Shown here: positions 1 to 64,000 of the stretch, in pieces | Numbering within the stretch: position 1 is the first letter of the stretch | Layout of the letters: every line of letters starts with the position of its first letter | NCBI GenBank assembly: GCA_029250605.1 | Contig: JAQXEZ010000014.1 | Coordinates: forward strand, 1 to 64,000 | DNA from: Candidatus Thalassarchaeaceae archaeon | Lineage (GTDB): Archaea > Thermoplasmatota > Poseidoniia > Poseidoniales > Thalassarchaeaceae | Reading direction: 5' to 3' | Length of the DNA stretch: 64,000 bases | Translations under genes and position numbers: made by a program | Notes under the pieces: model-generated | What the model was told of the DNA's origin: nothing | Databases searched by the model: none | Seen by the model: only the letters and a program-made list of their open reading frames with translations

Positions 1-54
1 TCCTTGAATAACTGACCCCTCTGAGGACCCTCTGACCTCCATACGCTTAGAGGG

Positions 55-105
55 TAGCGTGTGAGCGGTATCGCAGTCAGACGGTATCTGTGATTCGCAT
101 TGTGG
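55..105. repeat. Left arm of long inverted repeat bracketing the Fas1-HxlR gene
   Basis: This 51-bp segment matches the reverse complement of 2352-2402 with two mismatches. Within it, 62-102 is a 41-bp perfect match to 2355-2395. Weaker similarity continues inward to about 135, including a shared ctccctag block at 115-122. The two arms enclose about 2.25 kb that contain one gene. Both outer ends are followed by ggg, too short to be called a target-site duplication. Confidence 0.93.
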
Positions 106-141
106 TTAGTGGGTTCTCCCTAGAAACCCTTGAGAGCCTTA

Positions 142-179
142 GTAACACCCTTGTTACCCTTGAGTAACGAGTTTGTTAC
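142..179. promoter_or_regulatory. Phased array of four GTAAC/GTTAC half-sites (putative operator)
   Basis: GTAAC occurs at 142-146 and 164-168. Its reverse complement GTTAC occurs at 153-157 and 175-179. The four half-sites start exactly 11 bp apart and alternate in orientation, giving two adjacent GTAAC-N6-GTTAC palindromes on one face of the helix. The array ends about 15 bp upstream of the TATA-like box. HxlR/YodB-family regulators bind short palindromes of this general kind, so autoregulation by the downstream winged-helix protein is an attractive inference. Confidence 0.6.
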
Positions 180-194
180 TACCACAAACGGTAC

Positions 195-202
195 TTTATA
201 TT
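195..202 (+). promoter_or_regulatory. TATA box of the Fas1-HxlR gene
   Basis: TTTATATT is a good archaeal TATA-like box. Its centre lies about 27 bp before the ATG at 226, the usual distance from TATA box to transcription start. That predicts a leaderless or nearly leaderless transcript starting at the ATG, and it decides the choice of start. Confidence 0.55.
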
Positions 203-225
203 CTGTAAGTAGAGCATGGGGGCTT

Positions 226-2304
226 ATGTCCCGAATGAAAACGCTGTTTGTTTGCATGATCTTGGTAGCCCTTCCTGCATCTCAAGTAAGTGCTGATGTT
301 GATGAGTCGAATTCAAACCCGGAGGTAACTATTGGATTTGGCAATGTTACGAATGACACCCTGGTATTCACCATGGATACCTCTGTAGATGTGTATGTAT
401 ACCAAGTAACATTGGCTTGGGAGACTGGTGCTGTTTACTGTGGCATCTCAGGATCCGGTGGACTCTCTGAAGAACATAACTTGTTTGTTAGCGTCCTTTA
501 TGCTGGGTGTTTGACAACAGGATACTATTATGGCGCTCAGGGAAATTACTGGATCCCCTCAGGTAGTAATGATACTCTCACATCTATTTTCTATCAATCC
601 AACAGCCCTGAGGTATGCATCGGGAATGCGACCTATACAGTCATGTTACCCGATGGGGAGTTCGAAACTCGACAAGCAGACTTTGATCCCAATGATTGTC
701 TGAGTTATACTATGTATGAAAGAGAATGGCCATATGATGTATGGTATGAGCTTGATGAAAACGACAATGAATCACTCCCCACCAGTCCACTTAGATTTGA
801 CCCTGGAAATGATGTTCCGACTGTTTTGCAGGATGATGGTTCGTTCGACATTTTGATTTCCGCATTGAACATTACAGGTCTTTTGGACTTTACAAGAGAA
901 GGAAATAGCCCCAACATGGGATTCACGATGATTGCACCTACAGACGAGGCATTCCAAGACATTGGTTTTGACTTAGATGATGTGGACACGCAAGAGGAGA
1001 TAGACATCCTCACCGAGATTCTTCTACATCATACAACTATCCACCCCGAGGGGTACACTAGTGCTGTAGTTTGGTTCGGTGATGAAAATTGCACCGAAGT
1101 AGACTACGAGCTTAATGTCGGGAACGGAGAGTACGCTGAACCTGGAAACTATTCCTCATGGACCGAGACACACACTGTCTCTGATGACTGCCAGGGCAAC
1201 AGGACCATTGGTGGAGCGAACGTGACCTACTTCCAAGGAGTGTCGAATGGAGTGATAGCAGTAATTGACTCAGTTTTGATTCCCGATAGCCTAGCCTCGC
1301 CACCTCAGGCTAATGAGCCAAGGTTCAATCCTAGATCTGATATTCCAACCAATCTAGAGGATGATGGAGAATTTGGAGACTTAATGGATGCATTGGGAAT
1401 GACTATGTTGATGGACGACATTACTATCGAGAATAACTCTCAGATGGGAATGACAATTTTTGCACCAACAGATGAGGCATTTGCTGCGGCTGGAATAAAT
1501 CTTGACGACTACGAGAGTCTCCAGGAGCTAGAGGGCTTGTCTGAAATCCTCCTAAATCATATTTCATTTGACTGGGTTTTATCATTCCCTGATGAATGTA
1601 CGCCCACAGAGTTAGACATGGAAACTACAGATTCATTTTCGATAGCCATTTCAAATGATTGTGAAGGTAATATATTCGTCAATGAAGCAAAGGTTCTCTA
1701 TTCCCAAGGAGTGGAAAATGGAGTTATTATCGTCATCGATCAAATACTGATGCCAATAGAAGAAGAACCTGTGGAGGAGCCTGTGGAGGAGCCTGTCAAA
1801 GAACCAGAGATAGAATTTGAAAATACTGGAGGACCCGGTGCCGATGCCGAAGCATCGAGCGAATCTAGTTTGGTGCCCAGAACTACGATGGTTCTTGGAG
1901 GATTAGCAATTATCAGTATGTTAGTTATTCTAATTGGAACGGCAGCAGGGACCTCCAAACGGAATCGTATGGAATCCATAACGGAAGAAGATACCCCTGA
2001 TGTAGATGATTTACTAGTGTTACTTTCACGATCAAAAATGGTTCAAATTATTCGCGTACTACATTCAGCGGAAAATCCGATAAGATTTACAGAACTAAAG
2101 GAAAGAGTTGACACATCTTCGACAACCCTTACCAGAAGACTAGGTGAATTAGAGGATTACCAATTGGTTGAGAGAACTGAACTTCAGACAGTCCCAGTCA
2201 CTGTAGCGTACAAGCTGACAGACTCAGGATCAGCATTATTGCCTAGTCTAGAGTCGTTTTTCGAGTGGGCAATTGAAGAAAGCCCCGAGGGTGTTCCAAA
2301 CTAA
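226..2304 (+). CDS. Membrane-anchored Fas1-domain protein with cytosolic HxlR-type winged helix
   Basis: This 692-residue protein is a probable one-component transmembrane transcription regulator. An N-terminal signal peptide (residues 1-25, ending ASQVSADV) is followed by a Cys-containing domain of unknown family (about 30-185, four cysteines). Two fasciclin/Fas1 domains follow (about 190-353 and 366-510), each with the block APTDEAF. Next come a Glu/Pro/Val repeat linker (512-531), one membrane helix (about 554-575) and a C-terminal winged helix (about 594-685). The winged helix resembles HxlR: it has FTELK, a recognition-helix region TTLTRRLGELE, and a wing followed by YKLTDSG. Fas1 domains usually mediate adhesion or ligand binding, while HxlR proteins are normally small and soluble. 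The start at 226 fits the TATA box; an ATG at 235 is also possible. Two rows counted by hand gave 42-43% GC, against about 70% in the carboxylase genes to the right. The regulatory role is inferred. Confidence 0.8.
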   Translation: MSRMKTLFVCMILVALPASQVSADVDESNSNPEVTIGFGNVTNDTLVFTMDTSVDVYVYQVTLAWETGAVYCGISGSGGLSEEHNLFVSVLYAGCLTTGYYYGAQGNYWIPSGSNDTLTSIFYQSNSPEVCIGNATYTVMLPDGEFETRQADFDPNDCLSYTMYEREWPYDVWYELDENDNESLPTSPLRFDPGNDVPTVLQDDGSFDILISALNITGLLDFTREGNSPNMGFTMIAPTDEAFQDIGFDLDDVDTQEEIDILTEILLHHTTIHPEGYTSAVVWFGDENCTEVDYELNVGNGEYAEPGNYSSWTETHTVSDDCQGNRTIGGANVTYFQGVSNGVIAVIDSVLIPDSLASPPQANEPRFNPRSDIPTNLEDDGEFGDLMDALGMTMLMDDITIENNSQMGMTIFAPTDEAFAAAGINLDDYESLQELEGLSEILLNHISFDWVLSFPDECTPTELDMETTDSFSIAISNDCEGNIFVNEAKVLYSQGVENGVIIVIDQILMPIEEEPVEEPVEEPVKEPEIEFENTGGPGADAEASSESSLVPRTTMVLGGLAIISMLVILIGTAAGTSKRNRMESITEEDTPDVDDLLVLLSRSKMVQIIRVLHSAENPIRFTELKERVDTSSTTLTRRLGELEDYQLVERTELQTVPVTVAYKLTDSGSALLPSLESFFEWAIEESPEGVPN
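1765..1806 (+). repeat. 12-bp tandem repeat in the periplasmic linker
   Basis: Three 12-bp units start at 1765, 1777 and 1789, followed by half a unit. They encode repeated Glu-Glu-Pro-Val between the second Fas1 domain and the membrane helix. Such acidic Pro-rich stalks are extended spacers and can change length by slippage in steps of four residues without a frameshift. Confidence 0.85.
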
Positions 2305-2351
2305 CACGTTCAATGGGACCCCTCAATGGTCTGCTAGGGAGGACCGTCAGA

Positions 2352-2402
2352 CCCCAATGCGAATCACAGATACCGTCTGACTGCGATACCGCTCATACGC
2401 TA
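2352..2402. repeat. Right arm of long inverted repeat bracketing the Fas1-HxlR gene
   Basis: This is the partner of 55-105 in inverted orientation. The perfect core is 2355-2395, and weaker inward similarity reaches about 2318. It lies about 50 bp after the stop codon of the Fas1-HxlR gene and about 90 bp before the DUF1737-like gene. The right arm falls outside any convincing coding sequence. Confidence 0.93.
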
Positions 2403-2493
2403 GGGAATCACTACCGAGCAGTCACTCAGTGGGAATGCAACAGAACCTCGCTCATGCGATGCCTCCTTCAACTGACAGCGAGTGCGCGGCTTG

Positions 2494-2685
2494 ATGGAAT
2501 ACAAGATGGTGACTGCGGGAACCCGCGAAAACGGGGGCCAAGGAGTGAAAGAGGACAGCGTGGAGCTGGTGGCAGTGTTGGACGCTAAGGTCAAAGACGC
2601 CATCAGACTTGGATGGCGACCGGTCGGCGTCGTCGTCACAGGTCCAGATGGTAGATTGAACCAGACGATGGTCAGAGTGCGCTGA
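2494..2685 (+). CDS. DUF1737-like small protein
   Basis: This protein has 63 residues and begins MEYKMVTAG. The pattern is a short strand (EYKMVTA), an amphipathic helix (VELVAVLDAKVKDAIRLGW), then RPVGVVVTGPDG and a final strand ending NQTMVRVR. It resembles DUF1737, a small family of unknown function whose members typically read 'YKVVTA...L...V...I..GW.P.GG......QAMV'. It lies between the right inverted-repeat arm and an AT-rich convergent gap. Its base composition matches the GC-rich genes to its right rather than the Fas1 gene. An upstream start at 2482 is possible, but ATG 2494 fits the family N-terminus. Confidence 0.6.
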   Translation: MEYKMVTAGTRENGGQGVKEDSVELVAVLDAKVKDAIRLGWRPVGVVVTGPDGRLNQTMVRVR

Positions 2686-2968
2686 GGTCAAGCCGGCTCA
2701 CTCCCAGCGCCTCGAGGGAGGCAATAGACCCAGTGACGAATATATGGGCCTCCATTCAATCAACCGTGGTCACTAGGGTTACCCATACTCCCAATAAACT
2801 ACCCCTATTAGACAGGGTTCGGACTCACACGCTAGTCTCTTTTCCTATGATGCCTTATTACTACACCAACAATTGAAGAAAAAATGATAATTATGAATAT
2901 CAATGGCGGGTCATTGATTGGGATATTTTTGGTAGCAAGTCCATTCTTGTTCTGAAATGTTCCCTACC
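2686..2968. other. AT-rich convergent intergenic region
   Basis: This gap lies between the DUF1737-like gene (plus) and the biotin carrier gene (minus). It turns AT-rich after about 2780, with short A and T runs at 2876-2886 and 2923-2932 that could end transcription from both sides. A 23-codon hydrophobic reading frame at 2884-2955 was considered and not accepted. No RNA gene or other repeat was seen. Confidence 0.5.
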
Positions 2969-3472
2969 TCATTCAATGGGCTTGATCTCCACCAGCGAGG
3001 ACCCCATGTCCACCCTGTCCCCTTCGGAGAAGTGGACCTTGGTTATCTCCCCGGGCTTGGGAGCGAGTATCTTGTGCTCCATCTTCATCGCCTCCAGGGT
3101 CATCAGGTGCTGCCCCTCTCGTACCCTCTGGCCCTCCTTGGCCATGACCTGGAGTACGGTCCCCGGCATCGGGGCCTTGAGGCTGCCCTCGTTGGAGGAT
3201 GCCTTGCTGCCCTGCTCGTGGAAGAGGACCTCGTGGGCCCTGCCGTCCATGTGGACCCACCACGTGTCCCCGGTCCTGGTCACGTGGGCCAGCTTGGACT
3301 CCCCCCCGACCCTGACTGTCACCCTGCCCGGCTTGCCCTCCGCCTCTACCGATGTCTCGGGGATGTGGGCCTCGGTGCCGTCCCTCGTTAGCGAGGTGAT
3401 GGAGACCGAGCCCTCGCTCTCCTGCAACGAGGCCTTGTACCTCTCCTGGCGGTCGGGAACGCTCCACTCCAT
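2969..3472 (-). CDS. Biotin carboxyl carrier subunit of methylcrotonyl-CoA (acyl-CoA) carboxylase
   Basis: This 167-residue protein carries the biotin that shuttles carboxyl groups between the biotin carboxylase and the carboxyltransferase. The C-terminal half is a biotinyl domain with the motif EAMKMEH, making Lys130 the predicted biotinylated residue, preceded by APMPGTV. The N-terminal half (about 15-90) has beta-rich sequence with WWVHMDGRAHEV, like the domain that joins the biotin carboxylase and carrier parts in fused MccA/PccA proteins. The gene starts 9 bp after the biotin carboxylase gene ends, so the usual single alpha subunit is encoded here as two proteins. Confidence 0.9.
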   Translation of the reverse strand: MEWSVPDRQERYKASLQESEGSVSITSLTRDGTEAHIPETSVEAEGKPGRVTVRVGGESKLAHVTRTGDTWWVHMDGRAHEVLFHEQGSKASSNEGSLKAPMPGTVLQVMAKEGQRVREGQHLMTLEAMKMEHKILAPKPGEITKVHFSEGDRVDMGSSLVEIKPIE

Positions 3473-3481
3473 GGCATCACC

Positions 3482-5032
3482 TCAGGGGAATGTCCTCCCG
3501 AGGGTCCTGAACGGGTCCCCCTGGTGGCCGGTGTGGTCGTCCAAGGCCTCCGTGCCCGCGACCTGCTGCCTATCGATGCCGAGCCTCTGGGCGGCGGCGG
3601 CCACAGCCACCAGCGTGTGATGGTCCGGTTCCGGGCCGCTGAGCTCGCTGGGGTCGGTGGAGTCCAGGAAGTCCGTGTCTATCCTCCCGCCCTGGAAGGA
3701 ATCGTGGGATAGCGAGTTGCGCAGGAAGCCGATGTTCGTCCTGACACCGAGGACCACGAAGGACGAGAGTGCGTTGTCCAGCCTCCTGATGGCTGACTTC
3801 CTGTCAGGTGCGTGGACGATCAGCTTGGCAAGCATCGGGTCGAACTCGATCGTGACCGAGTCCCCCTCGCGCACACCGGAGTCCACCCTGATGCCTGGCC
3901 CCGATGGGGGCCTCCATACGGCTAGCTCCCCTGTTGATGGGAGGAAGCCCCGACTGGGGTCCTCCGCGTACACCCTGGCCTCTATCGAGTGCCCGTTCTG
4001 GGAGACCTCCTGCTGCGAAATGCCGAGAGGCAGACCTGCTGCAACCTCGAACTGCTTCTGGACGAGGTCGATCCCAGTTGTCATCTCGGTTACCGGGTGC
4101 TCCACCTGAATCCTCGTGTTCATCTCCAGGAAGAAGAACTCGCCGTTGCTGGCGAGGAGGAACTCCACCGTCCCCGCACCAACGTAGCCGACGGAGCGGG
4201 CTGCGGTCACTGCCGCGTGTCCCATTGCGTCCCTGGTGCCGGGACTGACTGCCGGCGATGGCGCCTCCTCGATCACCTTCTGGTACCTGCGTTGCAGGGA
4301 GCAGTCCCTCTCGTTGAGGTGGATGGCGCCGCCCTGGGAGTCGCATAGGACCTGGATCTCCACGTGCCTGGCCCTCTTCAGGAGCCTCTCGATGTACACG
4401 GTCCCGTCGCCGAAGGCGGCCGAGGCCTCCCTGGCTGCAGCCTCGAACTCGCTCCTGAGGTTCTTCGGAACCGATACCGCCCTCATCCCCTTGCCGCCGC
4501 CACCGGCACTCGCCTTGATCAGGAGGGGGTAGCCCACCTTCGCAGCCGCGCTGGCGAGGGCCCCGAGGTGGTCGGCTCCCTCCTCGACCGGTATCTGCTC
4601 GCCTGGGATCACGGGGACCCCCGATTCGATCATCAGCGAGCGGGCGGAGATCTTGTCCCCCATCGTCTCTATGGCATGTGCCGAGGGTCCGATCCATCGT
4701 ATCCCCGCGGCCTCGACCGCGCTTGCGAAGTCCGACCTCTCCGACAGGAACCCGTATCCGGGGTGTATCGCATCCGCCCCCGTTGACCGTGCCGCCTCGA
4801 TTATGGAGCTCCCGTTGAGGTACGTCATCTCGAGCGTGTCGCCCTCTAGGAGGACCGCCTCGTCGGCGATCTCGACGTGCAGTGAGGATGAGTCGGACTC
4901 CGAGAAGACGGCCACGCATGAGAGCCCGGCCTCCTTGGCCGCCTGGAGGACCCTCACCGCTATCTCGCCCCGGTTCGCTACCAGGACCTTGGAGAATGGG
5001 CTGGGCGCATCCGACATCCACTCCAGCGACAT
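3482..5032 (-). CDS. Biotin carboxylase subunit of methylcrotonyl-CoA (acyl-CoA) carboxylase
   Basis: This 516-residue ATP-grasp enzyme carboxylates biotin with ATP and bicarbonate. The N-terminal block FSKVLVANRGEIAVRV, the glycine-rich ATP loop GGGGKGMRAV and the active-site block EMNTRIQVEHPVTE are all present. The length covers the biotin carboxylase domain but not the carrier domain, which is the next gene. I start it at ATG 5032, overlapping nothing and adjacent to the hydratase stop at 5035; ATG 5017 is also plausible. A longer frame to 5149 would overlap the hydratase gene and adds no family sequence. The substrate is inferred from the MccB-like partner at 5906. Confidence 0.9.
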   Translation of the reverse strand: MSLEWMSDAPSPFSKVLVANRGEIAVRVLQAAKEAGLSCVAVFSESDSSSLHVEIADEAVLLEGDTLEMTYLNGSSIIEAARSTGADAIHPGYGFLSERSDFASAVEAAGIRWIGPSAHAIETMGDKISARSLMIESGVPVIPGEQIPVEEGADHLGALASAAAKVGYPLLIKASAGGGGKGMRAVSVPKNLRSEFEAAAREASAAFGDGTVYIERLLKRARHVEIQVLCDSQGGAIHLNERDCSLQRRYQKVIEEAPSPAVSPGTRDAMGHAAVTAARSVGYVGAGTVEFLLASNGEFFFLEMNTRIQVEHPVTEMTTGIDLVQKQFEVAAGLPLGISQQEVSQNGHSIEARVYAEDPSRGFLPSTGELAVWRPPSGPGIRVDSGVREGDSVTIEFDPMLAKLIVHAPDRKSAIRRLDNALSSFVVLGVRTNIGFLRNSLSHDSFQGGRIDTDFLDSTDPSELSGPEPDHHTLVAVAAAAQRLGIDRQQVAGTEALDDHTGHQGDPFRTLGRTFP

Positions 5033-5034
5033 GT

Positions 5035-5901
5035 TCAGACTTCCCGGTCCTCTTGGGACCAGGCTGGCTTCCTGCCATCCAGGAATGCAGAGAGTCCCTC
5101 CTGCCCCTCGGGGGAGCCGCGCATCTTGCTGGTTAGGTCGAGCGTCCATGACCTCAGTGACTCGTCGTCACCCTCCCAGCGGTCCAGCTCGGACACCATC
5201 CGCTTGGCTGACGTCACGGCTAATGGTCCGGAGGTCATCACCTCGGAGGTGACCCGTGAGACCGAGCCCTCCATGTCCTCAGCGCTTCCAGCGACCTCGT
5301 CGACGAACCCTATCCTGAGGGCCTCCTCCGAGCCTATCCTGGATGCGAGCATGGCCAGCCTCCGGAATCCAGCGCTTCCTAGTCGACGGTACACGTAGGG
5401 GCCGATCACCGCTGCGGAGATCCCGAGCTTTGCCTCGGACAGAGCGATCCTCGTATTGGGCTCGGCGATGACGTGGTCCGAGCATGCGACCAGACCCGCT
5501 CCTCCTCCGAGGGCGACACCCTGGACGCATGCGATTGTGAAGCAAGGATGGGACCAGAGCCCGTGGAACAGCCTGTCGAGCCTCTCCGAGTCCTCCCGGT
5601 TCTCCTCTGGCGTCTTCCCCCCGCCGTCACGCATCATGTTGATGTCGGCCCCGGCGCAGAAGTGCTTGCCCTCTGACCTGATGACGAGGGCTCTGAGGTT
5701 TGGGGAGCCGTCTGCGGATAGCAGCTCGCCCGTGTTGCCCACCGACCTCTCTGCGGTCCATTCCAGGACCTCGGCCATCTCGGAGATTATCTGCGCGTTC
5801 AGCGCATTGAAGACGTCCGTCCTGTCGAGGGTCAGGTTGGCTACTGCGCCGTCGAGTTCCAGCCTGCAGAGCTCGGTTTCTGGAATTGGGCCTGGAGTCA
5901 A
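5035..5901 (-). CDS. Enoyl-CoA hydratase family protein, probable methylglutaconyl-CoA hydratase
   Basis: This crotonase-fold enzyme has about 288 residues. It shows the CoA-binding and oxyanion motifs ADINMMRDGG and GVALGGGAGLVACSDHVIAE, and LSEAKLGISAA. Placed between the MccB-like carboxyltransferase and the biotin carboxylase, it most likely hydrates 3-methylglutaconyl-CoA, the product of MCC, in leucine degradation. No ATG lies upstream of the conserved N-terminus. A TTG at 5901 gives MTPGPIPETE and sits 4 bp after the carboxyltransferase stop, so I use it. The frame stays open to 6096 inside the upstream gene, but that extension is Arg/Ser/Thr-rich and unlike the family. Confidence 0.85.
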   Translation of the reverse strand: MTPGPIPETELCRLELDGAVANLTLDRTDVFNALNAQIISEMAEVLEWTAERSVGNTGELLSADGSPNLRALVIRSEGKHFCAGADINMMRDGGGKTPEENREDSERLDRLFHGLWSHPCFTIACVQGVALGGGAGLVACSDHVIAEPNTRIALSEAKLGISAAVIGPYVYRRLGSAGFRRLAMLASRIGSEEALRIGFVDEVAGSAEDMEGSVSRVTSEVMTSGPLAVTSAKRMVSELDRWEGDDESLRSWTLDLTSKMRGSPEGQEGLSAFLDGRKPAWSQEDREV

Positions 5902-5905
5902 TGTC

Positions 5906-7465
5906 TCACATCCTGAACACGCCGTAGCGAGTCTCTGGCATGGGGGCGTTGAGGCTGGCGGAAATAGATAGCCCCAGAACGTCCCTGGTGTCCCTTGGGT
6001 CGATGACCCCGTCGTCCCAGAGCCTCCCTGTGGAGTAGTACGGGCTGCTCTCGCGCTCGTACTTGGCGCGGATCTCGTCCGGGTCCTCCTTGCCAACCGT
6101 GGACAGCACGCTGGCTGCCTGCTCCCCCCCCATCACGCTGATCCTGGCGTTGGGCCACATGAACAGGAAGCGTGGGTCGTAGGCCCTGCCGCACATCCCG
6201 TAGTTCCCGGCTCCGTGGGAGCCCCCGATGATCACTGTGAACTTGGGCACTGGCACGCAGGACACCGCGGTGACCAGCTTGGCGCCGTCCTTTGCGATCC
6301 CTCCCGACTCGGCCTCCCGACCAACCATGAATCCGGTGATGTTCTGCAGGAATACCAGCGGGACGCCCCTCTGGCCGCAGAGCTCTACGAAGTGAGCCCC
6401 CTTCAGGGATGACTCGGAGAAGAGTATCCCGTTGTTCGCCACTATCCCGACGGGGTAGCCGTGGATCCTGGCGAACCCGCAGACCAGGGTATTCCCGTAC
6501 CGGCGCTTGAACTCGTGGAACTTGGACCCGTCGACTATCCTTGAGATGACGTCCCTGACGTCATACGGCGTCCTGTTGTCCCCCGGGATGATACCCATCA
6601 GGTCCTCGACGTCGTATGCCGGTGGCTCGGATGGCTTGGAGTCCAGCCTGTGCTTGGGGGGGATGTTGAGGTTCTCGACAATGTTCCGGACCATCCTGAG
6701 CGCGTCTTCCTCGTCCTCCGCGTAGTGGTCCGCGACACCGGACTTCGAGGTGTGCACCTCGGCCCCTCCTAGGTCCTGCGAGGAGACCTCCTCCCCCGTG
6801 GCTGCCTTGACTAGTGGTGGGCCTGCGAGGAATATCGTCCCGTTCCCCTTCACGATGATCGACTCGTCGGACATCGCGGGGATGTATGCCCCGCCGGCCG
6901 TGCACGAACCCAGTACAGCAGCGACCTGGGGTATTCCCTTGCTGGATAGTATCGCCTGGTTCCTGAAGATCCTGCCGAAGTGGAGCTTGTCTGGGAACAC
7001 CTCGTCCTGCATCGGGAGGAACGCCCCCCCGGAGTCCACGAGGTAGATGCAAGGGAGGTTGTTATCCTCCGCGATCTCCTGGGCCCTGATGTGCTTCTTG
7101 ACGGTCATGGGGTAGTATGACCCTCCCTTTACCGTGGCGTCGTTGGCTACGAACATGCACTCCTTTCCGTGGACGAGCCCGATTCCCGTGACTATCCCCG
7201 CTGACCTAGCCCTCCCGTCGTATAGCCCGTCTGCGGCTAGCGCGGAGGTCTCCAGGAAGGGTGATCCGGGGTCGCAGACCTCTGCTATCCTCTCCCTTGG
7301 CAGGCTCTTCCCGCGGTCCCTGTGCCTCTGGAAGTGGGGTTCGTCGCCGGACCTCCTTACTTCGTCCAGTTTGGACTTCAGCACCTCAGCGAGGGAACCG
7401 TTCCTCTGCCTACGCTGAGCGAAGTCCTCGCCACTCGAATCGACCCCGTTTGGCAACCTCTCCAT
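5906..7465 (-). CDS. mccB: Methylcrotonyl-CoA carboxylase carboxyltransferase (beta) subunit
   Basis: This 519-residue carboxyltransferase moves the carboxyl group from biotin to the acyl-CoA. Characteristic MCC-beta blocks include [49 protein letters not shown] and [17 protein letters not shown], which fit MccB better than propionyl-CoA carboxylase. The downstream enoyl-CoA hydratase supports a leucine pathway role. It is the first gene of a four-gene run (mccB, hydratase, biotin carboxylase, carrier). The start is ATG 7465 (MERLPNG); an in-frame TTG at 7501 is less likely. Confidence 0.88.
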
Positions 7466-7532
7466 ATCACTCGCTCTGCCAGAGTGCAGGGGAGTCTTCA
7501 ATTGAATGGGCCGTGAGTCGTGTTTTCACTAT

Positions 7533-8876
7533 TTAGACGCCCAGAGTGAGCCTGCCGACGTCCCGAAGTCCGGGAGCCATGCCAACTACCAGCATTGCCA
7601 GGCCGATGAGCAGCCTGAGGTGCTGCTCCCTCCTCTCGAAGTTGAGGCTGTAGAATACGTAGTAGATCAGGCCGGCGAGGGCGAACTTGACCAGTGCGAA
7701 GAGCCATACCCCCTCATCCAGCATGCCGTGCTCGATCCCTAGCCTTTCGTTGACCCACAGGCCAGCATCGATGACGCGCTGGGAGGCCACGTGCTTCTCA
7801 CCGAGGCCGGGGAAGCCGTCGATCCCGATCCATGTAGCCAAGCCGTCCATAATCTGCCCGGCTACAGCGAGGAAAACGAGTGGTTGAGCCATTATTGCAC
7901 GTGACCTGAGTGGTTCGATTATGCCCTTCTCGGGGAGATCATCTGCTGATGACTTCCTGTATTCGTCATCGGACATCCCAAGTGGCAGGATGCCTGCCAC
8001 CAGGCCCTGCCTGGATAGCTCGGCCACAGCGCTTCTCCCCTGGGAGTACATCCAGTAGCAGACAACGGAAGGAACCCCTATCACGACCACGAGTGGCCAT
8101 ATCCGATCAGGTGCAGGAGGGGAGTCTATCGTGAATGAGGCTAGTGCCCCGAAGAAGATCAGCGACCCCCCGACGCCGGTGAGGTATACCATCCGCTGGA
8201 CGTTCGAGAAAAGCCCGGAGAGTTCCCGGGACCACAGGACGAACGCTATCGCGGCGATCACACCTAGGAGCATCGGCCAGAGGCTCAGGTCCCCTCCCTT
8301 TCCCGAGATCGAGGATGCGTAGACGACGAACTGGATCAGTATCAGTCCCGTTGCCAGGGTCTCGAGGTCGTTCTTCTGGGAGAGGCCATCCTCCTCTGCA
8401 CGATCGAGGGAGATTCCCGCTGCTCCGGCCAGCACTACCCAGAAGGCGGCCTGGAAGTGTATGCCAGGGCTGACGAAGTATGGTGCCAGACCAGCCCCGA
8501 ACATCTCCGCGTCCTCGGCGACCTCGCCGAAGACGGCCCATGTGATGAATGGGAGGAGAGCGAGCAGGGTGGTGTCGGTCGGGTCTATCCCAAGCTTCCT
8601 GAGCCATGCGGAGAGGGCTACTACGAACAGCCCCAGAACGATGGCATAGGTCATCGTGTTGACTGTGTTGTAGCCCGAATCGCCGGTCGACTCCCCCTTG
8701 ATCGGGTCGATGAAGTACTCGTTCAGCGACTCCGACAGGAAGTTCTCGATCCCCGCCCACTCGAGGCCGAGCCCGAGGAATATCAGCAGGAAAACCGCAA
8801 GGAGTGCGTTGATTGCCCATGTCTCGTATGGGTGGGACTCATCGAGCGGGTTGTTCACGGGCCTACGGGTGGCCAT
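7533..8876 (-). CDS. DUF63-like polytopic membrane protein
   Basis: This 447-residue protein has about ten hydrophobic segments. The region around residues 57-110 (PIKGESTGDSGYNTVNTMTY followed by a helix, then LLALLPFITWAVFGEVAEDA) resembles the archaeal DUF63 family, whose hallmark is 'GYN.VNT.TYA'. DUF63 has no known function and members I know of are shorter, so the C-terminal half may be an extension. It lies between the KH-domain gene and mccB on the same strand, with a 23-bp gap from the former. Confidence 0.65.
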   Translation of the reverse strand: MATRRPVNNPLDESHPYETWAINALLAVFLLIFLGLGLEWAGIENFLSESLNEYFIDPIKGESTGDSGYNTVNTMTYAIVLGLFVVALSAWLRKLGIDPTDTTLLALLPFITWAVFGEVAEDAEMFGAGLAPYFVSPGIHFQAAFWVVLAGAAGISLDRAEEDGLSQKNDLETLATGLILIQFVVYASSISGKGGDLSLWPMLLGVIAAIAFVLWSRELSGLFSNVQRMVYLTGVGGSLIFFGALASFTIDSPPAPDRIWPLVVVIGVPSVVCYWMYSQGRSAVAELSRQGLVAGILPLGMSDDEYRKSSADDLPEKGIIEPLRSRAIMAQPLVFLAVAGQIMDGLATWIGIDGFPGLGEKHVASQRVIDAGLWVNERLGIEHGMLDEGVWLFALVKFALAGLIYYVFYSLNFERREQHLRLLIGLAMLVVGMAPGLRDVGRLTLGV

Positions 8877-8899
8877 TCTCCCTTATGCGTGACGGTGAT

Positions 8900-9583
8900 T
8901 TACTCCTCGCCGAAGCTGACGCTCTCGCCATCTTCCAACTCGAAGGGCTTCTCTTCCGCCATCCTCTTTCGTGCCTCTGAGAATCCTGGGACCATTGACT
9001 CGAACGAGTCCGGGGCGATTGAGGTCTTGTCCCTGAATGTCTCCAGGTTCTTCGAGCGGAGCCTCTGCCTCCTCTTGTCCTGCTCGAGCCCGAAGAGGAC
9101 CGTGCTGTGCTCCGAGCCCCCCAGTATTCCCTCGATGGCTGGCGTGGCGAGGGAGAGGGAGTCGTTGCCCCCCAACACTGCCACAGTCGAACCGTAGACC
9201 GCTATCTCGCACCCTGACATCTCCTCGATCAGGGTCCTTATCCTCCCGTTGGTGCCGATGAGTCGGCTCCTCATCCTGCGTGTCTGGTTGGGTTGGCGTC
9301 CGACCCATTCCCTGATGTCGTACATCCTCAGGAAGACGTCGTCGTCGAGGAGTTGGACTGCTCTCTCAGGGGAGAATCCGCGACCTATCGCGGAAATCAC
9401 GTCTGGTACCTTCATCCTCCTGATTGGGTCTGGGTCCCCTGACCAGGAGATGGATACGTCGCCGGTCTGGGAGTCTATGCTCAGGCTCCCATCGCAGGCC
9501 TGCTCGATCATCTTCCGGGTCTTCCCGGACTTGCCGATGAGCACTGCTATCCTGTCCTTGGGTACCCTGCTGAGGTGCTCCAT
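8900..9583 (-). CDS. Dim2/Pno1-like KH-domain RNA-binding protein
   Basis: This 227-residue protein has two KH-type domains. Their GxxG loops are visible as VLIGKSGKTRKMIE near residues 14-27 and RLIGTNGRIRTLIEE near 107-121. The archaeal Dim2 (Pno1/Krr1-like) family binds the 3' end of pre-16S rRNA and works in small-subunit maturation. The neighbours aIF1A and Rio1 are its usual archaeal companions, and Rio1 also acts in late 40S/30S assembly. The C-terminal acidic tail (residues about 205-227) is divergent. Confidence 0.85.
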   Translation of the reverse strand: MEHLSRVPKDRIAVLIGKSGKTRKMIEQACDGSLSIDSQTGDVSISWSGDPDPIRRMKVPDVISAIGRGFSPERAVQLLDDDVFLRMYDIREWVGRQPNQTRRMRSRLIGTNGRIRTLIEEMSGCEIAVYGSTVAVLGGNDSLSLATPAIEGILGGSEHSTVLFGLEQDKRRQRLRSKNLETFRDKTSIAPDSFESMVPGFSEARKRMAEEKPFELEDGESVSFGEE

Positions 9584-9610
9584 GTTGGTTCTGCGACGGT
9601 AACTGCCGCT

Positions 9611-10495
9611 TTAATCCACGCTAGTAGCCTTCGATAGGTCTGGGACGGGGCCGTCCAGCACCCTCACCAGGCTCTCTGCCACATCGGCCTCATGCCCGTT
9701 CCGACCCGCCCATTGCGTCAGCCTCGTCACGTCCCTGACCAGGAACTCCTTGGCGCTGGGGTGCCTCGTGGTCACGGCTTGGCCGGCGTCGATGACCCAC
9801 GGGACTCCCTGCCTCCACAGGATGTTGTACTCGCTGAAGTCCGCGTGCACGAGGTCGCAGGTCTGCCATATGACGGCGACTATCTCCAGCAGGTCCTCGA
9901 AGACCGCGGATGCGCCCTCAACCTGGATGTCCTTCAGGCGCGGGCTCGGGGACTCCTCGTCGCCGATGAACTCCATGACGAGGACGTTCTTGAGGCTGAA
10001 GAGGGGCTCTGGGACGCGGAGGCCGCTCTTCCTCATCCTCTTCAGGTTCCTGAACTCCTTGCGCACCCAGATGTTGACCAGTTCCCTGTGCCTCCTGGAG
10101 AGGCCGGAGAAGCGAGGGTCTCCGTCGATGTACTTGGCCAGGCCCTTGAATACGGCGTTGGTGGTGTGGAATATCTTGACTGCCATGGGCCCGTTCGCTG
10201 AGGTGGCGCGGAAGACGTGGGCCTCCTTCCCCCTGGCTATGGGGTAGTCGATCGTCGCTATCTCGCCCTGCTCCATTAGCTTGTGCAGGGCTAGGAGGGT
10301 GGATCGGTCGAAGACCTGGTCGAAGACCCTCCGATCGACCCATTCGAACCTCCCTCTCCCCATGACTCCCTGCAGGGCGTCCTCTATGTCGTCGAACATC
10401 CGCTTGTACTTGGGCTCCGAGATCCACTCGTGCTTCCTCTCGGACCTCATCATCGTGTCCAGGTCAGGCTCATCCCAATCCTCGTCCGAGGGCAT
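9611..10495 (-). CDS. rio1: RIO1-type serine/threonine protein kinase
   Basis: This 294-residue atypical kinase/ATPase acts in small ribosomal subunit maturation. With the start at 10495, the motifs are the flexible loop IARGKEAHVFRA, Lys107 in AVKIF, the hinge VLVMEFIG, catalytic HADFSEYN (Asp219) and the metal-binding VIDAGQAV (Asp236). All are intact. The N-terminal winged-helix-like segment of RIO2 is not evident, so RIO1 fits better. The chosen ATG lies 4 bp after the aIF1A stop; an upstream ATG at 10528 would overlap aIF1A by 29 bp. Confidence 0.92.
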   Translation of the reverse strand: MPSDEDWDEPDLDTMMRSERKHEWISEPKYKRMFDDIEDALQGVMGRGRFEWVDRRVFDQVFDRSTLLALHKLMEQGEIATIDYPIARGKEAHVFRATSANGPMAVKIFHTTNAVFKGLAKYIDGDPRFSGLSRRHRELVNIWVRKEFRNLKRMRKSGLRVPEPLFSLKNVLVMEFIGDEESPSPRLKDIQVEGASAVFEDLLEIVAVIWQTCDLVHADFSEYNILWRQGVPWVIDAGQAVTTRHPSAKEFLVRDVTRLTQWAGRNGHEADVAESLVRVLDGPVPDLSKATSVD

Positions 10496-10499
10496 TTGC

Positions 10500-11012
10500 T
10501 CACCCGAAGAATGAGTCGATGTCGTCATCGTCTACGGCTGGCTCTGGTGGTGCTTCTGTTCCCTCGTTGCCGGCATCCTCGATGTCAGATTCCTCTGCTT
10601 CCTCGACTTCCCGCGATTCCTCAGCTTCCTTGACTTCCCGTGATTCCTCTCTGGCCATCCCGAAGAGGTCGACTATCTCCGGCAGGACCCCCTTCCTTGA
10701 CAGGTATAGGGACTGGGTCTTGGTGTAGCGCATGCAAACGTTGGCCTTCTCGTCCTGGAACTCCCATGGCTGGATGACGATCAGGTCGCCCTCCCTGACC
10801 CATTGGCGGCGCCGCATCTTGCCTGGGATCCTAGCGAGGCGGGACTCGCCGTCCTCGCAGACCGAACGGACCCTCCGTCCCCCGAGGATGTTGTCAGCGA
10901 TGGCGAACATCTCGTTCACCTTTCGGTTAGGCAGGGGTACGCGTATCCTGTCTCCGCCGGATTCCATCTGCGCTAGCAGCTCAGTGTCCACCGACTCCTC
11001 CCTACGGGCCAT
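10500..11012 (-). CDS. eif1A: Translation initiation factor aIF1A with long acidic C-terminal tail
   Basis: This 170-residue protein has the S1/OB-fold core of IF1A (about 24-110: RVPLPNRKVNEMFAIADN, GGRRVRSVCEDG, RIPGKMRRRQWVREGD, LIVIQPWEFQDEKAN). It promotes initiator tRNA binding and scanning on the small subunit. After residue about 112 comes a strongly acidic, repetitive tail ending DDDDIDSFFG. This recalls the acidic tail of eukaryotic eIF1A, whose terminal DIDDI motif binds eIF5B; I believe most archaeal versions lack such a tail. The start is ATG 11012 (MARREES), and a GTG at 11033 is possible. It is followed by rio1 and the KH gene. Confidence 0.92.
   Translation of the reverse strand: MARREESVDTELLAQMESGGDRIRVPLPNRKVNEMFAIADNILGGRRVRSVCEDGESRLARIPGKMRRRQWVREGDLIVIQPWEFQDEKANVCMRYTKTQSLYLSRKGVLPEIVDLFGMAREESREVKEAEESREVEEAEESDIEDAGNEGTEAPPEPAVDDDDIDSFFG
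10588..10650 (-). repeat. 27-bp tandem repeat encoding part of the aIF1A acidic tail
   Basis: Two 27-bp units (10588-10614 and 10615-10641) differ at four positions and are followed by a 9-bp partial unit. They encode two copies of a nine-residue ESREV(K/E)EAE-type peptide in aIF1A, so the tail grew by recent in-frame duplication. Confidence 0.9.
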
Positions 11013-11055
11013 CGTGCCTCGGTCATGGGGCACCTATGTGAAGTTGAGCCTGCCA

Positions 11056-12744
11056 TCAGGACAGGAGTGCGGCTGCAGCGTCCTCTGCTAGGCCCAGAAG
11101 CCATTCGCTCGGGGGTCCGATGCCGAATGCCAGGGAGAGGAAAGCCATGGAGATGATCAGCGCGCGTACCATTGGGCTGGCTGGGGAGGACTCCCCGTCC
11201 TCGTTTGGCTCGAAGAACATCACCATCCCCATCCTGAGGTAGTAGAACATCGAGAGGGCGCTGTTGAGCACCACTGCCACTGCCAGCCAGAAGACTGGGT
11301 TGACGCTCAGGGCCCACGAGATGATCGTCGACGCCCCTCCGGTTCCGGCCGAGACGGTCACTATCCCGTTGATCATTAGCAGCTTGGAGAGGAATCCGGA
11401 GAACGGCGGCACCCCTGCGAGGGAGAGCATGAACACGAACATGGATGCTGCGAGGAGCGGGTCCCTGCTAGCGAGTCCGTTGAGCCCCGAGACGCTGTGG
11501 CTGGAGCCCTCCCTCTCGATCGACGAGAGGACCATGAACGGACCCATCTTGAACAGGACCAGGACGCAGAGGTGGAAGATCACGGCCATCACTATCAGCT
11601 CCTGGGCCGATGGGTCCGCCATTCCGGACCCGATCGCGGACACCGCTGCCAGCATGTATCCAGCATGGGCAACGCTGGAGTATGCGAAGACCCGCTTGGG
11701 GTTGTCACTGGAGAGTGCTGCTAGGTTGCCCCACGTCATCGTGATGACGGATATCACGGCTAGGGTGCAGTACCAGAATGCTGCGCCTGAGGCGGGCATC
11801 GCTATGGTCAGCAGGAGCCTGAACAGGGCAACGAAGCCCATCGCCTTCGATGCGGTGGCGAGGACTCCTGCGACCATGGAGGATGTCCCCGAGTATGCAT
11901 CCGGTATGGCTAGGTGGAATGGTGCTGCCCCGACCTTGAAGCCGAATGCGACCAGCATCATTCCGACGCCTGCCGCTGCGAGGGGGTCCAGGGTCTCCAT
12001 GGACTGCCACGACTGTGACAGGCCTGCGACGCTGAGGTCACCGTTCCAGAGGTAGAGCAGGGACATCCCGTATATCCCGACCGCGGATGCGACTGAGCCC
12101 ACGATGAAGTACTTCGTTCCCGCTTCCCCCCCTTCCTTGGACTCCTTGTGGAACCCTACTAGGACGTACGATGAGAGTGATGCCAGCTCCAGGCATACGA
12201 AGAGCATGAACAGGTGGGTCGACTTGGCCATCAGCGACATGCCTAGACCGAGGGTCAGGAGGAGGATGTGGAAGTCAGCCTGCCTGCGGTTGTCGTAGAG
12301 GGCCGCGGTCTTGCTGCTCTCGGTTTCCTCGTCGTCCCCTTCCGATGGAGCCGGGGCATTGGGGTCGGAGGGGAGCCTCTGGGTCGCTGAGGCCGCACAG
12401 AGGATGAGGACGCAGATGAAGAGGTTCGTGAGAAGGGAGCTGAACTGGTCGACCTCCAGAGCGCTGCCCACCTGACCCGATGAGGGAGGGTCGAGCAATG
12501 CCATGGTGGAGGCCAGGAGGGCAGCCGAGAGCGTGGCCAGGGTCATCCAGTTGGGGAGGCGCGGGTCTCTTGTTGCGGGGAACCTGGTGCCTCCGATCAT
12601 TACCGGGATCCTGAGGCTAGTGAGGGGAATCCTGAACTTGGCGTCCCCGAGGTTTGGGATGATGATGATGGCAGCTAGACCCAACATCAGGACTAGTTCC
12701 GGGAGGAGGAGTTGGATGTCCATCCCATCGAGCTCGGAGGTCAT
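11056..12744 (-). CDS. nuoN: Complex I subunit N (antiporter-like membrane subunit)
   Basis: This 562-residue polytopic proton-pumping subunit belongs to the Mrp-antiporter-like family. Recognisable blocks include LELASLSSYVLVGFHKES, a lysine-bearing helix near KYFIVGSVASAVGIYGMSLL, and GFKVGAAPFHLAIPDAYSGT. It is the last of the nuo genes. Its start overlaps the nuoM stop by 4 bp, indicating translational coupling. An acidic loop near residues 125-140 (DDEETESS) is lineage-specific. Confidence 0.93.
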   Translation of the reverse strand: MTSELDGMDIQLLLPELVLMLGLAAIIIIPNLGDAKFRIPLTSLRIPVMIGGTRFPATRDPRLPNWMTLATLSAALLASTMALLDPPSSGQVGSALEVDQFSSLLTNLFICVLILCAASATQRLPSDPNAPAPSEGDDEETESSKTAALYDNRRQADFHILLLTLGLGMSLMAKSTHLFMLFVCLELASLSSYVLVGFHKESKEGGEAGTKYFIVGSVASAVGIYGMSLLYLWNGDLSVAGLSQSWQSMETLDPLAAAGVGMMLVAFGFKVGAAPFHLAIPDAYSGTSSMVAGVLATASKAMGFVALFRLLLTIAMPASGAAFWYCTLAVISVITMTWGNLAALSSDNPKRVFAYSSVAHAGYMLAAVSAIGSGMADPSAQELIVMAVIFHLCVLVLFKMGPFMVLSSIEREGSSHSVSGLNGLASRDPLLAASMFVFMLSLAGVPPFSGFLSKLLMINGIVTVSAGTGGASTIISWALSVNPVFWLAVAVVLNSALSMFYYLRMGMVMFFEPNEDGESSPASPMVRALIISMAFLSLAFGIGPPSEWLLGLAEDAAAALLS

Positions 12745-14327
12745 GGGCTCACCCCCTCGGACTGCATTGCTTCGACCAGCAATTCGACCATTACCTCGGT
12801 GCCCCAGTAAGACATCATGTCCCAGAAGAAGAACGGCAGGATCCCGAAGAGTATAGTCAGCGCCCCTAGTATCGTCATGCCCGCGTTCTCATGCCAGGTG
12901 AGGTCCCTGGGCTCGTGGTGCAGCGTGTCCGGGAGCATTCCCTGGTGGGGGTCATTGGACTCGAATATCGTCCGCTGCATCGAGGTCAGGTAGTAGACTG
13001 CAGTGATCACGAGAGTGAGGGCCGGGAGTAGGACGAGCCAACCGAATGTCATCCAGAAGGCGATCAGCACCGCGACCTCCGCCACGAATCCTGCCATCAA
13101 GGGGAGTCCGAGGCTGGCCATCCAACCGAGCATCATGTGCCCCGCAAGCCAAGGGCTGTGGTGGGCGATCCCGCGCATCGATCCGATCTCCAAGGTGTGG
13201 TAGTGGTGCTTGAATGACCCGGCGACAGCGAAAAGGAGGGGGCTGATGATTCCATGAGCGAACATCATGAAGAGCGCTCCTGCGATTCCCAATGGCTGCA
13301 TCGTCGCTATTCCTAGGAAGATCAGCCCCATGTGCGAAACCGAGGAGTACGCGACCATCCGCTTGAGGTTCGACTGTCCCATGCAGACCCATGCACCGTA
13401 AGCTAGGCTTGCCATTCCGAGGAATACCAATAGGGGGGTGAACACGACGGTTGATGCCGGGAATGCAGTTACTGCGACCCTCAGGAACCCATAGGCACCC
13501 ATCTTCAGCATCACTCCGGCTAGGATCATCGACCCGGCTGTGGGTGCCTGCACGTGGGCATCTGGGAGCCATGTGTGGACCGGGACGCTGGGCATCTTGG
13601 TCGCGAAACCTATCAGGAGGAGGACCCAGACCAGGTGCCGCAGTCCCTCGCTCATCTGTCCGCCGCTATCGAGCATGGCGATCATGTCGAACGACCTCTC
13701 GGAGATCGAGGCTCCAGTGTTGAAGTACATCACCAGGATCCCGATTAGCATGACGACGCTGGCCGTGAAGGTGTAGATGAAGAACTTCATCGCAGCATAG
13801 CGCCTGTCCTCCCCTCCCCAAACCAGTATCAGGAAGAACATCGGTATCAGGGTCATCTCCCAGAAGACGTAGAAGACGAATAGGTCGAGCGAGACGAAAA
13901 CCCCGATCATGGCGCCTTCCATTACAAGGAGCAGGGGGTGGAAGTAGTGACCCTTCTTGGCGTCCCACTCTACGAGCATGGAGAGTGGTACCACCAGGGC
14001 TGTGAGCCATATCATCGGCAGGGAGAGGGCATCGGCGCCAACGTGCCATGAGACCCCGATATGGGGGATGATCTCGAATGGTGTGTTCTCAAGCTCGTAC
14101 CCGCCGAAGTCGATGTCCATCCAATCGATGTCGCTGAGCGATGTCGCTGCTGCCCACGTGGATATTGCGAGCAGCGCCAGAGCGACGCCCATGCAGATGT
14201 TCCTGGAGACCCCGGAAACCTGCGCAGAGAGTTCTTCTGGCAGGATTTGAGGCAGTACCATCAGCAAGAGTCCGACTGCTATGGGCAATAGGGGGAGTAT
14301 GGTCAGGATCAGCCGCTCACCCCCCAT
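12741..14327 (-). CDS. nuoM: Complex I subunit M
   Basis: This 528-residue antiporter-like membrane subunit carries FYVFWEMTLIPMFFLI with the conserved Glu of helix 5. It also has PSVPVHTWLPDAHVQAPTAGS and LKRMVAYSSVSHMG, all typical of NuoM. It overlaps nuoL by 19 bp and nuoN by 4 bp. It would pump protons or sodium as part of the membrane arm. Confidence 0.95.
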   Translation of the reverse strand: MGGERLILTILPLLPIAVGLLLMVLPQILPEELSAQVSGVSRNICMGVALALLAISTWAAATSLSDIDWMDIDFGGYELENTPFEIIPHIGVSWHVGADALSLPMIWLTALVVPLSMLVEWDAKKGHYFHPLLLVMEGAMIGVFVSLDLFVFYVFWEMTLIPMFFLILVWGGEDRRYAAMKFFIYTFTASVVMLIGILVMYFNTGASISERSFDMIAMLDSGGQMSEGLRHLVWVLLLIGFATKMPSVPVHTWLPDAHVQAPTAGSMILAGVMLKMGAYGFLRVAVTAFPASTVVFTPLLVFLGMASLAYGAWVCMGQSNLKRMVAYSSVSHMGLIFLGIATMQPLGIAGALFMMFAHGIISPLLFAVAGSFKHHYHTLEIGSMRGIAHHSPWLAGHMMLGWMASLGLPLMAGFVAEVAVLIAFWMTFGWLVLLPALTLVITAVYYLTSMQRTIFESNDPHQGMLPDTLHHEPRDLTWHENAGMTILGALTILFGILPFFFWDMMSYWGTEVMVELLVEAMQSEGVSP

Positions 14328-16609
14328 GCAAGAGCGAAGATCGAGAGTGCACCCACTGCTGCCATCAGGATGTAGTCACTGGCCCGTCCGGTTGTGACCC
14401 GGCGAATCTGGATTGATCCGAGGACTGAGTTGGACTCGACCTTCTTGATTATGCCGTCAATCACTGTCCTGTCGAACCAAGCGGCGAGTGCGGCGAGGGG
14501 GAGGACTGTCTTGGAGAGGGCAAGCTCGTAGTAGTAGTCGAAGTAGAGGCGGTTCTGGAGGGCTTCCGACAGGCTCGACTTGGACATCTCAGTCACATCC
14601 TGGGAGCCGAACTTTCCTGAGAGCCGGACTAGCCACGAAACCAAGGGGCCGGATGACTGGCCGTCCCTCAGGGACCCGCCATGGACCCTGGCGGCGAAGA
14701 TCGGCCCTATCACCAATGAGAGGAAGATGGTGGTCCAGCCCACGATCCTCAGATTGGGGTCATCGGGCAGGAAGGCGTGCTCCAGCTCGTAGATCACCTG
14801 GTCTAGGAATGAGTCCTTGTGGATTCCCAAGTCATAGCTGTACGGCTTTGCCAGCCACTTCACGATACCGAAGACTGAGAGCCCGAAGCCGCCGAGGGCA
14901 CTGATGATTGAGAGTATCACGAGGGGTTCCTTGATCCATGGGGTGGACTCGTGTACGTGTTCCACAACTTCGTGCTTGGGCTCTCCGGCGAAGGTCATGA
15001 ACCACATCCTGGACATGTAGAAGCCTGTCATCCCAGCGGTCAGTAGGACTAGTATGGCCGGCCCGAACATCAGTGGCTCGTAGTCGAGTGACGCCTTCCA
15101 CGTCTTGGCCACGATCGCCTCCTTCGACCAGAAACCCCCGATCAGTGGGATGCCGATGATTGACATCGATCCGATCATCATGGCAGCCGAGGTGATTGGC
15201 ATCTTGGATGCCAGGCCCCCCATGTTGCGCATGTCCTGGGGGTCGAAGTCGTGGTGGTCGTGGTCGTCCCCCTCGTGCAGGTGGTCATGGGCGTGGTGGA
15301 CCTCGTGGATGACCGAGCCGCTGGCCATGAAGAGCATCCCCTTGGCCATTGCGTGGTTGAACAGGTGGAACATTGAACCGCCGAAGACGAGGGTTGCGGC
15401 ATCCGTCTTGCCGTGGCTGTAGAACCATAGTGATACTCCGAGGCCGGTGAAGATGTAGGCCAGTTGGCTCATGGTCGAGTAGGCTAGGACCTTCTTGATG
15501 TCATTCTGGACGAAGGCGATTGATGCTGCCATGAATGCGGTTATCCCGCCTATGTACGCCACTATCAGGCCCAGATCGTCCAAACCGGCCACCCCATGGT
15601 GCCCTATGTCCACGAACGGCACCATCCTGGCAACGAGGTACAGCCCAGCGTTGACCATCGTGGCCGCGTGGATGAGGGCCGAAACTGGGGTCGGCCCCTC
15701 CATGGCGTCAGGCAGCCAAACGTGAAGGGGGAATTGGGCTGACTTTCCTACTGCACCGACGAATAGCATCATTAGGGCCCAGAATAGCTTGTCCGAGTCC
15801 ACTGTCCCGTGGATCGATGGGTCCGCGAATATCACTGAGAACTCGAGGGACCCGTAGATATCGTAGAGGATAAGCAGGCCGACCATCAGGAACACATCGC
15901 CCACACGAGTTGTGAGGAACGCCTTCTTCGCTGCGTAAGCTGCGCTCTCCTTCCAGAAGTAGAAGCCTATCAGCAGGTAAGAGCAGAGTCCCATTATCTC
16001 CCAGAAGATGAATAGCCAGAGGAAGTTGTCAGCCAGCACCATGCCGAACATCCCCATTGCGAAGAGCACGAACTCGGCGTAGAAGCGATGGTTGCGGTTC
16101 TCGTTAATCGGGTCGGTGTTCATGTATCCGAGGCTGAACCAGCAGATCAGGAAGCACAGGAAGGTTGCTACGAAGAGTAGCATCAGGGTCACTGAGTCGA
16201 TCCAAACACCGACGCCGATGATCCTCTCAGAGCTCATGGTGTAGTCAGAGTGCAGCACGTCGAACGAGATCCAGTCCATCCATGATGCGGCTACGCGCCC
16301 TCCGGCGTCTTCGGATATCTCACGAGCACCCCGGATGTAGTCCACCAGAATCCAAACTGCGGTGGACAGGGATACTAGCAGTGAGGAGAGGCCGATCACG
16401 CCTCCCTCCTTCAGCGTCTCCTTCCAAGTTGGTTTTCCATTGTACACCTGGCCCGAGATTAGGATGATCGGGAATGCGATGAACGGGGCGAGGACGATTA
16501 GGAGAGCGGCATCGACCGATTCCACTCCCGCGATTGCCAAAACCGGGACGATTAGGAGAGCGGGGATTAGTGGCATCAGTAGCCTGTACTCGTTTCCTGA
16601 ATCCCCCAT
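14309..16609 (-). CDS. nuoL: Complex I subunit L with His-rich loop
   Basis: This 766-residue distal antiporter-like subunit has FIFWEIMGLCSYLLIGFYF and QFPLHVWLPDAMEGPTPVSA. It also has VKYLLAYSTMSQ-type sequence (KKVLAYSTMSQLAY) and the long C-terminal lateral helix region. A loop encoded at about 15243-15310 is very rich in His and Asp and precedes the conserved DMRNMGGL block; it could bind metal. nuoK ends 8 bp upstream. Confidence 0.95.
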   Translation of the reverse strand: MGDSGNEYRLLMPLIPALLIVPVLAIAGVESVDAALLIVLAPFIAFPIILISGQVYNGKPTWKETLKEGGVIGLSSLLVSLSTAVWILVDYIRGAREISEDAGGRVAASWMDWISFDVLHSDYTMSSERIIGVGVWIDSVTLMLLFVATFLCFLICWFSLGYMNTDPINENRNHRFYAEFVLFAMGMFGMVLADNFLWLFIFWEIMGLCSYLLIGFYFWKESAAYAAKKAFLTTRVGDVFLMVGLLILYDIYGSLEFSVIFADPSIHGTVDSDKLFWALMMLFVGAVGKSAQFPLHVWLPDAMEGPTPVSALIHAATMVNAGLYLVARMVPFVDIGHHGVAGLDDLGLIVAYIGGITAFMAASIAFVQNDIKKVLAYSTMSQLAYIFTGLGVSLWFYSHGKTDAATLVFGGSMFHLFNHAMAKGMLFMASGSVIHEVHHAHDHLHEGDDHDHHDFDPQDMRNMGGLASKMPITSAAMMIGSMSIIGIPLIGGFWSKEAIVAKTWKASLDYEPLMFGPAILVLLTAGMTGFYMSRMWFMTFAGEPKHEVVEHVHESTPWIKEPLVILSIISALGGFGLSVFGIVKWLAKPYSYDLGIHKDSFLDQVIYELEHAFLPDDPNLRIVGWTTIFLSLVIGPIFAARVHGGSLRDGQSSGPLVSWLVRLSGKFGSQDVTEMSKSSLSEALQNRLYFDYYYELALSKTVLPLAALAAWFDRTVIDGIIKKVESNSVLGSIQIRRVTTGRASDYILMAAVGALSIFALAWGVSG

Positions 16610-16617
16610 GGTATCAC

Positions 16618-16920
16618 CTAGTTGCTGAGCTCCCTCGCTGCATCGAGCGAGATCGTGCCCTGTGTGCTGTACAGGGAGAGTAGTATCGCTAGACCGATTG
16701 CGACCTCGGCTGCTGCGATGGCGATGGCGATGGCAGTGAAGACCCAGCCGTCCACATCGCCGTAGTGGGAGGCTGCTGCGACGAAGTTCAGGTTGGCTGC
16801 GTTAAGCATCAGCTCGATGCACATGAGGACGACGATTGCGTTCTTGTGGTAGAAGGTCCCGAGAAGGCCGATTCCGAATAGGATCACTCCCAGGGCTGCT
16901 ATCCAGCTTGGGTCGATCAT
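16618..16920 (-). CDS. nuoK: Complex I subunit K
   Basis: This 100-residue, three-helix membrane subunit has two buried glutamates, in CIELMLNAANLNF and AAAEVAIGLAI, both important for proton transfer. The start at ATG 16920 overlaps the nuoJ stop by 4 bp and gives the normal family length. A longer frame reaching 17100 would add non-family residues inside nuoJ and is not used. Confidence 0.95.
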   Translation of the reverse strand: MIDPSWIAALGVILFGIGLLGTFYHKNAIVVLMCIELMLNAANLNFVAAASHYGDVDGWVFTAIAIAIAAAEVAIGLAILLSLYSTQGTISLDAARELSN

Positions 16921-17453
16921 TCCTCGGCCCCCATGTCCCAGAGGAGGTTGACTAGCCGCTCGTCCCTGACTAGGTAGGAGGCCCCGATCATCGCCATGGC
17001 CAGCAACGACCCGAGGATCACAGTGGCCATCGTCCAGTCGTTGAAGATGGCGTCTGCGAAGGCGAGAGTCGTGGGTGCCGTGGATGTCCCGGAGTCCCAC
17101 ATCGAGTGTTCCATCATGCCCCTAAGCAGGACTAGGGTGAATGCGAAGACGCCCACTCCCGAAACCGCTGAGATTGCGTTCAGCGTGGGGAGGGACTCGA
17201 CGTCCTGGATTCTCCTGCGGGTCAGCATGACGCCGAATTGGACCACTAGCATGACCGAGCCCAGGTAGACGAGGATCTGGATAGCAGCGAGCATCTCGGC
17301 GCTTGCCATCAGGAATGCCGCGGCGACTGCGAAGAACGTGAACATCAGCCATAGGAGGGAGTGGGCCACCCTCGAGGAGAAGACGCAGCCGAGGGCCCCT
17401 ACTATGGCAGCGCCTGAGACAATGACGAAGATGACCGTCTCGAAGTTGACCAC
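16917..17453 (-). CDS. nuoJ: Complex I subunit J
   Basis: This membrane subunit has about 178 residues and five hydrophobic segments. The family block AHSLLWLMFTFFAVAAAFLM and the pi-bulge-region helix ILVYLGSVMLVVQFGVML are clear. No ATG is available near the family N-terminus. A GTG at 17453 (VVNFETVIF) begins just after the nuoI stop and is the best start; CTG 17459 is less likely. It overlaps nuoK by 4 bp. Confidence 0.9.
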   Translation of the reverse strand: MVNFETVIFVIVSGAAIVGALGCVFSSRVAHSLLWLMFTFFAVAAAFLMASAEMLAAIQILVYLGSVMLVVQFGVMLTRRRIQDVESLPTLNAISAVSGVGVFAFTLVLLRGMMEHSMWDSGTSTAPTTLAFADAIFNDWTMATVILGSLLAMAMIGASYLVRDERLVNLLWDMGAEE

Positions 17454-17455
17454 GT

Positions 17456-18409
17456 TCAGGCCTCCGCCTTTGCTGCCTTCCTTTCCCGCTTGGCCTTCTC
17501 CTTCTTGGCTCGCTTGGCTAGTTCCATGTCCACCCTCTCCTTGTGGACCGATGGCAGGACCCTGGTCCTGCCTGCGTCCATCCAGAGGTCTTCCCTCGAG
17601 AAGCCCGACATCCCGTCGTACTCGTTGGTCATGAAGAACGACTCGAAGGGGCATGCCTCCATGCAGAGGCCGCAGAACATGCACCTTCCAAGGTCGATCC
17701 TGCCGGAGACTATGTCCTCCTCAGCGGGCCTGATTGAATCCAGAGTCACGTCTTGGTGGCCTGAGCCATCCATCCAATTCACAGTTGCTGTGTCTCCTGT
17801 GATGTCGATGATCTCCGCGAACTCGTACTGCTGTGGTGCCGATGTGTGGTCCTTCACCAGATCGTGCTCCTCCTCTATCTCGTGGAAGTCTTCCCTTGGC
17901 ATGGCAGCTAGGCCGCCGACCTCTAGCTCGCTGCCGAATCCGTGCCACTCATCCCCCTCCTCTGCGGTGTCCAGGACGTTCACCCTCACTTCAGAGGTCA
18001 TGTGCAGGCAGTCGTTGGGGCATGCCCTGACGCATTGCTTGCATGCGGTGCAAGTCTCCCAGATCACCCCTATCCTCCCGTTGTAGTTCCCCGGGACGAA
18101 GAGCCATGGCTCGAGGTCGTCCAGCCTCTCGTATGGGTACATCACGGTCACTGGCCTCTCGACGAAGGGCATCAGCTGGCTAGTCTCCCTGTCAGCTGAG
18201 AACTTCTGTTCTGAGCTGGGGTGGGATTTGCCGACCCTCCTGGCTGTCTCGGGGTCGAGCATGTCGGCGGGTTGGGCGTGGTATCCGCTCTTGAGGAACT
18301 TGAGCTTGCCTAGGAAGGGGACGGTTCGCAACGCGGTCTTCAGAGTGATCCACATCGGCCTGACGACTAGGTTGCGGAAGCTCGGGGTGCCGTGTGGGTG
18401 GTAGCTCAT
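17456..18409 (-). CDS. nuoI: Complex I subunit I (2x[4Fe-4S]) with large insertion between clusters
   Basis: This 317-residue peripheral subunit passes electrons toward NuoB. Two cluster motifs are intact: Cys120/123/126/130 in CTACKQCVRACPND and Cys243/246/249/253 in CMFCGLCMEACPFE. The spacing between them is 113 residues, against about 29 in E. coli NuoI, so an insertion of roughly 80 acidic residues (about 140-235) separates the clusters. The C-terminus is Lys/Ala/Glu-rich (KRAKKEKAKRERKAAKAEA). It overlaps nuoH by 4 bp. Confidence 0.93.
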   Translation of the reverse strand: MSYHPHGTPSFRNLVVRPMWITLKTALRTVPFLGKLKFLKSGYHAQPADMLDPETARRVGKSHPSSEQKFSADRETSQLMPFVERPVTVMYPYERLDDLEPWLFVPGNYNGRIGVIWETCTACKQCVRACPNDCLHMTSEVRVNVLDTAEEGDEWHGFGSELEVGGLAAMPREDFHEIEEEHDLVKDHTSAPQQYEFAEIIDITGDTATVNWMDGSGHQDVTLDSIRPAEEDIVSGRIDLGRCMFCGLCMEACPFESFFMTNEYDGMSGFSREDLWMDAGRTRVLPSVHKERVDMELAKRAKKEKAKRERKAAKAEA

Positions 18410-20073
18410 GTTCCAGCCTCCGTATCCGATAGGCTGACCGAGGATGCTGCTTTCACCGACGAGTATGCCGTGTACTGCCTCTGGAGGTCTTCGAGCTTTG
18501 AGTCTGGGTGCCTCCCGGGGTAGGCCTTTGTGACTGCGTATGTGCTGTATGGCCTCCTCATGCTCTCTAGGGCCTCCTTGTCCTCATCGACAACGAGAAT
18601 CACGAGTCCTATGATCCCAGACAGGATCATCACCACAGGTGCCACTATTCCCCAGCCTTCGTCCCATACCCATACCCTGAGGAACATCGCCACTGCCAGG
18701 TTGACTATGGACAATGGGAGCAGCCACTGCCATCCGAACTCGAGGATCTGATCGGTCCTCACCCTGTGCAGTGATGCCCTGATCCAAACGAAGACTGCGA
18801 ACAGGGCCCATGCCTTGATCAGAACCCATGCGATTCCTGGAATAAGGGATAGGAGGAACTCTAGGCCGCCTCCGACGACTGGGAGTGATTCCATGGTGCC
18901 CTGGAATGGCGCCTCCCATCCTCCGAGGAAGAATAGCGCGAAAAGAAGGCAGGCAGCGTAGCAGCGTTGGTACTCAGCAGCGAACATGAGGCCCCATCTC
19001 ATTCCACCGTACTCTGTCCACCATCCCTCCACCAGCTCGGCCTCTGCTTCCGGCATGTCGAAGGGGATTCGTTCCACCTCTGCGATCATGGTGATTAGGA
19101 ACAGGGCTGCGCCTAGCGGTAGCATGAACAAATTCCACACGTTGGACTCTTCGGCTTGGAAGTCAACGATCTCGATTACGTTGAACGAGCCGCTGATGAC
19201 GCAGACTCCGAGGACCGTGATTAGCAGTGGGATCTCGTAAGCAGTGAGTTGGGCAGCAGACCTCATCCCCCCAATGAGGGTGTACTTGTTGTTGGAAGAC
19301 CACCCGGCGAAGAAGACTCCCAGGGGGGCTACTCCGAAGATTGCCATCATGAAGACGACTGAGAGTTCCGGGCTTGAGGCGTAGAAGTGCGGGCCGAAAG
19401 GTATGAAGGCGAATACGAGAACTGTGGTGGAGATGATGATCACCGGTGCGACCTCGTAGACCGGTTTGTCGGCTTCCTTGGGAACGATGTGTTCCTTGCC
19501 TGCGAACTTGGTGAAGTCGGCGAAGGCCTGGAAGAACCCAGGCAGTAGGAACCAGTAGCCGTGGTAGCCCCTGTTGTTCACCCTGGATACGGCGTCCAGC
19601 TCGTGGTCGTTACCCCATATCGAGTTCAGGGTCTTGTTTAGCCATCCTATTGGGGCCCCCATTCCGAAGGGGAGTTTATTCCACCACTCTCCGGCTGTGA
19701 CTCCGCTCTCGCCTATCCAGAGGCTCCTGAGCGTTGTCGTGGCACCTAGCCTGTCCATCAGCCGGCCGATGAACTTCCTCTCAATGTATGGAATCGGGAG
19801 CATTGTCAGCATCATCGTGGTGAAGACCACCGTGCAAATCATCGTGGCCGAGAAGAGGGCTTCAAGGGCCGGTTGCATATCGGCGAATCCGTCCTGCAGA
19901 TTCAATACCCTGCCCAGCAAGATGTCTTCCGGCCAAATCCCCTTGGGAGGGGAGATGGTCACTGTGAGATCTAGGTCCTTCGAGGGGAGGATGTCGTGGA
20001 CGTTGTCCATTGACCACCCGACCAAGCCCTCGACCCAGCCCCTTAGGTCCAACCAGTCTCCCGTAGCCATCAT
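18406..20073 (-). CDS. nuoH: Complex I subunit H (quinone-site membrane subunit) with insertion
   Basis: This 555-residue membrane subunit helps form the quinone chamber. It has the conserved ERKFIGRLMDRLGA near residues 98-111, ADFTKFAGKEHIVP near 185-198, and LVEGWWTEYGGMRWG. About 65 extra residues lie at 112-178, between the 'DR.G' loop and the ADxxKL-like helix, where canonical NuoH has only a few. The C-terminus also extends about 60 residues past the last helix. The protein is therefore much longer than the usual 330 or so residues. Confidence 0.94.
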   Translation of the reverse strand: MMATGDWLDLRGWVEGLVGWSMDNVHDILPSKDLDLTVTISPPKGIWPEDILLGRVLNLQDGFADMQPALEALFSATMICTVVFTTMMLTMLPIPYIERKFIGRLMDRLGATTTLRSLWIGESGVTAGEWWNKLPFGMGAPIGWLNKTLNSIWGNDHELDAVSRVNNRGYHGYWFLLPGFFQAFADFTKFAGKEHIVPKEADKPVYEVAPVIIISTTVLVFAFIPFGPHFYASSPELSVVFMMAIFGVAPLGVFFAGWSSNNKYTLIGGMRSAAQLTAYEIPLLITVLGVCVISGSFNVIEIVDFQAEESNVWNLFMLPLGAALFLITMIAEVERIPFDMPEAEAELVEGWWTEYGGMRWGLMFAAEYQRCYAACLLFALFFLGGWEAPFQGTMESLPVVGGGLEFLLSLIPGIAWVLIKAWALFAVFVWIRASLHRVRTDQILEFGWQWLLPLSIVNLAVAMFLRVWVWDEGWGIVAPVVMILSGIIGLVILVVDEDKEALESMRRPYSTYAVTKAYPGRHPDSKLEDLQRQYTAYSSVKAASSVSLSDTEAGT

Positions 20074-20074
20074 C

Positions 20075-21211
20075 TCACCTATCCGTCTCCCCTATGCACG
20101 GGTCGAATGAACCCATTATCGCTGGGATGTCTGCTACCTTGTAACCGACCATACACTTGGATGCGTAAGGGATCGTGATGAACATCGGAGAGCGGATAGA
20201 GGCCCTGTATGGCATCTTCCCTCTGCCCTCACCTCCGCCTGCGAGGTAGAACATCGACTCACCTCGGCTGTCCTCGAAGTGATGGGAACCTGAAGTTCCC
20301 TCTGGGGCCCTGCTAGGCGCCTTGGCCAGGATGGCTGGGTCTCCAGGCTCGTGGTATGTGTCGGCCCCACGGGGGATCTTGTCCAGGGCCTCCAGTACCA
20401 TCATGGCGCTGACTCTCATTTCCTCGACGCGGACCCTGTATCTGTCATAGCAGTCTGCGCCCTTGATTGATGGCCTCTCGACTGGTGGTTCCCAATCCAG
20501 CTCGCTGTAGACGGAGTATGGATGTGCGGTTCTGATGTCGTAGTTAACCCCGCCTGCCCTCAGGTTGGGCCCGGTGACTCCGTGGTTGACCATCTCCTCG
20601 GGCTTCGAGTATCCGACGCCCTGAGTCCTGATGAGGAAAATTGTGCTCTCGTCGAACAGGGCCTCGTACTCCTGAATCCTGTTCAGGAACAGGCTGACCT
20701 TTGCCCTAGCCCTCTGTGCAAATCCATGGGGCAGGTCCCTCTTCACCCCTCCGACCCTCGGGAAGTTGTAATGCATCCTAGAGCCGCCGAGCTCCTGGAG
20801 GAGATCCATCATCATCTCCCTCTCCCTTAGGCACCATACCATCACAGAGAGGTTCCCGATGTCAGGGCCGTATGCTCCCAGCCACATCAGGTGGGATGCG
20901 ATCCTCTGCAGTTCGACTGCGATCAGTCGGATGTACTCGGCCCTCTCTGGGACCTCGACCTCGAGTAGGTCCTCTACTGCGTAGATGTAGGAGTGTGACC
21001 ATGTGTTTGCGCTGGCGTAGCACAGCCTGTCGCAGTAGGTAGTGATCTGGGTGAAGTCCCTGGCCTCGCAGATCTTCTCGACCCCCCTGTGGATGTAACC
21101 CAGGTCGGGTTCGGTATCGACAACGGTCTCGCCGTCGACCTTCACCTTGAGAGTCCATAGGCCATGGGTCATCGGGTGCTGCGGGCCCATCGAGATCCAC
21201 ATTTCTGCCAT
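20075..21211 (-). CDS. nuoD: Complex I subunit D (49-kDa homologue)
   Basis: This 378-residue subunit is homologous to the NiFe-hydrogenase large subunit and binds the quinone head group. It begins MAEMWISMGPQHPMTHGLWT, with the conserved quinone-site His in the HPMTHG loop. It also has the block DLGYIHRGVEKICE and ends PCIGETDR, a typical NuoD terminus. It is separate from nuoC here, not fused. Confidence 0.95.
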   Translation of the reverse strand: MAEMWISMGPQHPMTHGLWTLKVKVDGETVVDTEPDLGYIHRGVEKICEARDFTQITTYCDRLCYASANTWSHSYIYAVEDLLEVEVPERAEYIRLIAVELQRIASHLMWLGAYGPDIGNLSVMVWCLREREMMMDLLQELGGSRMHYNFPRVGGVKRDLPHGFAQRARAKVSLFLNRIQEYEALFDESTIFLIRTQGVGYSKPEEMVNHGVTGPNLRAGGVNYDIRTAHPYSVYSELDWEPPVERPSIKGADCYDRYRVRVEEMRVSAMMVLEALDKIPRGADTYHEPGDPAILAKAPSRAPEGTSGSHHFEDSRGESMFYLAGGGEGRGKMPYRASIRSPMFITIPYASKCMVGYKVADIPAIMGSFDPCIGETDR

Positions 21212-21220
21212 ATCATCACC

Positions 21221-21880
21221 TCACTTGATCTTCCCAGTATCCGAGGGCTTCCTCAGGAAGCCTTGAGCATCGTCGTACATCTCCTCGAAGTCGTGATATC
21301 GAAGCTTGTGCTGCTTCTGCAGGGGATGGAAACCCACAGGGGTCTCATGGGGCTGTAGCACCCTGCGCATTCCTACGTGGCCTTCGAAGTCTATTCCGAC
21401 TAGGTCCCATGTCTCCTTCTCGTTCCAGTCTGCTCCGACCCAGATGTCCTGTACGGATGCAACCTTCGGGTCTCTTGTTTCGGGGAGGGCGATCCTCACT
21501 TCGATCTCCAGTGGGACTTCCTTTCCTTCGAGTGTCGTTGGATCTTTGACGATCGGTTGAACCATGCCATCGATAACTGGTGGGTCAGTCACCCCCATCC
21601 TCATGAAGTGGTAGATTACCTCCCAGTTCTTGTCAGGTGAGCCCTCGGGCCAATGGATGCCAGTGACCATGGAGCAGTAGTCGACACCGTGCTCAACCCT
21701 CATGCATTCGGCCAGAGCACGCCAGTTCTCGCTGGAACAGTCTATGGATACTGTGTTTCGTGGGCTTGTCCCGCTTTTCCTCTCGGATACCTCTGCATCG
21801 ACTCCCTCCATGGACGATAGTGCCGATGCCATTGCCTCGGCAGCGGCCTTCTGGCTCGATGTTGAAACGACCTTTCCCAC
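21221..21880 (-). CDS. nuoC: Complex I subunit C (30-kDa homologue)
   Basis: This 219-residue hydrophilic subunit ends with WNEKETWDLVGIDFEGH followed by MRRVLQPHE, the NuoC signature of Trp-x-Glu-Arg-like and 'GI.F.GHP.LRRIL' blocks. The N-terminal 40 residues are Ser/Ala-rich and not conserved. The GTG start at 21880 is preceded by GAGAGGGG, a good ribosome-binding site; ATG 21832 is the fallback. It lies 15 bp after the nuoB stop. Confidence 0.9.
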   Translation of the reverse strand: MGKVVSTSSQKAAAEAMASALSSMEGVDAEVSERKSGTSPRNTVSIDCSSENWRALAECMRVEHGVDYCSMVTGIHWPEGSPDKNWEVIYHFMRMGVTDPPVIDGMVQPIVKDPTTLEGKEVPLEIEVRIALPETRDPKVASVQDIWVGADWNEKETWDLVGIDFEGHVGMRRVLQPHETPVGFHPLQKQHKLRYHDFEEMYDDAQGFLRKPSDTGKIK

Positions 21881-21895
21881 TTCGATACCCCTCTC

Positions 21896-22492
21896 TTAGA
21901 CGTCTCCAATGATGATTGGGTTGTTTGATTCCGGCGCAGCATCGTCAGGGACTGCTCCGATTCGTATTATCTTCTGGCGGAGCTTGTCGAACCCATCGAT
22001 TAGTGCCTCTGGCCTTGGTGGGCACCCGGGGATGTATACGTCAACGGGGATTATCGTGTCAACACCCTCGAGGATGTTGTAGGACTGGAAGTATGGGCCA
22101 CCTGAAATGGCGCACTCCCCCATCGCCATGCACCACTTAGGCTCTGGCATCTGCTCCCAGAGCCTGACTATTGGGTCGGCGAACTTCTTGCTGATTGGGC
22201 CATTTACCAGAAGCACGTCACACTGCCTGGGGCTTGATCTGAAGAAGACCCCGAATCGCTCGGCGTCGAACCTGCTTGCTCCTGCTGCTGCCATCTCAAG
22301 AGCGCAGCACTTGATTCCAAGGTGTAGGGGGAAAAGTGACTTCCTCTGGCTCCAGTTGAAGACTCGGCCGACCAGGACCCCGATAACATCCTTGATCTTG
22401 CTTGCCTTCAAGGCCTCGTCGGTAATGTCGCCAACGGTGTCCACAAGCATTCTGCTGTTGAAGACCGAGTAGTTCTGTCCGTCCCCGTCCAT
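21896..22492 (-). CDS. nuoB: Complex I subunit B (N2 cluster)
   Basis: This 198-residue subunit holds the N2 [4Fe-4S] cluster next to quinone. The four ligands are visible: the tandem Cys62-Cys63 in GIKCCALEM, the Cys in MAMGECAISGGPY and the Cys in IPGCPPRPE. The family block MPEPKW is present. The first 40 residues are lineage-specific. Confidence 0.96.
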   Translation of the reverse strand: MDGDGQNYSVFNSRMLVDTVGDITDEALKASKIKDVIGVLVGRVFNWSQRKSLFPLHLGIKCCALEMAAAGASRFDAERFGVFFRSSPRQCDVLLVNGPISKKFADPIVRLWEQMPEPKWCMAMGECAISGGPYFQSYNILEGVDTIIPVDVYIPGCPPRPEALIDGFDKLRQKIIRIGAVPDDAAPESNNPIIIGDV

Positions 22493-22500
22493 ATTATCCC

Positions 22501-23016
22501 TCAGATGTATATCCTTCCTCTCTTGCGGAAGACGTGCCAGACTCCCAGCCCCATGAGTAGGATGAATATGGACATAGTCAGCAGGGCGCTGGTTATCGCA
22601 CCCTCGTCAGGGAGTTCCCCGGTGCCCTTCTGGATGGCCATTACCCCCCCGAAGGCCAGGAACATGAATGCGATGTCGAACACTAGGAAGACTATGGCGT
22701 ACCAGTAGTACTGGAAGTGGAAGTTGATGTCTGCATCGCCTAGTGGGTCCGAGCCACACTCGTAGGTCGAATCCCTCCGGATGTAGAGGCTGTGATCGGC
22801 TTCATAGCCCGGTAGTAGAAGTGATCTCGTCTTGCTAGAATCGGATCCCTTCGGAGTTGGCCTTAGGAAGCGAGTAGCGATGAAGCTGCCAACTGGAAAG
22901 CCGATTCCTACGATGGTCATGACCGCCACTGGAAGGTACATCTCCGCTACGGTACTCATGGCATCACCCTCGGTCCCGTAGGGACCGTCGAACATGGCCA
23001 CGAAAATTACGGACAT
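22501..23016 (-). CDS. nuoA: Complex I subunit A
   Basis: This membrane subunit has three hydrophobic segments and the conserved YECG motif (near residue 82), followed by FHFQYYWYAIVFLVFDIAFMFL. It is the first gene of nuoABCDHIJKLMN. The length of 171 is long for NuoA, and ATGs at 22995 and 22959 (MSTVAEMYLP) are credible alternative starts. No EFG (NADH-oxidising) genes follow, so the electron donor is not NADH through the canonical module. Confidence 0.93.
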   Translation of the reverse strand: MSVIFVAMFDGPYGTEGDAMSTVAEMYLPVAVMTIVGIGFPVGSFIATRFLRPTPKGSDSSKTRSLLLPGYEADHSLYIRRDSTYECGSDPLGDADINFHFQYYWYAIVFLVFDIAFMFLAFGGVMAIQKGTGELPDEGAITSALLTMSIFILLMGLGVWHVFRKRGRIYI

Positions 23017-23046
23017 AAGCGTATCCGAACGAAGGCCTTGGAACTG

Positions 23047-25731
23047 TCATTCATCGAGTTCTACGTATATGGAGTCGGACATCACTCGATTCTCGGCCCG
23101 GACCCTCATGAAGAGGAATGTCACAGCTATCGATCCAACCAGAATAATAGCCATTGCAATGGCCTTCTGGGAGTCTCCAGACAGCGCTCCGGAGCGTACT
23201 TTTGACTCGACTGTCAAATCGATGGGTTCGCCCGCCACTGGCATGCCCTTTGGTTGGACTATCACCGTGAAGGAGTACTCGTCATCGGCAATCAGTTCGC
23301 TCGGTGGCGTGACCCTTACTGTGACTTCCCGTGTCTTTCCGGGCTGGAGTTTGAACTCGTCTCCAATCACATCCACCGTCCAACCCCTCAGGGAATCGCT
23401 GGTGAGCACCTCTACTTCCTCCTCTATGTTCCCATGGTTGGTAACGAAAATCGTGAACTCGGAATTCTCCGGGTACGAGGATTCCTTCTTCTGACTGCTT
23501 TCGATATCTATCTGCAAGTCGTGAATTGACCGGATGTCCACAACCAAGTCCACGGAGGAGGGTGTTTGTCCGGTATTCTTCTTCGAAGTTACTGAAACCC
23601 TGATTACTCCGGAGGTTCCGCTTTCCACGGTGAGTACTTCGAAGTCTATCGTTACCGTGACCTGCCCTTCTGATGGCACCGTGGCCTCGTCACCATCCAG
23701 AACCTGTCCATCGACGCTGATTGTCCTCAGAACCGAGGAGTCCATGCCAGAGATATCTATGACGACATCGTCCGAACCTCCGTCACCCGTGTTTGTGATT
23801 AGGAATGAAAGTGAAGAAGAGCCCCCTGGCGGGAGCGAGAAACGCATCAGTGATGGGTCTTCTTCTGGGCTCTCGAATGCCACTGACATGCTGTAGTTGA
23901 AGTTCGAGACGGTGACGGTGAGAGATTCTGACATCATTATGTTTGTACCAACGATTCCTATCCTCACGTCGAACGATTCCGAATTGTTGTTGATATTGTC
24001 CGAGACGAGGACTTCGAGGAAAATCTGCACTGTCCCCTCCGATTCGACGGTGAGCTGGGAGATATCGTTCCCCTGGCTGTCCTTGAACCTTGAATCCCAC
24101 TTTGTATCCTCGCAGGACTCTGAGATATTTGGATCGCAGGACGAAAGGGCGAAGTTGTCCTGGATGTTTCCAGTGTTTGACAGCGCTAGTGGGAAGGAGA
24201 CCCATTGGCCGAACCTACCTGTCTGGGAGTTCGAGGGGAAGTCGATGCTTCCCCCATGGACTGCAGCCACGGTAACCTTTGCAGTCACCTCGTCCAGGGT
24301 GATTCCCTCTGAGTTGACGTACATCGTAATCGGGAACTCGATGTTGGCCTTGGCGTTCGCTGGGACGGTGATCTGCAATTGCACGCTCTTCCTGTCACAG
24401 TTCGAGGAGGAGTTGCAGTGCCTCCCGTCTATTGTTACGTATGTCTCTGAGAGCTCGACCTGCCATCCTGGAAAGAGGTCCTTGACGCCTATGGCGAAGT
24501 TGTCCTGGCCGTTGCCGGTGTTTGTTATCATCATCGACGTTGACGCGGTGGAGCCGGGGTCGGCATTGTTGATGGAGGGATTGGAGAGGGATAACGAGGC
24601 GTCGTGAACTTGTCCTAGATTTACCCTGAGGAGGGATTCGCAACCCACACTGCTACCGGCTCTCCCTTGGATGTAGACATCTACCGATCCGGGCTCTACG
24701 GAGTCATCGGGGGTAATTTCGAATTCGAATGAGGTTGTGTCCTGCGAGCCGCCGGGCTCTGACAGGAGCCTGCTTGTGGGTGTTTCGAAATCTACCCAGT
24801 CACTGACATCGGTGCCTTCCGAAGTGGCGAATGCGCTTACTGTCCAAGCGGTGTTCCCAGTATTGGTGAGTGTGAAGGAGTTAGTCGCCGATTCTCCTGG
24901 TTCCAGATTGTGAGAAGGGTTCTGGAGGGAGGAGTCGCATGTCTTCACCTCTGGGATTTTCAGATTCAGGTTTATGCTATCGTTTGCTTGGTCCGCGGGA
25001 TTCGGGTCATTGGATACGGTGGCATCAAGCACGAAGCAGTGGTCTCCAGATTCTGTAGAGCTCCCATCGGGGAGGTTCACTGTGACCGTTGCAGTTTCCT
25101 TGTCACCTGAGTTGAGTGACATCTGCTGAGGTTCTACAGTGGCCTCGAGGCCATCCGAGTCACAGCCTGATTTTGAGGAAATCGCGAGTTGTACGGTTGC
25201 ATCGTTCTCTCCTGTGTTCTCGACGTCTACCGTCCACTCCTCCTCATCATTCTCACCATCGTAGTTCACCGCGCCATTGCTCGGATTGAGGTAGTTCAGT
25301 TTGACAGAGTATTGCCCCCCTCCTTCGGCTGTGGTCGTGACCTCGACGTCGGCCTGAGCGTTTTCTGAGGGATTGGAGGCAACCCCGTTGGCATTGACTG
25401 TGGTTACGCAGTCGCCTGAGGCTTGGTCGTTGATGCTGACTGTCAGAGTCACGGTCTCCGACTCGCCCTGACCCACGGAGACCACCGAGGAATCCAAGTT
25501 GGAAGTGAATCCATTGCAGTCTGACTCTTGCGAGGAACTGAGAGAAACTGTGAGGTCCTCGTCTCCGGTATTCATGATCGTGATGTCGTACTCGGCTGCG
25601 TCTTCCGTGGTCGCAGTTGAGTTCGTCGGGCTGGCGCTCAGTGCGAGGTCGGCAGCCGCGATCGCGGGGGTGGAAACGAAGGAGGCTAGCAGTAGTGCAG
25701 TGATAATGACTGCAGAATCCGGCCTTCTCAT
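23047..25731 (-). CDS. Secreted, C-terminally anchored protein with NEW3/CARDB-like beta-sandwich repeats
   Basis: This 894-residue cell-surface protein has a signal peptide (MRRPDSAVIITALLLA, cleavage near TPAIAA). It has about seven repeats of a beta-sandwich unit featuring phrases such as 'NTGN..DNFA' and 'V.PG.S'. These resemble the NEW3 and CARDB adhesion families found in archaeal and bacterial surface proteins. One membrane helix (about 860-880) and a short cytoplasmic tail close the protein. It is the last of five secreted or membrane genes before nuoA, with a 30-bp gap. The ligand is unknown. Confidence 0.8.
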   Translation of the reverse strand: MRRPDSAVIITALLLASFVSTPAIAAADLALSASPTNSTATTEDAAEYDITIMNTGDEDLTVSLSSSQESDCNGFTSNLDSSVVSVGQGESETVTLTVSINDQASGDCVTTVNANGVASNPSENAQADVEVTTTAEGGGQYSVKLNYLNPSNGAVNYDGENDEEEWTVDVENTGENDATVQLAISSKSGCDSDGLEATVEPQQMSLNSGDKETATVTVNLPDGSSTESGDHCFVLDATVSNDPNPADQANDSINLNLKIPEVKTCDSSLQNPSHNLEPGESATNSFTLTNTGNTAWTVSAFATSEGTDVSDWVDFETPTSRLLSEPGGSQDTTSFEFEITPDDSVEPGSVDVYIQGRAGSSVGCESLLRVNLGQVHDASLSLSNPSINNADPGSTASTSMMITNTGNGQDNFAIGVKDLFPGWQVELSETYVTIDGRHCNSSSNCDRKSVQLQITVPANAKANIEFPITMYVNSEGITLDEVTAKVTVAAVHGGSIDFPSNSQTGRFGQWVSFPLALSNTGNIQDNFALSSCDPNISESCEDTKWDSRFKDSQGNDISQLTVESEGTVQIFLEVLVSDNINNNSESFDVRIGIVGTNIMMSESLTVTVSNFNYSMSVAFESPEEDPSLMRFSLPPGGSSSLSFLITNTGDGGSDDVVIDISGMDSSVLRTISVDGQVLDGDEATVPSEGQVTVTIDFEVLTVESGTSGVIRVSVTSKKNTGQTPSSVDLVVDIRSIHDLQIDIESSQKKESSYPENSEFTIFVTNHGNIEEEVEVLTSDSLRGWTVDVIGDEFKLQPGKTREVTVRVTPPSELIADDEYSFTVIVQPKGMPVAGEPIDLTVESKVRSGALSGDSQKAIAMAIILVGSIAVTFLFMRVRAENRVMSDSIYVELDE

Positions 25732-25819
25732 CGATTGACCGAGTCATTCGCCCCTCTAAGGGCTTCGGGCTCTTGGTGTGGCAATAATCGCGATTGTTGG
25801 AGTTCTCAATATTCTCCGG

Positions 25820-28800
25820 CTATTGGTCACCGTGGTCGTATTCGGGGTCTGCTACCCACTCCTCGCCAGAAGGATCCCAGAGCCAACCAGGGTGATCGGG
25901 GAAACGCTGTAGTTCCTGTTTCTCGCTAGTTGTTGGTCCTTCCTCTTCCACTGGTTCAACGGTGGGCTCTTGCTCTTCTGACAGCGGGAATGGAGTGTAC
26001 TCCTTCCTTCTGCCTGTCGATGATTGCCTGCTAGGGATTAGGGAGGAGATGTCGCCACCGTTCCTAGTGTATGCCAGAGCTGCTGAAATAGACGCAATTA
26101 GCACGAGCATTATCGCACCCAAAACGTAGAGTGCTGGGCTAATCGTTGCAGCACTGGTCTCCGAGATGACTTCGATATCCAGTGTCCGGGACTGCCCAGA
26201 GATGTCCTCTGCGTTGGCTAGCATCACTGTCAGAGAGCCGTCTGAACCTGAGTCCGGCGTGAACTCGACCTGGACAGACCTCCCCTCTCCTGGTTGAAGG
26301 GTGACTAGGATTCCGTCGACAATCCTGATGTTCCAGTCGTCTGGGCCATCTGTGACTATCCTGTTTGAGATAGCGACGTTGCCTGTGTTGTGAAGCTCGA
26401 GATAGAGGTTCGTAGGGTAGTCCTCTCTTGCCTCGCTGAAGTTGATCAGGGTCCATTCGACCTCCTTCACGGTCTCAACCAATAGGGTAAGAGTCTCCCG
26501 CACTTCCACTCCATCTGCTGCCATGACCAGGGAAATCTCTGGCTCGGAGCCGGCTTCCTGACTCAATGGGATTGTGATTGAGCACCAAACCATCGCAGAT
26601 CCCCCCGGGCTTATCCTGATTGGATTGACTGAGCAGCTTGATGCCCAATCATCCGAGGGGAGTTCGAGGGACGCCTCTGGTTCCCAGATGGAGGTCCCGG
26701 CATTCTCGATTTTCCAACCCATGTCAAATGCGTTGTTGACCGGATGGGCCCCTAGGCCGAGCGGGCTCGTCGACGAGTTGATGTTGGTCCCCTCTACGAA
26801 GACGACTTCGTGGAATGAGACCTCGGGGACGGCTCCAGAGATTGCCTCTAGGCTGGTGTTCCAATCGAAGAACGTACCATCCTCAATCAGGAACCTGATC
26901 TCCACCACGCCACTCGCGGCGAGACCGTTGCCTTGGATGGAAAATGACCACTGGACGGATGAACCCATTGGGACCGTCACCTCGCTAAGGCCCCCCTGGA
27001 TGGTCCAACCACCGGGGAGTGCTCTCTCGATTGGCGTCATGGATACTTCCCTGTTCCCCTGGTTGGAAATCTGGATGGAAATCTCATGTAGTGAGTCTGC
27101 AGGGATTCCCCCCTCGCTTCCGCCCGAGCCAGGGGTGAATTCGATTGAGTCGCTTGGTTGTATCACCAGGGGGATCTGGAATGGCCATGTCTCCGAGCTA
27201 ACTCTTGATTTCACCAAAATCTCGGCATAGAATGTTGAACCGGCCGTGAGAAGGACCCCTGGTGGTGTGATCATAATTCCAGCAGTGATTGAACCGCCCT
27301 TTGACAGGGTCCCAGTCGACCCTTGTCGTGACCCCTGGAAAGGTCCGAGTTCCAGAAGCCCAGCGTCCCATCCGGCGGGTGAGGTCATTTCTATGTCATA
27401 CGTCTGAGCCCCGTTGCCGAAGTTATGTATCTCCACGGTTGTGTTTGTCACCTCGTGGGAATCCACTTGTATCTCGGCGGAAGGAAGGGTGACTTCTGGT
27501 TGGGCTAGAACGGGCACGTCGAAGAATATCTCCAATTGCGATTCGACGTCGAAGTCCTCGTCTGTTGCAGTGATAATCATGGAATATGTGCCGGGATCGG
27601 GAGGGGAAGGATGGACGAGGGTGAGGTTCACCGTGGTCGACTCGGCGGGCCCCAACTCCACATATATCTGGTCGAAGCTCTTGTACCAGTCGAACTCGAC
27701 TCCGTCTAGCTTCCTGACTGGTTTTGTTGCCTCTATGCTTGCGTTTGTATCGAAAAGAGCAAGGTTAGTCATTGCTATCTCCCACCTTGTGGTAGAATCA
27801 GAAGCATCCTGGAGGGTCTTCCATGGAGAATCTGTGGAGGCTTGGATTCCGGGGGCACTGACAACTATTGGTATCACAAGCAGGTTGTTGTCTTCGTAGA
27901 GTTCGTCTAGTTGGCCTCCTGGGTCCACCTCTATCCTGATCTCTGAGTCGCCCTTGTCAGAGGCCTCGGGGGTCCAATCCCACTCCAACCTAACTTCTTC
28001 CCCCGGTGACATCCCCAATGACTTCGTCTCAAGCGGGTCCCCGTTGATGTGTGCCGAGACGAATACCTCTGCGAAGGATCCCGATCCCTGGTTTACCACT
28101 GAGACCGAGAAGCTAGTGGGCTCCCCCACCTGGGGGATTGGGGTGGATATCTCGAAGGATCCAGGGGGGATGGAAGGGTCAGGAGTCAGGTCATTGACGT
28201 TGACACCTCTGACTGCTATAGCGAATGGCTGGTAGGTCCTGCTGCCCCCGTGGGAGAAGTCCTTGACCTTGACGTTCCATATTCCGGTGGATGCAGAGTC
28301 GATTAGGACGACCTCCACATTGTTCTTGTCATCCTTCTCTCCTCCAGTTGTGGAACGGCCATTTGCGAAGTCGTTGCCGAGGTATGTGACGGCCCCCTCG
28401 GGAGAGGTGACCGCGAGATTCAAGTCGTTCCTGAGTTGGGTCCCCGAGAAGGTCGAGCCTGGGTAGTCTGACCATGCCAAGACTATCTTGAGGGGTTCGC
28501 CGGAACGTGTTACATCGAAGTTGTATGAGGCCTCTTGGCCGCTTGACAGCCTCGAACGGTCATCGACGAAGATTCCTACGTCACTTTCTGGTAGAAGCGT
28601 GTTCACCAGATTGATCCTCCCCCATCCCTCGTCGTTGTTTGGGATGTCACGGGTGCCCATGTCCTCTGCACCCAGGATTAGCATCGCCTTCACCAGTGCA
28701 CCTTGGGGCTCTGGCCTCTCGGCAATCTCCATGAGGTACTCTCTGACGAGAGCCGATGCCCCTGCTGCTGCTGGGGTGGCCATCGATGTACCGCTGTACT

Positions 28801-30301
28801 CGACATACCAGTCGTCATTGAGGTTGTCGGGGGCTTCGGATGCTTCCTGAGCCTTGCAGGACCTCACGTAGTCGCCAGCCGCGACTATGTCGGGCTTGAT
28901 CCTACCGTCATCTGTAGGGCCCCTGCTGCTCCAGTAGTACATCTCGTTAGCGGCATCGCTGCTGTACCTGTTCACATGAGCGCCGACGGTGATTACGTTC
29001 TTCGCAGTCCCCGGGGGTGATACTCCGTCATCCCTCTCGTTTCCAGCAGCGAATAGTACCGTCATGCCGTCGTAGGACCAGTATTGATCCCAAGTTGAGG
29101 TGCGATCGTCGGCATCCTCCGATTGTGTTGAGTAGTCCCCTCCTACGTTCCAGCTACCCCAGCTGTTTGTGTGTATTCTGGCTCCACCGGAGCTGTAAGC
29201 CGAGTTCAGGAGCGAGTAGACCCCGGGACCCGACAGGGCTCCGGAGTCATCATCCTCCATTGCCTGCATGTAGAGTTCAGCTTCGGGGGCAATGCCCTCG
29301 TACGAAGCCGTGTGACTGCCTGATCCCAGTACGGTGCAGGCTACGTGCGTGCCATGCCCGTCATTAGTGTCGGCTGTTGAGCCGTCATTCGCAACGTCGA
29401 TCCTCTGGACGACCCTTGAGCCGAAGTCACCGTGGTCATGGTCGATTCCAGTATCTGCAACTGCAACCCTCTGACCACTGCCATTCAGACCGGTGAAGAA
29501 GAACTCCTCGACGGAGTTTGCTTCCATGTGTGAACGAGCAAGGTTGTTCCAGATGGATAGTTCGAGAACTGGGGAGACGAATGCTACCTCCGGATTCATT
29601 GCCAGAGATGGGATGGTTGTTGGATGTATATTTCCGAAGTGAATCCCGACGGAAGGTGACCACTCGGACTCCAGGTGATTCAGTGAAGTTCTGGCTACTG
29701 ATCCAGTTAGTCCGACCCCGGGTGAGTCGAGCCTGATCAATTCTGAGTCCTTCCACCCAATAACCTCGACCTCTGTGATTGACTTCTCGTCCCAGAGGCT
29801 GTCGTCCACAATTAGTGCTAGTGGAACTGAATGGCTCGCCGCAACGAATGGTAGACTGGAAGCCGATTCTAGTTCTTCTGACGTCCCTTGTATTAGGAAC
29901 CCAGAGGGAGGGATTGTGGTCCTAACAGCAACATCTGCGGCTTCAAGAATACCGACTCGTGCCTCCCAGAGTCCTGTGTCGGGAGAAATGAGCACCATCA
30001 TCAGATCTGATCTGTCCGCCATCATGGAAGGCGGTATACCAGAGTCAAGAGTCAAGCCCGAAGTGGTGAAGTCGCCTATCGAGGAGTCGGCCCAGAGGCC
30101 TCGCGACCCCTCTTCCCCTTGGGAGATGATTGGGGCTCCTAGGTCTCTGACGCTATTCGGATCGGGGGAAATCTCAATCCTGGTTACATCGGTGGGGAGT
30201 TCTTCAGGCATGCCATCCGGAGTTGGTGTCCCCTGGTTTGGAAGGCTTAGCGTAGATGAGAGGAGGAAGATGAGTATGAAAGCGGATATCTGTTTCTCCA
30301 T
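25820..30301 (-). CDS. Giant membrane-anchored subtilisin-like (S8) serine protease
   Basis: This 1493-residue surface protease has a signal peptide at residues 1-20. The S8 catalytic triad is intact: Asp283 (VAVADTGID), His316 (DGHGTHVA) and Ser506 (YSGTSMATPAAA), with the oxyanion Asn in LFAAGNERDD. It is followed by a P-domain-like beta region, then CARDB and NEW3-type beta-sandwich repeats to about 1390. A membrane helix (about 1398-1420) and a cytosolic tail with Glu/Pro-rich sequence follow, ending in the motif HPGWLWDPSGEEWVADPEY. It would degrade external protein while tethered to the cell. The upstream sequence has a purine-rich AGGGGAT ribosome-binding site. Confidence 0.9.
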   Translation of the reverse strand: MEKQISAFILIFLLSSTLSLPNQGTPTPDGMPEELPTDVTRIEISPDPNSVRDLGAPIISQGEEGSRGLWADSSIGDFTTSGLTLDSGIPPSMMADRSDLMMVLISPDTGLWEARVGILEAADVAVRTTIPPSGFLIQGTSEELESASSLPFVAASHSVPLALIVDDSLWDEKSITEVEVIGWKDSELIRLDSPGVGLTGSVARTSLNHLESEWSPSVGIHFGNIHPTTIPSLAMNPEVAFVSPVLELSIWNNLARSHMEANSVEEFFFTGLNGSGQRVAVADTGIDHDHGDFGSRVVQRIDVANDGSTADTNDGHGTHVACTVLGSGSHTASYEGIAPEAELYMQAMEDDDSGALSGPGVYSLLNSAYSSGGARIHTNSWGSWNVGGDYSTQSEDADDRTSTWDQYWSYDGMTVLFAAGNERDDGVSPPGTAKNVITVGAHVNRYSSDAANEMYYWSSRGPTDDGRIKPDIVAAGDYVRSCKAQEASEAPDNLNDDWYVEYSGTSMATPAAAGASALVREYLMEIAERPEPQGALVKAMLILGAEDMGTRDIPNNDEGWGRINLVNTLLPESDVGIFVDDRSRLSSGQEASYNFDVTRSGEPLKIVLAWSDYPGSTFSGTQLRNDLNLAVTSPEGAVTYLGNDFANGRSTTGGEKDDKNNVEVVLIDSASTGIWNVKVKDFSHGGSRTYQPFAIAVRGVNVNDLTPDPSIPPGSFEISTPIPQVGEPTSFSVSVVNQGSGSFAEVFVSAHINGDPLETKSLGMSPGEEVRLEWDWTPEASDKGDSEIRIEVDPGGQLDELYEDNNLLVIPIVVSAPGIQASTDSPWKTLQDASDSTTRWEIAMTNLALFDTNASIEATKPVRKLDGVEFDWYKSFDQIYVELGPAESTTVNLTLVHPSPPDPGTYSMIITATDEDFDVESQLEIFFDVPVLAQPEVTLPSAEIQVDSHEVTNTTVEIHNFGNGAQTYDIEMTSPAGWDAGLLELGPFQGSRQGSTGTLSKGGSITAGIMITPPGVLLTAGSTFYAEILVKSRVSSETWPFQIPLVIQPSDSIEFTPGSGGSEGGIPADSLHEISIQISNQGNREVSMTPIERALPGGWTIQGGLSEVTVPMGSSVQWSFSIQGNGLAASGVVEIRFLIEDGTFFDWNTSLEAISGAVPEVSFHEVVFVEGTNINSSTSPLGLGAHPVNNAFDMGWKIENAGTSIWEPEASLELPSDDWASSCSVNPIRISPGGSAMVWCSITIPLSQEAGSEPEISLVMAADGVEVRETLTLLVETVKEVEWTLINFSEAREDYPTNLYLELHNTGNVAISNRIVTDGPDDWNIRIVDGILVTLQPGEGRSVQVEFTPDSGSDGSLTVMLANAEDISGQSRTLDIEVISETSAATISPALYVLGAIMLVLIASISAALAYTRNGGDISSLIPSRQSSTGRRKEYTPFPLSEEQEPTVEPVEEEGPTTSEKQELQRFPDHPGWLWDPSGEEWVADPEYDHGDQ

Positions 30302-30368
30302 CGGCCAAATCCCCTTTTTCCCTCGCTTTGATACTATGGGTCACTCGTGAATCCAGAAGCATGTTGGA

Positions 30369-30932
30369 TTAGAATATCTCGAAAGGCGTCTGGTCTACGA
30401 ATGACTCCCTTGTCCACTCGCCCACTGGGTGAGTCCAGATGTGGAGGTCTCGCTGTGCATCGTTGTCGATGTACTCCAGTGTTATCTCGATGAAGTAATC
30501 TTCCCAAACTGACTGTCCGAAGACAACTAGCTCCAGGTCGTCCGCCGGAGTATTGGAAATCGAGCTATGAGCTGGGAGTTTCGAGAGATAGAAATCATGC
30601 CGATCAATCTCCGCCTTCTCTGAGTCTAGGAACCTGATTGTCAGACTGACGTCCTCGATTGCCCGGCTTCCCTTGTTGTCGATCTCCACTAGGACTACGT
30701 GTCCAGAACCTGCCTGCATGTATACGACTTCTACATCCACATTCTCATATGGAATCACCCAGATGATCGAGAATATCGAAGCCAGCGCTATCAATAGCAC
30801 CATTATCGAAGCAAAGACGACGCGCTTGGGAGTTATGGAGTCTGTAACGTCCTCTAGCCTCTCCAGAATTTTGTGAGCAGTATCCTCGTCCGCTTCCGAG
30901 GCTTGTCCGAGGAGTTGCCCGGGTCCCTTCAT
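30369..30932 (-). CDS. Single-pass membrane protein of unknown function
   Basis: This 187-residue protein has an N-terminal cytosolic segment of about 38 residues and one membrane helix (about 40-62, VVFASIMVLLIALASIFS). A beta-rich outer domain with 'V.IDNKGSRAIEDVSLTIRF' follows, resembling a single Ig-like/CARDB fold. ATG 30932 overlaps the stop of the upstream giant gene by 4 bp, so the two are translationally coupled and may form a complex. A longer TTG-initiated frame to 30998 is unlikely. I do not recognise a family. Confidence 0.75.
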   Translation of the reverse strand: MKGPGQLLGQASEADEDTAHKILERLEDVTDSITPKRVVFASIMVLLIALASIFSIIWVIPYENVDVEVVYMQAGSGHVVLVEIDNKGSRAIEDVSLTIRFLDSEKAEIDRHDFYLSKLPAHSSISNTPADDLELVVFGQSVWEDYFIEITLEYIDNDAQRDLHIWTHPVGEWTRESFVDQTPFEIF

Positions 30933-33900
30933 GACATCCCCCCTATCGTTGCGATGGCAGTTAGGATGCCTGAGGATACCGGTTCTGGGGCCATCCAATG
31001 ACTAGTTGAGCCTGAGAAACCAGGAATCATGTTCAGCAAGGAAAGATCGGATGCGAATCCATTGACCCCCAAGGTTGTACCCGAGGGGATTCCTCCCGTC
31101 ACTTGGGCGTCGAGCAACACCCCCCTGAGATCGACATCGATGTCATTGACCTCTGCCGTGGCTCTTGCAGAAATTATGATCCTCCCCCCTTGGACGTCAG
31201 AAACCTCAATCAACTGATAGCCTGGAATCATCACGGTCACTCTTCCGAACTCGTGAATCTCGATGTTCGCACTCTTGAGATTCTCGCCTAGGGCCTCCAT
31301 CTGTTCTAGGACAACTGGAGGTAGGGTCGGTATGTCGGTCGCCCTGAAGTACAGTCTATCGACTCCATCGCCGCTCGATCTGATGTTCAAGCCGAAGGAT
31401 TTGGTGGGCTTGATGGATAGCCTGTCTGCAAGACCCTCTGCCATCAGGACGACGTCCCCCTTGCTGTTTATCGCCCTCCCTTGGGCTTCGATGTAGAGAG
31501 ACATACCCTCGCTGGATGCAGAGAAGTCAAGGATTGGCATTCCTTGGAAAGCCAGATTCTTGGTTATGTCGAAGTTCAAGTCGGGTTCCGTTGTGAGATT
31601 CATCGACCCTGGGACTTGAGTCAAGAACAAGGTTGCGGGCCACCACGAGCCATCCATCCACTGCATCTGCTGAATCATTATCGAACCCACGCCTAGGTCT
31701 CCCTGTCGAAACTGCTCGGGAACTGTCACGTCCATCGAGATGGCGTTACCTAGGCTTGCTTGTATCTCGACAGACTCTGGGATGTCTTGGACCATCATCT
31801 CCGTCCTGCTCCCTGACTGCCTATCCAGCAGAAGGGCATGGAACCACTCTAGCCTGTTGGACATGGAGTAAAGAGTCGAGGTAGAGGTCTCAGTTATCCC
31901 TCCCACCGTCTCTGTTCGGAAGACCGAGTCAACCAGTAGCGATGTCGGCTTACCTACCTCGAGACCGTTAATCGTGAGGAAGATGTCCTGCCCGTTGACG
32001 CCCTTGGAGGCGATTACTAACTCGGAATTGAATGGTTCCCATCCCTCTAGGCCTATTGATACGGCCCAAACCTCTCCTTTAGGATTCATAGTTCTGGATA
32101 CCGAGAGGTCGACCAATGCTGGCAGGTTTGGAATCCATGTCTTGAGGTGGAAGCCCTCGGAAATCCCATTAGGTGCAGAATTCAGAACTATTCCATGTAC
32201 CCACTCTGGCTCATCTATCGAGTCTGTACCCATGCTTGACTCGACAACTAGATCGAAAATTGAGTCGGCCTCTAGCCCGAGGGAGAATGAGAAGTTCCCC
32301 TCCCCGGTGCTGGATCCAGTGGAGATATCAGTAGTTATTCCGGAGAGGACTCCATTCACAGATCTTCCCAGGTCTGAGAAGCCACCGATGAAGAATGCGA
32401 CCCCTGCCATCCCCTGTGAGGAGTTTATTTCAGGGATGTCAAGAGAGGGTCCTGAATCCGAACCGGTAGGAATCTCGACAGATAGTCTGGAGGGGAGGGG
32501 GTCAATCTCAGCTAGCACATTCAACGGGAGATTCTCGCTGGATGGGGCGTTTCCTATGTTTATCCTCATTGCATTCCTACCCTCGATAGTGGCGAATGCG
32601 GTCCCAATTCCAGCATTCCCCGACGCCCCCTCCTCGAGAGGTTTGATCCATCCCACCTCACTTACTCCTGATATCGTAGTTGAAAGGGACGATGTGTTGC
32701 TCAGGGGGTCGTGGTGGAAGAGGAAATGGTCCCCTTCCATTGACAGTGGCGTTACTGAGTCACTGATTTGGGCCTCAATCAAATCGATTGCTGAGTCTGA
32801 TGACCAAGATGTCACCGGCCCAGAGGTTGTTGAGAATGAGCTAGGGAATCCAGATACACGGACGGCCTGGCGATGGGATCCGTCGTATCCTGTGTATACG
32901 ATTGATCCTATTTCAGAAGATGCGGAGTAATCGACACCACCGGGGGAAACAGATATTGTGATGTTGTTTGGGATATCGGATAGCCATGCAGACTGATAAT
33001 CTGGATTATCCAGGGATGATGTCTGATGGCTGACGTAGGACAGTCTGATATCCTTGTTCGAAACTGTCTGTAGGATCAGTTCCTGAGTTCCAGTGGAGTT
33101 GTCGTCCACAAGTGAGAAGGCTTGCATGCCAGAGAAGTTCACGCTAGCTGCTACTGGAACGAGGGGTTCCTTGGGTCCATGGTCGGTTTGGATCATGCCT
33201 AGTCCACGATCCAGAGACAGTATTACGTGGTTCCCATAAGACGTCAGATGATCAGAGGAACCTATCTGCATCGAAAGCTCAGAGAGAGGAAATGGACTTC
33301 TTGATGCTAGCCAATTATCGGTCATTAGAAGGTGGATCTCTCTTCCGGAGATTCCACCCGCATCGACGCTACTGCTAATCAGCTCAACAATCGTGGATGG
33401 CACTTCATTCAAGATACTCCCCACATCGAGAAAGACATCGACCAAATTGAGGAGGACCGAGTCAACAATCTTTGAAATGAAGTCGAGATTGTTACCTGAG
33501 TCTAGAGAATTGTTGGATTCTGGTGGGCCACCCAGCCCGAATGAGCCGTAAACTGCTACTGCTGATGGAATTGAGTCTGCAAAGATATGGATGCGTCTGT
33601 GATCCTCGGCGTCCCCTCCGCGAGAAAACCATGATGTGTAGTCCAACTCTTGGATTGGCTGGACGGACCTTACTACAATCAGGCTTTCCGGTGGGTCGGC
33701 TGGATTCACTGGCAGAGTAGGGTCGTCCACGTTTTGGCTATTATCTCGGGTGAAGTTCTTGATGCCAATAATCAGGCCGAGCCTATCTGGAATGTCTCCG
33801 GGTAGTTCGGGTTGGTCCACGGATCCTAGCATCCGGAATGCTCTCTCGATCTGTCCCTCTGATAGAGTGCCGGCGGGCATACCCCTGAACCAGCCAAGTG

Positions 33901-35320
33901 AATCGGTGGTATTGCCGAATGAGCCATCTGACTCTGACTCAGGCAAGTCAGAGCGATCCTCATGGAAGTGGATATGCAAATCCGACCTCCTATCTGCCCA
34001 GTACTCGAGGGTTGTGAGGCTCTTCTCACCTGTTAGGCCCCCGGATGTTGGCAGTACGCTGTCTGTTCTCACGATTAGTTCGGCGGAGGACGGGAGGCGC
34101 TTTGACTCCCCATACGGGTGGAATCGTGCTTCGATGTATGCCAGTTCCCACATATCCCTGTCAGAGTTGTCTTTGGGGGGGGAATAGTGAATGTAGCCGA
34201 ATCCAGCTGAGACACCGCATGAGATCTCGAGGGATGTTCTAGTGTACAGTTCCGATGTGTTGTAACTCTCAGAGCATTCGTCCTGTCCACCGTTGTCGAA
34301 TCTCAGAGAGTAGGGTGCGGCTATGGACGCGAATGTGATTCCTGACTCTTCTGGGGGGTCGGCAAGACCGAATGGATCTGTTATGGCTGCAAGGAGGATC
34401 GTGGCGAAGTCTTGACCGGTTCCAGCTAGATCGAAGTAAAGCCTCTCAATGCCCACTTCGAACTTGAAGTCATTTGGAGGGGTGGTGAACCTAGAGTCGA
34501 TGACCCAGACATAGCTCTCCCCACCTCCGAGATTCAGGAGTGAACCAGAAGATGAGTAGGAGAATGCCTTGATCAAGGACACGTGCAGTGAATCCATGTT
34601 ATCCCAATCTGTATCGGAGGCACTGTTTCCGATGTCTCTGACCGAGAATTGAATTCCGGGCTCAATCCAAAGAGTGCCGCCCTCTATCCCCCACCCACTG
34701 ATGAAGTCTACGTCCACGGTCAATCCCACCTGGATATCATCATCGCCATCTCCGTCGACGTCGACTGAATGCAACAGGGCCTCTGTGTTCGTGTTAATGA
34801 TGGAAAATAGTGAGGCGCTGAATGAGACCACCTGGTACTGCTCGGTGATTTGTCCATTGTCATCTACGTACTGTGTCCAGATGACATAATCTGTGATGTT
34901 GAATAGAGTCTGCCAGATGTTGTCAACCATACCAGGGTTGTTGCCTCCCGTCAGCAGTAGGTCGTAGGGGGCCGGATGTTCTGGAGATGGCGGCGAGGTG
35001 CTTACCAGAGAGAGGCCGTCGATAGTCGGGCCGACCTCGGAGATAGGGCTATCTGGATCCGAAGAAGTGACTGAGTCTCGAACAGCATCAATTCTTGAGT
35101 CTGCCAGGGGTGAGACTGAGTTTGATCCCAAGAATGATGCCCTCTCATCAAGCATGTCATTGAGTTCCTCTAGAACCCCGAAATCGCTAGACTCGAATCT
35201 CGGCTCCCCGTTCACGCTGGCAAAGGGCAATAGCAATGGGGAAACGAATATTACAGCCAATATTAGAGTGGCCTTTGCTGAACCTAGGTGGTGTTTTCCC
35301 GGATGTGGTTCTCGGGCCAT
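30929..35320 (-). CDS. Giant secreted protein of unknown function
   Basis: This 1463-residue protein has a signal peptide (ATLILAVIFVSPLLLPFASV). The rest is beta-rich, Ser/Asp/Gly/Pro-rich sequence with few cysteines and no catalytic motif that I recognise. No convincing C-terminal membrane anchor is visible, although the last 15 residues are mildly hydrophobic. The coupled downstream single-pass protein could hold it at the membrane. ATG 35320 is chosen over GTG 35332. A 19-bp palindrome sits just upstream of the start. It could be an S-layer-like or adhesin-like component, but nothing in the sequence proves this. Confidence 0.75.
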   Translation of the reverse strand: MAREPHPGKHHLGSAKATLILAVIFVSPLLLPFASVNGEPRFESSDFGVLEELNDMLDERASFLGSNSVSPLADSRIDAVRDSVTSSDPDSPISEVGPTIDGLSLVSTSPPSPEHPAPYDLLLTGGNNPGMVDNIWQTLFNITDYVIWTQYVDDNGQITEQYQVVSFSASLFSIINTNTEALLHSVDVDGDGDDDIQVGLTVDVDFISGWGIEGGTLWIEPGIQFSVRDIGNSASDTDWDNMDSLHVSLIKAFSYSSSGSLLNLGGGESYVWVIDSRFTTPPNDFKFEVGIERLYFDLAGTGQDFATILLAAITDPFGLADPPEESGITFASIAAPYSLRFDNGGQDECSESYNTSELYTRTSLEISCGVSAGFGYIHYSPPKDNSDRDMWELAYIEARFHPYGESKRLPSSAELIVRTDSVLPTSGGLTGEKSLTTLEYWADRRSDLHIHFHEDRSDLPESESDGSFGNTTDSLGWFRGMPAGTLSEGQIERAFRMLGSVDQPELPGDIPDRLGLIIGIKNFTRDNSQNVDDPTLPVNPADPPESLIVVRSVQPIQELDYTSWFSRGGDAEDHRRIHIFADSIPSAVAVYGSFGLGGPPESNNSLDSGNNLDFISKIVDSVLLNLVDVFLDVGSILNEVPSTIVELISSSVDAGGISGREIHLLMTDNWLASRSPFPLSELSMQIGSSDHLTSYGNHVILSLDRGLGMIQTDHGPKEPLVPVAASVNFSGMQAFSLVDDNSTGTQELILQTVSNKDIRLSYVSHQTSSLDNPDYQSAWLSDIPNNITISVSPGGVDYSASSEIGSIVYTGYDGSHRQAVRVSGFPSSFSTTSGPVTSWSSDSAIDLIEAQISDSVTPLSMEGDHFLFHHDPLSNTSSLSTTISGVSEVGWIKPLEEGASGNAGIGTAFATIEGRNAMRINIGNAPSSENLPLNVLAEIDPLPSRLSVEIPTGSDSGPSLDIPEINSSQGMAGVAFFIGGFSDLGRSVNGVLSGITTDISTGSSTGEGNFSFSLGLEADSIFDLVVESSMGTDSIDEPEWVHGIVLNSAPNGISEGFHLKTWIPNLPALVDLSVSRTMNPKGEVWAVSIGLEGWEPFNSELVIASKGVNGQDIFLTINGLEVGKPTSLLVDSVFRTETVGGITETSTSTLYSMSNRLEWFHALLLDRQSGSRTEMMVQDIPESVEIQASLGNAISMDVTVPEQFRQGDLGVGSIMIQQMQWMDGSWWPATLFLTQVPGSMNLTTEPDLNFDITKNLAFQGMPILDFSASSEGMSLYIEAQGRAINSKGDVVLMAEGLADRLSIKPTKSFGLNIRSSGDGVDRLYFRATDIPTLPPVVLEQMEALGENLKSANIEIHEFGRVTVMIPGYQLIEVSDVQGGRIIISARATAEVNDIDVDLRGVLLDAQVTGGIPSGTTLGVNGFASDLSLLNMIPGFSGSTSHWMAPEPVSSGILTAIATIGGMS

Positions 35321-35327
35321 TACAGAA

Positions 35328-35346
35328 CGCACCTCTTAGAGGTGCG
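35328..35346. promoter_or_regulatory. 19-bp palindrome overlapping the ribosome-binding site of the giant secreted gene
   Basis: This is a perfect palindrome with 9-bp arms around a single central base (T35337). On the minus strand the second arm contains GAGGTG, a plausible Shine-Dalgarno sequence about 9 nt before ATG 35320. It could be a hairpin that hides the ribosome-binding site, an operator, or a terminator for the upstream gene that ends at 35389. A CTATAG just upstream could be a TATA element. Confidence 0.5.
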
Positions 35347-35388
35347 CTATAGGGTATTGCCCTCCTTGTAACTCTGGATATCACGATT

Positions 35389-37605
35389 TCAGACTGGTCG
35401 GCTGGTTCCGACCAGCTCTTCGGAGCCGCAGTGAGGGCAGTTTGTGTAAGCTGCATCGAGGCCTTCTGGTAATGTAATCTCGAATGCTTTTGAGCATTTG
35501 CTGCAATTCGATCTGAGCGTTGTTCCCTTGGAGGGTTCGGGTTCAATCTTTTCTGGGCTTGATTGGAGGTCCCCGAGAAGCGAATCTCCCAATTCAATGG
35601 GAATTCTGGTTTCCTCTTGGGGTGGAGGAGTGGTTTCGAGCAAATCGAACATCTCAGTTCCCTGTTGGGGGCTTTTCATTTCCCCTTGGGGTGCTTGGAA
35701 AGGAGATGAGTCCCCCTTGCCCCACATCTGTGCCTGCATTTGCGGAGAAGGAGGCTGTGGTGGTGCTTCCTCTTCGCCTTCCTTTGCAACATCTGAGAAT
35801 TCTGACATTCTGCGTCTCACTGCTGAATTATACAAGAAGAAGGCAGCACCTGAGATAATGATCAGGAGTACTGTAGCGATTGCTGCGATGCCTTGCCAAG
35901 AGAGGCCGTTGCTGGATTCACTATCCCTGACGATGACCAGGATTTCTGCATAGGACGTCAGACCGGCATCGTTCTCAATTCTACATACCACATTTGTAGG
36001 CCCCTCCGTGTTGAATTGGTGGATAACCAGAGGACCGTTGAACTGAATCTCGTTGTCGGTTCCCTGATCTATTGTCCATGTGTAATCCAGACCCTCGGAT
36101 TGGTTATCCTGAGCGAATATCTGCAGAGTTGTTGGGTCGCCGTAGTTTACCTCTATCTGAGTCTCATACTGAGAGATCTCAGGTGCGGTTACATCGATGA
36201 AATTCACAAGGGCGTCTTGTTGAGTGGCCATTCCAGACCTATCCCGGACAACTAGAGAGATCACATGCTGTCCGGGAGAGTATTCTTCTGAGACCTGTAT
36301 GATTAGTGTCGAAAATTGGTCTGTTAGAGAGTAGTTGGAGAGTATTATCTCGCCGTCTATCATCCAATCCAGGCTCTCCACCCCCCAATTGTCAGAAAAA
36401 GAAGCCCCGATCGAAAGTTGTTCTCCAAATCCCTTGGTGACCTCCCCCGTTACTCCTAGGGAAACTGATGGGGCAGACATGTCAACAACTCTAACGGATC
36501 TGGAGACACTAGCACTCCTGGAGTCAACTGATATTGCAGAAAGACGGACTGAGTAGTTTCCGGGCTCTTCCCAGAAATGCTCAACGGCCAAACCACTCCA
36601 GTCGCTCACTCCATCGCCATCGATGTCCCACGAAAAGCCAGAGTCTGGTATCTGACCGGATGTGTTTGGTGTACTTGCTGCGGAGAGATTCACCAGGGCA
36701 CCAACATCAACCGAGTCGAGGTTTGTCTGACTGGAGATGGACGGTTCGAGGACCGGAGTGAGAGTTACTGTGACGGTAACCGCGACATCGGAAGTGCCCG
36801 CACCCCCTCCTCCGGGACCCTGTCGGTTGTCCACAACAATGTACAGATTCTCTTCCTCGATATCACTCGCCTCCCATGGGAGGTATCTTTCATCGGAAAC
36901 CAATAGCATATCAGCTGAGTTAATCCTGAGCGAAGAAGACCAGTTCGAGGATGGTGAGTAGTAAGAGAAGGCGTCCTCTGACATTACGAAAATGTCCGGC
37001 TCGCCGGCCATGGTTCTTGCATGGATCTCCACGAATGTTCCCTCATCGACTGTGAAGGGCCCGTGGACAACTGAATATCCTCCGGGTTCGACTCTGTGGA
37101 TGGAGTCGGCGAGAGTGAACTGCCCTGGTTGGATAACGTCGGCATCAAGTTCAATCTCTACGGGTAGGCCTCCCTGATCACCTTCGCCGGAATCCTGAGG
37201 ATGGGCAAGGTTGTCAATCACTAGGTACCACCTAGTTGGTCCTCGGTCATCAGGAGTCTGCCAGTGCCACTCTCCCGTTCCGCTGAATGACTCGAATACC
37301 GATTCTGCCATCCATACTGAGTCAATCCTGTAGGACTGCTCGTTTTGGTAAACGGAAACGGTGTTAGATGGGAACAACAGAATGTCAATTTCCTTATCTG
37401 AGTAGATTTGGAAGGCCAGATTTGTACCGGGGTCGTGAGTACCTAGATCTACGCGGGTGCATCCTTGATCCATAATGGTCCAGTTCTCGGGCAGAGAGTC
37501 AAGATTGGAATTGGTGCACGAAATTACTCCCTTTGTAGAAACCGCATCTACAGAAACCACCGTTGTCAGAAGTGAGGCGATAACCAACGCACTGACCCAA
37601 CGCAT
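35389..37605 (-). CDS. Secreted PKD-domain membrane protein with cytosolic zinc ribbon
   Basis: This 738-residue protein has a signal peptide (MRWVSALVIASLL). An outer beta-rich N-terminal region of about 280 residues is followed by PKD-like domains, recognisable as FSWDIDGDGVSDWSGLAVEH and HFWEEPGNYSVRLSA. A membrane helix lies near 595-617 (GIAAIATVLLIIISGAAFF). The cytosolic tail is Gln/Pro-rich and ends in a two-CxxC zinc ribbon (NCSKCSKAFEITLPE, then NCPHCGSEE). Surface display joined to a cytosolic metal-binding knuckle suggests signalling or a tether to internal machinery; the function is unknown. The start is ATG 37605, preceded by GGGGAGG; a GTG at 37620 is less likely. Confidence 0.8.
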   Translation of the reverse strand: MRWVSALVIASLLTTVVSVDAVSTKGVISCTNSNLDSLPENWTIMDQGCTRVDLGTHDPGTNLAFQIYSDKEIDILLFPSNTVSVYQNEQSYRIDSVWMAESVFESFSGTGEWHWQTPDDRGPTRWYLVIDNLAHPQDSGEGDQGGLPVEIELDADVIQPGQFTLADSIHRVEPGGYSVVHGPFTVDEGTFVEIHARTMAGEPDIFVMSEDAFSYYSPSSNWSSSLRINSADMLLVSDERYLPWEASDIEEENLYIVVDNRQGPGGGGAGTSDVAVTVTVTLTPVLEPSISSQTNLDSVDVGALVNLSAASTPNTSGQIPDSGFSWDIDGDGVSDWSGLAVEHFWEEPGNYSVRLSAISVDSRSASVSRSVRVVDMSAPSVSLGVTGEVTKGFGEQLSIGASFSDNWGVESLDWMIDGEIILSNYSLTDQFSTLIIQVSEEYSPGQHVISLVVRDRSGMATQQDALVNFIDVTAPEISQYETQIEVNYGDPTTLQIFAQDNQSEGLDYTWTIDQGTDNEIQFNGPLVIHQFNTEGPTNVVCRIENDAGLTSYAEILVIVRDSESSNGLSWQGIAAIATVLLIIISGAAFFLYNSAVRRRMSEFSDVAKEGEEEAPPQPPSPQMQAQMWGKGDSSPFQAPQGEMKSPQQGTEMFDLLETTPPPQEETRIPIELGDSLLGDLQSSPEKIEPEPSKGTTLRSNCSKCSKAFEITLPEGLDAAYTNCPHCGSEELVGTSRPV

Positions 37606-37663
37606 CGTATTCCGGTTCACCCTCCCCTTTTGAACGATATCGCAAGAAAGTTCAACGTTGAGT

Positions 37664-37945
37664 CTAGAGATTCCGGGGGATAGGCGTCTGTGGGAACCAT
37701 CGCAATAGCACGACGTCTCCGACCGATCTCACCCATGTCCATGGGACAGCGACGTGCGTGCGCCCCTCGACCAATTCATCTGGTGGGTCTGAGACGAATA
37801 TGTGAGTGCATGACCAGTTGTTCACATCAATCACAGTGTCATGAACAGTTCCGAGGAGACGCCCGTCCGGGATTATGACCGGGAGTCCCCTGATTTCCGA
37901 TGCGTGACGGTCCGCCATATCGAGATGCCATTCATCATTCGGCAT
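37664..37945 (-). CDS. PRC-barrel domain protein
   Basis: This 93-residue protein has the PRC-barrel pattern: SEIRGLPVIIPDGRLLGTV, DTVIDVNNW, THIFVSDPP and VAVPWTWVRSVGDVVLL. PRC-barrel proteins of this size are common near archaeal translation and cell-division genes and are thought to bind RNA or protein partners. It follows L15e by about 20 bp. The start is ATG 37945; a TTG at 37948 is adjacent. Confidence 0.8.
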   Translation of the reverse strand: MPNDEWHLDMADRHASEIRGLPVIIPDGRLLGTVHDTVIDVNNWSCTHIFVSDPPDELVEGRTHVAVPWTWVRSVGDVVLLRWFPQTPIPRNL

Positions 37946-37965
37946 CAATCTGACGGATTAGTCGA

Positions 37966-38553
37966 TTACTTTCCGCGGTTCTTGTTCGCCTTTAGGCTTG
38001 GGCGAAGTTTCTCTGCTCCCTTGCCCTTGTTCAGAAGTCCTCGTCCTCTCTTGCCGGCTCCTGTCTTGCCTCTGAATGCTCGTCCACGGTGGCTCGAGCC
38101 GCTAGAGACCCAACCCATATTCTTGTCAGACTTTATTGCAGGATGCTCGGGATCGATCATGATTACCTCGTAGAACTTGTTCTTGCCGTCTTCGCCGACC
38201 CAGTACGAGTTGAGGACCTCTAGGTTCGGGTATCTCCTAGCAGACCTCTCCTCGGCGATTCTCTGAATTGACTTGCCCATGGTGATCTTCTTGATACCGG
38301 CCTTGGAAGGCTTCCTCTTCATGTGGATCTTACCCTTCCTGAGGCCTCCGCGCCGAACTCTGGTTCGTACGACGACCACTCCCTGCTTTGCCTTGTAGCC
38401 GACTCTCCTAGCGGCATCGATCCTCGTAGGCTTGTCGATCCTCATGAAGACTGGTTCCTTCCTCCAACCGGCCATTCTGTCTATCCTGTATCTAGAAGGG
38501 ATACCCTCCTTGGGCTTCTTCCATACCTCGCTTACGTGCTTGTGCAAACCCAT
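37966..38553 (-). CDS. rpl15e: 50S ribosomal protein L15e
   Basis: This 195-residue basic ribosomal protein matches the archaeal/eukaryotic L15e family along its whole length. It begins MGLHKHVSEVWKKP and contains RRVGYKAKQGVVVVRTRVRRGG and a Gly/Arg/Lys-rich C-terminus (RGLLNKGKGAEKL). It is a marker that the organism is archaeal. It heads the long minus-strand run and is divergent from the SerK-like gene. Confidence 0.97.
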   Translation of the reverse strand: MGLHKHVSEVWKKPKEGIPSRYRIDRMAGWRKEPVFMRIDKPTRIDAARRVGYKAKQGVVVVRTRVRRGGLRKGKIHMKRKPSKAGIKKITMGKSIQRIAEERSARRYPNLEVLNSYWVGEDGKNKFYEVIMIDPEHPAIKSDKNMGWVSSGSSHRGRAFRGKTGAGKRGRGLLNKGKGAEKLRPSLKANKNRGK

Positions 38554-38585
38554 AGTCAGACCTCTAGCGGCCCGCCGACCTAGAA

Positions 38586-38597
38586 CTCATTTATGAG
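38586..38597. promoter_or_regulatory. Possible bidirectional TATA element between L15e and the SerK-like gene
   Basis: CTCATTTATGAG is near-palindromic. It lies about 35 bp from both divergent start codons (38553 minus, 38632 plus), in an otherwise GC-rich 78-bp gap. It is the only TATA-like sequence there. Confidence 0.35.
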
Positions 38598-38631
38598 CCT
38601 GCTTGCACCATAGGGAAGTGGTGGATGACAG

Positions 38632-39045
38632 ATGGAAGGGATAGAAACCCTAGATATTGGTTCTCTGAGGGGTCACGAGGAGGTCATCCCGAGCAATCTG
38701 GAAAGTAGGACTGCGAAGCTTCTGGAAAGGGGTTTCTACAAGCCCATCATCGCCGACAGGAGTTCTCTCGTAATCCTTGATGGACATCACAAATGGACTG
38801 CTGCGAGGGACCTTGGACTTGCAAGGGTGCCTGTGTTGTTGGTCGGCTACTTAGTGGACGGGGGTGTCGAGGTCGATGTCTGGCCGGACTGCGGGAAGGA
38901 CTCGATAACCAAACAGGAAGTTCTGGAGATGGGGATGTCCGGAGATCTCTTCCCTCCGAAGACCAGCCGGCACACACTTCCATTCAAGATCCCGTCAATC
39001 AGCATCCCTCTAAATGACCTGATTGGTCCGCGCTCCCGGACTTGA
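38632..39045 (+). CDS. ParB/Srx-fold protein, short SerK (free-serine kinase)-like
   Basis: This 137-residue protein has the ParB/Srx core. It has a catalytic-region HEE (His15-Glu16-Glu17), the phosphate-binding DGHHKW (Asp50-His53) and the C-terminal block GDLFPPKTSRHTLPF. These match Thermococcus SerK, an ADP-dependent kinase of free L-serine, whose C-terminus has the same PKT(S/T)RH(T/V)LPF pattern. Here the middle domain of the 240-residue enzyme is missing. SerK activity makes O-phosphoserine for cysteine or serine metabolism; the substrate here is inferred. The last six residues (GPRSRT) are encoded by the antisense of the tRNA-Tyr gene, and homologous sequence ends just before them. 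Confidence 0.7.
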   Translation: MEGIETLDIGSLRGHEEVIPSNLESRTAKLLERGFYKPIIADRSSLVILDGHHKWTAARDLGLARVPVLLVGYLVDGGVEVDVWPDCGKDSITKQEVLEMGMSGDLFPPKTSRHTLPFKIPSISIPLNDLIGPRSRT

Positions 39046-39128
39046 ACCGGGGACCCCCTGATGGCTGCCTACAACCAATGTGTTTCCAGTCTACAGTCAG
39101 GTGCTCTAGCCAACTGAGCTAAGCACGG
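39024..39128 (-). tRNA. tRNA-Tyr (GTA) with 28-nt intron
   Basis: The acceptor stem pairs CCGTGCT (39128-39122) with AGCGCGG (39034-39028). It includes C1-G72, the archaeal tyrosine identity pair, and discriminator A73. The D-stem is GCTC/GAGC and the T-arm CCCGG-TTCAAGT-CCGGG. The anticodon stem CCTGA/TCAGG encloses GTA at 39094-39092. CCA is encoded at 39026-39024. The 3' end overlaps the convergent SerK-like reading frame by about 22 bp. Confidence 0.93.
39063..39090 (-). other. tRNA-Tyr intron (canonical position 37/38)
   Basis: A 7-nt anticodon loop requires removing 28 nt between position 37 (G, 39091) and position 38 (A, 39062). This is the standard archaeal site cut by the tRNA splicing endonuclease at a bulge-helix-bulge. 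The exact borders could shift by a base or two. Confidence 0.8.
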
Positions 39129-39332
39129 CAGGACTAGGGAGTGCCCCCCGCCTTATCTCGCTTTCCGGTGATAGTGGGCTATCGAGGGTTACCAACTCGT
39201 TATCCCCGCAAATCCTAGTGGGTCTGATAATCGCCTTCTAAGACTAGTTCCACTCCTCAACGGTTAAGAAGGCAAAGAGAAGACTAAGGGAGCGTAATAG
39301 GCAGAAATGCCTGGGATGCACGAGGCGTTGTA

Positions 39333-40463
39333 ATGGTAGAGGTACCCAGTAGTTCGGTAACCCCAGAAGGGGCTCCCAATGCGCCTGCGAGGATACCTAC
39401 TGCACTGACTGACAAAGAGTTGGAGAACTTCGGACCGCCTGACCCTCGGATACTGGTATGCGGATGCGGTGGTTCTGGAAACAACACTATGAACAGAATC
39501 ACCCACATAGGCGTCGAAGGCGCCATAACTGTTGCAATCAACACGGACAAGCAACATCTAGACAATACCAGGGCAATGCAGAAGCTCCTGGTTGGTCGTC
39601 ACATCACAAGGGGTCTCGGTGCTGGAGGGGATCCGGCGATGGGGAGAAGGTGCGCAGAGGCCGGAAGAGACGTCATCACCAAGATCGTCGATGGAGCTGA
39701 CCTTGTCTTCGTCACCGCAGGATTAGGTGGAGGGACGGGTACTGGGATAGCGCCTATCGTCGCCGAGGAAGCAAAGAGGTCAGGTGCCCTCGTCGTAGCC
39801 GTTGTTACAACTCCGTTCACAGTCGAGAGGAAGAGGCGAATGGAACTCGCACTCGAGGGACTTGAGCTAGTCCGGAAGGCTGCAGATGCCGTACTAGTCC
39901 TTGACAACAACCGACTACTGCACTTCGTTCCCAATCTCCCACTGGACGAAGCCTTCAGCATCATGGACCAACTGATTGCTGAGATAGTGAAGGGAGTGGT
40001 GGAAACCATCACCCTACCTAGCTTGATCAATCTTGATTTCGCTGACGTGCGCACTATAATGACAGGCGGAGGGGTGACCATGATGCTCTATGGAGAGAGC
40101 GACCAAGGGCCCGAGGAGGTCGTGCACGAATCCTTGAATCATCCTCTCTTGGACATCGAGATAGACGGAGCGACTGGGGCACTGATTCACGTCACAGGCG
40201 GACCGTACATGACTCTCGAACAAGCCAACCAGGTCGTGGATCTGATGACGGCTCGCCTCTCGCCCAATGCGAACGTGATCTTCGGTGCGAGGCAGGACCC
40301 GGCATTCGGGGACACCATCAAGGTCATGTCGATAATCACCGGCGTGGCGCATGAGAGGCTAGGAAGGGAGATGGTCAGTGCCAACATGCTTGGTGAGGCT
40401 CTGAACATAGCCAGGAAGACCAGGGAGCGTTCCTCTGACGGTGGTTTCCAGAGGTTTGACTAG
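39333..40463 (+). CDS. ftsZ: Cell-division GTPase FtsZ
   Basis: This 376-residue tubulin homologue forms the division ring. It has the nucleotide loop [13 protein letters not shown], the tubulin signature [12 protein letters not shown], and the T7 catalytic loop [11 protein letters not shown] that completes the partner active site. The C-terminus ends in [10 protein letters not shown], a short tail that may bind an anchor such as SepF. A 200-bp gap follows the tRNA. Two secreted paralogues lie directly downstream on the same strand. Confidence 0.96.
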
Positions 40464-40512
40464 TGAACGGGTATGGAGAAGCCTCAAACATGACCGACTG
40501 GAGAGAATTCTG

Positions 40513-41328
40513 ATGGCAAACAGACTCATTGCACTCAGTATGGCGTTTTTCATGCTGTCCTCAGTGGTGGTAGCGCCAGCATCCGCGCAGGTGGCTGATG
40601 ATCCGAGGCAACCTTCGGTGGAAAACCCACATATGCACTTCTGGGGAACTTCGGACCTGTCATCGTGCTGGACTCACTTCGACAGCAATGACTCGACCGG
40701 TTCTGCAGAGGAGGGCTACGGTGCAAGGACCTATGGCAGTGGGCAAGTAGAAATCTCACTCTCATGCAGGAGCCAAGACAACTTCAAGGAAAATATGTAC
40801 CTGAACCCGAACGGAACCATCCGCATCGAGATAGGAGTCTACATTTTCTCTGACGACTGTGATCCAGAGCAAGACTCCAATTGCAAGGAGTTGACCCTCA
40901 CTCTGCGCAGGGGCAATCTGGCTGTAGCGACTCAGACGTTCCCCTCTGTCTCCGTGGATGGAGATAACGAGCAAGTCGTGTGGGAAATACCCGTTGATAG
41001 CAACATGACGGTGTGGAACAAGACTCAGGAGGAGCCGAAATTAGAGGTTGAGTTCTCCAAGCCTGGGTACAATGGCATTGAGTGCTTCTTCGCAGACTGC
41101 ACCGGAGAGTTCAGATTCTTCTACTCGAACAACGAGGATGGCATGGATGTGGAGGCGAACTTCCCCATCATCAACATGACCGAGGCAGTAGATCCAGAAG
41201 GAGAAGATGGCGGGGACGGAGACGGAGGGAGCCTGCCAGGTGGCCTTCCTGGATTCGGATTGATGGCGGGCCTCGGGGCACTTGCAATTGCAGCAGTGGC
41301 TGCGAATCATAGGACTGAACAGGAATAA
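40513..41328 (+). CDS. Secreted protein with PGF-CTERM-like C-terminus (paralogue 1)
   Basis: This 271-residue protein has a signal peptide (MANRLIALSMAFFMLSSVVV, cleavage near ASAQ). It has a beta-rich outer domain with paired Cys and N-glycosylation sequons, then an acidic Gly/Asp linker. The C-terminus LPGFGLMAGLGALAIAAVAA followed by NHRTEQE (a PGF block, hydrophobic stretch and polar tail) resembles a PGF-CTERM sorting signal processed by archaeosortase. It is clearly paralogous to the next gene: both share HFWG, SxCW, GSAE.GYG and RVYYSNN/RFFYSNN blocks. The start is ATG 40513, the only one giving a proper signal peptide. The function is unknown; the ftsZ neighbourhood hints at the cell envelope or division. 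Confidence 0.8.
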   Translation: MANRLIALSMAFFMLSSVVVAPASAQVADDPRQPSVENPHMHFWGTSDLSSCWTHFDSNDSTGSAEEGYGARTYGSGQVEISLSCRSQDNFKENMYLNPNGTIRIEIGVYIFSDDCDPEQDSNCKELTLTLRRGNLAVATQTFPSVSVDGDNEQVVWEIPVDSNMTVWNKTQEEPKLEVEFSKPGYNGIECFFADCTGEFRFFYSNNEDGMDVEANFPIINMTEAVDPEGEDGGDGDGGSLPGGLPGFGLMAGLGALAIAAVAANHRTEQE

Positions 41329-41399
41329 CCGATAGGAATCCGTTTTCTAGCGACCAATCTAGGATAACCTCAAACTGAACGACAACCCTGCGTAATCCG

Positions 41400-42200
41400 A
41401 TGGCGAGGAGAGTGCTGGCCCCAATCATCCTGGCTCTGCTTTGCATGTCTAGCATGGCTCCCATCGCTTTTGCTCAGTCGGTGGATCCCGAACAACCTTC
41501 CCCGATCAACAACTTCCTGCACTTCTGGGGCAACGAAGAACTGTCCAACTGCTGGGGGAGCTTCGATGAGGATGGTGGGGGATCAGCAGAGCAGGGGTAT
41601 GGGGAAGAGGTAGATGGGGGCGATGCCCAGAGGCTAGAAGTGGACATCACCTGCCGAATGAAGTACGATTTCGATGAAAACGTCTACCTCAAAGCAGGGA
41701 TGAAGATCACGCTGGAATTCGGCCTGAGGATAGATCACGCCGATGCCGAATCCGAGGATGACGAGGACCTAACCATCACCCTGATGAAGGGGTCAGAGGT
41801 TGTTGACAGCAGGTCATTCCCCGACATCGCAACCGACCAGGACATCCAGCTGAAGTGGGAGTTGGACGTAATCGAGAACTCGACATGGTGGAACGCCAGC
41901 GATGGGGAACCGAGCGTCAGATTCCAGATCTCGAAGGCTGGGTGGGATGCATCGGGAACTCCCTGCAGCGGACCCTTGCAGATGCTGAAGTGCGGGGGCT
42001 TCTTCAGAGTCTACTACTCCAACAACCAAGAGGGGCTGAGGACTCAGGTCCAGTTCCCAATAGGGGAGGCACCCGAGGTAGTGATTGAGGAGGAACCAGA
42101 GGAGAAGGGATTACCGGGATTCGGTTTCCTCACCGGCCTTTCAGGGATGGCGATGGCAGTCATAGCGACTCGAGGGGGACCTCTGACTCCTCGCCAGTAG
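41400..42200 (+). CDS. Secreted protein with PGF-CTERM-like C-terminus (paralogue 2)
   Basis: This 266-residue tandem paralogue of the preceding gene has a signal peptide (VLAPIILALLCMSSMAPIAFA). The mature part begins QSVDPEQPSP and shares the HFWGNEELSNCW and GSAEQGYGEE blocks. The C-terminus is LPGFGFLTGLSGMAMAVIA plus a short polar tail, again PGF-CTERM-like. Its last 41 bp overlap the 3' end of the convergent hisS gene. The function is unknown. Confidence 0.8.
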   Translation: MARRVLAPIILALLCMSSMAPIAFAQSVDPEQPSPINNFLHFWGNEELSNCWGSFDEDGGGSAEQGYGEEVDGGDAQRLEVDITCRMKYDFDENVYLKAGMKITLEFGLRIDHADAESEDDEDLTITLMKGSEVVDSRSFPDIATDQDIQLKWELDVIENSTWWNASDGEPSVRFQISKAGWDASGTPCSGPLQMLKCGGFFRVYYSNNQEGLRTQVQFPIGEAPEVVIEEEPEEKGLPGFGFLTGLSGMAMAVIATRGGPLTPRQ

Positions 42201-43416
42201 ACAGGTGCTTCACCTTGACCTTGCCTTTGGACCACTCCTCTGGCATCACCATCACCAGCCTCTCTGCCCCGACTCTCTCGGCATGCTTGAAGACCCACTT
42301 CATGCGCTTGTCCTCCAGAACCAAGTCCGCGCTCCTTCCGCCGGATCTGATTGATGTTGCGACCCTCATTGCTGCGTCCCTCAACTCTGTTCCCATTCCA
42401 AAGACGATGTCCTGGACGCCATTTGTCAATTCAGGGACCAGTCCCTTTGCCCGCAATAGCTCCATCACAACCATGTCTCCGAATCCGAATCCAGTTGCCG
42501 GCAGGTCCTTCCCACCTAGGGTTCCGATCAGTCTATCGTAGCGCCCCCCTCCGCAAACTGCTCGGAGTTCTCCGGCCCTATCATGTGCCTCGAATACCGG
42601 GCCAGTGTAGTATGCTAGACCACGGACCACTGAGGCATCGAGCTCTATCCAGTCGCTAATTCCGTAAGACTCGGACAAGGAGAATATCGACGTCAGCTCG
42701 GCCACTGCCTCGCTGGACTCCCCTAGAGCACCCTCCAGCTCATTCAGATTGGTTATGCTGAGGACCGACTGAATCGTGGAAATTGCCCCCTGGTCGAGTC
42801 CCAACTCGGTCAACTGCGATTCAATCACATCTCCTGGGAGTTTGTCCATCTTGTCAACCACAATGCAGGTCTTGGAAAATCCCTCGCCGGAGATGCCCAG
42901 GGAGCCGAGGACCTCCTCCAGCACCTTCCTGCTGCTGATCCTGATGACCAGGTCATCAGAGGAGAGGCCCACGCTTCGGAAGAAGTGAACCAGCACGGAG
43001 ATTAGTTCCGCGTCTGCCTCTACTCCCTCAGCCCCCCAGATATCGACGTTCCACTGGTAGTGCTCACGGCCACGTCCCCTCTGAGTCCTCTCGTAGCGCC
43101 AGCACTGGGGGATCGAGTACCATTTGATAGGCAGGGCCAATGCACCGGATTTGGCCATGACCATACGGGCCAGAGTAGGGGTCATCTCGGGCCTGAGGGC
43201 TACCTTGCGACCGCCCTTGTCCTCGAAGTTGTACAGCTGCTGGGTAATCTCCTCCCCCGACTTCCTGGTATAGAGGTCCTCGGTTTCCAGTACAGGGGCA
43301 TCGTACTCCTCGAATCCGTGGGAAAGCGCAGCGTTGTGGAACCTCTCGAACAGCCAGTTTCGAACACGCATGTCTTCTGGATAGAAGTCGCGAGTGCCTC
43401 GAACGCCCTTCGTCAC
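42160..43416 (-). CDS. hisS: Histidyl-tRNA synthetase
   Basis: This 418-residue class II aminoacyl-tRNA synthetase starts VTKGVRGTRDFYPED from GTG 43416. Motif 2 is near RYERTQRGRGREHYQWN. The histidine-specific blocks GLAYYTGPVFE and CGGGRYDRLIG are intact, followed by the C-terminal anticodon-binding domain. It is the last gene of the minus-strand run beginning at 49307 and overlaps the convergent secreted protein by 41 bp. Confidence 0.95.
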   Translation of the reverse strand: MTKGVRGTRDFYPEDMRVRNWLFERFHNAALSHGFEEYDAPVLETEDLYTRKSGEEITQQLYNFEDKGGRKVALRPEMTPTLARMVMAKSGALALPIKWYSIPQCWRYERTQRGRGREHYQWNVDIWGAEGVEADAELISVLVHFFRSVGLSSDDLVIRISSRKVLEEVLGSLGISGEGFSKTCIVVDKMDKLPGDVIESQLTELGLDQGAISTIQSVLSITNLNELEGALGESSEAVAELTSIFSLSESYGISDWIELDASVVRGLAYYTGPVFEAHDRAGELRAVCGGGRYDRLIGTLGGKDLPATGFGFGDMVVMELLRAKGLVPELTNGVQDIVFGMGTELRDAAMRVATSIRSGGRSADLVLEDKRMKWVFKHAERVGAERLVMVMPEEWSKGKVKVKHLSTGEESEVPLESL

Positions 43417-43440
43417 GGCACCGCCAAGAACGGGACCACT

Positions 43441-43917
43441 TCAAGCCCTACGCCGATTTCGGAACTCTTCCACTCTTTCTTTGCGGGTGATGCTCCCCTC
43501 GGAGAGGGGGAAGGCGAACATCCTCAGAAGAACGAATGAGATGAATCCGAAGGCTGCGGTGTTCGCTGCCCACGAGTAGTAGTGATTGAATCCTAGAGTG
43601 TCTGCGAAGTAGGCAGTGGAGAGGGTGGAGATGATCAGGAGTGCGACGTAGATTGTCATCATCACAACCAGGCTCTTCTTGTAGTCGGCGAGGGACTCGA
43701 AGGTTAGCCAGCGATGGAGGTTGTGAGCCAGTATTGAGCTCAAGAAGTAGGAGATTGCCCATGCGGAGGCAGCGGGGTACTGTACGGAGATTTGTGCCTT
43801 GTACAGGAAATAGTACATTGCAAAGAAGACTGCAACGTTGATGCAACCTACTGCACAATACATCGTATATTCGCGGATAAGTTTGGCCCAGGGGTAATCC
43901 TCGCTGACTAGCATCAT
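43441..43917 (-). CDS. GtrA-like four-helix membrane protein
   Basis: This 158-residue protein has four hydrophobic segments and the GtrA-family pattern: YTMYCAVGCINVAVFFAMYY, SYFLSSILAHNLHRWLTFES and a charged C-terminus. GtrA proteins are thought to help move polyprenyl-linked sugars across membranes. The start at ATG 43917 overlaps the upstream hydrate repair gene by a few bases. A polyprenyl role would fit the cis-prenyltransferase at 53033, but that link is inference. Confidence 0.7.
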   Translation of the reverse strand: MMLVSEDYPWAKLIREYTMYCAVGCINVAVFFAMYYFLYKAQISVQYPAASAWAISYFLSSILAHNLHRWLTFESLADYKKSLVVMMTIYVALLIISTLSTAYFADTLGFNHYYSWAANTAAFGFISFVLLRMFAFPLSEGSITRKERVEEFRNRRRA

Positions 43918-45377
43918 CGCGCCCCTACCCACTCGGAGAGGGTGTGGGCGATATGAACGGGCACGTCATCGGCTAGTAGTCCGGGTCCCTTTTCTTGGGC
44001 GGCCTTGGAACCAGCCTCCCTTAGGACGGCACAGGCCAGTCTGGCTGCTGGCCATGGGGCCATCCCTTGGGCGAGAAGCCCGCCAATGGCCCCTGCAAGG
44101 AGGTCTCCGGTTCCACTGACGGCCATCCTAGGATGTCCTCCGGTAGCGTTGCAGTATCTCCCCCCCGGACCGAATATCTCATCCTCGTGTCCTGTGATCA
44201 CAATGGCCGACTCCTCCTTGGTGCAATCAGCTAGTGCTTCCAGAGGCGACGCCTCAGATAGCCATCGTCCGGCTTCCCCCGAATGAGGGGTTGCAACGCC
44301 GACTAGCCCATCCGGCCATTTTCCTACGGGGAGCGCTGAGATCGCATCCGCATCGATCACGAGGGGGATTGACTTCCTTACCGAGAGGGAGATTATCGAC
44401 CTGACAGCCTCCATACTCTCCTCTTCCCTTCCGATGCCTGGGCCTATCACCATCGCATCTGGGGCCCTTCCAGAATCGATGAAATCCGACAGTGCCCCTA
44501 TTGATTCGGGAGTCAGGAATTCCCTGTCGGGGAGTTCCTCTGGAATCAGGCTCGCAGGCCACTTCGACCTATTGGATGCTTGTGCTGGCATGGCGACGTG
44601 GACCAGGTCGCAACCGCTCCTGGCTGCTGCCATCCCAGAGAGGATCGGTGCTCCATGGTAGGGTCCACCTCCCACCACTAGCAAGCGTCCCCTGTCTCCC
44701 TTCCTCGCGTCAGATTCAACTGGCGGGTACCTGGATGCGTCTCCGACCCCGCAGTTTCTGACCTCGGTCGGCCAAGGGAGGTCCGAGACCACTATCTCTC
44801 CGCAACCGGACTCGGACATGCCCATCTTAGGGGAGTGGAACGTGACAGTGCGGATTGGCTTCAGGGCATCCGGGCCGCCGAGACCAGTTGGGATGTCGCA
44901 GGACAGGATAGGCAATCCTGTCGACTTGGCCCAAGCCGAAACATCGCGGATTGGGGGTCTGAGCTCTGCCCCCAAGCCTGCCCCTCCCGAACCAAGGAGG
45001 CAATCGATGATCAGCGTCCAATCGCCTTTGGGGCAATCCGGCCAGACGTGAACCTTCGATTCCTTGGCTGCCATCTCCCTAGCATGCGATGAGGTCTCTG
45101 TCTTCGACGACTCGTGGCTTGCCAGAATCGATGTTGGGATGTCAGAAAGCGAGCGCGAGCAAGCGGCTACGAAGCCGTCGCCCCCATTGTTGCCAGGACC
45201 ACATAGGAATAGGACCCTCCCTCCGCCTGAGGACTTCTCGACCTCGTGTGCCAGGGCCTCTCCTGCGGCTGTCATGAGGGAGAAGTCATCCACGCCGAGG
45301 CTAGCGGAGTTGATGTCGAAAACCGCAACCTCGTCCCAGTGCATCACCCAGCGGGATACCTCGCTGGCGCCCTTCAT
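43914..45377 (-). CDS. nnr: Bifunctional NAD(P)H-hydrate epimerase/dehydratase
   Basis: This 487-residue enzyme repairs hydrated NADH/NADPH. The N-terminal epimerase half (about 1-210) has FLCGPGNNGGDGFVAA. The C-terminal ADP/ATP-dependent dehydratase half (about 220-480) has GGGPYHGAPILSGMAAARSG and the ribokinase-like anion hole SGTGDLLAGAIGGLLAQG. Both halves look intact. It follows the NSS transporter by 9 bp. Confidence 0.92.
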   Translation of the reverse strand: MKGASEVSRWVMHWDEVAVFDINSASLGVDDFSLMTAAGEALAHEVEKSSGGGRVLFLCGPGNNGGDGFVAACSRSLSDIPTSILASHESSKTETSSHAREMAAKESKVHVWPDCPKGDWTLIIDCLLGSGGAGLGAELRPPIRDVSAWAKSTGLPILSCDIPTGLGGPDALKPIRTVTFHSPKMGMSESGCGEIVVSDLPWPTEVRNCGVGDASRYPPVESDARKGDRGRLLVVGGGPYHGAPILSGMAAARSGCDLVHVAMPAQASNRSKWPASLIPEELPDREFLTPESIGALSDFIDSGRAPDAMVIGPGIGREEESMEAVRSIISLSVRKSIPLVIDADAISALPVGKWPDGLVGVATPHSGEAGRWLSEASPLEALADCTKEESAIVITGHEDEIFGPGGRYCNATGGHPRMAVSGTGDLLAGAIGGLLAQGMAPWPAARLACAVLREAGSKAAQEKGPGLLADDVPVHIAHTLSEWVGAR

Positions 45378-45386
45378 CTTCCAGCC

Positions 45387-47090
45387 TCAAGCCAGACCCA
45401 GTTCCTCTTTGACGTGGTCTGGAAGCTCGTCTCCCACTTGGAAGATATGTGGGTCGGATCCTCCTGGTAGTGCATCGATTGAGACGTCCGCGCCCTCTGG
45501 GACGTTTCGGAACAACGGCCTTGAGATCAGTACCTTGTTGAATCCGACGAACAGAGAAGCGGTTACCCCCCAGAAGAGCAGGATTATCGAGATCCCATGG
45601 GGATTTGACGGGTTCCACGGGTCATCGACGTTGGCTAGTAGGTCGGCGAAGTAAGAGAGCATCAGCACAGAGAACATCAGTGGGAATCCTAGGTAAATGA
45701 TGTAGTCCCACCAGCGTCCTATCCACCAGTCGTTGTCTCCAGTGTTGATGTAATCGTCACGGAAGGCGGAGACCCCATGGTCCAGGTAGTCCCTGAGGCT
45801 GAATCCATCCACATCATTTTCTATCTGCCATGCCTTGTACCTGGACCAACCGTACTTCCAGATCGTGTATGCCATGAAAAGTCCGCTGAACATCAGACCG
45901 TAACCCCAGATGTGGTCCTGGACCTCGAGGAACTGGGGGAAGGCCACTCCAGTGGATGGATCGATCTTGATCCAGAGTATTGCACTGGGGATTCCGAATA
46001 GGAATATAGCGAGGCCTGTGAGGGCAACTGACCTTGAGCGGTCGAAACCGTGATCGACGAAGTTCCTGACGCAGAGTTCGACAGTGGAAATCATGGATGT
46101 CAGGGCAGCGAAGGATAGCGCTAGGAAGAAGATGGCGACCATGGCCAGTTGCACGACTGGGCCACCCGGTGCCTGGGCGAAGACCTCGGGCAGAACTAGG
46201 AAGGTGATCGCCGAGCTCCCCCCGCTCACCGCCCCCAATGGGTCAGAAGAAACCGAGAACACTGCCATCATTACCGTTAGTCCTGCGATGATGCTGATGC
46301 TGTTGTTGGCAAGGCACATCGTAGCTGCGTTCAGAGTGGTATCCTCGTCCTTCCTCATGTACACGGAGTAAGTTATCGCCATTCCCATCCCTGCAGAGCA
46401 GGACCAAGCAGACTGTGAGAGGCCGTTAATCCAAGTCTCCGGCTGGACCAGGTACTCCGGCTGGATGCTGAACATGTAGATGAATCCGTCAAGAGTCCCA
46501 TCCTTGACGTCCATAACGAATGATAGGAATAGGGCTGCGAAAAGAAGGATGAACAGGGAGACCATCAGAGTGACGTTCGCCTTCTCGATGGCCTTCGCAC
46601 CCCCCCAAATAGCTGCCAAGGTGATCAGAACTGTAATCATCTGGAAGAAGATGACTTGCTCAGGGGACTGGAGAAATGTGTTCCAGACCTCAATCGTGTC
46701 CACCTCTTGGGAGAGGCCCCCCCTGATGGCAATCTGGAAGTAGTTCAAGCACCACCCAGTGACCACGGCGTAGTAGAATCCTATTGCACAGTTTATCCAT
46801 GCGGTCCAGAGGCCCATCCATGCGAACCTTCGACCAGCGAAGATCCGGAATGTTCCAACGGTTCCAACCCTGCTTCTCTTCCCCAATGCGAACTCGGCGA
46901 TAATGAGGGGGACGGACCAGAGGAATAGGAAAATCAGCCATGGAACGAGGAACGACCCCCCTCCGTTGGCACCCACCATGCGAGGGAATCTCCAGATGTT
47001 TCCAGTACCAATCGCAGCTCCGATGGTTGCGAAGATTAAACCCAGCCTACCACTGAACTGGTCGCTTGACTTTTCTGTCTGCGAATCCAA
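45387..47090 (-). CDS. Sodium:neurotransmitter symporter (NSS/SNF) family transporter
   Basis: This 567-residue transporter has about 12 helices. The LeuT-fold signature in helix 1 is clear (FATIGAAIGTGNIWRFPRM, then ANGGGSFLVPW), so it probably imports amino acids or similar amines with Na+. The only start giving the conserved N-terminus is TTG 47090, preceded by AGGGGA. It follows the secreted M14 carboxypeptidase by 9 bp, which suggests that amino acids released by the peptidase are taken up. The substrate is not visible from sequence. Confidence 0.9.
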   Translation of the reverse strand: MDSQTEKSSDQFSGRLGLIFATIGAAIGTGNIWRFPRMVGANGGGSFLVPWLIFLFLWSVPLIIAEFALGKRSRVGTVGTFRIFAGRRFAWMGLWTAWINCAIGFYYAVVTGWCLNYFQIAIRGGLSQEVDTIEVWNTFLQSPEQVIFFQMITVLITLAAIWGGAKAIEKANVTLMVSLFILLFAALFLSFVMDVKDGTLDGFIYMFSIQPEYLVQPETWINGLSQSAWSCSAGMGMAITYSVYMRKDEDTTLNAATMCLANNSISIIAGLTVMMAVFSVSSDPLGAVSGGSSAITFLVLPEVFAQAPGGPVVQLAMVAIFFLALSFAALTSMISTVELCVRNFVDHGFDRSRSVALTGLAIFLFGIPSAILWIKIDPSTGVAFPQFLEVQDHIWGYGLMFSGLFMAYTIWKYGWSRYKAWQIENDVDGFSLRDYLDHGVSAFRDDYINTGDNDWWIGRWWDYIIYLGFPLMFSVLMLSYFADLLANVDDPWNPSNPHGISIILLFWGVTASLFVGFNKVLISRPLFRNVPEGADVSIDALPGGSDPHIFQVGDELPDHVKEELGLA

Positions 47091-47099
47091 GATATCCCC

Positions 47100-49307
47100 T
47101 CACTCGCCCGTTCTGGGATTGATTTCTACTGAGGATGGTATTTCTTCTAAAGGCATTCCGAGAATCCTCTCGTCCTCGGAGAACATTTCCCTTAGAGTGA
47201 AGCCGAGTCCCCCCCACACGAATGTGGCAATGACCAGGAACATCAGGATGCTGAGGATTGCATCCCCGAAATCTGCTCTGTACGGAATTGACAATTCGTA
47301 GTAGTTACCCCCTTCTTCCACGGTTGGGTAGGTGAATGGGAATGCACCGTTGGTGGTTCCAAGCATGGCCTTGTACTGTATCTTGCCTACTGAGGTGTCC
47401 GGAAGTGGAACGAGGCCGACCAAGCGAGTCCCGTTGGATCCGTCCAGCAGCGTGCATTGCTCCGAAGTCTCGCTAAACCCGGACATCTCCCAGGGGACCT
47501 CTACCCAGTCTGTCGGGCCGAAGTCGTTCTGTTGCCTCGTGGGCTCCACGAATCGCCACATAAGATGCGATCTCTCAACATCTGGAGTGAACGGGAACAT
47601 TGGGTCTAAGCACATCCCCACCGGAATGTCTCCTTTCGAGGGGACGGCCACATCGGTCGGCTCTTGCAGCCACTGTGTGGCAGTGGTGTTCTGTATCCCT
47701 ACCACGGCCCTGTACTGTGGGTCGTCGGCCATCTCCACCATGTAGAAGGGGACTCCGAGGTTCCTCACGGCGATGTGAGCAATGTCTTCTGGATACTCGT
47801 GGAAGGCATTGCCGATCTCCATTGTGTAGCAGTACGAATTATGCACACCGTAGTGCCAGTCGCAGAAGTCTCCTGTGGTTGGGTATAGGTCAGAAGACTG
47901 CATTGGTGCGTAATCTGTCATCTGCCCCATTACTTGTCCGTGATATACCAGATACTCGTCATCGGGGGAGTAGCAATTCGTGCAGTGCCCCCATGGCCAG
48001 AGTACCAACTCTGAGAAAGAGTGCCACGTAAGTGTCGACTTGAAGTCAGAAGCGTGATCCAAGTCATCATCGTTCATCTCGGTCATGTCTTGGATGAACT
48101 TAGTCTCCGGTTCGGTGTTTCCGCCCCACCAGTCCTCGTCTACCTTGCCATCTGCATCGTCATCCTTGCCATCTACGTGATCCTCATTTATTTGGCCGTC
48201 ATTATCGTTATCATCGGTGTTCACTGGTCCGTTGTAGACGTCATTGTTGGGCCCATCGGCATAGCAGAAACCTGGGAAGATAGGACCAGTTGCCCCCAAT
48301 GGTGCGCCCCACTCAAACTGGTAGTTCCTGTTGAGGTCTACACCATCACAACCCTCATCCACGGCCTCGTCGATATCGGGAATTGGGGTAACCCCGGTGT
48401 GGGTATTGTCGCGAAGGTTCTTCCTCCAACCGCTCTGATAGCAGTTCTCCCATGCCGTTTCTCCACAGTACTCCTCCCTGTCATACCTGTTCCCATCTAC
48501 GTTAAGCATGGGGATGAGGTAGATTTCTCTGGTATTGACCATGTCCGTGATAAACTGCTCACTGAAGTCCTCGTCGACCCCCAAGTCACCGGGTCCGCAG
48601 GGGTTTCCATCCCCGTTGCTGTCCTGGAATGATGTGTTGAGCATCAAGCAGTCCCCATCATTGTCAATTCCGTCCCAGCCGTCTTCGTCGATCAGGCCGT
48701 CCCCATCGTTGTCTATCCCTGCCTTGCCATAGTAGAACGCCAAGGTCTCTAGGAAGAACATCGGGACCTCGTATGACATCCATTCCCTTGCGTGGTGGTT
48801 TCCCACAAGCATTACGTCGGGACGGTCGGCGTAATTTCCGTCGTCACCGTTGAAATCGTTGTACGAGCCTCCCTGAACATTTGCGGTAATCTTCATCCAC
48901 GGACTAGGGTGGTTGTAGTACCATCCCTCGTAATCAGTAGATGAGGTCATTTCCCCTCTAGCGTTAAGTCCGCCTAAAAGTCCCTCATGGAACTGTAGGA
49001 AATCTGGATAGTAGGCAGCCAATGTCTGCATCCTTTGTTTCATTGAGAAGTAATCGTGATACGCGCGAAACTGAAGTTGATCGGCATCCCCATGCGGCCC
49101 CCATGGGAAAATCTGATTCGCATACTCGTTCGACCAGATTTCTTCTGGGGATGTCCCAGCGGGTTCTGGCTCCTGTGCTTCTGTAATTGGAGCTAGGGCA
49201 ACAGGTGAGAGCATGCTAAGGAGAAATGGGAGGAGCATGGCTGCGACTGGTGCTCCGGGATTGGAAGTCCCCCTTCTTCCCGTATTGAAAGCGGCCTGAC
49301 TAGTCAT
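47100..49307 (-). CDS. Secreted zinc carboxypeptidase (M14) with Asp-rich calcium-like repeats
   Basis: This 735-residue peptidase removes C-terminal residues from external peptides. It has a signal peptide (residues about 22-45). The zinc ligands are His172 and Glu175 (HAREW) and His429 (TLTWHSF). Arg binding occurs in the GVDLNRNYQFEW block, and Glu497 (YTMEIGN) is catalytic. All are present. Inserted between are Asp/Gly-rich runs such as DNDGDGLIDEDGWDG and DNDNDGQINEDHVDG, like thrombospondin type-3 calcium loops. One membrane helix lies near residue 690, followed by a short cytosolic tail. It probably acts tethered at the cell surface, in one operon with the NSS carrier. Confidence 0.92.
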   Translation of the reverse strand: MTSQAAFNTGRRGTSNPGAPVAAMLLPFLLSMLSPVALAPITEAQEPEPAGTSPEEIWSNEYANQIFPWGPHGDADQLQFRAYHDYFSMKQRMQTLAAYYPDFLQFHEGLLGGLNARGEMTSSTDYEGWYYNHPSPWMKITANVQGGSYNDFNGDDGNYADRPDVMLVGNHHAREWMSYEVPMFFLETLAFYYGKAGIDNDGDGLIDEDGWDGIDNDGDCLMLNTSFQDSNGDGNPCGPGDLGVDEDFSEQFITDMVNTREIYLIPMLNVDGNRYDREEYCGETAWENCYQSGWRKNLRDNTHTGVTPIPDIDEAVDEGCDGVDLNRNYQFEWGAPLGATGPIFPGFCYADGPNNDVYNGPVNTDDNDNDGQINEDHVDGKDDDADGKVDEDWWGGNTEPETKFIQDMTEMNDDDLDHASDFKSTLTWHSFSELVLWPWGHCTNCYSPDDEYLVYHGQVMGQMTDYAPMQSSDLYPTTGDFCDWHYGVHNSYCYTMEIGNAFHEYPEDIAHIAVRNLGVPFYMVEMADDPQYRAVVGIQNTTATQWLQEPTDVAVPSKGDIPVGMCLDPMFPFTPDVERSHLMWRFVEPTRQQNDFGPTDWVEVPWEMSGFSETSEQCTLLDGSNGTRLVGLVPLPDTSVGKIQYKAMLGTTNGAFPFTYPTVEEGGNYYELSIPYRADFGDAILSILMFLVIATFVWGGLGFTLREMFSEDERILGMPLEEIPSSVEINPRTGE

Positions 49308-49402
49308 GCTATTTTTTGCGGAGAAACCCTAGGTATTGAATCGCACGGACAACGGTCCGAAGGACCGGGATGGTTTTTTGAGGGGAACCTCGTCGGAAAA
49401 TC

Positions 49403-50503
49403 ATGACTATAGGGTCCGAGATTGCTGAAGAATTGACTGGGGATGAGGTGGTTTACGGTTTCTCATCACTTGGAATTGGTTTCCTTGCATTTCTAATCGG
49501 AGCTTCCGTAACTGCAGCACTAATCTCCAGAAGAGTGCTATTCCCGCGAATAATGGACTTGCTATCCAAGACTGAGAGGATTGATGGGAAGACGCTATTC
49601 GCGCCCAAATCTCTAGGGTGGATGATTGGTTTGCTAGCAATGTGGCAGTCTGTAGACTGGGCACTAGAGAACATCATTGCAGCAGAAGAATGGGGGCACA
49701 TCTGGAATAATGCATTGATGCAGGACGTCGGGGAGGCATGCAGAGCCGGTTTCGTCATCCTAATGCTAATCGCGGCATATAGGCTGGTAGACTTCTTGGA
49801 TGCTTTCATAGTCGTCGAGGGAGACAACATGGCAGCAAGGAGGTCCCTTGCGAGTGTTGCCGAGGCCATAGGAAGGCTGGCAGTAGTAGTCGTTGGAATC
49901 TTCGTTCTAGCGGGGCTAGTGGGATTGAATCTCAACGGCATGATTGCAGGTCTCGGAATAACGGGTCTGGCACTAGCACTTGCGGCGAAGGACTCGGTGG
50001 CAAACATCTTCGGAGCAATTTCGATTATCATCGATCAACCTTTCAATGTTGGAGACTGGATAATAGTAGAGGGGGTTGAGGGCGAGGTGATCACCATTGG
50101 ACTAAGGACTACGATGATCAGGACTGGTAACGACACTATTGTCACAATTCCTAATTCCAACATCACTAACTCACCCGTGGAGAACTTCACGATGAGGAGA
50201 TTCAGGAGAATTAGGCCCTCGTTTGAATTCGAAGAGGATAGTGACCAGAGCGCTCTGAAGAAGTTCTGTGATTCCCTGTGCGAGCAGGTTCTTGCAGACC
50301 CAAGGGCAACCAAGCATGGGGACTCCTGGGTTAAAATCACAAACAGCCTCCCTCCGAAGATTACTGTCTCATGCAATTTCTACTGTGAGTCGAGTTCGAA
50401 TATCCAGAGGGAGTTCACCGAGGATATTCTGCTAATGGGTAGGGCTGGGGGGCTGGAGTGCGAATTGAGTTTCCATGAGCCTAGGCGTAGAGCCAAACTC
50501 TAG
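49403..50503 (+). CDS. mscS: MscS-family mechanosensitive ion channel
   Basis: This 366-residue membrane protein opens under membrane tension to release ions. Several helices precede the pore helix (LGITGLALALAAKDSVANIF). The MscS beta domain follows, with ISIIIDQPFNVGDWI and IRTGNDTIVTIPNSNI. It is divergent from the M14 gene and abuts the phosphoglycerate mutase gene with no gap. A purine-rich GAGGGGAA lies upstream of ATG 49403. Confidence 0.93.
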   Translation: MTIGSEIAEELTGDEVVYGFSSLGIGFLAFLIGASVTAALISRRVLFPRIMDLLSKTERIDGKTLFAPKSLGWMIGLLAMWQSVDWALENIIAAEEWGHIWNNALMQDVGEACRAGFVILMLIAAYRLVDFLDAFIVVEGDNMAARRSLASVAEAIGRLAVVVVGIFVLAGLVGLNLNGMIAGLGITGLALALAAKDSVANIFGAISIIIDQPFNVGDWIIVEGVEGEVITIGLRTTMIRTGNDTIVTIPNSNITNSPVENFTMRRFRRIRPSFEFEEDSDQSALKKFCDSLCEQVLADPRATKHGDSWVKITNSLPPKITVSCNFYCESSSNIQREFTEDILLMGRAGGLECELSFHEPRRRAKL

Positions 50504-51112
50504 GTGTTTTTGTTGTCAAAGCTAATTCTAATTCGCCATGGGCAATCTGTTTGGAATGCTGAAAACAGGTTCACTGGGTGGACTGATGTCGATCTATCTG
50601 ACAAGGGCGTGACGGAGGCTGAGGAAGCTGGTAATGAGCTCATGAACCAAGTGATTGACATCGTCCATACAAGCGACTTGATTCGGGCAAAGAGGACTGC
50701 GGAAATCGTCATTCAGGCTAATGTCTCCTCGAAAGACACAGTGACTAAGTCGGACTGGAGACTGAACGAGAGGAATTACGGGGCTCTTCAAGGATTGAAC
50801 AAGGCAGAGACTGCTGAAGAGCATGGTGCGGAGCAGGTCAGGATTTGGAGGAGGTCATTTGACGTGGCCCCTCCCGAGGGAGAGAGCCTGGAGATGACTG
50901 CGAAGAGGACGATTCCCTATTTCGAAGAAGAAATCCTTCCGGATCTAGAGTCAGGTGTGAATGTTCTAGTTTCTGCACATGGTAACTCTCTGAGGTCAAT
51001 TGTAATGCATATCGAAGGAATCTCCCCCAATGACATAGTCTCATTCGAGATTAAGACAGGAGTACCTAGGTACTATGATTACTCTGATGGGGTACTCAGT
51101 CTAATCGATTGA
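50504..51112 (+). CDS. gpmA: Phosphoglycerate mutase (2,3-BPG-dependent type)
   Basis: This 202-residue histidine phosphatase-fold enzyme interconverts 3- and 2-phosphoglycerate. The catalytic His is in LIRHGQSVWNAENRFTGWTD. The block ERNYGALQGLNKAE and the second active-site His in SAHGNSLRSIVMHIEG are present and specific for dPGM rather than generic phosphatases. It is somewhat shorter than the usual 230-250 residues. The GTG start at 50504 begins one base after the mscS stop. Its end overlaps the convergent kinase-like gene by 17 bp. Confidence 0.92.
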   Translation: MFLLSKLILIRHGQSVWNAENRFTGWTDVDLSDKGVTEAEEAGNELMNQVIDIVHTSDLIRAKRTAEIVIQANVSSKDTVTKSDWRLNERNYGALQGLNKAETAEEHGAEQVRIWRRSFDVAPPEGESLEMTAKRTIPYFEEEILPDLESGVNVLVSAHGNSLRSIVMHIEGISPNDIVSFEIKTGVPRYYDYSDGVLSLID

Positions 51113-52355
51113 ATGGAATCTCTGGCAATGGTGACATACGGCGATATGTCCACATCAGAGCTGCGCTTGCAATAATACACAGTGATGGCGTGACGAGTTC
51201 CTGTGATGAAGGGGGGAAAGTCCAGTATATCGAGGTGATTCCAAAGAAACCCGCCATTATCGACAAGGCACCGATGGTCCTGTTGTTGAACATCTTCTTC
51301 TGGAAACTAGGAACGTATGCGATTAGTCCCACTGCAGGATGAGGGGCTCCCGATTGATGGGACGTGGCCTCAATTACATCCAGAAGGCACTGCTCGTACT
51401 CCCAGATGGCTAGACCGCCCCGATGAGAGTAAAACACGTTATCAGATGCCCACTTGCTAGGAGCAGTTTCTCTCCACCCCTCAATCAGTGAGAGTCTGAG
51501 CCCGACAATGTCCACATCTGTTCCTGAGGCATGGTGAAGCCTTGATAGATCGTGAATTAATGAGGCGAGGTCTCTGATCGCTGGAAATCCACAGTCCGGT
51601 GGATGGAGTGCATCAGATAGTCGTGGTCTCCCAATTCTAACAGACTCTCCGATGAAGTCTTCTAACCTAACGTCCCCTATACAGAGCATACATTCTGAGT
51701 CTCTTGAGTATGGAGCTCTCCAAATGGAGTGGGCATTGAGGGCCTCCTCTAACTCCGAAACTCTGGAATTCCACCTATTGGGGTCTGCTGGGGTGACTCG
51801 GATTCCCTCGACATGCGAATGCACTGATCCAAGCTGCCTCCCACAATCCCTCAGAATCTCTTCAGCATCGTTCTTGGACCCATTTTCTAATACGTTCAAA
51901 AGAAGTTCTCTAGAGTTGGTTTTTTGTTCGGCTTCCTTCCTGATGGAGATGACTTCGGAACCGTTCCAGGAGTAGCCACCACATGGCAAGTCACAGGACT
52001 CCGGGTATGAGTTGACCCTCTTCCTGAGTAAACCATCGGACCCCCATGGAAGGAACTCAGCCTCCCATTTAGCCTCGGAGCTCAGGTGCGCAACGGGTCC
52101 CCTAACATGGTCAGAAGTCGAAACTTGAACTATGGATTGAGGATCGGGGACCTCCCCCCAAGAATCCAGTTCGGAGACTATTTCGATCCAATCAGGCGGT
52201 TCGATCAGATCTGAAGGGTGAATCATGGAGCATGATAGTCCAGATAGCGGCCCCGTTCCTGAGAATTCTATGATCTCTAACCCGCGAGGGGCGATTTCGC
52301 TGTGCTCAATCTGAGGCAGAGCCCCGGGCCTCCAAGATCCTACTCCCTCCGACAT
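51096..52355 (-). CDS. Kinase-like (APH-fold?) protein with C-terminal membrane helices
   Basis: This 419-residue protein is not confidently assigned. Residues about 165-300 have features of aminoglycoside-phosphotransferase-like kinases. CGRQLGSVHSH resembles the helix before the catalytic loop, CIGDVRLEDFIGE aligns with the 'HGDL..EN' loop but lacks its His, and PPDCGFPAIRDLASLIHDL resembles the 'D.GP..DLA.L' segment. Two hydrophobic helices close the protein (TIGALSIMAGFFGITSIYW and LCIIASAALMWTY). It could be a pseudokinase or a divergent membrane kinase. It is divergent from the HAD gene and convergent with phosphoglycerate mutase. Confidence 0.55.
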   Translation of the reverse strand: MSEGVGSWRPGALPQIEHSEIAPRGLEIIEFSGTGPLSGLSCSMIHPSDLIEPPDWIEIVSELDSWGEVPDPQSIVQVSTSDHVRGPVAHLSSEAKWEAEFLPWGSDGLLRKRVNSYPESCDLPCGGYSWNGSEVISIRKEAEQKTNSRELLLNVLENGSKNDAEEILRDCGRQLGSVHSHVEGIRVTPADPNRWNSRVSELEEALNAHSIWRAPYSRDSECMLCIGDVRLEDFIGESVRIGRPRLSDALHPPDCGFPAIRDLASLIHDLSRLHHASGTDVDIVGLRLSLIEGWRETAPSKWASDNVFYSHRGGLAIWEYEQCLLDVIEATSHQSGAPHPAVGLIAYVPSFQKKMFNNRTIGALSIMAGFFGITSIYWTFPPSSQELVTPSLCIIASAALMWTYRRMSPLPEIPFNRLD

Positions 52356-52420
52356 CTCCTCTCGTGACTAGGAAGGGGTTCAAGGCTTCATTGAATCGGT
52401 CTGCGAAGGCTTGAATCGTA

Positions 52421-52984
52421 ATGGCCCGAGCGAATACTGTGGACCAGAGTAGCGCCGAAATCCCGATTGCGGTCGACATGGATGGGACCCTGATACTCAC
52501 AGACATGAGTTGGGTCAGCATCAAGAGGGTGATTCTAAGGCGGCCATGGTCAATAGTTGGAATGCTGGCAAAGGAGTTCACTGGAAGAAGGGCCCAATGG
52601 AAGAGGGACTTGGCCGAGAGGCTGGTTTTCGATCCTGCTGAATTGGAATATCACGAGGAGTTCCTTGACTGGCTCACTGGTGAGAGGGCCAAGGGTAGGA
52701 CGTTGATTCTCGCTACCGCATCTGACAGGATAATCGCGGAGCAAGTTGCTGGCCACGTTGGGCTATTCTCGGACGTGATGGCATCCGAGTCGACATTCAA
52801 CCTTAGAGGGGGGAAGAAAGCCGAGGCTCTAGTGTCTAGATTTGGGGAGCGAGGTTTCGCATATGCGGGCAACAGCAAGCATGACTTGCCGGTTTGGGAA
52901 CACGCCGGAGAAGTGATTGTTGTCAATCCAGAAAGGGGCCTTCTAGACAAGGTCGGGGATTCGGCTGACATTATTTTCGAATAG
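52421..52984 (+). CDS. HAD-family hydrolase, HAD-UbiA-type phosphatase half
   Basis: This 187-residue HAD phosphatase has the nucleophile motif AVDMDGTLI, motif 2 in LILATASDRI and the C-terminal block FAYAGNSKHDLPVW. The sequence between matches the HAD half of HAD-UbiA fusion proteins (RRPWSIVGMLAKEFTGRRAQ and WKRDLAERL). Those fusions act on decaprenyl- or polyprenyl-phosphate sugars. The UbiA prenyltransferase half is absent here. The cis-prenyltransferase gene follows by 48 bp, supporting a lipid-carrier role. Confidence 0.82.
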   Translation: MARANTVDQSSAEIPIAVDMDGTLILTDMSWVSIKRVILRRPWSIVGMLAKEFTGRRAQWKRDLAERLVFDPAELEYHEEFLDWLTGERAKGRTLILATASDRIIAEQVAGHVGLFSDVMASESTFNLRGGKKAEALVSRFGERGFAYAGNSKHDLPVWEHAGEVIVVNPERGLLDKVGDSADIIFE

Positions 52985-53032
52985 TGGCATTTCTGGTTAG
53001 TTGTCTTAACGTCGGTACTCGCCCGAGCAGAT

Positions 53033-53914
53033 ATGACAAGGAGGGGGAAGCGCCTTGGTCGAGGGCTAGACAATGTGGCGAAGCGCCTTCTGAAGTACAG
53101 GGTTTTCTCGGTTCCTGCACGTTTTGCATCGAACTCCTGGTTGGCTTGGAGCTTCGTCTCGAGATTGGACAGAGTTCGTGCGAGGAGGAAGCGAGAAAGG
53201 ATCTCCGAGGAGGAGCTCCCTCAGCATGTGTCCATCATCATGGACGGAAATAGGAGATTTGCTTGGAGTCTGAGCCTGGGCACCGAGATTGGGCATAGAC
53301 ATGGGAAAGATAAGTTGAGGGAAGTGATGGATTGGGTACTTGACCTGGGGATACCCTACCTAACTGTCTACGCGCTTTCGACTGAGAATCTATCCAGCAG
53401 GGATTCGGACGAGTTGGAGGCATTGTTCGACTTGTACGTGGCTGGCCTGGAGGAGATATCCCAAGATGAGGAGATCCACGCAAAGGAAGTGAAGGTAAGG
53501 GTTGTCGGCAGGACAGAGGATCTTCCTGACAGGGTTAATCGGGCGATAGGAAAAGCACAAGATAGTACCAGTAATTACTCCAAATTCACTTTCACTGTTT
53601 GTCTTGCATACGGAGGTAGGGAGGAGATAGTAGATGCAGTGAAGGGCATCGCTGCTGATCATGCTTCTGGGAGCCTGGAACTGGAAAGGATCGATACTGC
53701 TGAGATTTCAAATCGTCTGTACGATGCTGAGATTCCAGATCCAGATCTGGTAATCAGAACTAGTGGGGAAGAGAGGGTCTCGAACTTCCTTCTCTGGCAG
53801 ATTGCATATTCTGAGCTATACTTCACTGACGTTCACTGGCCTTCATTCTCTAAATCTGACCTTTACGATGCGATCGAGACCTATCAGATGAGGAGGAGGA
53901 GATACGGTGAGTGA
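53033..53914 (+). CDS. uppS: cis-Prenyltransferase (undecaprenyl/dolichyl diphosphate synthase)
   Basis: This 293-residue enzyme extends polyprenyl diphosphate to make the lipid carrier for glycan assembly. The catalytic Asp lies in [12 protein letters not shown], followed by the [19 protein letters not shown] block, and [21 protein letters not shown] near the C-terminus. A basic N-terminal extension of about 65 residues could bind membrane. The Nudix gene starts inside its end (8-bp overlap). Confidence 0.94.
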
Positions 53915-54320
53915 TGGTTTTCGGAACCCATCGCTTGCTGTGGACTCTATTTGCCTCAGGAATGGTGGAGAAGAGGTTCTCCTAATCAGAAGAGGGCGCT
54001 CTCCTTGGAAAGGGAAGCTTGCATTCCCCGGAGGTTTCGTCGACTATGGGGAGGACCCTGAAATCGCAGCACTAAGGGAGCTTCTAGAGGAGACTGGGGT
54101 AGAAGGTCGAAATCCACAACTGTATGCTGTGAAAGGCAGCCCGGATAGGGACCCTAGGAAACACATAGTTTCAATATTCTACATGATCCATGTTGACGGA
54201 GAATCTGAGCCCGAGGCTGGAGATGATGCCGCAGAAGCAGAATGGGTGAATGTGAATAGTATCTCATCTGAAGATATAGCTGGTGACCACTTCGATATAA
54301 TCGAGCAACTTCGCAAGTAA
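53907..54320 (+). CDS. Nudix hydrolase (ADP-ribose pyrophosphatase-like)
   Basis: This 137-residue protein has a complete Nudix box ([17 protein letters not shown] followed by LLEETGV). Nudix enzymes hydrolyse nucleoside diphosphates linked to another group. The sequence [10 protein letters not shown] resembles archaeal ADP-ribose pyrophosphatases, but the substrate is not certain. The GTG start at 53907 overlaps uppS by 8 bp. Confidence 0.88.
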
Positions 54321-54349
54321 ACCTAAACACGGAACCTCTTGGCAGATGT

Positions 54350-54766
54350 ATGAGCAAGAAACTGGAGATTGACACTGGAGAGCCGAAACTAGGACCCTAT
54401 ACACCTGGAATATCCGTCAAAGACCACATCTGGCTATCTGGCCAAATTGCAGTAGATTGGGGTGATGACATAGAATCCCAAACATCTGGTGTTCTTGCTA
54501 AGATCGATGACTTGCTTGCTGCGGCGAACAGCTCCAAGGCCGACCTCGTCAAGGTGACCATCCTGATGACTGACATTGATTTCTATTCTAAGATTAACGA
54601 GATTTATTCGGACTGGCTTACTGAAACAATCCCCCCTGCCAGAGCTGCCTACGAAGTCCCAAAACTCCCGGGTGAAGCACTGGTGGAGATTGTTTGTGAG
54701 GCATTCAGGAATTCGGGAGAATACAGTACCGATTTCACTGCAGAACTTGAGGAGGCCCTGGTATAG
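54350..54766 (+). CDS. ridA: RidA/YjgF-family protein
   Basis: This 138-residue protein has the RidA pattern: IWLSGQIAVDWGDDIESQ, LVKVTILMTDIDFYSKINEIY and PARAAYEVPKLPGEALVEI. RidA hydrolyses reactive enamine/imine intermediates from amino-acid metabolism. The conserved Arg in PPARAA is present. It overlaps the cupin gene by 1 bp. Confidence 0.9.
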   Translation: MSKKLEIDTGEPKLGPYTPGISVKDHIWLSGQIAVDWGDDIESQTSGVLAKIDDLLAAANSSKADLVKVTILMTDIDFYSKINEIYSDWLTETIPPARAAYEVPKLPGEALVEIVCEAFRNSGEYSTDFTAELEEALV

Positions 54767-55128
54767 TGAAAATTGATGATATCATTGTGAAAAGGTTCGA
54801 GTCTCCGGATGAGGTTAGGGCATTCGAGAAGGGCAAGTTCGAGGTTGTTCACTTTGAGAGTATGACAATCGGAAGGGCCACTTACTACCCAGGATGGAAG
54901 TGGTCAGAAGATGTGTCTCCGATTTCCGGGACTGATTTCTGCGAGGTCGAGCATTTGGGAATGGTCGTCTCCGGGGTAGCGACCTGTGCTTTCAAAGATG
55001 GAGAAGTCCACGAATTGAAGGCTGGTGACCTGTTCTACGTGGGCCCAGAACCCCATGACAGTTGGGTAGTTGGTGACGAGGATTACGTTTCTCTGCATTT
55101 CCATGGGGCAGAGGAATATGCGAAGTGA
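54766..55128 (+). CDS. Single-domain cupin protein
   Basis: This 120-residue protein is a small beta-barrel cupin. Motif 1-like sequence is near GWKWSEDVSPISGTDFCEVEHLG and motif 2 near GDLFYVGPEPHDSW. Putative metal ligands His63 and His98 are visible, but the usual full His/His/Glu/His set is not clear. The GTG start overlaps the ridA stop by 1 bp, so the two are co-translated. The substrate is unknown. Confidence 0.75.
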   Translation: MKIDDIIVKRFESPDEVRAFEKGKFEVVHFESMTIGRATYYPGWKWSEDVSPISGTDFCEVEHLGMVVSGVATCAFKDGEVHELKAGDLFYVGPEPHDSWVVGDEDYVSLHFHGAEEYAK

Positions 55129-55175
55129 AAATTTCTATACTTATGCAATTGCGAGAGTCGAATAGGAGGGGTTGA

Positions 55176-56561
55176 ATGAGTGTTTTCAAGGCTTATGACA
55201 TCAGGGGAATTGCCGGAGATGAATTAGATGTTGAATTCTCTGAACGACTAGGTAAGGCTATTGCTACCCACCTAGGAGCAAAGAGCGTCTCCTTAGTAAG
55301 AGACATTCGCGAGTCCAGTCCAAGTTACCACGAGGCATTCGTAAGCGGACTTAGGTCGGTGGGAGCGGATGTCATTGATCTGGGAATCTCTACTACAGGT
55401 GTCCTATACAGGTCGACGGTTGATCTTCCTGTGGATGTCGCAGTAGCCATCACTGCTAGCCACAACCCACCCCAATACAACGGTTTCAAGATATGCCAGG
55501 GAAAAATGCCACTAGGGGGGGAGGCCTTGCAAGATATCAGGAGGACCTTCGAAGCTGGTGAGTTCAGAACTGGCGATGGCTCCTACCGCCATATGAGTGA
55601 CTACGAGGATTCCTACATCGAGTCAATTGTGAGTAGTGTGGGAACGCCCTCGAGAAATGTCAGAGTAGTGCTGGATTGTGGGAATGCTGTTCCTGGACCA
55701 TTGGCACTTAGGACTCTTGAGAGGCTAGGGGTAGATGTAATCCCAATCTACTGTGACTGGGATAATTCGTTTCCAAACCATCCTCCCGACCCAACGAGGC
55801 AGGAGAACATGGTCGACCTTGGAAAGGCAGTAGTCGAAAACGGTGCAGAGTTCGGAATCGGAATGGATGGCGACGGGGATCGCTTGGGAGTGGTAGATGA
55901 AAATGGTAATTTTATTCATCCTGACAGGTTGATGGGGATATTTGTCAAAGACGTGCTGGAGGAAACCGATGAAGAATCTTCAGAGGAAGAGAGGACCATC
56001 TTCTTCGATGTCAAGTGTAGCATGGCTCTGGAGGAATCAATCCTTGGATTCGGTGGGATTCCCAAGATGGTCAGAACTGGTCATACTTTCATGAAGTTGG
56101 AGTTGAGGAATAATCCTGGTTCGCCGATGGCAGGGGAAATGTCTGGCCACTTCTTCATGAATGACCACTGGGATGGCTTTGATGATTCCATATACAACGC
56201 CGCTAGACTCCTGAAGATCGTGAGTATGGACCCTGCTCCCGACAAGGGGGGGGTCAATTTCTCAGAAAGGTTCGATTTCATGCCCGAGTATCCCTCAACT
56301 GATGAGGGGAAGGTCCCACTAGACGGAGAGAGAGAAGAGGTGATGGCTGCTGTTAAGCAGGCATATTCAGATATGGAATTCTCAGAAGTTGATGGGGTCA
56401 GAGTCAGGTATGAACGAGGTTGGTTCCTCTGTCGCCCCAGTAATACGGAGCCGATTCTGGTGATGAGGGCTGAGGCCAAGGATCAGTCCTCCTTGGAGGA
56501 AATCCTAGCAGATATAGAAGACAGGATTGGTCATGTCGCCGATATTGGCAAGCTAAAGTGA
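55176..56561 (+). CDS. manB: Phosphomannomutase/phosphoglucomutase
   Basis: This 461-residue alpha-D-phosphohexomutase moves phosphate between C1 and C6 of glucose or mannose. The phosphoserine loop ITASHNPPQYNG, the metal loop GMDGDGDRLGVVDENG, the sugar-binding GEMSGHFF and the phosphate-binding RPSNTEPILVMRAEA are intact. An AGGAGGGG ribosome-binding site precedes ATG 55176. It supplies sugar-1-phosphates for glycan assembly, consistent with uppS upstream. Confidence 0.94.
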   Translation: MSVFKAYDIRGIAGDELDVEFSERLGKAIATHLGAKSVSLVRDIRESSPSYHEAFVSGLRSVGADVIDLGISTTGVLYRSTVDLPVDVAVAITASHNPPQYNGFKICQGKMPLGGEALQDIRRTFEAGEFRTGDGSYRHMSDYEDSYIESIVSSVGTPSRNVRVVLDCGNAVPGPLALRTLERLGVDVIPIYCDWDNSFPNHPPDPTRQENMVDLGKAVVENGAEFGIGMDGDGDRLGVVDENGNFIHPDRLMGIFVKDVLEETDEESSEEERTIFFDVKCSMALEESILGFGGIPKMVRTGHTFMKLELRNNPGSPMAGEMSGHFFMNDHWDGFDDSIYNAARLLKIVSMDPAPDKGGVNFSERFDFMPEYPSTDEGKVPLDGEREEVMAAVKQAYSDMEFSEVDGVRVRYERGWFLCRPSNTEPILVMRAEAKDQSSLEEILADIEDRIGHVADIGKLK

Positions 56562-56628
56562 GACGCTAAGTGGCAGTCATCTGTTTCACCGATTCTCTTA
56601 TGTCAGTATCCAAGGTGGGCGCTTCGCT

Positions 56629-56705
56629 GCCACTGTAGCTTAGCCCGGTAGAGCGTCTGATTCGTAATCAGAAGGCCGAGAGTTCGAATCTCCCCAGTGG
56701 CTCCA
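56629..56705 (+). tRNA. tRNA-Thr (CGT)
   Basis: The acceptor stem GCCACTG/CAGTGGC, discriminator T73 and encoded CCA (56703-56705) are clear. The D-arm pairs GCTT with GAGC and the anticodon stem TCTGA pairs with TCAGA. The loop TTCGTAA gives anticodon CGT. No intron is present. The T-stem GAGAG/CTCCC has one A-C mismatch (position 50-64). The convergent pgk stop codon begins on the next base. Confidence 0.93.
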
Positions 56706-57971
56706 TCATTGAGATAGTCCCAGTTTCCCTAGGTCATCACAATGCTTCCTATAGGAGTCTTTCAGAGATGCGATGACAGGCATTGGTTCGCCGGATAGGA
56801 AACTCATAGTTGAGCCACCACCCGTACTGTTGTGAGAAACCAGAGTCGCGGCTCCTCTGCTGTTCACCAACGCACTTGTGTGACCCCCTCCAATAATCGT
56901 CATTGCATTAGTCTCGGTGCACATATTGAGAATCTCGATAGTTCCGAAAGCAAATTCTGGAAGTTCGAAGTACGAAGCTGGGCCGTTCCATAGAATGCAC
57001 CCCGCATTCTCCACTAGTGGTTTGAGTGCTCTCAGAGTCTCTATCCCGACATCGTATATCGGGTCCTCTGTAGGTAGGTCATCAATGGAGAGGGGGGTTC
57101 GCCTCCCATCAGACTCGACGGCTACGTCAATTGGGAGGAATGCCTTCTCTGGGTGCTCTGAGAGTATCCTCTCAGCCATCTCCCATGCTATTTCGAAGTC
57201 ATCCCCAAGTGTATTACGGATGAAATCCCGGTTCCTCTCCCCGATATCGTTACCATTGATCCAGAGCATCAAATTACCGGTGACTCCGACAAAGGCTATT
57301 CTGTCTACTTCCCCCTTCGAGATGAGGTTCAAGGCTACCCTGACCGAGTCGTCGCATTTTGCTCCTCCAAGGATTGCGAGATACGGACTGGGAGGGTCCC
57401 TCAAGGCCGTCCTAAGGCTGCTAATCTCCTTCTCCATCAGAGTCCCTGCGATACACGGAAGTGAGTTTGTGAACCCGGTAAGGGTGGGTGATCTACGATG
57501 AGCTGCTGCAAATGCATCCGTGACGAATACATCTGAGACCGAGGAAAGTCTTGCTACAATGTCAGTTTCTTCAGTATCCTTGTTTGAGCTGTACTTTACG
57601 CCGTACTCTTCCTCGTTTCTCCTAACATTGTCTAGGAATATTATCTCTCCATCTGACATATTCTTAATCTGCTCGATTGCCTCATCCCCGCAGATATCTG
57701 GTACGAATTTGATTGGTCTCTCCAGAATCTCAGAAAGTCTCTCGCAATGCTTGGACATGCTTGTGAAATCGGATTTACCTGGTCTCGACTGATGTCCTAG
57801 TATCACCACCTTTGATGGTTCGAGGGCATCTAGAGTATCCACCACGCCCCTTAGCCTTCCATCATCGAGCAACCTCCCAGTAGAAGGTTCTAGAGGGGAG
57901 TTGACATCAACTCTGTAGAGAACGGTTCTCCCTTTTAGGTCAACGTCTTCGAGGGTGAGGACCCCTTCCAC
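56706..57971 (-). CDS. pgk: Phosphoglycerate kinase
   Basis: This glycolytic kinase has about 421 residues and interconverts 1,3-bisphosphoglycerate and 3-phosphoglycerate. The substrate loop LYRVDVNSPLE, the hinge-region GGAKCDDSVRVALNLI and the nucleotide loop GGGHTSALV are typical. The start is GTG 57971, preceded by GGAGGAG at close spacing, giving the normal archaeal length. A longer frame to 58163 would run through the divergent promoter and into the M24 gene. The stop codon abuts the tRNA-Thr CCA. Confidence 0.94.
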   Translation of the reverse strand: MEGVLTLEDVDLKGRTVLYRVDVNSPLEPSTGRLLDDGRLRGVVDTLDALEPSKVVILGHQSRPGKSDFTSMSKHCERLSEILERPIKFVPDICGDEAIEQIKNMSDGEIIFLDNVRRNEEEYGVKYSSNKDTEETDIVARLSSVSDVFVTDAFAAAHRRSPTLTGFTNSLPCIAGTLMEKEISSLRTALRDPPSPYLAILGGAKCDDSVRVALNLISKGEVDRIAFVGVTGNLMLWINGNDIGERNRDFIRNTLGDDFEIAWEMAERILSEHPEKAFLPIDVAVESDGRRTPLSIDDLPTEDPIYDVGIETLRALKPLVENAGCILWNGPASYFELPEFAFGTIEILNMCTETNAMTIIGGGHTSALVNSRGAATLVSHNSTGGGSTMSFLSGEPMPVIASLKDSYRKHCDDLGKLGLSQ

Positions 57972-58014
57972 GTCTCCTCCACTAGGAGTGTGGTTTTGGC
58001 CGTTTTGGATGAAT

Positions 58015-58025
58015 TTGTATATCCA
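58015..58025. promoter_or_regulatory. Possible TATA element between pgk and the M24 gene
   Basis: TTTGTATATCC is the most TATA-like stretch in the 98-bp divergent gap, about 45-50 bp from each start codon. It may serve one or both directions. Confidence 0.35.
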
Positions 58026-58069
58026 TTTGACCCAAAAATCCTTTCTGTCATGGCAATTCAAGACCGTAT

Positions 58070-59323
58070 GTGGAATGGGATACGTCGACTCTAGTCGGGC
58101 CTGATGGGGAAGACTGGAGAGTACCCGTTTCGGAGTTAGAAAACAGACAGGAGAGGTTGTCAATTGCCTTGGCAGAGGAAGGAATCGAGTCTGCTTACAT
58201 TGAGGACCCCGTTGAGTTGTATTGGCTCACAGGCGGTCGTCAGAACTCTGCCATTCTGATGGGGGCTGAGGGCACTGACATACAAACGAGGCATCTAGTC
58301 CGCAGATCGGTTGCAAGAGCCTCATTCGAAGGAGGGGCGGATGACTGCCCGCACCTGACAGAAGAGCATCCCCGAATGAGGGAATTATCTGACATGTTGG
58401 CAAAGTTCGGATGCGTTCAGAGGCCAGCGATGACGGGTGCAAAGGTACCTCAGAGCCGATGGAGTTTCATCAATGGGAAGATGGAAGGCCTGGATGGGCC
58501 TTCTCGCGATTGCACGAATACCCTATTCAAACTGAGGGAGGTGAAATCGGAATGGGAGTTATCGATGATCCGGGAGAGCGGTGAGATCAACCGCTCCATG
58601 TTCGAGTCCATTCGCGAATCCGGCGGTACGGGGAAAACCGAGTTGGAGATGGCCGGTGTTGCTGAAGATGTCAGCAGGGCCTCGGGCTTCGGAGGGAGGA
58701 TTAGGATGAGGAAGTGGCCAATGGACTGCGACAGGGTAGTAATCGCTGCGGGAAGATCCGGGAGGGTCCCCTCGTTCTTCGATTCGGCTGTAGGTGGAGT
58801 TGGCGGTAGTCCGGTTTCCTCCCTTGGTGCCGGTTTCTCCAAGGTCAAGGAGGGCGAGCCGGTGCTGATTGACATTGTTCACGTTCACAGGGGGTATGTT
58901 TCCGATTGTACCAGGATGTTCCATTCTGGCCATCTAGGGGAGGAATGGCGGAACAGGTTGGATGACATGATTGAGATTGGGGCGATAGTCAGGAGAAGCC
59001 TGGGCAGGGGGGAAGACTGCTCGAGTGCGTGGATTGCGGGCAGGGAGGCTGCTGAGGAGATGGGGCATGGCGAGAACCTGATGGGGATTAGTCCCGAACA
59101 GGCAAGTTTCCTAGGCCATTCGGTTGGATTGGAGCTTGATGAGACCCCGGTTGTGGCAGAAGGGTTCGATCGCCCCCTCGAACTGGGAGGGACTATGGCA
59201 ATAGAACCGAAGGTGATCCACGAAGAGGGAGCGATTGGGATCGAGGACACCTGGTCTAGGACCGTTGAGGGAATGGAATGCCTCACATCAGGAGATAGGC
59301 TCCCTAGTTTGATTCAGTGGTAG
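58070..59323 (+). CDS. M24-family metallopeptidase (Xaa-Pro peptidase-like)
   Basis: This 417-residue protein has a creatinase-like N-terminal domain and a pita-bread M24 domain. The five metal ligands are present: two Asp in VLIDIVHVHRGYVSDCTR, His in GHSVGLELDE, Glu in MAIEPKVI and Glu in IGIEDTW. It probably cleaves X-Pro dipeptides inside the cell. The start is GTG 58070. The next gene starts at its stop codon. Confidence 0.87.
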   Translation: MEWDTSTLVGPDGEDWRVPVSELENRQERLSIALAEEGIESAYIEDPVELYWLTGGRQNSAILMGAEGTDIQTRHLVRRSVARASFEGGADDCPHLTEEHPRMRELSDMLAKFGCVQRPAMTGAKVPQSRWSFINGKMEGLDGPSRDCTNTLFKLREVKSEWELSMIRESGEINRSMFESIRESGGTGKTELEMAGVAEDVSRASGFGGRIRMRKWPMDCDRVVIAAGRSGRVPSFFDSAVGGVGGSPVSSLGAGFSKVKEGEPVLIDIVHVHRGYVSDCTRMFHSGHLGEEWRNRLDDMIEIGAIVRRSLGRGEDCSSAWIAGREAAEEMGHGENLMGISPEQASFLGHSVGLELDETPVVAEGFDRPLELGGTMAIEPKVIHEEGAIGIEDTWSRTVEGMECLTSGDRLPSLIQW

Positions 59324-59325
59324 AC

Positions 59326-59619
59326 ATGAGTGGGGCCGCCGGAGCAGTTCATAGGACCGTAGCCAGGACTCTGAGGAAGCGCCGCGACCCTCATGGGAAG
59401 TCGATTACCGATCCATCAATACTGAAGGGCGTGGAGATAGATGACGCTGGAATTGTTGAGCTTTGGATAAGGCCGAGCAATCCACATTGTCCTTGTTGTC
59501 TCGATGATCTGATTGACCTAAGGGGGGAATTGAAGAAGCAGAGGGGCGTTCTCGCGTGTCATATCGAGATTATTGGAGTTCCACAATCGGATAGATGGAC
59601 AGCAGCAATCAATGAGTAG
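59326..59619 (+). CDS. MIP18/DUF59-like small protein
   Basis: This 97-residue protein resembles the Fe-S assembly-associated DUF59 (MIP18/SufT/PaaD) fold: 'VEIDDAGIVELWIRPSNPHCPC', a helix with LDDLIDLRGEL, and GVLACHIEIIGV. The cysteine cluster HCPCC is unusual in having three Cys/His close together and may bind iron or zinc. The start is ATG 59326, just after the M24 stop; a GTG at 59317 would overlap that gene. Assignment is tentative. Confidence 0.55.
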   Translation: MSGAAGAVHRTVARTLRKRRDPHGKSITDPSILKGVEIDDAGIVELWIRPSNPHCPCCLDDLIDLRGELKKQRGVLACHIEIIGVPQSDRWTAAINE

Positions 59620-59640
59620 TCTATGTTTCCAACTGGAAGT

Positions 59641-59766
59641 TCATTCTTCCCAGTTGTTCCTCTCCCCGACCTCAGCTAACTTCTGGGAGATTCTGGTGTA
59701 AAGCCACCATGACATTACTGAGATTCCGATTACAGACACAGTGAGGGAGACAATAAAGTCGGACAT
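59641..59766 (-). CDS. 41-residue single-pass membrane microprotein
   Basis: ATG 59766 begins MSDFIVSLTVSVIGISVMSW, one hydrophobic helix of about 18-20 residues. A basic/aromatic turn (WLYTRISQK) and an acidic tail ending NNWEE follow. It starts 7 bp after the stop of the zinc-ribbon gene on the same strand. Clear topology (positive-inside tail start, Trp at the interface) supports a real product, but the weak ribosome-binding site and short length leave doubt. Confidence 0.5.
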   Translation of the reverse strand: MSDFIVSLTVSVIGISVMSWWLYTRISQKLAEVGERNNWEE

Positions 59767-59773
59767 CCCGAAT

Positions 59774-60862
59774 TCACCGGTCCTCCCACCGAGTCCATCT
59801 TCCAGTCTGCTTGTTGAATCGCAGTCCGGCCTTCTTCATCCACTTGTTGAACTTCGTAGCCCCTGCTCCGGTGGCGATGATGAACTCCTCCCTGTCCTCC
59901 TGTGCCTGGATGTATCCCTTGGCGGCGATCGTCTGGTCTATCCACTCGTCGATGCTCATCAGGACCCCTGAGAGCGTGCTCGCTTCCAATGCGGCTTCCA
60001 GTTCCTCTGCCGAGGCACCTGCTGACTCCAGGTCCCTCATCATCAGATCCGTGATTGAGACGGCCTTGTCCTTCGTTGGTGGCTTGATGACTGGCATGCG
60101 TGGCTTCATCTTCGGATCGATTGTTATCCTGGATCCGTTGCTGAGTCTGCCTTCGACCGACTGGGCCATAGCAGCGTGGAACTCCTCCTCGCAATCCCAG
60201 CAGATGAATGAGAAGTCGGAGGGGCTTTCCATGATGTTGCTCCCTCTTGGGTCCATCTCCTCTCCGCAGTGTGGGCAGGCATGGAGGCAGAGGACCGGTG
60301 CGATCTTCCTCCGGAAGTCTACGATATCCTGTGGGGTCCCGGCGAGCTCGAGCATCTCGTGATCCCTTGCCGCCTCTAGTCCTCGGGTCTCTAGTTGATC
60401 CCTAAGCTTCGATCTCTGCTCGTCCTTAGATTCGTCATCGAGGTTGTTCTCCAGCTTGACGATCAGCTCGATCGTCTTGCCTAGCCTGTTCATCACGAGC
60501 TTCTTGTTTCTGAAATCCTCGACCCTTACGAGGCGCAGTTGTTCCTTCTTCTCCTGCAATTCCGCATAGATGTCTTTCTGCTCGCGCTTGAAGCGGGTCT
60601 CCTCGATCTTGTCTACCTTCTTCTTGTCATCAGAGAGGACATCGGCGAGGAACCGTTGCCTTCCCGAGGACCTTGGGCCCGCCTTTACTGCATCGAGAAC
60701 AGACTTTGCTACCTCTTTCTTGATGCCGTAGTTGTTGACTAGAGTCTCGGAGTCTAGGTTCTTGAGATCCCCAATCTTGATTCCTCCGTCGGAGAGGATT
60801 TGAGCGGTGGTCTCATCGATTCCCCTCCTCAACAGAGCGAGATAGGTGTCCTTCTTTGCCAC
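59774..60862 (-). CDS. Helix-hairpin-helix, coiled-coil and zinc-ribbon protein of unknown function
   Basis: This 362-residue protein starts with a helix-hairpin-helix-like segment (about 8-62: RRGIDETTAQILSDGGIKI, then LVNNYGIKKEVAKSVLDAV). A charged coiled coil (about 80-180) follows. Next is a two-CxxC zinc ribbon (ACPHCGEEMDPRG and ICWDCEEEFHAA, about 197-232). A C-terminal helical domain rich in Lys/Arg/Trp ends TGRWTRWEDR. The combination suggests nucleic-acid binding. It lies on the same strand as, and 94 bp after, the ksgA operon. The start is GTG 60862, preceded by GGGAGGGA. I do not recognise a family. Confidence 0.75.
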   Translation of the reverse strand: MAKKDTYLALLRRGIDETTAQILSDGGIKIGDLKNLDSETLVNNYGIKKEVAKSVLDAVKAGPRSSGRQRFLADVLSDDKKKVDKIEETRFKREQKDIYAELQEKKEQLRLVRVEDFRNKKLVMNRLGKTIELIVKLENNLDDESKDEQRSKLRDQLETRGLEAARDHEMLELAGTPQDIVDFRRKIAPVLCLHACPHCGEEMDPRGSNIMESPSDFSFICWDCEEEFHAAMAQSVEGRLSNGSRITIDPKMKPRMPVIKPPTKDKAVSITDLMMRDLESAGASAEELEAALEASTLSGVLMSIDEWIDQTIAAKGYIQAQEDREEFIIATGAGATKFNKWMKKAGLRFNKQTGRWTRWEDR

Positions 60863-60955
60863 TAAATCCCTCCCATTGGCTCAGGTAACATCTCCACCTA
60901 GGCTGACCCTCGGAAGGGGGGGGCCTCTATCAAGTCGATGTCAAATTGTCCAGAA

Positions 60956-61867
60956 TCACTCATATGAGGAGATTGCCGCAACAATCTTGATCCAGTCTTT
61001 TGGCTCTAGATTCTCTGGTCTTAGATCCACCCAACCGTCTTCTAACTCAGGGTGGTTGGAAGAGAGTAGTTTTGATGCTGATTTATTCCATCTGTCCCGG
61101 TGCCATCCAGATACTCTGGAGATCCTGGACGGTGATTTGGAAAGTAGGGTACTCATCTTCCTCCTTCGATTCGAGAAGCAGTGCCTGGTGATGATCCTGA
61201 ACAGTTGCTTGTTCGTCCCTTCTGCCTCCGGTCTGCTTGCTGGCTTCAGTACCACGAGCCTGGATTGCACGCGTGGGGATGGGCTGAATGAGCTTGGAGA
61301 GACCTTCATATCCATGGAGACATCGAAGTCTAGCCATAGATTCAACCCCAATGGGCCGATGTCATATGGGGCGGAGAACATCGCCATCCTCTGGGCAAAC
61401 TCCTCCTGGACAAGGAGAATGGAGAGTTGGATTGGTTCCGTGGAGTGGTATTTCGTGATTCTGTCAACTATTGGACTCGAGATTTGATAGGGGAGGTTTG
61501 AGATAACGTGGGTAATTCCTTTTGGCCATCTTTCTGAGACTGCATCTGCTTCCTCAAGAGTCAGGGATTCTTTGCTTTCTCGGAATACCCGCGTCAGATG
61601 TTCCACGGACTTCTTATCGATCTCTATTGCTGTGACGCTGGAGTCGCTTCGAAGTAGTGCTAGGGTTAGTGACCCCGGCCCTGGTCCGACCTCCAGCACA
61701 TGGGAATCATCTGAAAGAGGGGAGTCGAATTCTTCAGTAAGACGAATTGTCCTCTCGATTACCTCATCATCGATCAAGTAATGCTGACCAAGCGATTTGC
61801 TAGGACTTATCCGATCTCTGAGAAGGTCGACTAGAAGGCGAGTATCGAGGTCCTCCAACGGCTCCAT
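60956..61867 (-). CDS. ksgA: 16S rRNA dimethyladenosine transferase (KsgA/Dim1)
   Basis: This 303-residue methyltransferase dimethylates two adjacent adenines near the 3' end of 16S rRNA. It has SLGQHYLIDDEVIERTI, the SAM loop LEVGPGPGSLTLALL and the catalytic NLPYQISSPI. The C-terminal helical domain is present. It follows the DUF655 gene by 2 bp in the conserved archaeal order rpl21e-rpoF-DUF655-ksgA. Confidence 0.95.
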   Translation of the reverse strand: MEPLEDLDTRLLVDLLRDRISPSKSLGQHYLIDDEVIERTIRLTEEFDSPLSDDSHVLEVGPGPGSLTLALLRSDSSVTAIEIDKKSVEHLTRVFRESKESLTLEEADAVSERWPKGITHVISNLPYQISSPIVDRITKYHSTEPIQLSILLVQEEFAQRMAMFSAPYDIGPLGLNLWLDFDVSMDMKVSPSSFSPSPRVQSRLVVLKPASRPEAEGTNKQLFRIITRHCFSNRRRKMSTLLSKSPSRISRVSGWHRDRWNKSASKLLSSNHPELEDGWVDLRPENLEPKDWIKIVAAISSYE

Positions 61868-61868
61868 G

Positions 61869-62504
61869 TCACTGCTCTGTACGGACTAGCAAATCAAGTA
61901 AGCGGGGAGTCTGTGCAACATCCTCCATCTCCTTGACGTAACGTTCTGCTAGGAGTCTGATCGATTCAATGCCACAAGCTTCGTCGACATCTTCGAATGT
62001 TTGCCAACCCGCAATACCCCTCTTTTGGACCATTTGAATGGCCTTTGAGTTTCCAATGCCGGATAGTAACTGGAACGAGTGGAATTTCAAGGACATTGGT
62101 CCTGCACTGTTGTAGAATGAGATGTGCCTTTCTGGATCTGCTTGAATTGAACTGGAGAGACCTGAGATTAACTCTTGTTGCGAGGTCCCGCTGAGATCCT
62201 TGAGTCGCACTTCTGAGAGGGGTCCGATGCTTTCTGAGGAAATTTCGATTACCCCCCCTACGGATATTCCGTCTATGTTGCTTGCTCTTGCTCTTAGCAG
62301 GTACAAAGATGGTTCGCTAATGCATTGAATCTCGTGGCCGACTGGTCTTCTTTCTTGTATGTCAAGAATCCTCAGCCTAGCCTCTTTGTGGAGGGGGTCG
62401 TTGGCCTCCTCGCCGGGGTCTTTAGAATCCTCGGGCTGCATAATCTCCAGCCCCCCAGAATGGTTCTCCCTGATGAATGAGTTGTTTGAAAGTGGTTTGA
62501 TCAC
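61869..62504 (-). CDS. DUF655 family protein (helix-hairpin-helix, RNA-associated)
   Basis: This 211-residue protein matches the archaeal DUF655 family. It has an OB-like N-terminal part (RLRILDIQERRPVGHEIQ and SIGPLSEVRLKDLSG) and a C-terminal helix-hairpin-helix (FHSFQLLSGIGNSKAIQMVQ). Family members sit beside rpoF and ksgA across Euryarchaeota but have no proven function. The GTG start at 62504 overlaps the rpoF stop by 1 bp; ATG 62441 is an alternative that removes an unconserved N-terminus. Confidence 0.85.
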   Translation of the reverse strand: MIKPLSNNSFIRENHSGGLEIMQPEDSKDPGEEANDPLHKEARLRILDIQERRPVGHEIQCISEPSLYLLRARASNIDGISVGGVIEISSESIGPLSEVRLKDLSGTSQQELISGLSSSIQADPERHISFYNSAGPMSLKFHSFQLLSGIGNSKAIQMVQKRGIAGWQTFEDVDEACGIESIRLLAERYVKEMEDVAQTPRLLDLLVRTEQ

Positions 62505-62866
62505 TATAGGACATGTTGCCTGATCACAGTGATGACTTCTTCTATTTCCGAGGTGTCCATTGCGATTCTCTTGCTAGCGATTATCACTCTTAAATCAGAA
62601 ACTGTGAGAGGTGATAGTTCGGCTATCTTTGACGAAACTTCGGGATACTGCTTCAGTTTCTCATTTTCCATCAAGGCGACAAATAGGGAAGAGTAGACTG
62701 CTGGATCGGTCTTGATTTTCCCCGACGGGTGCCCACTGGCACTGGCCTTCCATTCTGCATGTTGTAGTGCCATCGTCTGCTCGTAGGAGATTTCTCCTCT
62801 TCTCTCGATTGCTTCCAGGAGCCTGTCTCTCACAGTAGCAAAGTCAACGAATTCTTTATCAGTCAT
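62504..62866 (-). CDS. rpoF: DNA-directed RNA polymerase subunit F (Rpb4 homologue)
   Basis: This 120-residue subunit forms the RNA polymerase stalk with RpoE. The pattern PLTVSDLRVIIASKRIAMDT near the C-terminus and the helical body (DRLLEAIERRGEISYEQTMA) fit archaeal Rpb4/RpoF. The start is ATG 62866; a GTG at 62875 just precedes it. It is co-directional with L21e with 9 bp between. Confidence 0.9.
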   Translation of the reverse strand: MTDKEFVDFATVRDRLLEAIERRGEISYEQTMALQHAEWKASASGHPSGKIKTDPAVYSSLFVALMENEKLKQYPEVSSKIAELSPLTVSDLRVIIASKRIAMDTSEIEEVITVIRQHVL

Positions 62867-62875
62867 TTTTTTCAC

Positions 62876-63169
62876 CTACTCAATCGGTCTGAGGTGTTCA
62901 GGCCGGGCCACTACGGTCTTCATCATATTGCCATCGGCGACCCTGACCACATACGCTCTTCCCTGAGTGCCTGAGATTACTCCGGTCCTTCCTTGGAAAC
63001 GCCTGTGTGGCATACCCTTCTGCTGAGCGCCATCGAGTACGATAGCCACCTTGTCGCCTTCCTGATATGTGTGCATCGATCTGCTGATAAACAGCCTCCT
63101 ACGCTCCCTCTTGTCCTTCCTGAGGATGCTTCTAGTACCCTGTCTAGTTCCCTTTGTCCTAGTGACCAT
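62876..63169 (-). CDS. rpl21e: 50S ribosomal protein L21e
   Basis: This 97-residue basic ribosomal protein fits the L21e family from end to end. It has MVTRTKGTRQGTRSILRKDK, HTYQEGDKVAIVLDGAQQKG and MPHRRFQGRTGVISG. It is archaeal/eukaryotic only. It lies between pus10 and rpoF in the standard euryarchaeal gene order. Confidence 0.96.
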   Translation of the reverse strand: MVTRTKGTRQGTRSILRKDKRERRRLFISRSMHTYQEGDKVAIVLDGAQQKGMPHRRFQGRTGVISGTQGRAYVVRVADGNMMKTVVARPEHLRPIE

Positions 63170-63244
63170 GCTCTCACTGCTCCATTATCGCGAATTCGGG
63201 CGACCTGTGGGGCGTTCTTAAGGACTCGGATGTCATTTTCCTAA

Positions 63245-64000
63245 TCATTCGTAGTGAATCTCAAGCACATCTAGCCAGATGACCTCGCAATCCGTTCCTA
63301 GAACACTTTGAACGGATGGAGTGGTTCTGCCCTCGTCAGAGTGCACCAGTTCCTTAACGTAGGTTCCAGCTTCACATCTCAGGGTGATTTCGATCTCATC
63401 ATCTTCGAAGCTTAATTTGTCGATGGAAGTGATTTTTCTTCTTCTTGTCTTTGCAGCTCTCCTATGGGATACCCTCTGTGGTGTTTCTTGATCGATTACT
63501 TGGCCATCTAGCGAGAGGATTGATTTTTCTGCGGTTTCTTTGTCAACCGGGCCCTCTGGTCTGAATCTAATCGTGTAGGTCTTCTCGGACCTAGACTGTT
63601 TTACCTCGTTGACTTTCTTCCTTGTGCACCAGGTAAATCTGTCGACCTCAACCTTCCCCGGAGCGTGTCCTTTTACCAACTCGACCAAGTCTTCGACTGG
63701 TAGTGTCCTCTTTGACGGCTTCTTGACTTCCAATACAAATGGACGACCTGAACCGAGGCACCTGACATCGATGTCTTCCCTTCCCATCCCATGGAATGAT
63801 GTGTCTTCTGCGTCGAGGGCATCCCTAATTGGCTCGCCAATCAGATCTTGCACCGAGTCAACGTACTGAAGACCGGTCTCATCACAGGATTCGCAACCCT
63901 GAGCTCTCCCCCTACAAGCCCGGCAAGGCCAACGTGTTTGCGGAATTCCACGTGAGAGTTTCCTATACCTACCATAGAGGAAAATTGGCCTCACGTCTAC
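63245..64000 (-). CDS. pus10: tRNA pseudouridine synthase Pus10 (C-terminal part; continues past window)
   Basis: At least 251 residues are visible, and the reading frame is open to the window edge, so the N-terminal THUMP-like part lies outside. Pus10 makes pseudouridine 54 (and often 55) in archaeal tRNA. Visible features include GRYRKLSRGIPQTRWPC, a CxxC-containing segment with two more Cys (CRACRGRAQGCESC) and the catalytic-region GREDIDVRCLGSGRPFVLE, with Asp in the ED(I/V)D loop. The C-terminal AGTYVKELVHSDEGRTTPSV is also present. Confidence 0.93.
   Translation of the reverse strand, partial: VDVRPIFLYGRYRKLSRGIPQTRWPCRACRGRAQGCESCDETGLQYVDSVQDLIGEPIRDALDAEDTSFHGMGREDIDVRCLGSGRPFVLEVKKPSKRTLPVEDLVELVKGHAPGKVEVDRFTWCTRKKVNEVKQSRSEKTYTIRFRPEGPVDKETAEKSILSLDGQVIDQETPQRVSHRRAAKTRRRKITSIDKLSFEDDEIEITLRCEAGTYVKELVHSDEGRTTPSVQSVLGTDCEVIWLDVLEIHYE

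Follow-up and report, generated by a model that had tools for sequence, protein, structure and literature searches.

A probable site-specific gene-module array, possibly a new recombination system, in Marine Group II archaea

Why a single gene should be bracketed exactly by a long inverted repeat is the question raised by the beginning of the DNA analysed here, i.e. positions 1 to 64,000 of contig JAQXEZ010000014.1 of a Candidatus Thalassarchaeaceae archaeon (the window). A first-pass annotation of the sequence had proposed a non-autonomous mobile unit, a recombinase-driven invertible cassette, or paired regulatory sites. The repeat itself was described correctly: positions 62-102 and 2355-2395 are reverse complements without a single mismatch (41/41), and the wider arms (55-105 and 2352-2402) contain two mismatches over 51 bp. 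Ungapped extension carries the arms to 55-123 and 2334-2402 (69 nt, 90%), and no other inverted repeat in the window is as long or as good; the inverted repeat is real and a chance origin is negligible. The window starts at base 1 of its contig (C19, one of the 20 contigs of this 1.48 Mb genome), which places the left arm 54 bp from the contig end.

Between the arms lies, as had been claimed, a single gene on the forward strand (226-2304, with a start at either 226 or 235), which is indeed comparatively AT-rich (G+C 43.8% vs 54.7% for the window). Its product contains two fasciclin domains (PF02469) and a C-terminal HxlR/MarR-type winged helix (PF01638) according to Pfam, as well as a signal peptide region and a transmembrane segment, both read by eye; the protein (226-2304) would have an unusual one-component design, with exported fasciclin domains, one membrane span and a cytoplasmic HxlR-type DNA-binding domain. 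The distribution of this passenger gene is patchy: it was found in one of 27 genus-mates and sporadically elsewhere in the family, with some cross-genus matches of higher identity along part of its length. Homology of the fasciclin module to the copies in two other genomes (G037 and G111) ends 1 bp from both arms, and the module also has homologues without the repeat.

The arms turn out to belong to a superfamily of intergenic repeats dispersed in Marine Group II archaea, of which they are two copies facing inward; it comprises the families F1, F2 and F3, which are homologous in profile searches (F2 and F3 occur on the same contigs as F1). The left arm (57-137, forward strand) is an F1 repeat consisting of the half-site GCGTGTGAGCGG and about 65-70 bp of repeat body, and the right arm is an F1 repeat in reverse (2287-2400, reverse strand; BLASTN 2322-2402, profile 2287-2402). 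Copies of the superfamily are mostly 80-95% alike and come in a full form of about 145 bp and a short form of about 60-75 bp, the outer end being constant and the inner end variable. A search for the arms at other loci of related genomes, which the first-pass annotation had suggested, was fruitful: matches occur in 18 of the 148 family genomes, own genome included (E ≤ 1e-6). The latter gave seven BLAST matches to the arm, which is also present on contigs C3, C8 and C9, and its repeat copies (in the 1.396 of 1.481 Mb, 94%, that was covered) are limited to C3, C8, C9, C11 and the ends of C19 and C4, i.e. to small, low-GC contigs plus a few contig ends. Independent assemblies also have near-identical arm cores, one of them on a contig with the title isolate AG-422-I22, which looks, going by its name alone, like a single-amplified genome; arm matches in other records mostly have titles naming Marine Group II/Candidatus Poseidoniales or Euryarchaeota, in agreement with the assignment to Marine Group II in the first-pass annotation. 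The core was also seen on a contig binned as Planctomycetaceae (L122, PBOU01000193.1), which is probably mis-binned. A viral origin was considered and rejected: the motif is on one IMG/VR contig (L120), a phage-like contig with a Marine Group II-type gene and the motif at its very end, which looks chimeric and is probably a chimeric assembly.

The repeat copies are intergenic, adjoin unrelated genes and take any orientation relative to genes: the gene end opposite the 3' side of the repeat is a 3' end 34 times and a 5' end 25 times, and the one opposite its 5' side is a 5' end 29 times and a 3' end 25 times. With copies in all orientations beside unrelated genes, the reading as paired regulatory sites finds no support. 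The first-pass annotation had named as a refutation the case that the arms belong to a common motif without relation to the gene. Literally this is so, yet the dispersed motif marks the ends of gene modules (see below), which strengthens the mobile-unit reading instead. SelO is the only gene family seen in recurrent association with the repeat; in three genera, an F1 repeat lies 19-27 bp past the SelO stop codon (L010:300-1853, L056:2129-3655 and L057:1-1140). An Rfam scan of four island contigs gave no RNA family match, and the repeat has weak folding scores, with a covariation term near zero or positive and few compensatory pairs. Alternatively, the copies might be simple MITE- or REP-like elements that inserted between genes and flank this one by accident, since they are dispersed, intergenic, partly palindromic and start with GTAG, as bacterial REPs do. 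However, the Y1 transposase expected for REP/BIME elements (RAYT) was found in none of the 28 genus genomes, no contiguous empty site (where a solo repeat would have inserted) was among the matches listed, for loci that had been chosen for carrying repeats, and the TA at which the repeats end is also where entire gene modules stop. Accidental insertion seems very improbable.

This TA is the centre of a larger site, which consists of a half-site of about 12 bp, the TA and an inverted 12-bp half-site, one half being the outer end of the arm. Among 82 collected sites, all of which were chosen to have TA, only the TA is invariant; there are 23 different NNTANN centres, and the bases beside the TA follow their own half-site. 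At 53 repeat starts the T is present in 52 and the A in 50. The half opposite the repeat across the TA resembles the reverse complement of the first 12 bases of the repeat, or belongs to a third type (TCAGAGGG), and 49 such opposite halves, scored with the half-site model of the repeat, gave a z of 9.4 against intergenic background and of 12.1 against within-arm shuffles. Near-perfect palindromic sites exist on C11 (GCATCATCTTCCC TA GGGAATGTGATGC) and in genome G145 (GGCATCATATTCCC TA GGGAAGATTATGCC), while the palindromic form GCATCATNTTCCCTAGGGAANATGATGC is confined to the genus of the window (9 of 28 genomes vs 0 of 120 others). With the full model (half-site, TA, half-site), 151 kb of island sequence yielded 57 sites. 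The model was trained on this same set of loci and tested on sites unused in training, and of the 26 latter sites 25 are intergenic, even though only about 15% of bases are (coding status being taken from a simple codon-bias gene caller written for the analysis); a reversed-sequence control gave no sites. Of the 18 top-scoring sites in the genome of the window, every one is intergenic, and each lies either on an island contig or at window position 55.

In the window, positions 1-54 (forward strand) are the end of a neighbouring module, of which the last ~12 bp (about 43-54, ending CTTAGAGGG) form the outer, P-type half-site of the left site. The TA core of this site is at 55-56, between half-sites at about 43-54 and 57-68 with model scores of 5.7 and 19.8. 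The right site has its TA at 2401-2402, with a left half-site of F1 type scoring 17.8; its right half-site, GGGAATCACTACC, starting at 2403, is weak (-3.1), which counts against the explanation preferred below. Next follows a small module between two sites (2403-2832, forward strand) with a possible 64-aa ORF (2494-2685), up to a further TA at 2833-2834 (CTCACACGC TA GTCTCTTTTCC, score 13.7, outside the training set). Positions 2824-2906 (reverse strand) hold what is left of the 3' end of an accessory gene, of which genome G126 has an intact copy (88% to L041:12429-12511). The probable outermost site (TTCCC TA CCTC, TA at 2965-2966), recognised by eye and under the scoring threshold, lies 2 bp past the stop codon of the backbone gene, which is of the biotin carboxyl carrier type (2969-3472, reverse strand) and constitutes one border of the island, the other being the seryl-tRNA synthetase gene. 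These two border genes are adjacent or nearly so in four relatives (G132, G133, G135 and G140), and other relatives have different insertions at the same junction, including restriction-modification genes in G144 and G146. The junction is an insertion hotspot, where genomes other than that of the window have a DNA methylase and other defence-like genes (L116:964-8899 and L111:8842-11441).

Such alternation of sites and genes is seen on a larger scale elsewhere. Of 40 intervals between sites at nine loci (median length 992 bp), 28 hold exactly one gene, a pattern that was recognised after looking at the data; C8 has six sites in alternation with genes, and a dozen sites lie within about 13 kb on contig 1 of G145. 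The module contents are accessory and varied, including SelO, a DEAD helicase, a mechanosensitive channel, an aquaporin, MAPEG and rhodanese proteins, methyltransferases and restriction-modification genes; no transposase family is among the contents listed, and no intact recombinase was found in the modules. Each module keeps its own end sequences, i.e. half-sites that are often continued by an F1, F2 or F3 repeat of 60-145 bp, and neighbouring modules meet head to head at the TA dinucleotide.

Judging from aligned sequences, modules have evidently been exchanged between genomes and between contigs, with breakpoints at the TA. Ten of 90 homology breakpoints lie within 2 bp of a site, where random intergenic positions gave a mean of 1.23 and none of 2000 trials reached 10. 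The left flank of the window module (1-56) is 98% identical to a stretch of C11 (L160:9389-9445), where the same TA is followed by a different module: the shared AGAGGGTA continues with GCGTGTG in the window and with CCCTTGTG on C11, the split being at the TA. The same arrangement of a common left flank, a different right module and a break at the TA is found between C8 and C9, and between L105 and L041 of G126. Furthermore, a 0.6-kb module common to G145 and G138 is cut at the TA on both ends and has different neighbours in the two genomes, and the same gene lies beside the backbone gene in opposite orientation in G138 vs G139. Most genomes compared are fragmented metagenome assemblies, and the alternative junctions within one genome are contig ends of such assemblies, for which duplicates or mixed strains could be the source.

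It could be argued that homologous recombination between the dispersed 60-145 bp repeats shuffles the genes with no dedicated recombinase, the repeats being long enough and mostly 80-95% alike. The breakpoints, however, coincide with the edge of the repeat that carries the TA, and what is joined there in the alternative arrangement is often just a ~12-bp half-site with no repeat, so that homologous recombination seems very improbable. Somewhat more can be said for non-autonomous TA-target transposons (IS630/Tc1-mariner-like, including their MITEs), with half-sites as terminal inverted repeats, the TA as target duplication and arrays arising from insertion beside older copies: a TA is present at every boundary, and both the window unit and a 305-bp pair in L041 have inverted ends. 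Nonetheless, this too is improbable, as the matching DDE_3 transposase was found in none of the 28 genus genomes, a module often has half-sites of different types at its two ends, and the sequence across the TA is usually half-site-like, unlike random targets.

The likely reading is therefore an array whose modules mostly hold a single gene and are shuffled by site-specific recombination at sites centred on TA, with positions 57-2400 as one such mobile module. The first-pass suggestions of a non-autonomous mobile unit and of a recombinase-driven cassette are hereby both well supported in kind, with a gene of patchy occurrence in a unit that ends exactly at TA-centred inverted half-sites and whose left flank joins a different module on C11. 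Inversion of the window module itself is no more than a possibility. While the exchange points can be read off directly, the enzyme and chemistry are what we infer: a recombinase would bind the two inverted ~12-bp half-sites and perform conservative strand exchange at the 2-bp TA core, the outcome of which could be insertion, excision, replacement or inversion of a module. It would have to act in trans, because the modules are without an intact recombinase. Since TA is its own reverse complement, the site would be directionless, which would explain modules in both orientations. The repeat body past the half-site may be an accessory protein-binding region, or may have been spread by module duplication.

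Which enzyme this might be can be narrowed down from what the genomes encode. The half-site-flanked 2-bp core is reminiscent of the IS110/IS1111 bridge-RNA recombinases, in which a 2-bp core has a half-site on each side, but a DEDD IS110 transposase is present in none of the 148 family genomes. As for serine-recombinase systems, a resolvase-type recombinase is present in one of 28 genomes, which is not that of the window. A phage-integrase-type recombinase, by contrast, is encoded in 135 of the 148 family genomes, usually in one copy; that of the window genome is XerA-like, its closest solved relative being annotated as XerA. The island itself contains a fragment of the C-terminal domain of the host XerA (C11, L160:6649-7017, reverse strand; residues 251-369, 85% identical), the TAG stop codon of which overlaps a TA junction. 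Considering the absence of Y1, DDE_3 and IS110 transposases, the near-absence of resolvases, the near-universal XerA-like enzyme and this fragment, the host XerA tyrosine recombinase is tentatively put forward as the leading candidate, the alternative being an unrecognised recombinase. A tRNA-type integrase beside the G145 array was not taken as the common enzyme, because it is missing from most arrays and has a weak phage integrase score.

Taking XerA one step further, the array might be a true XerA/dif-module system, a more specific form of the explanation preferred here, with XerA acting at sites of the Acinetobacter type, whose spacer is 6 bp long. It would fit that nearly all genomes have one XerA-like recombinase, that the modules lack a recombinase, and that the 85%-identical host fragment ends at a TA junction. 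This is nevertheless rather unlikely: with 23 NNTANN spacers in 82 sites, the TA alone is constant and the adjacent bases go with their own half-site, and a backbone scan for a site-like motif that could serve as the matching chromosomal dif gave nothing above control level. In Acinetobacter, plasmid dif modules (pdif, XerC/XerD) recombine at identical or near-identical 6-bp spacers; they are small, lack a recombinase of their own and are subject to shuffling and inversion, with short inverted-arm sites and junctions built from the arms of two neighbours (PMC13141974). The array resembles them in that its modules are bounded by short two-inverted-arm sites and each junction takes an arm from both neighbours. 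It differs in being on an archaeal chromosome, in the long repeat bodies attached, in having a candidate enzyme only by inference, in sharing a 2-bp TA rather than a 6-bp spacer, and in half-sites that are different from the XerC/XerD arms printed in PMC13141974.

Integron cassette arrays (attC/IntI, including archaeal ones) are similar as well in their mostly single accessory genes and partly palindromic intergenic elements. In contrast to integrons, however, the orientation of element to gene is not fixed in the array, exchange is at the TA instead of in the attC core, and no IntI was found next to the arrays, the only such enzymes encountered being XerA, the XerA fragment and tRNA-type integrases; the paper on archaeal integrons has no word beginning with Thermoplasmat or Poseidon in its main text (PMC9668308). 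Given the variable spacer, the free orientation and the missing IntI, the array is filed neither with dif modules nor with integrons. Archaeal XerA/dif chromosome resolution has in common with the array the inverted arms of ~11-12 bp around a short centre and the presence of XerA, but uses one site per chromosome, as opposed to many sites in one island, and we take the half-site sequence to be unlike the published Thermococcales dif.

No earlier description of such an array was found in the open-access literature, and it is possible that a new recombination system is involved. The chances are slightly below even that this is an undescribed archaeal gene-cassette system with directionless 2-bp TA sites, at which any module joins any other either way round, served in trans either by a new recombinase family or by a XerA that departs from its usual requirement for a 6-bp spacer, and forming a main gene-exchange route in some of the ocean's most abundant archaea. 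Marine Group II is among the most abundant uncultured plankton, and its route of accessory-gene gain is poorly known. The recognisable sites make the module array directly testable, since junctions can be read and module contents catalogued. An enzyme that recombines at a 2-bp palindromic core between ~12-bp half-sites would also deserve attention in its own right, and the array may also explain the break-up of island contigs in assemblies.

Lastly, four tyrosine recombinases of about 380-530 aa were noticed at other loci (L052:3715-5205, L204:9026-10375, L211:9578-10915 and L209:1563-2708), with C-termini that look like translated ends of tRNA genes (e.g. GDLNPRPPGCKPGALPS). This suggests that they belong to tRNA-targeting integrative elements, and proelements beside tRNA genes have been described for Poseidoniales (PMC12324425).

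Follow-up and report, generated by a model that had tools for sequence, protein, structure and literature searches.

A doubled GTWAC element before a transmembrane fasciclin–HxlR gene in marine Poseidoniales as a probable self-operator

Upstream of a gene that joins fasciclin domains, a transmembrane helix, and an HxlR-type winged helix, we identified an array of four GTWAC half-sites which, at a probability of about 80%, represents the autoregulatory operator of the encoded transmembrane one-component regulator, with one HxlR dimer predicted on each pair of half-sites, two dimers in all, and activation as the probable outcome. The array lies in a 64,000-nucleotide stretch of DNA, hereafter the window (forward-strand positions 1 to 64,000 of contig JAQXEZ010000014.1, assembly GCA_029250605.1), from Candidatus Thalassarchaeaceae archaeon, whose assembled genome spans 1.48 Mb at 86% completeness. 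Gene regulation in the uncultured marine Poseidoniales (MGII) is, to our knowledge, very poorly understood. What is new here, judging from sequence, is a predicted doubled HxlR operator before a transmembrane fasciclin–HxlR gene, together with a letter code that depends on the recognition helix; no report of this operator was found in the open-access literature.

The half-sites GTAAC (142–146), GTTAC (153–157), GTAAC (164–168), and GTTAC (175–179) start exactly 11 bp apart, as an earlier note on this DNA had described, and form the tandem of two GTAAC-N6-GTTAC pairs that it had also proposed: a distal pair, or dyad 1 (GTAAC-ACCCTT-GTTAC, 142–157), which aligns with GTTAC-N6-GTTAC in four relatives, and a proximal pair, or dyad 2 (GTAAC-GAGTTT-GTTAC, 164–179), whose half-sites are identical in genomes G297, G086, G090, and G185 (no strand is assigned to either pair). 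The coordinates likewise bear out the distance claimed to the core promoter, with the putative TATA-like element TTTATATT (195–202, + strand; assigned by eye) beginning 15 bp past the last half-site. The window contains two occurrences of GTAAC-N6-GTTAC, each of them in this array, and none of 100 shuffled sequences reached two; with 49 GTWAC occurrences in the window, 2e-8 chains of four at 11-bp steps would be expected by frequency, in agreement with the view that such phasing is unlikely to arise by chance. The array is also the sole four-chain in the window when all canonical 5-mers (those made of one or two letters excluded) are considered at spacings of 6–15. Elsewhere in the same genome, a single further GTWAC-N6-GTWAC was found, inside the 16S rRNA. 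An Rfam search of window positions 1–3000 returned no match, and a tRNA search found none near the array. The alternating orientation that had been read into the half-sites went too far: GTAAC is the reverse complement of GTTAC and differs from it at the centre base alone, which flips in relatives, so that the alternation is not a conserved property.

The gene behind the array (226–2304, + strand) encodes 692 amino acids from the ATG at 226, with the ATG at 235 as another possible start. Its product had been described as an HxlR-like winged helix, which PF01638 supports but which is incomplete: the protein is a fasciclin–TM–HxlR fusion comprising, in order, a signal peptide, a beta-rich domain, two fasciclin domains, a transmembrane helix (residues 553–575; 1882–1950, + strand; assigned from hydropathy alone), and a cytoplasmic HxlR winged helix (1978–2301, + strand) that contains the recognition helix SSTTLTRRLGELE (2116–2154, + strand). 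The winged helix scores 47.3 bits against PF01638 (cut-off 20.8; E = 1.8e-12), which places it in the HxlR family, and its structural model (pLDDT 77.5) resembles YodB, QsrR–DNA, and HxlR–DNA in Foldseek comparisons, YodB, HxlR, and QsrR being the nearest solved structures by both sequence and fold. A transmembrane transcription regulator is defined in PMC10269533 as a single chain bearing a DNA-binding domain and at least one transmembrane region, and the window protein combines PF01638 with the helix at residues 553–575 and an N-terminal signal segment in just this way. Its N-terminal domain (~160 aa, window 226–780) is without a Pfam match and is present in two copies in G185, G297, and G063; the corresponding model is all-beta, at low confidence (mean pLDDT 56). 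The centre of the TATA-like element lies ~27 bp from ATG 226, a distance which suggests that the transcript is probably leaderless.

The N-terminal domain of the fusion was found in 8 of the 318 Poseidoniales genomes searched for it, and the array is kept before orthologues in two families. Four exact GTWAC half-sites are present in the window genome, G297, G086, G090, and G185, three plus a GTTTC in G117, and two plus GTTGC and GTTTC in G063; in G027, from the window's own genus, the region has decayed (GTTCC, GTTAC, GTGAC, GCTAT) and the winged helix is truncated by the end of the contig. Linkers and upstream flank have diverged between orthologues while the half-sites stay. The orthologous upstream regions, which the earlier note had named as the place to look, thus retain both half-sites and intra-pair spacing, with exact half-sites in five of eight loci and one or two changes in two of eight. 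Site 1 reads GTAAC in the window and GTTAC wherever else it is exact. Spacing inside each pair is 11 bp at all eight loci (with decayed half-sites in G027), and the last half-site stands 14–15 bp from the TATA-like box in all eight, whereas the spacing between pairs is 11 bp in five loci and 12 bp in G297, G185, and G027 (a gap of 7 rather than 6). Exact 11-bp phasing of all four half-sites, as originally proposed, therefore holds in the window and at four of the seven other loci but gives way to 12 bp between pairs elsewhere, and the invariant unit, by sequence comparison, is the 16-bp pair GTWAC-N6-GTWAC, repeated twice. The window protein shares 76% identity (across 522 aa) with its counterpart in G090, from another genus, and 61% (across 513 aa) with that in G027, from the same genus; the inter-pair spacing shows the same split. 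The gene thus does not follow the species, and its operator seems to move with it. The window and the other fusion loci were found to have no neighbour gene in common.

A search with the winged helix across 193 Poseidoniales genomes gave 105 matches in 64 genomes, of which 97 came with a locus (the other 8 were left out) and some are near copies. Within 320 bp upstream of these 97 genes, GTWAC pairs were spaced at 11 bp in 37 cases, 22 bp in 6, and 33 bp in 4, with at most 3 pairs at any other spacing up to 60 bp, and 39 distinct pairs yielded the consensus tGTWACAnnnnTGTWACc. On a tree of 93 domains (4 further fragments excluded), the exact pair was found in the fusion clade, in a soluble clade of ~133 aa, and in several divergent soluble clades; soluble HxlR genes mostly carry one pair.

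The letters of the operator appear to follow the recognition helix. We distinguished class B (helix I-T-A/S-T-T-L), class C (helix S-A-T-S), and class A, of the S-S-T-T type, to which everything neither B nor C was assigned; the GTATC class was defined after viewing the first gene set. In that set, with at most one mismatch allowed and, as in the second set below, each gene counted irrespective of kinship, class-A genes carried GTWAC pairs in 42/74 cases and GTATC pairs in 3/74, and class-B genes in 0/18 and 17/18 cases, respectively; shuffled sequences gave 1.25, 0.35, 0.3, and 0.05 for these class-A and class-B counts. The class-B clade lacks GTWAC pairs, and GTATC-N6-GATAC occupies the equivalent position. 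A pair within one mismatch is missing from 32 of the 74 class-A genes (for a few of them, the upstream region falls within a fragmentary gene), so the operator is not universal in the clade. Since class B had been noticed within the first set, a second, out-of-sample set of 52 winged-helix genes was fetched, all from genomes outside the first sample; it excludes the G297 fusion and at least two second matches (G267, G279) and includes one gene with merely 41 nt upstream. Here, GTWAC pairs preceded 25/31 class-A genes (21 exact) and 0/17 class-B genes, and GTATC pairs 1/31 and 15/17 (5 exact), while other spacings from 8 to 14 reached at most 5/31 in class A and 1/17 in class B. A class-B gene with an exact site was also found in G323, which belongs to the same taxonomic class but lies outside the order. 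Neither operator was seen before the four class-C genes (of five) that had upstream sequence in the first set, nor before three class-C genes in the second; these HxlR proteins are ~246 aa long, with helix SATSLSRRL (e.g., loci L129, L131, and L134). The window's own genome also encodes a soluble class-B HxlR gene (contig C3, L041 705–1097) with GTATCTTAGTCGATAC upstream, a putative second self-operator with different letters in the same genome. Taken together, the conserved array, the pairs before soluble HxlR genes, and the letters that follow the helix argue for the autoregulation by the encoded HxlR protein that the earlier note had suggested.

We infer binding, cooperativity, the sign of regulation, and the signal along the following lines. 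Each 16-bp GTWAC-N6-GTWAC would serve as a palindrome that accommodates a single HxlR-type dimer, whose two recognition helices would sit one helical turn apart; in the HxlR–DNA structure, the reading helices are 34.8 Å apart (PMC7835342), which is about one helical turn and fits palindromic half-sites at 11-bp spacing. The window would offer two such dimer sites on the same face of the DNA, 15 bp before the TATA of the regulator's own promoter. The fused winged helix would be tethered at the membrane beneath the extracellular fasciclin-bearing part, and two adjacent tethered dimers would bind their own promoter, with self-activation (positive feedback) once the outer domains meet a ligand or partner surface.

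As to the sign, the sites lie upstream of TATA/BRE rather than over it, which favours activation. ArnR and EarA, archaeal regulators with sites at that position, are activators (PMC6396743; PMC10665913), and the membrane-bound ArnR requires for binding both of its tandem 15-bp palindromes, which lie between −43 and −84 (PMC6396743); for these reasons we think that self-activation is favoured over repression. Repression through the same operator and the same self-regulation, with two dimers blocking recruitment or wrapping the promoter until a signal releases them, is unlikely but deserves serious consideration: the bacterial HxlR/DUF24 relatives YodB, CatR, and QsrR repress (PMC6798810), and before soluble genes ~7 bp separate the end of the pair from the presumed TATA, which places it near the BRE, yet the fusion arrays leave the core promoter free at 8/8 loci and share their position with the activators just named.

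The sites could also serve another regulator, such as a soluble class-A HxlR paralogue, the fusion being merely a target, which we consider improbable. In G063, the gene immediately preceding the fusion does encode a soluble class-A protein and has a pair of its own; in G000, G090, G086, and G297, however, the search returned no soluble class-A gene, leaving the fused domain as the sole class-A winged helix found, and the operator is intact, so that the fused protein would be the natural binder there, although the MAGs used in this argument are 52–86% complete and single absences are accordingly weak. Recognition of the array by a GlnR/OmpR-type regulator is very hard to sustain, as a search of 10 Poseidoniales genomes for PF00486 (Trans_reg_C), which we take to be the domain of GlnR, presumably an OmpR-type response regulator, found it in none, with the control positive in 10 of 14 named genomes. 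What speaks for it is the DNA, as the Streptomyces GlnR box has the same layout, GTnAC-n6-GTnAC repeated as a-b-a-b (PMC10704036). Chance, or shared promoter ancestry without function, can scarcely be credited either: orthologous promoters do share descent and some rows are near copies, yet the half-sites persist while linkers and flanks change, four-chains are expected at 2e-8, and the identical spacing recurs with other letters in another clade.

Among known systems, ArnR/ArnR1 of Sulfolobus acidocaldarius resembles the proposed self-activating regulator in its membrane-anchored HTH and its two tandem palindromic boxes upstream of BRE/TATA (PMC6396743). According to the available part of that source, the ArnR boxes are 15 bp rather than 16 bp long, read TCGAC-N5-GTCGA, and target flaB, whereas GTWAC boxes stand here before the regulator's own gene; ArnR has an N-terminal HTH and a putative HAMP domain, in contrast to the C-terminal HTH and the fasciclin domains of the window protein, and that part reports no fasciclin portion in ArnR. 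With neither an N-terminal HTH plus HAMP nor TCGAC-N5-GTCGA boxes, the window protein is one that, on the proposed mechanism, works like ArnR without being an ArnR-type member. EarA of Euryarchaeota is likewise an archaeal winged helix, an activator with one to several TACATA repeats upstream of BRE, but differs in motif, spacing, and target (the archaellum operon), with no membrane fusion reported in the text available (PMC10665913). Bacterial HxlR, YodB, and QsrR share the Pfam family and the fold, and their dimers place the helices one turn apart on DNA; bacterial HxlR/DUF24 proteins are small and single-domain, whereas here the domain is joined to a transmembrane helix and to fasciclin domains, and the doubled operator is apparently directed at the regulator's own gene.

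We do not claim a genome-wide regulon, as additional pairs lie mostly within ORFs. In the complete genome G049, 4 of 38 GTAAC..GTWAC pairs are at 11 bp (P about 0.03; spacing 18 has 5), and one GTTAC..GTAAC pair is also at 11 bp; two of these five 11-bp pairs lie before HxlR genes, two within ORFs, and one 8 nt before a secreted-protein ORF. Across a scan of ten genomes, most other pairs examined lie in ORFs, and the window's genome has no exact pair beyond the operator and the 16S rRNA, so that the predicted regulon, judged by exact sites, is small. The sequence GTTACCCACGTGTTAC, conserved in five genomes, was considered as a second target and dropped because it is 16S rRNA in the window's own genome. 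In G059, from the sister family, the pairs at L183 1949 and L185 1856 precede ORFs for predicted secreted proteins by 37 and 12 nt, respectively, and mark possible extra targets.

On either side of the fusion gene lies a copy of a dispersed repeat, the two being inverted relative to each other (69 nt, 90%); the repeat is not part of the operator, and its left copy is at 55–123 (region 52–135) and its right copy at 2334–2402 (region 2322–2402), neither assigned to a strand. Fifteen of 28 genomes from the genus contain it, frequently with copies 0.5–2.7 kb from one another. The idea that the two copies bound a mobile element was set aside in view of this genus-wide dispersal, the absence of the repeat from the 140 nt displayed upstream of other fusion genes, and the lack of a neighbour gene common to the fusion loci. 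No viral contig match was found. Short contigs of the same genome have several other repeat families of ~130–145 bp in common, apparently intergenic (L041 1634–1779; L042 18–163 and 2960–3091; L043 111–242, 2381–2522, and 3531–3664; L044 1874–2015).

Combined into one proposal, which we put forward tentatively and at somewhat less than even odds, the SSTT helix would read GTWAC-N6-GTWAC and the ITA/STT helix GTATC-N6-GATAC, and a mobile, tethered fasciclin form with a doubled operator would act as a surface-contact positive-feedback switch. For Poseidoniales, this means that sequence data allow a regulator family to be matched with its operator. Because relatives with a different helix have a site that differs accordingly, the fit of protein to DNA is open to direct testing, and the specificity switch yields a prediction of the 16-mer to which each purified domain would bind. 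The membrane-anchored version bears extracellular adhesion-type domains, and membrane-based self-regulation in archaea becomes testable.
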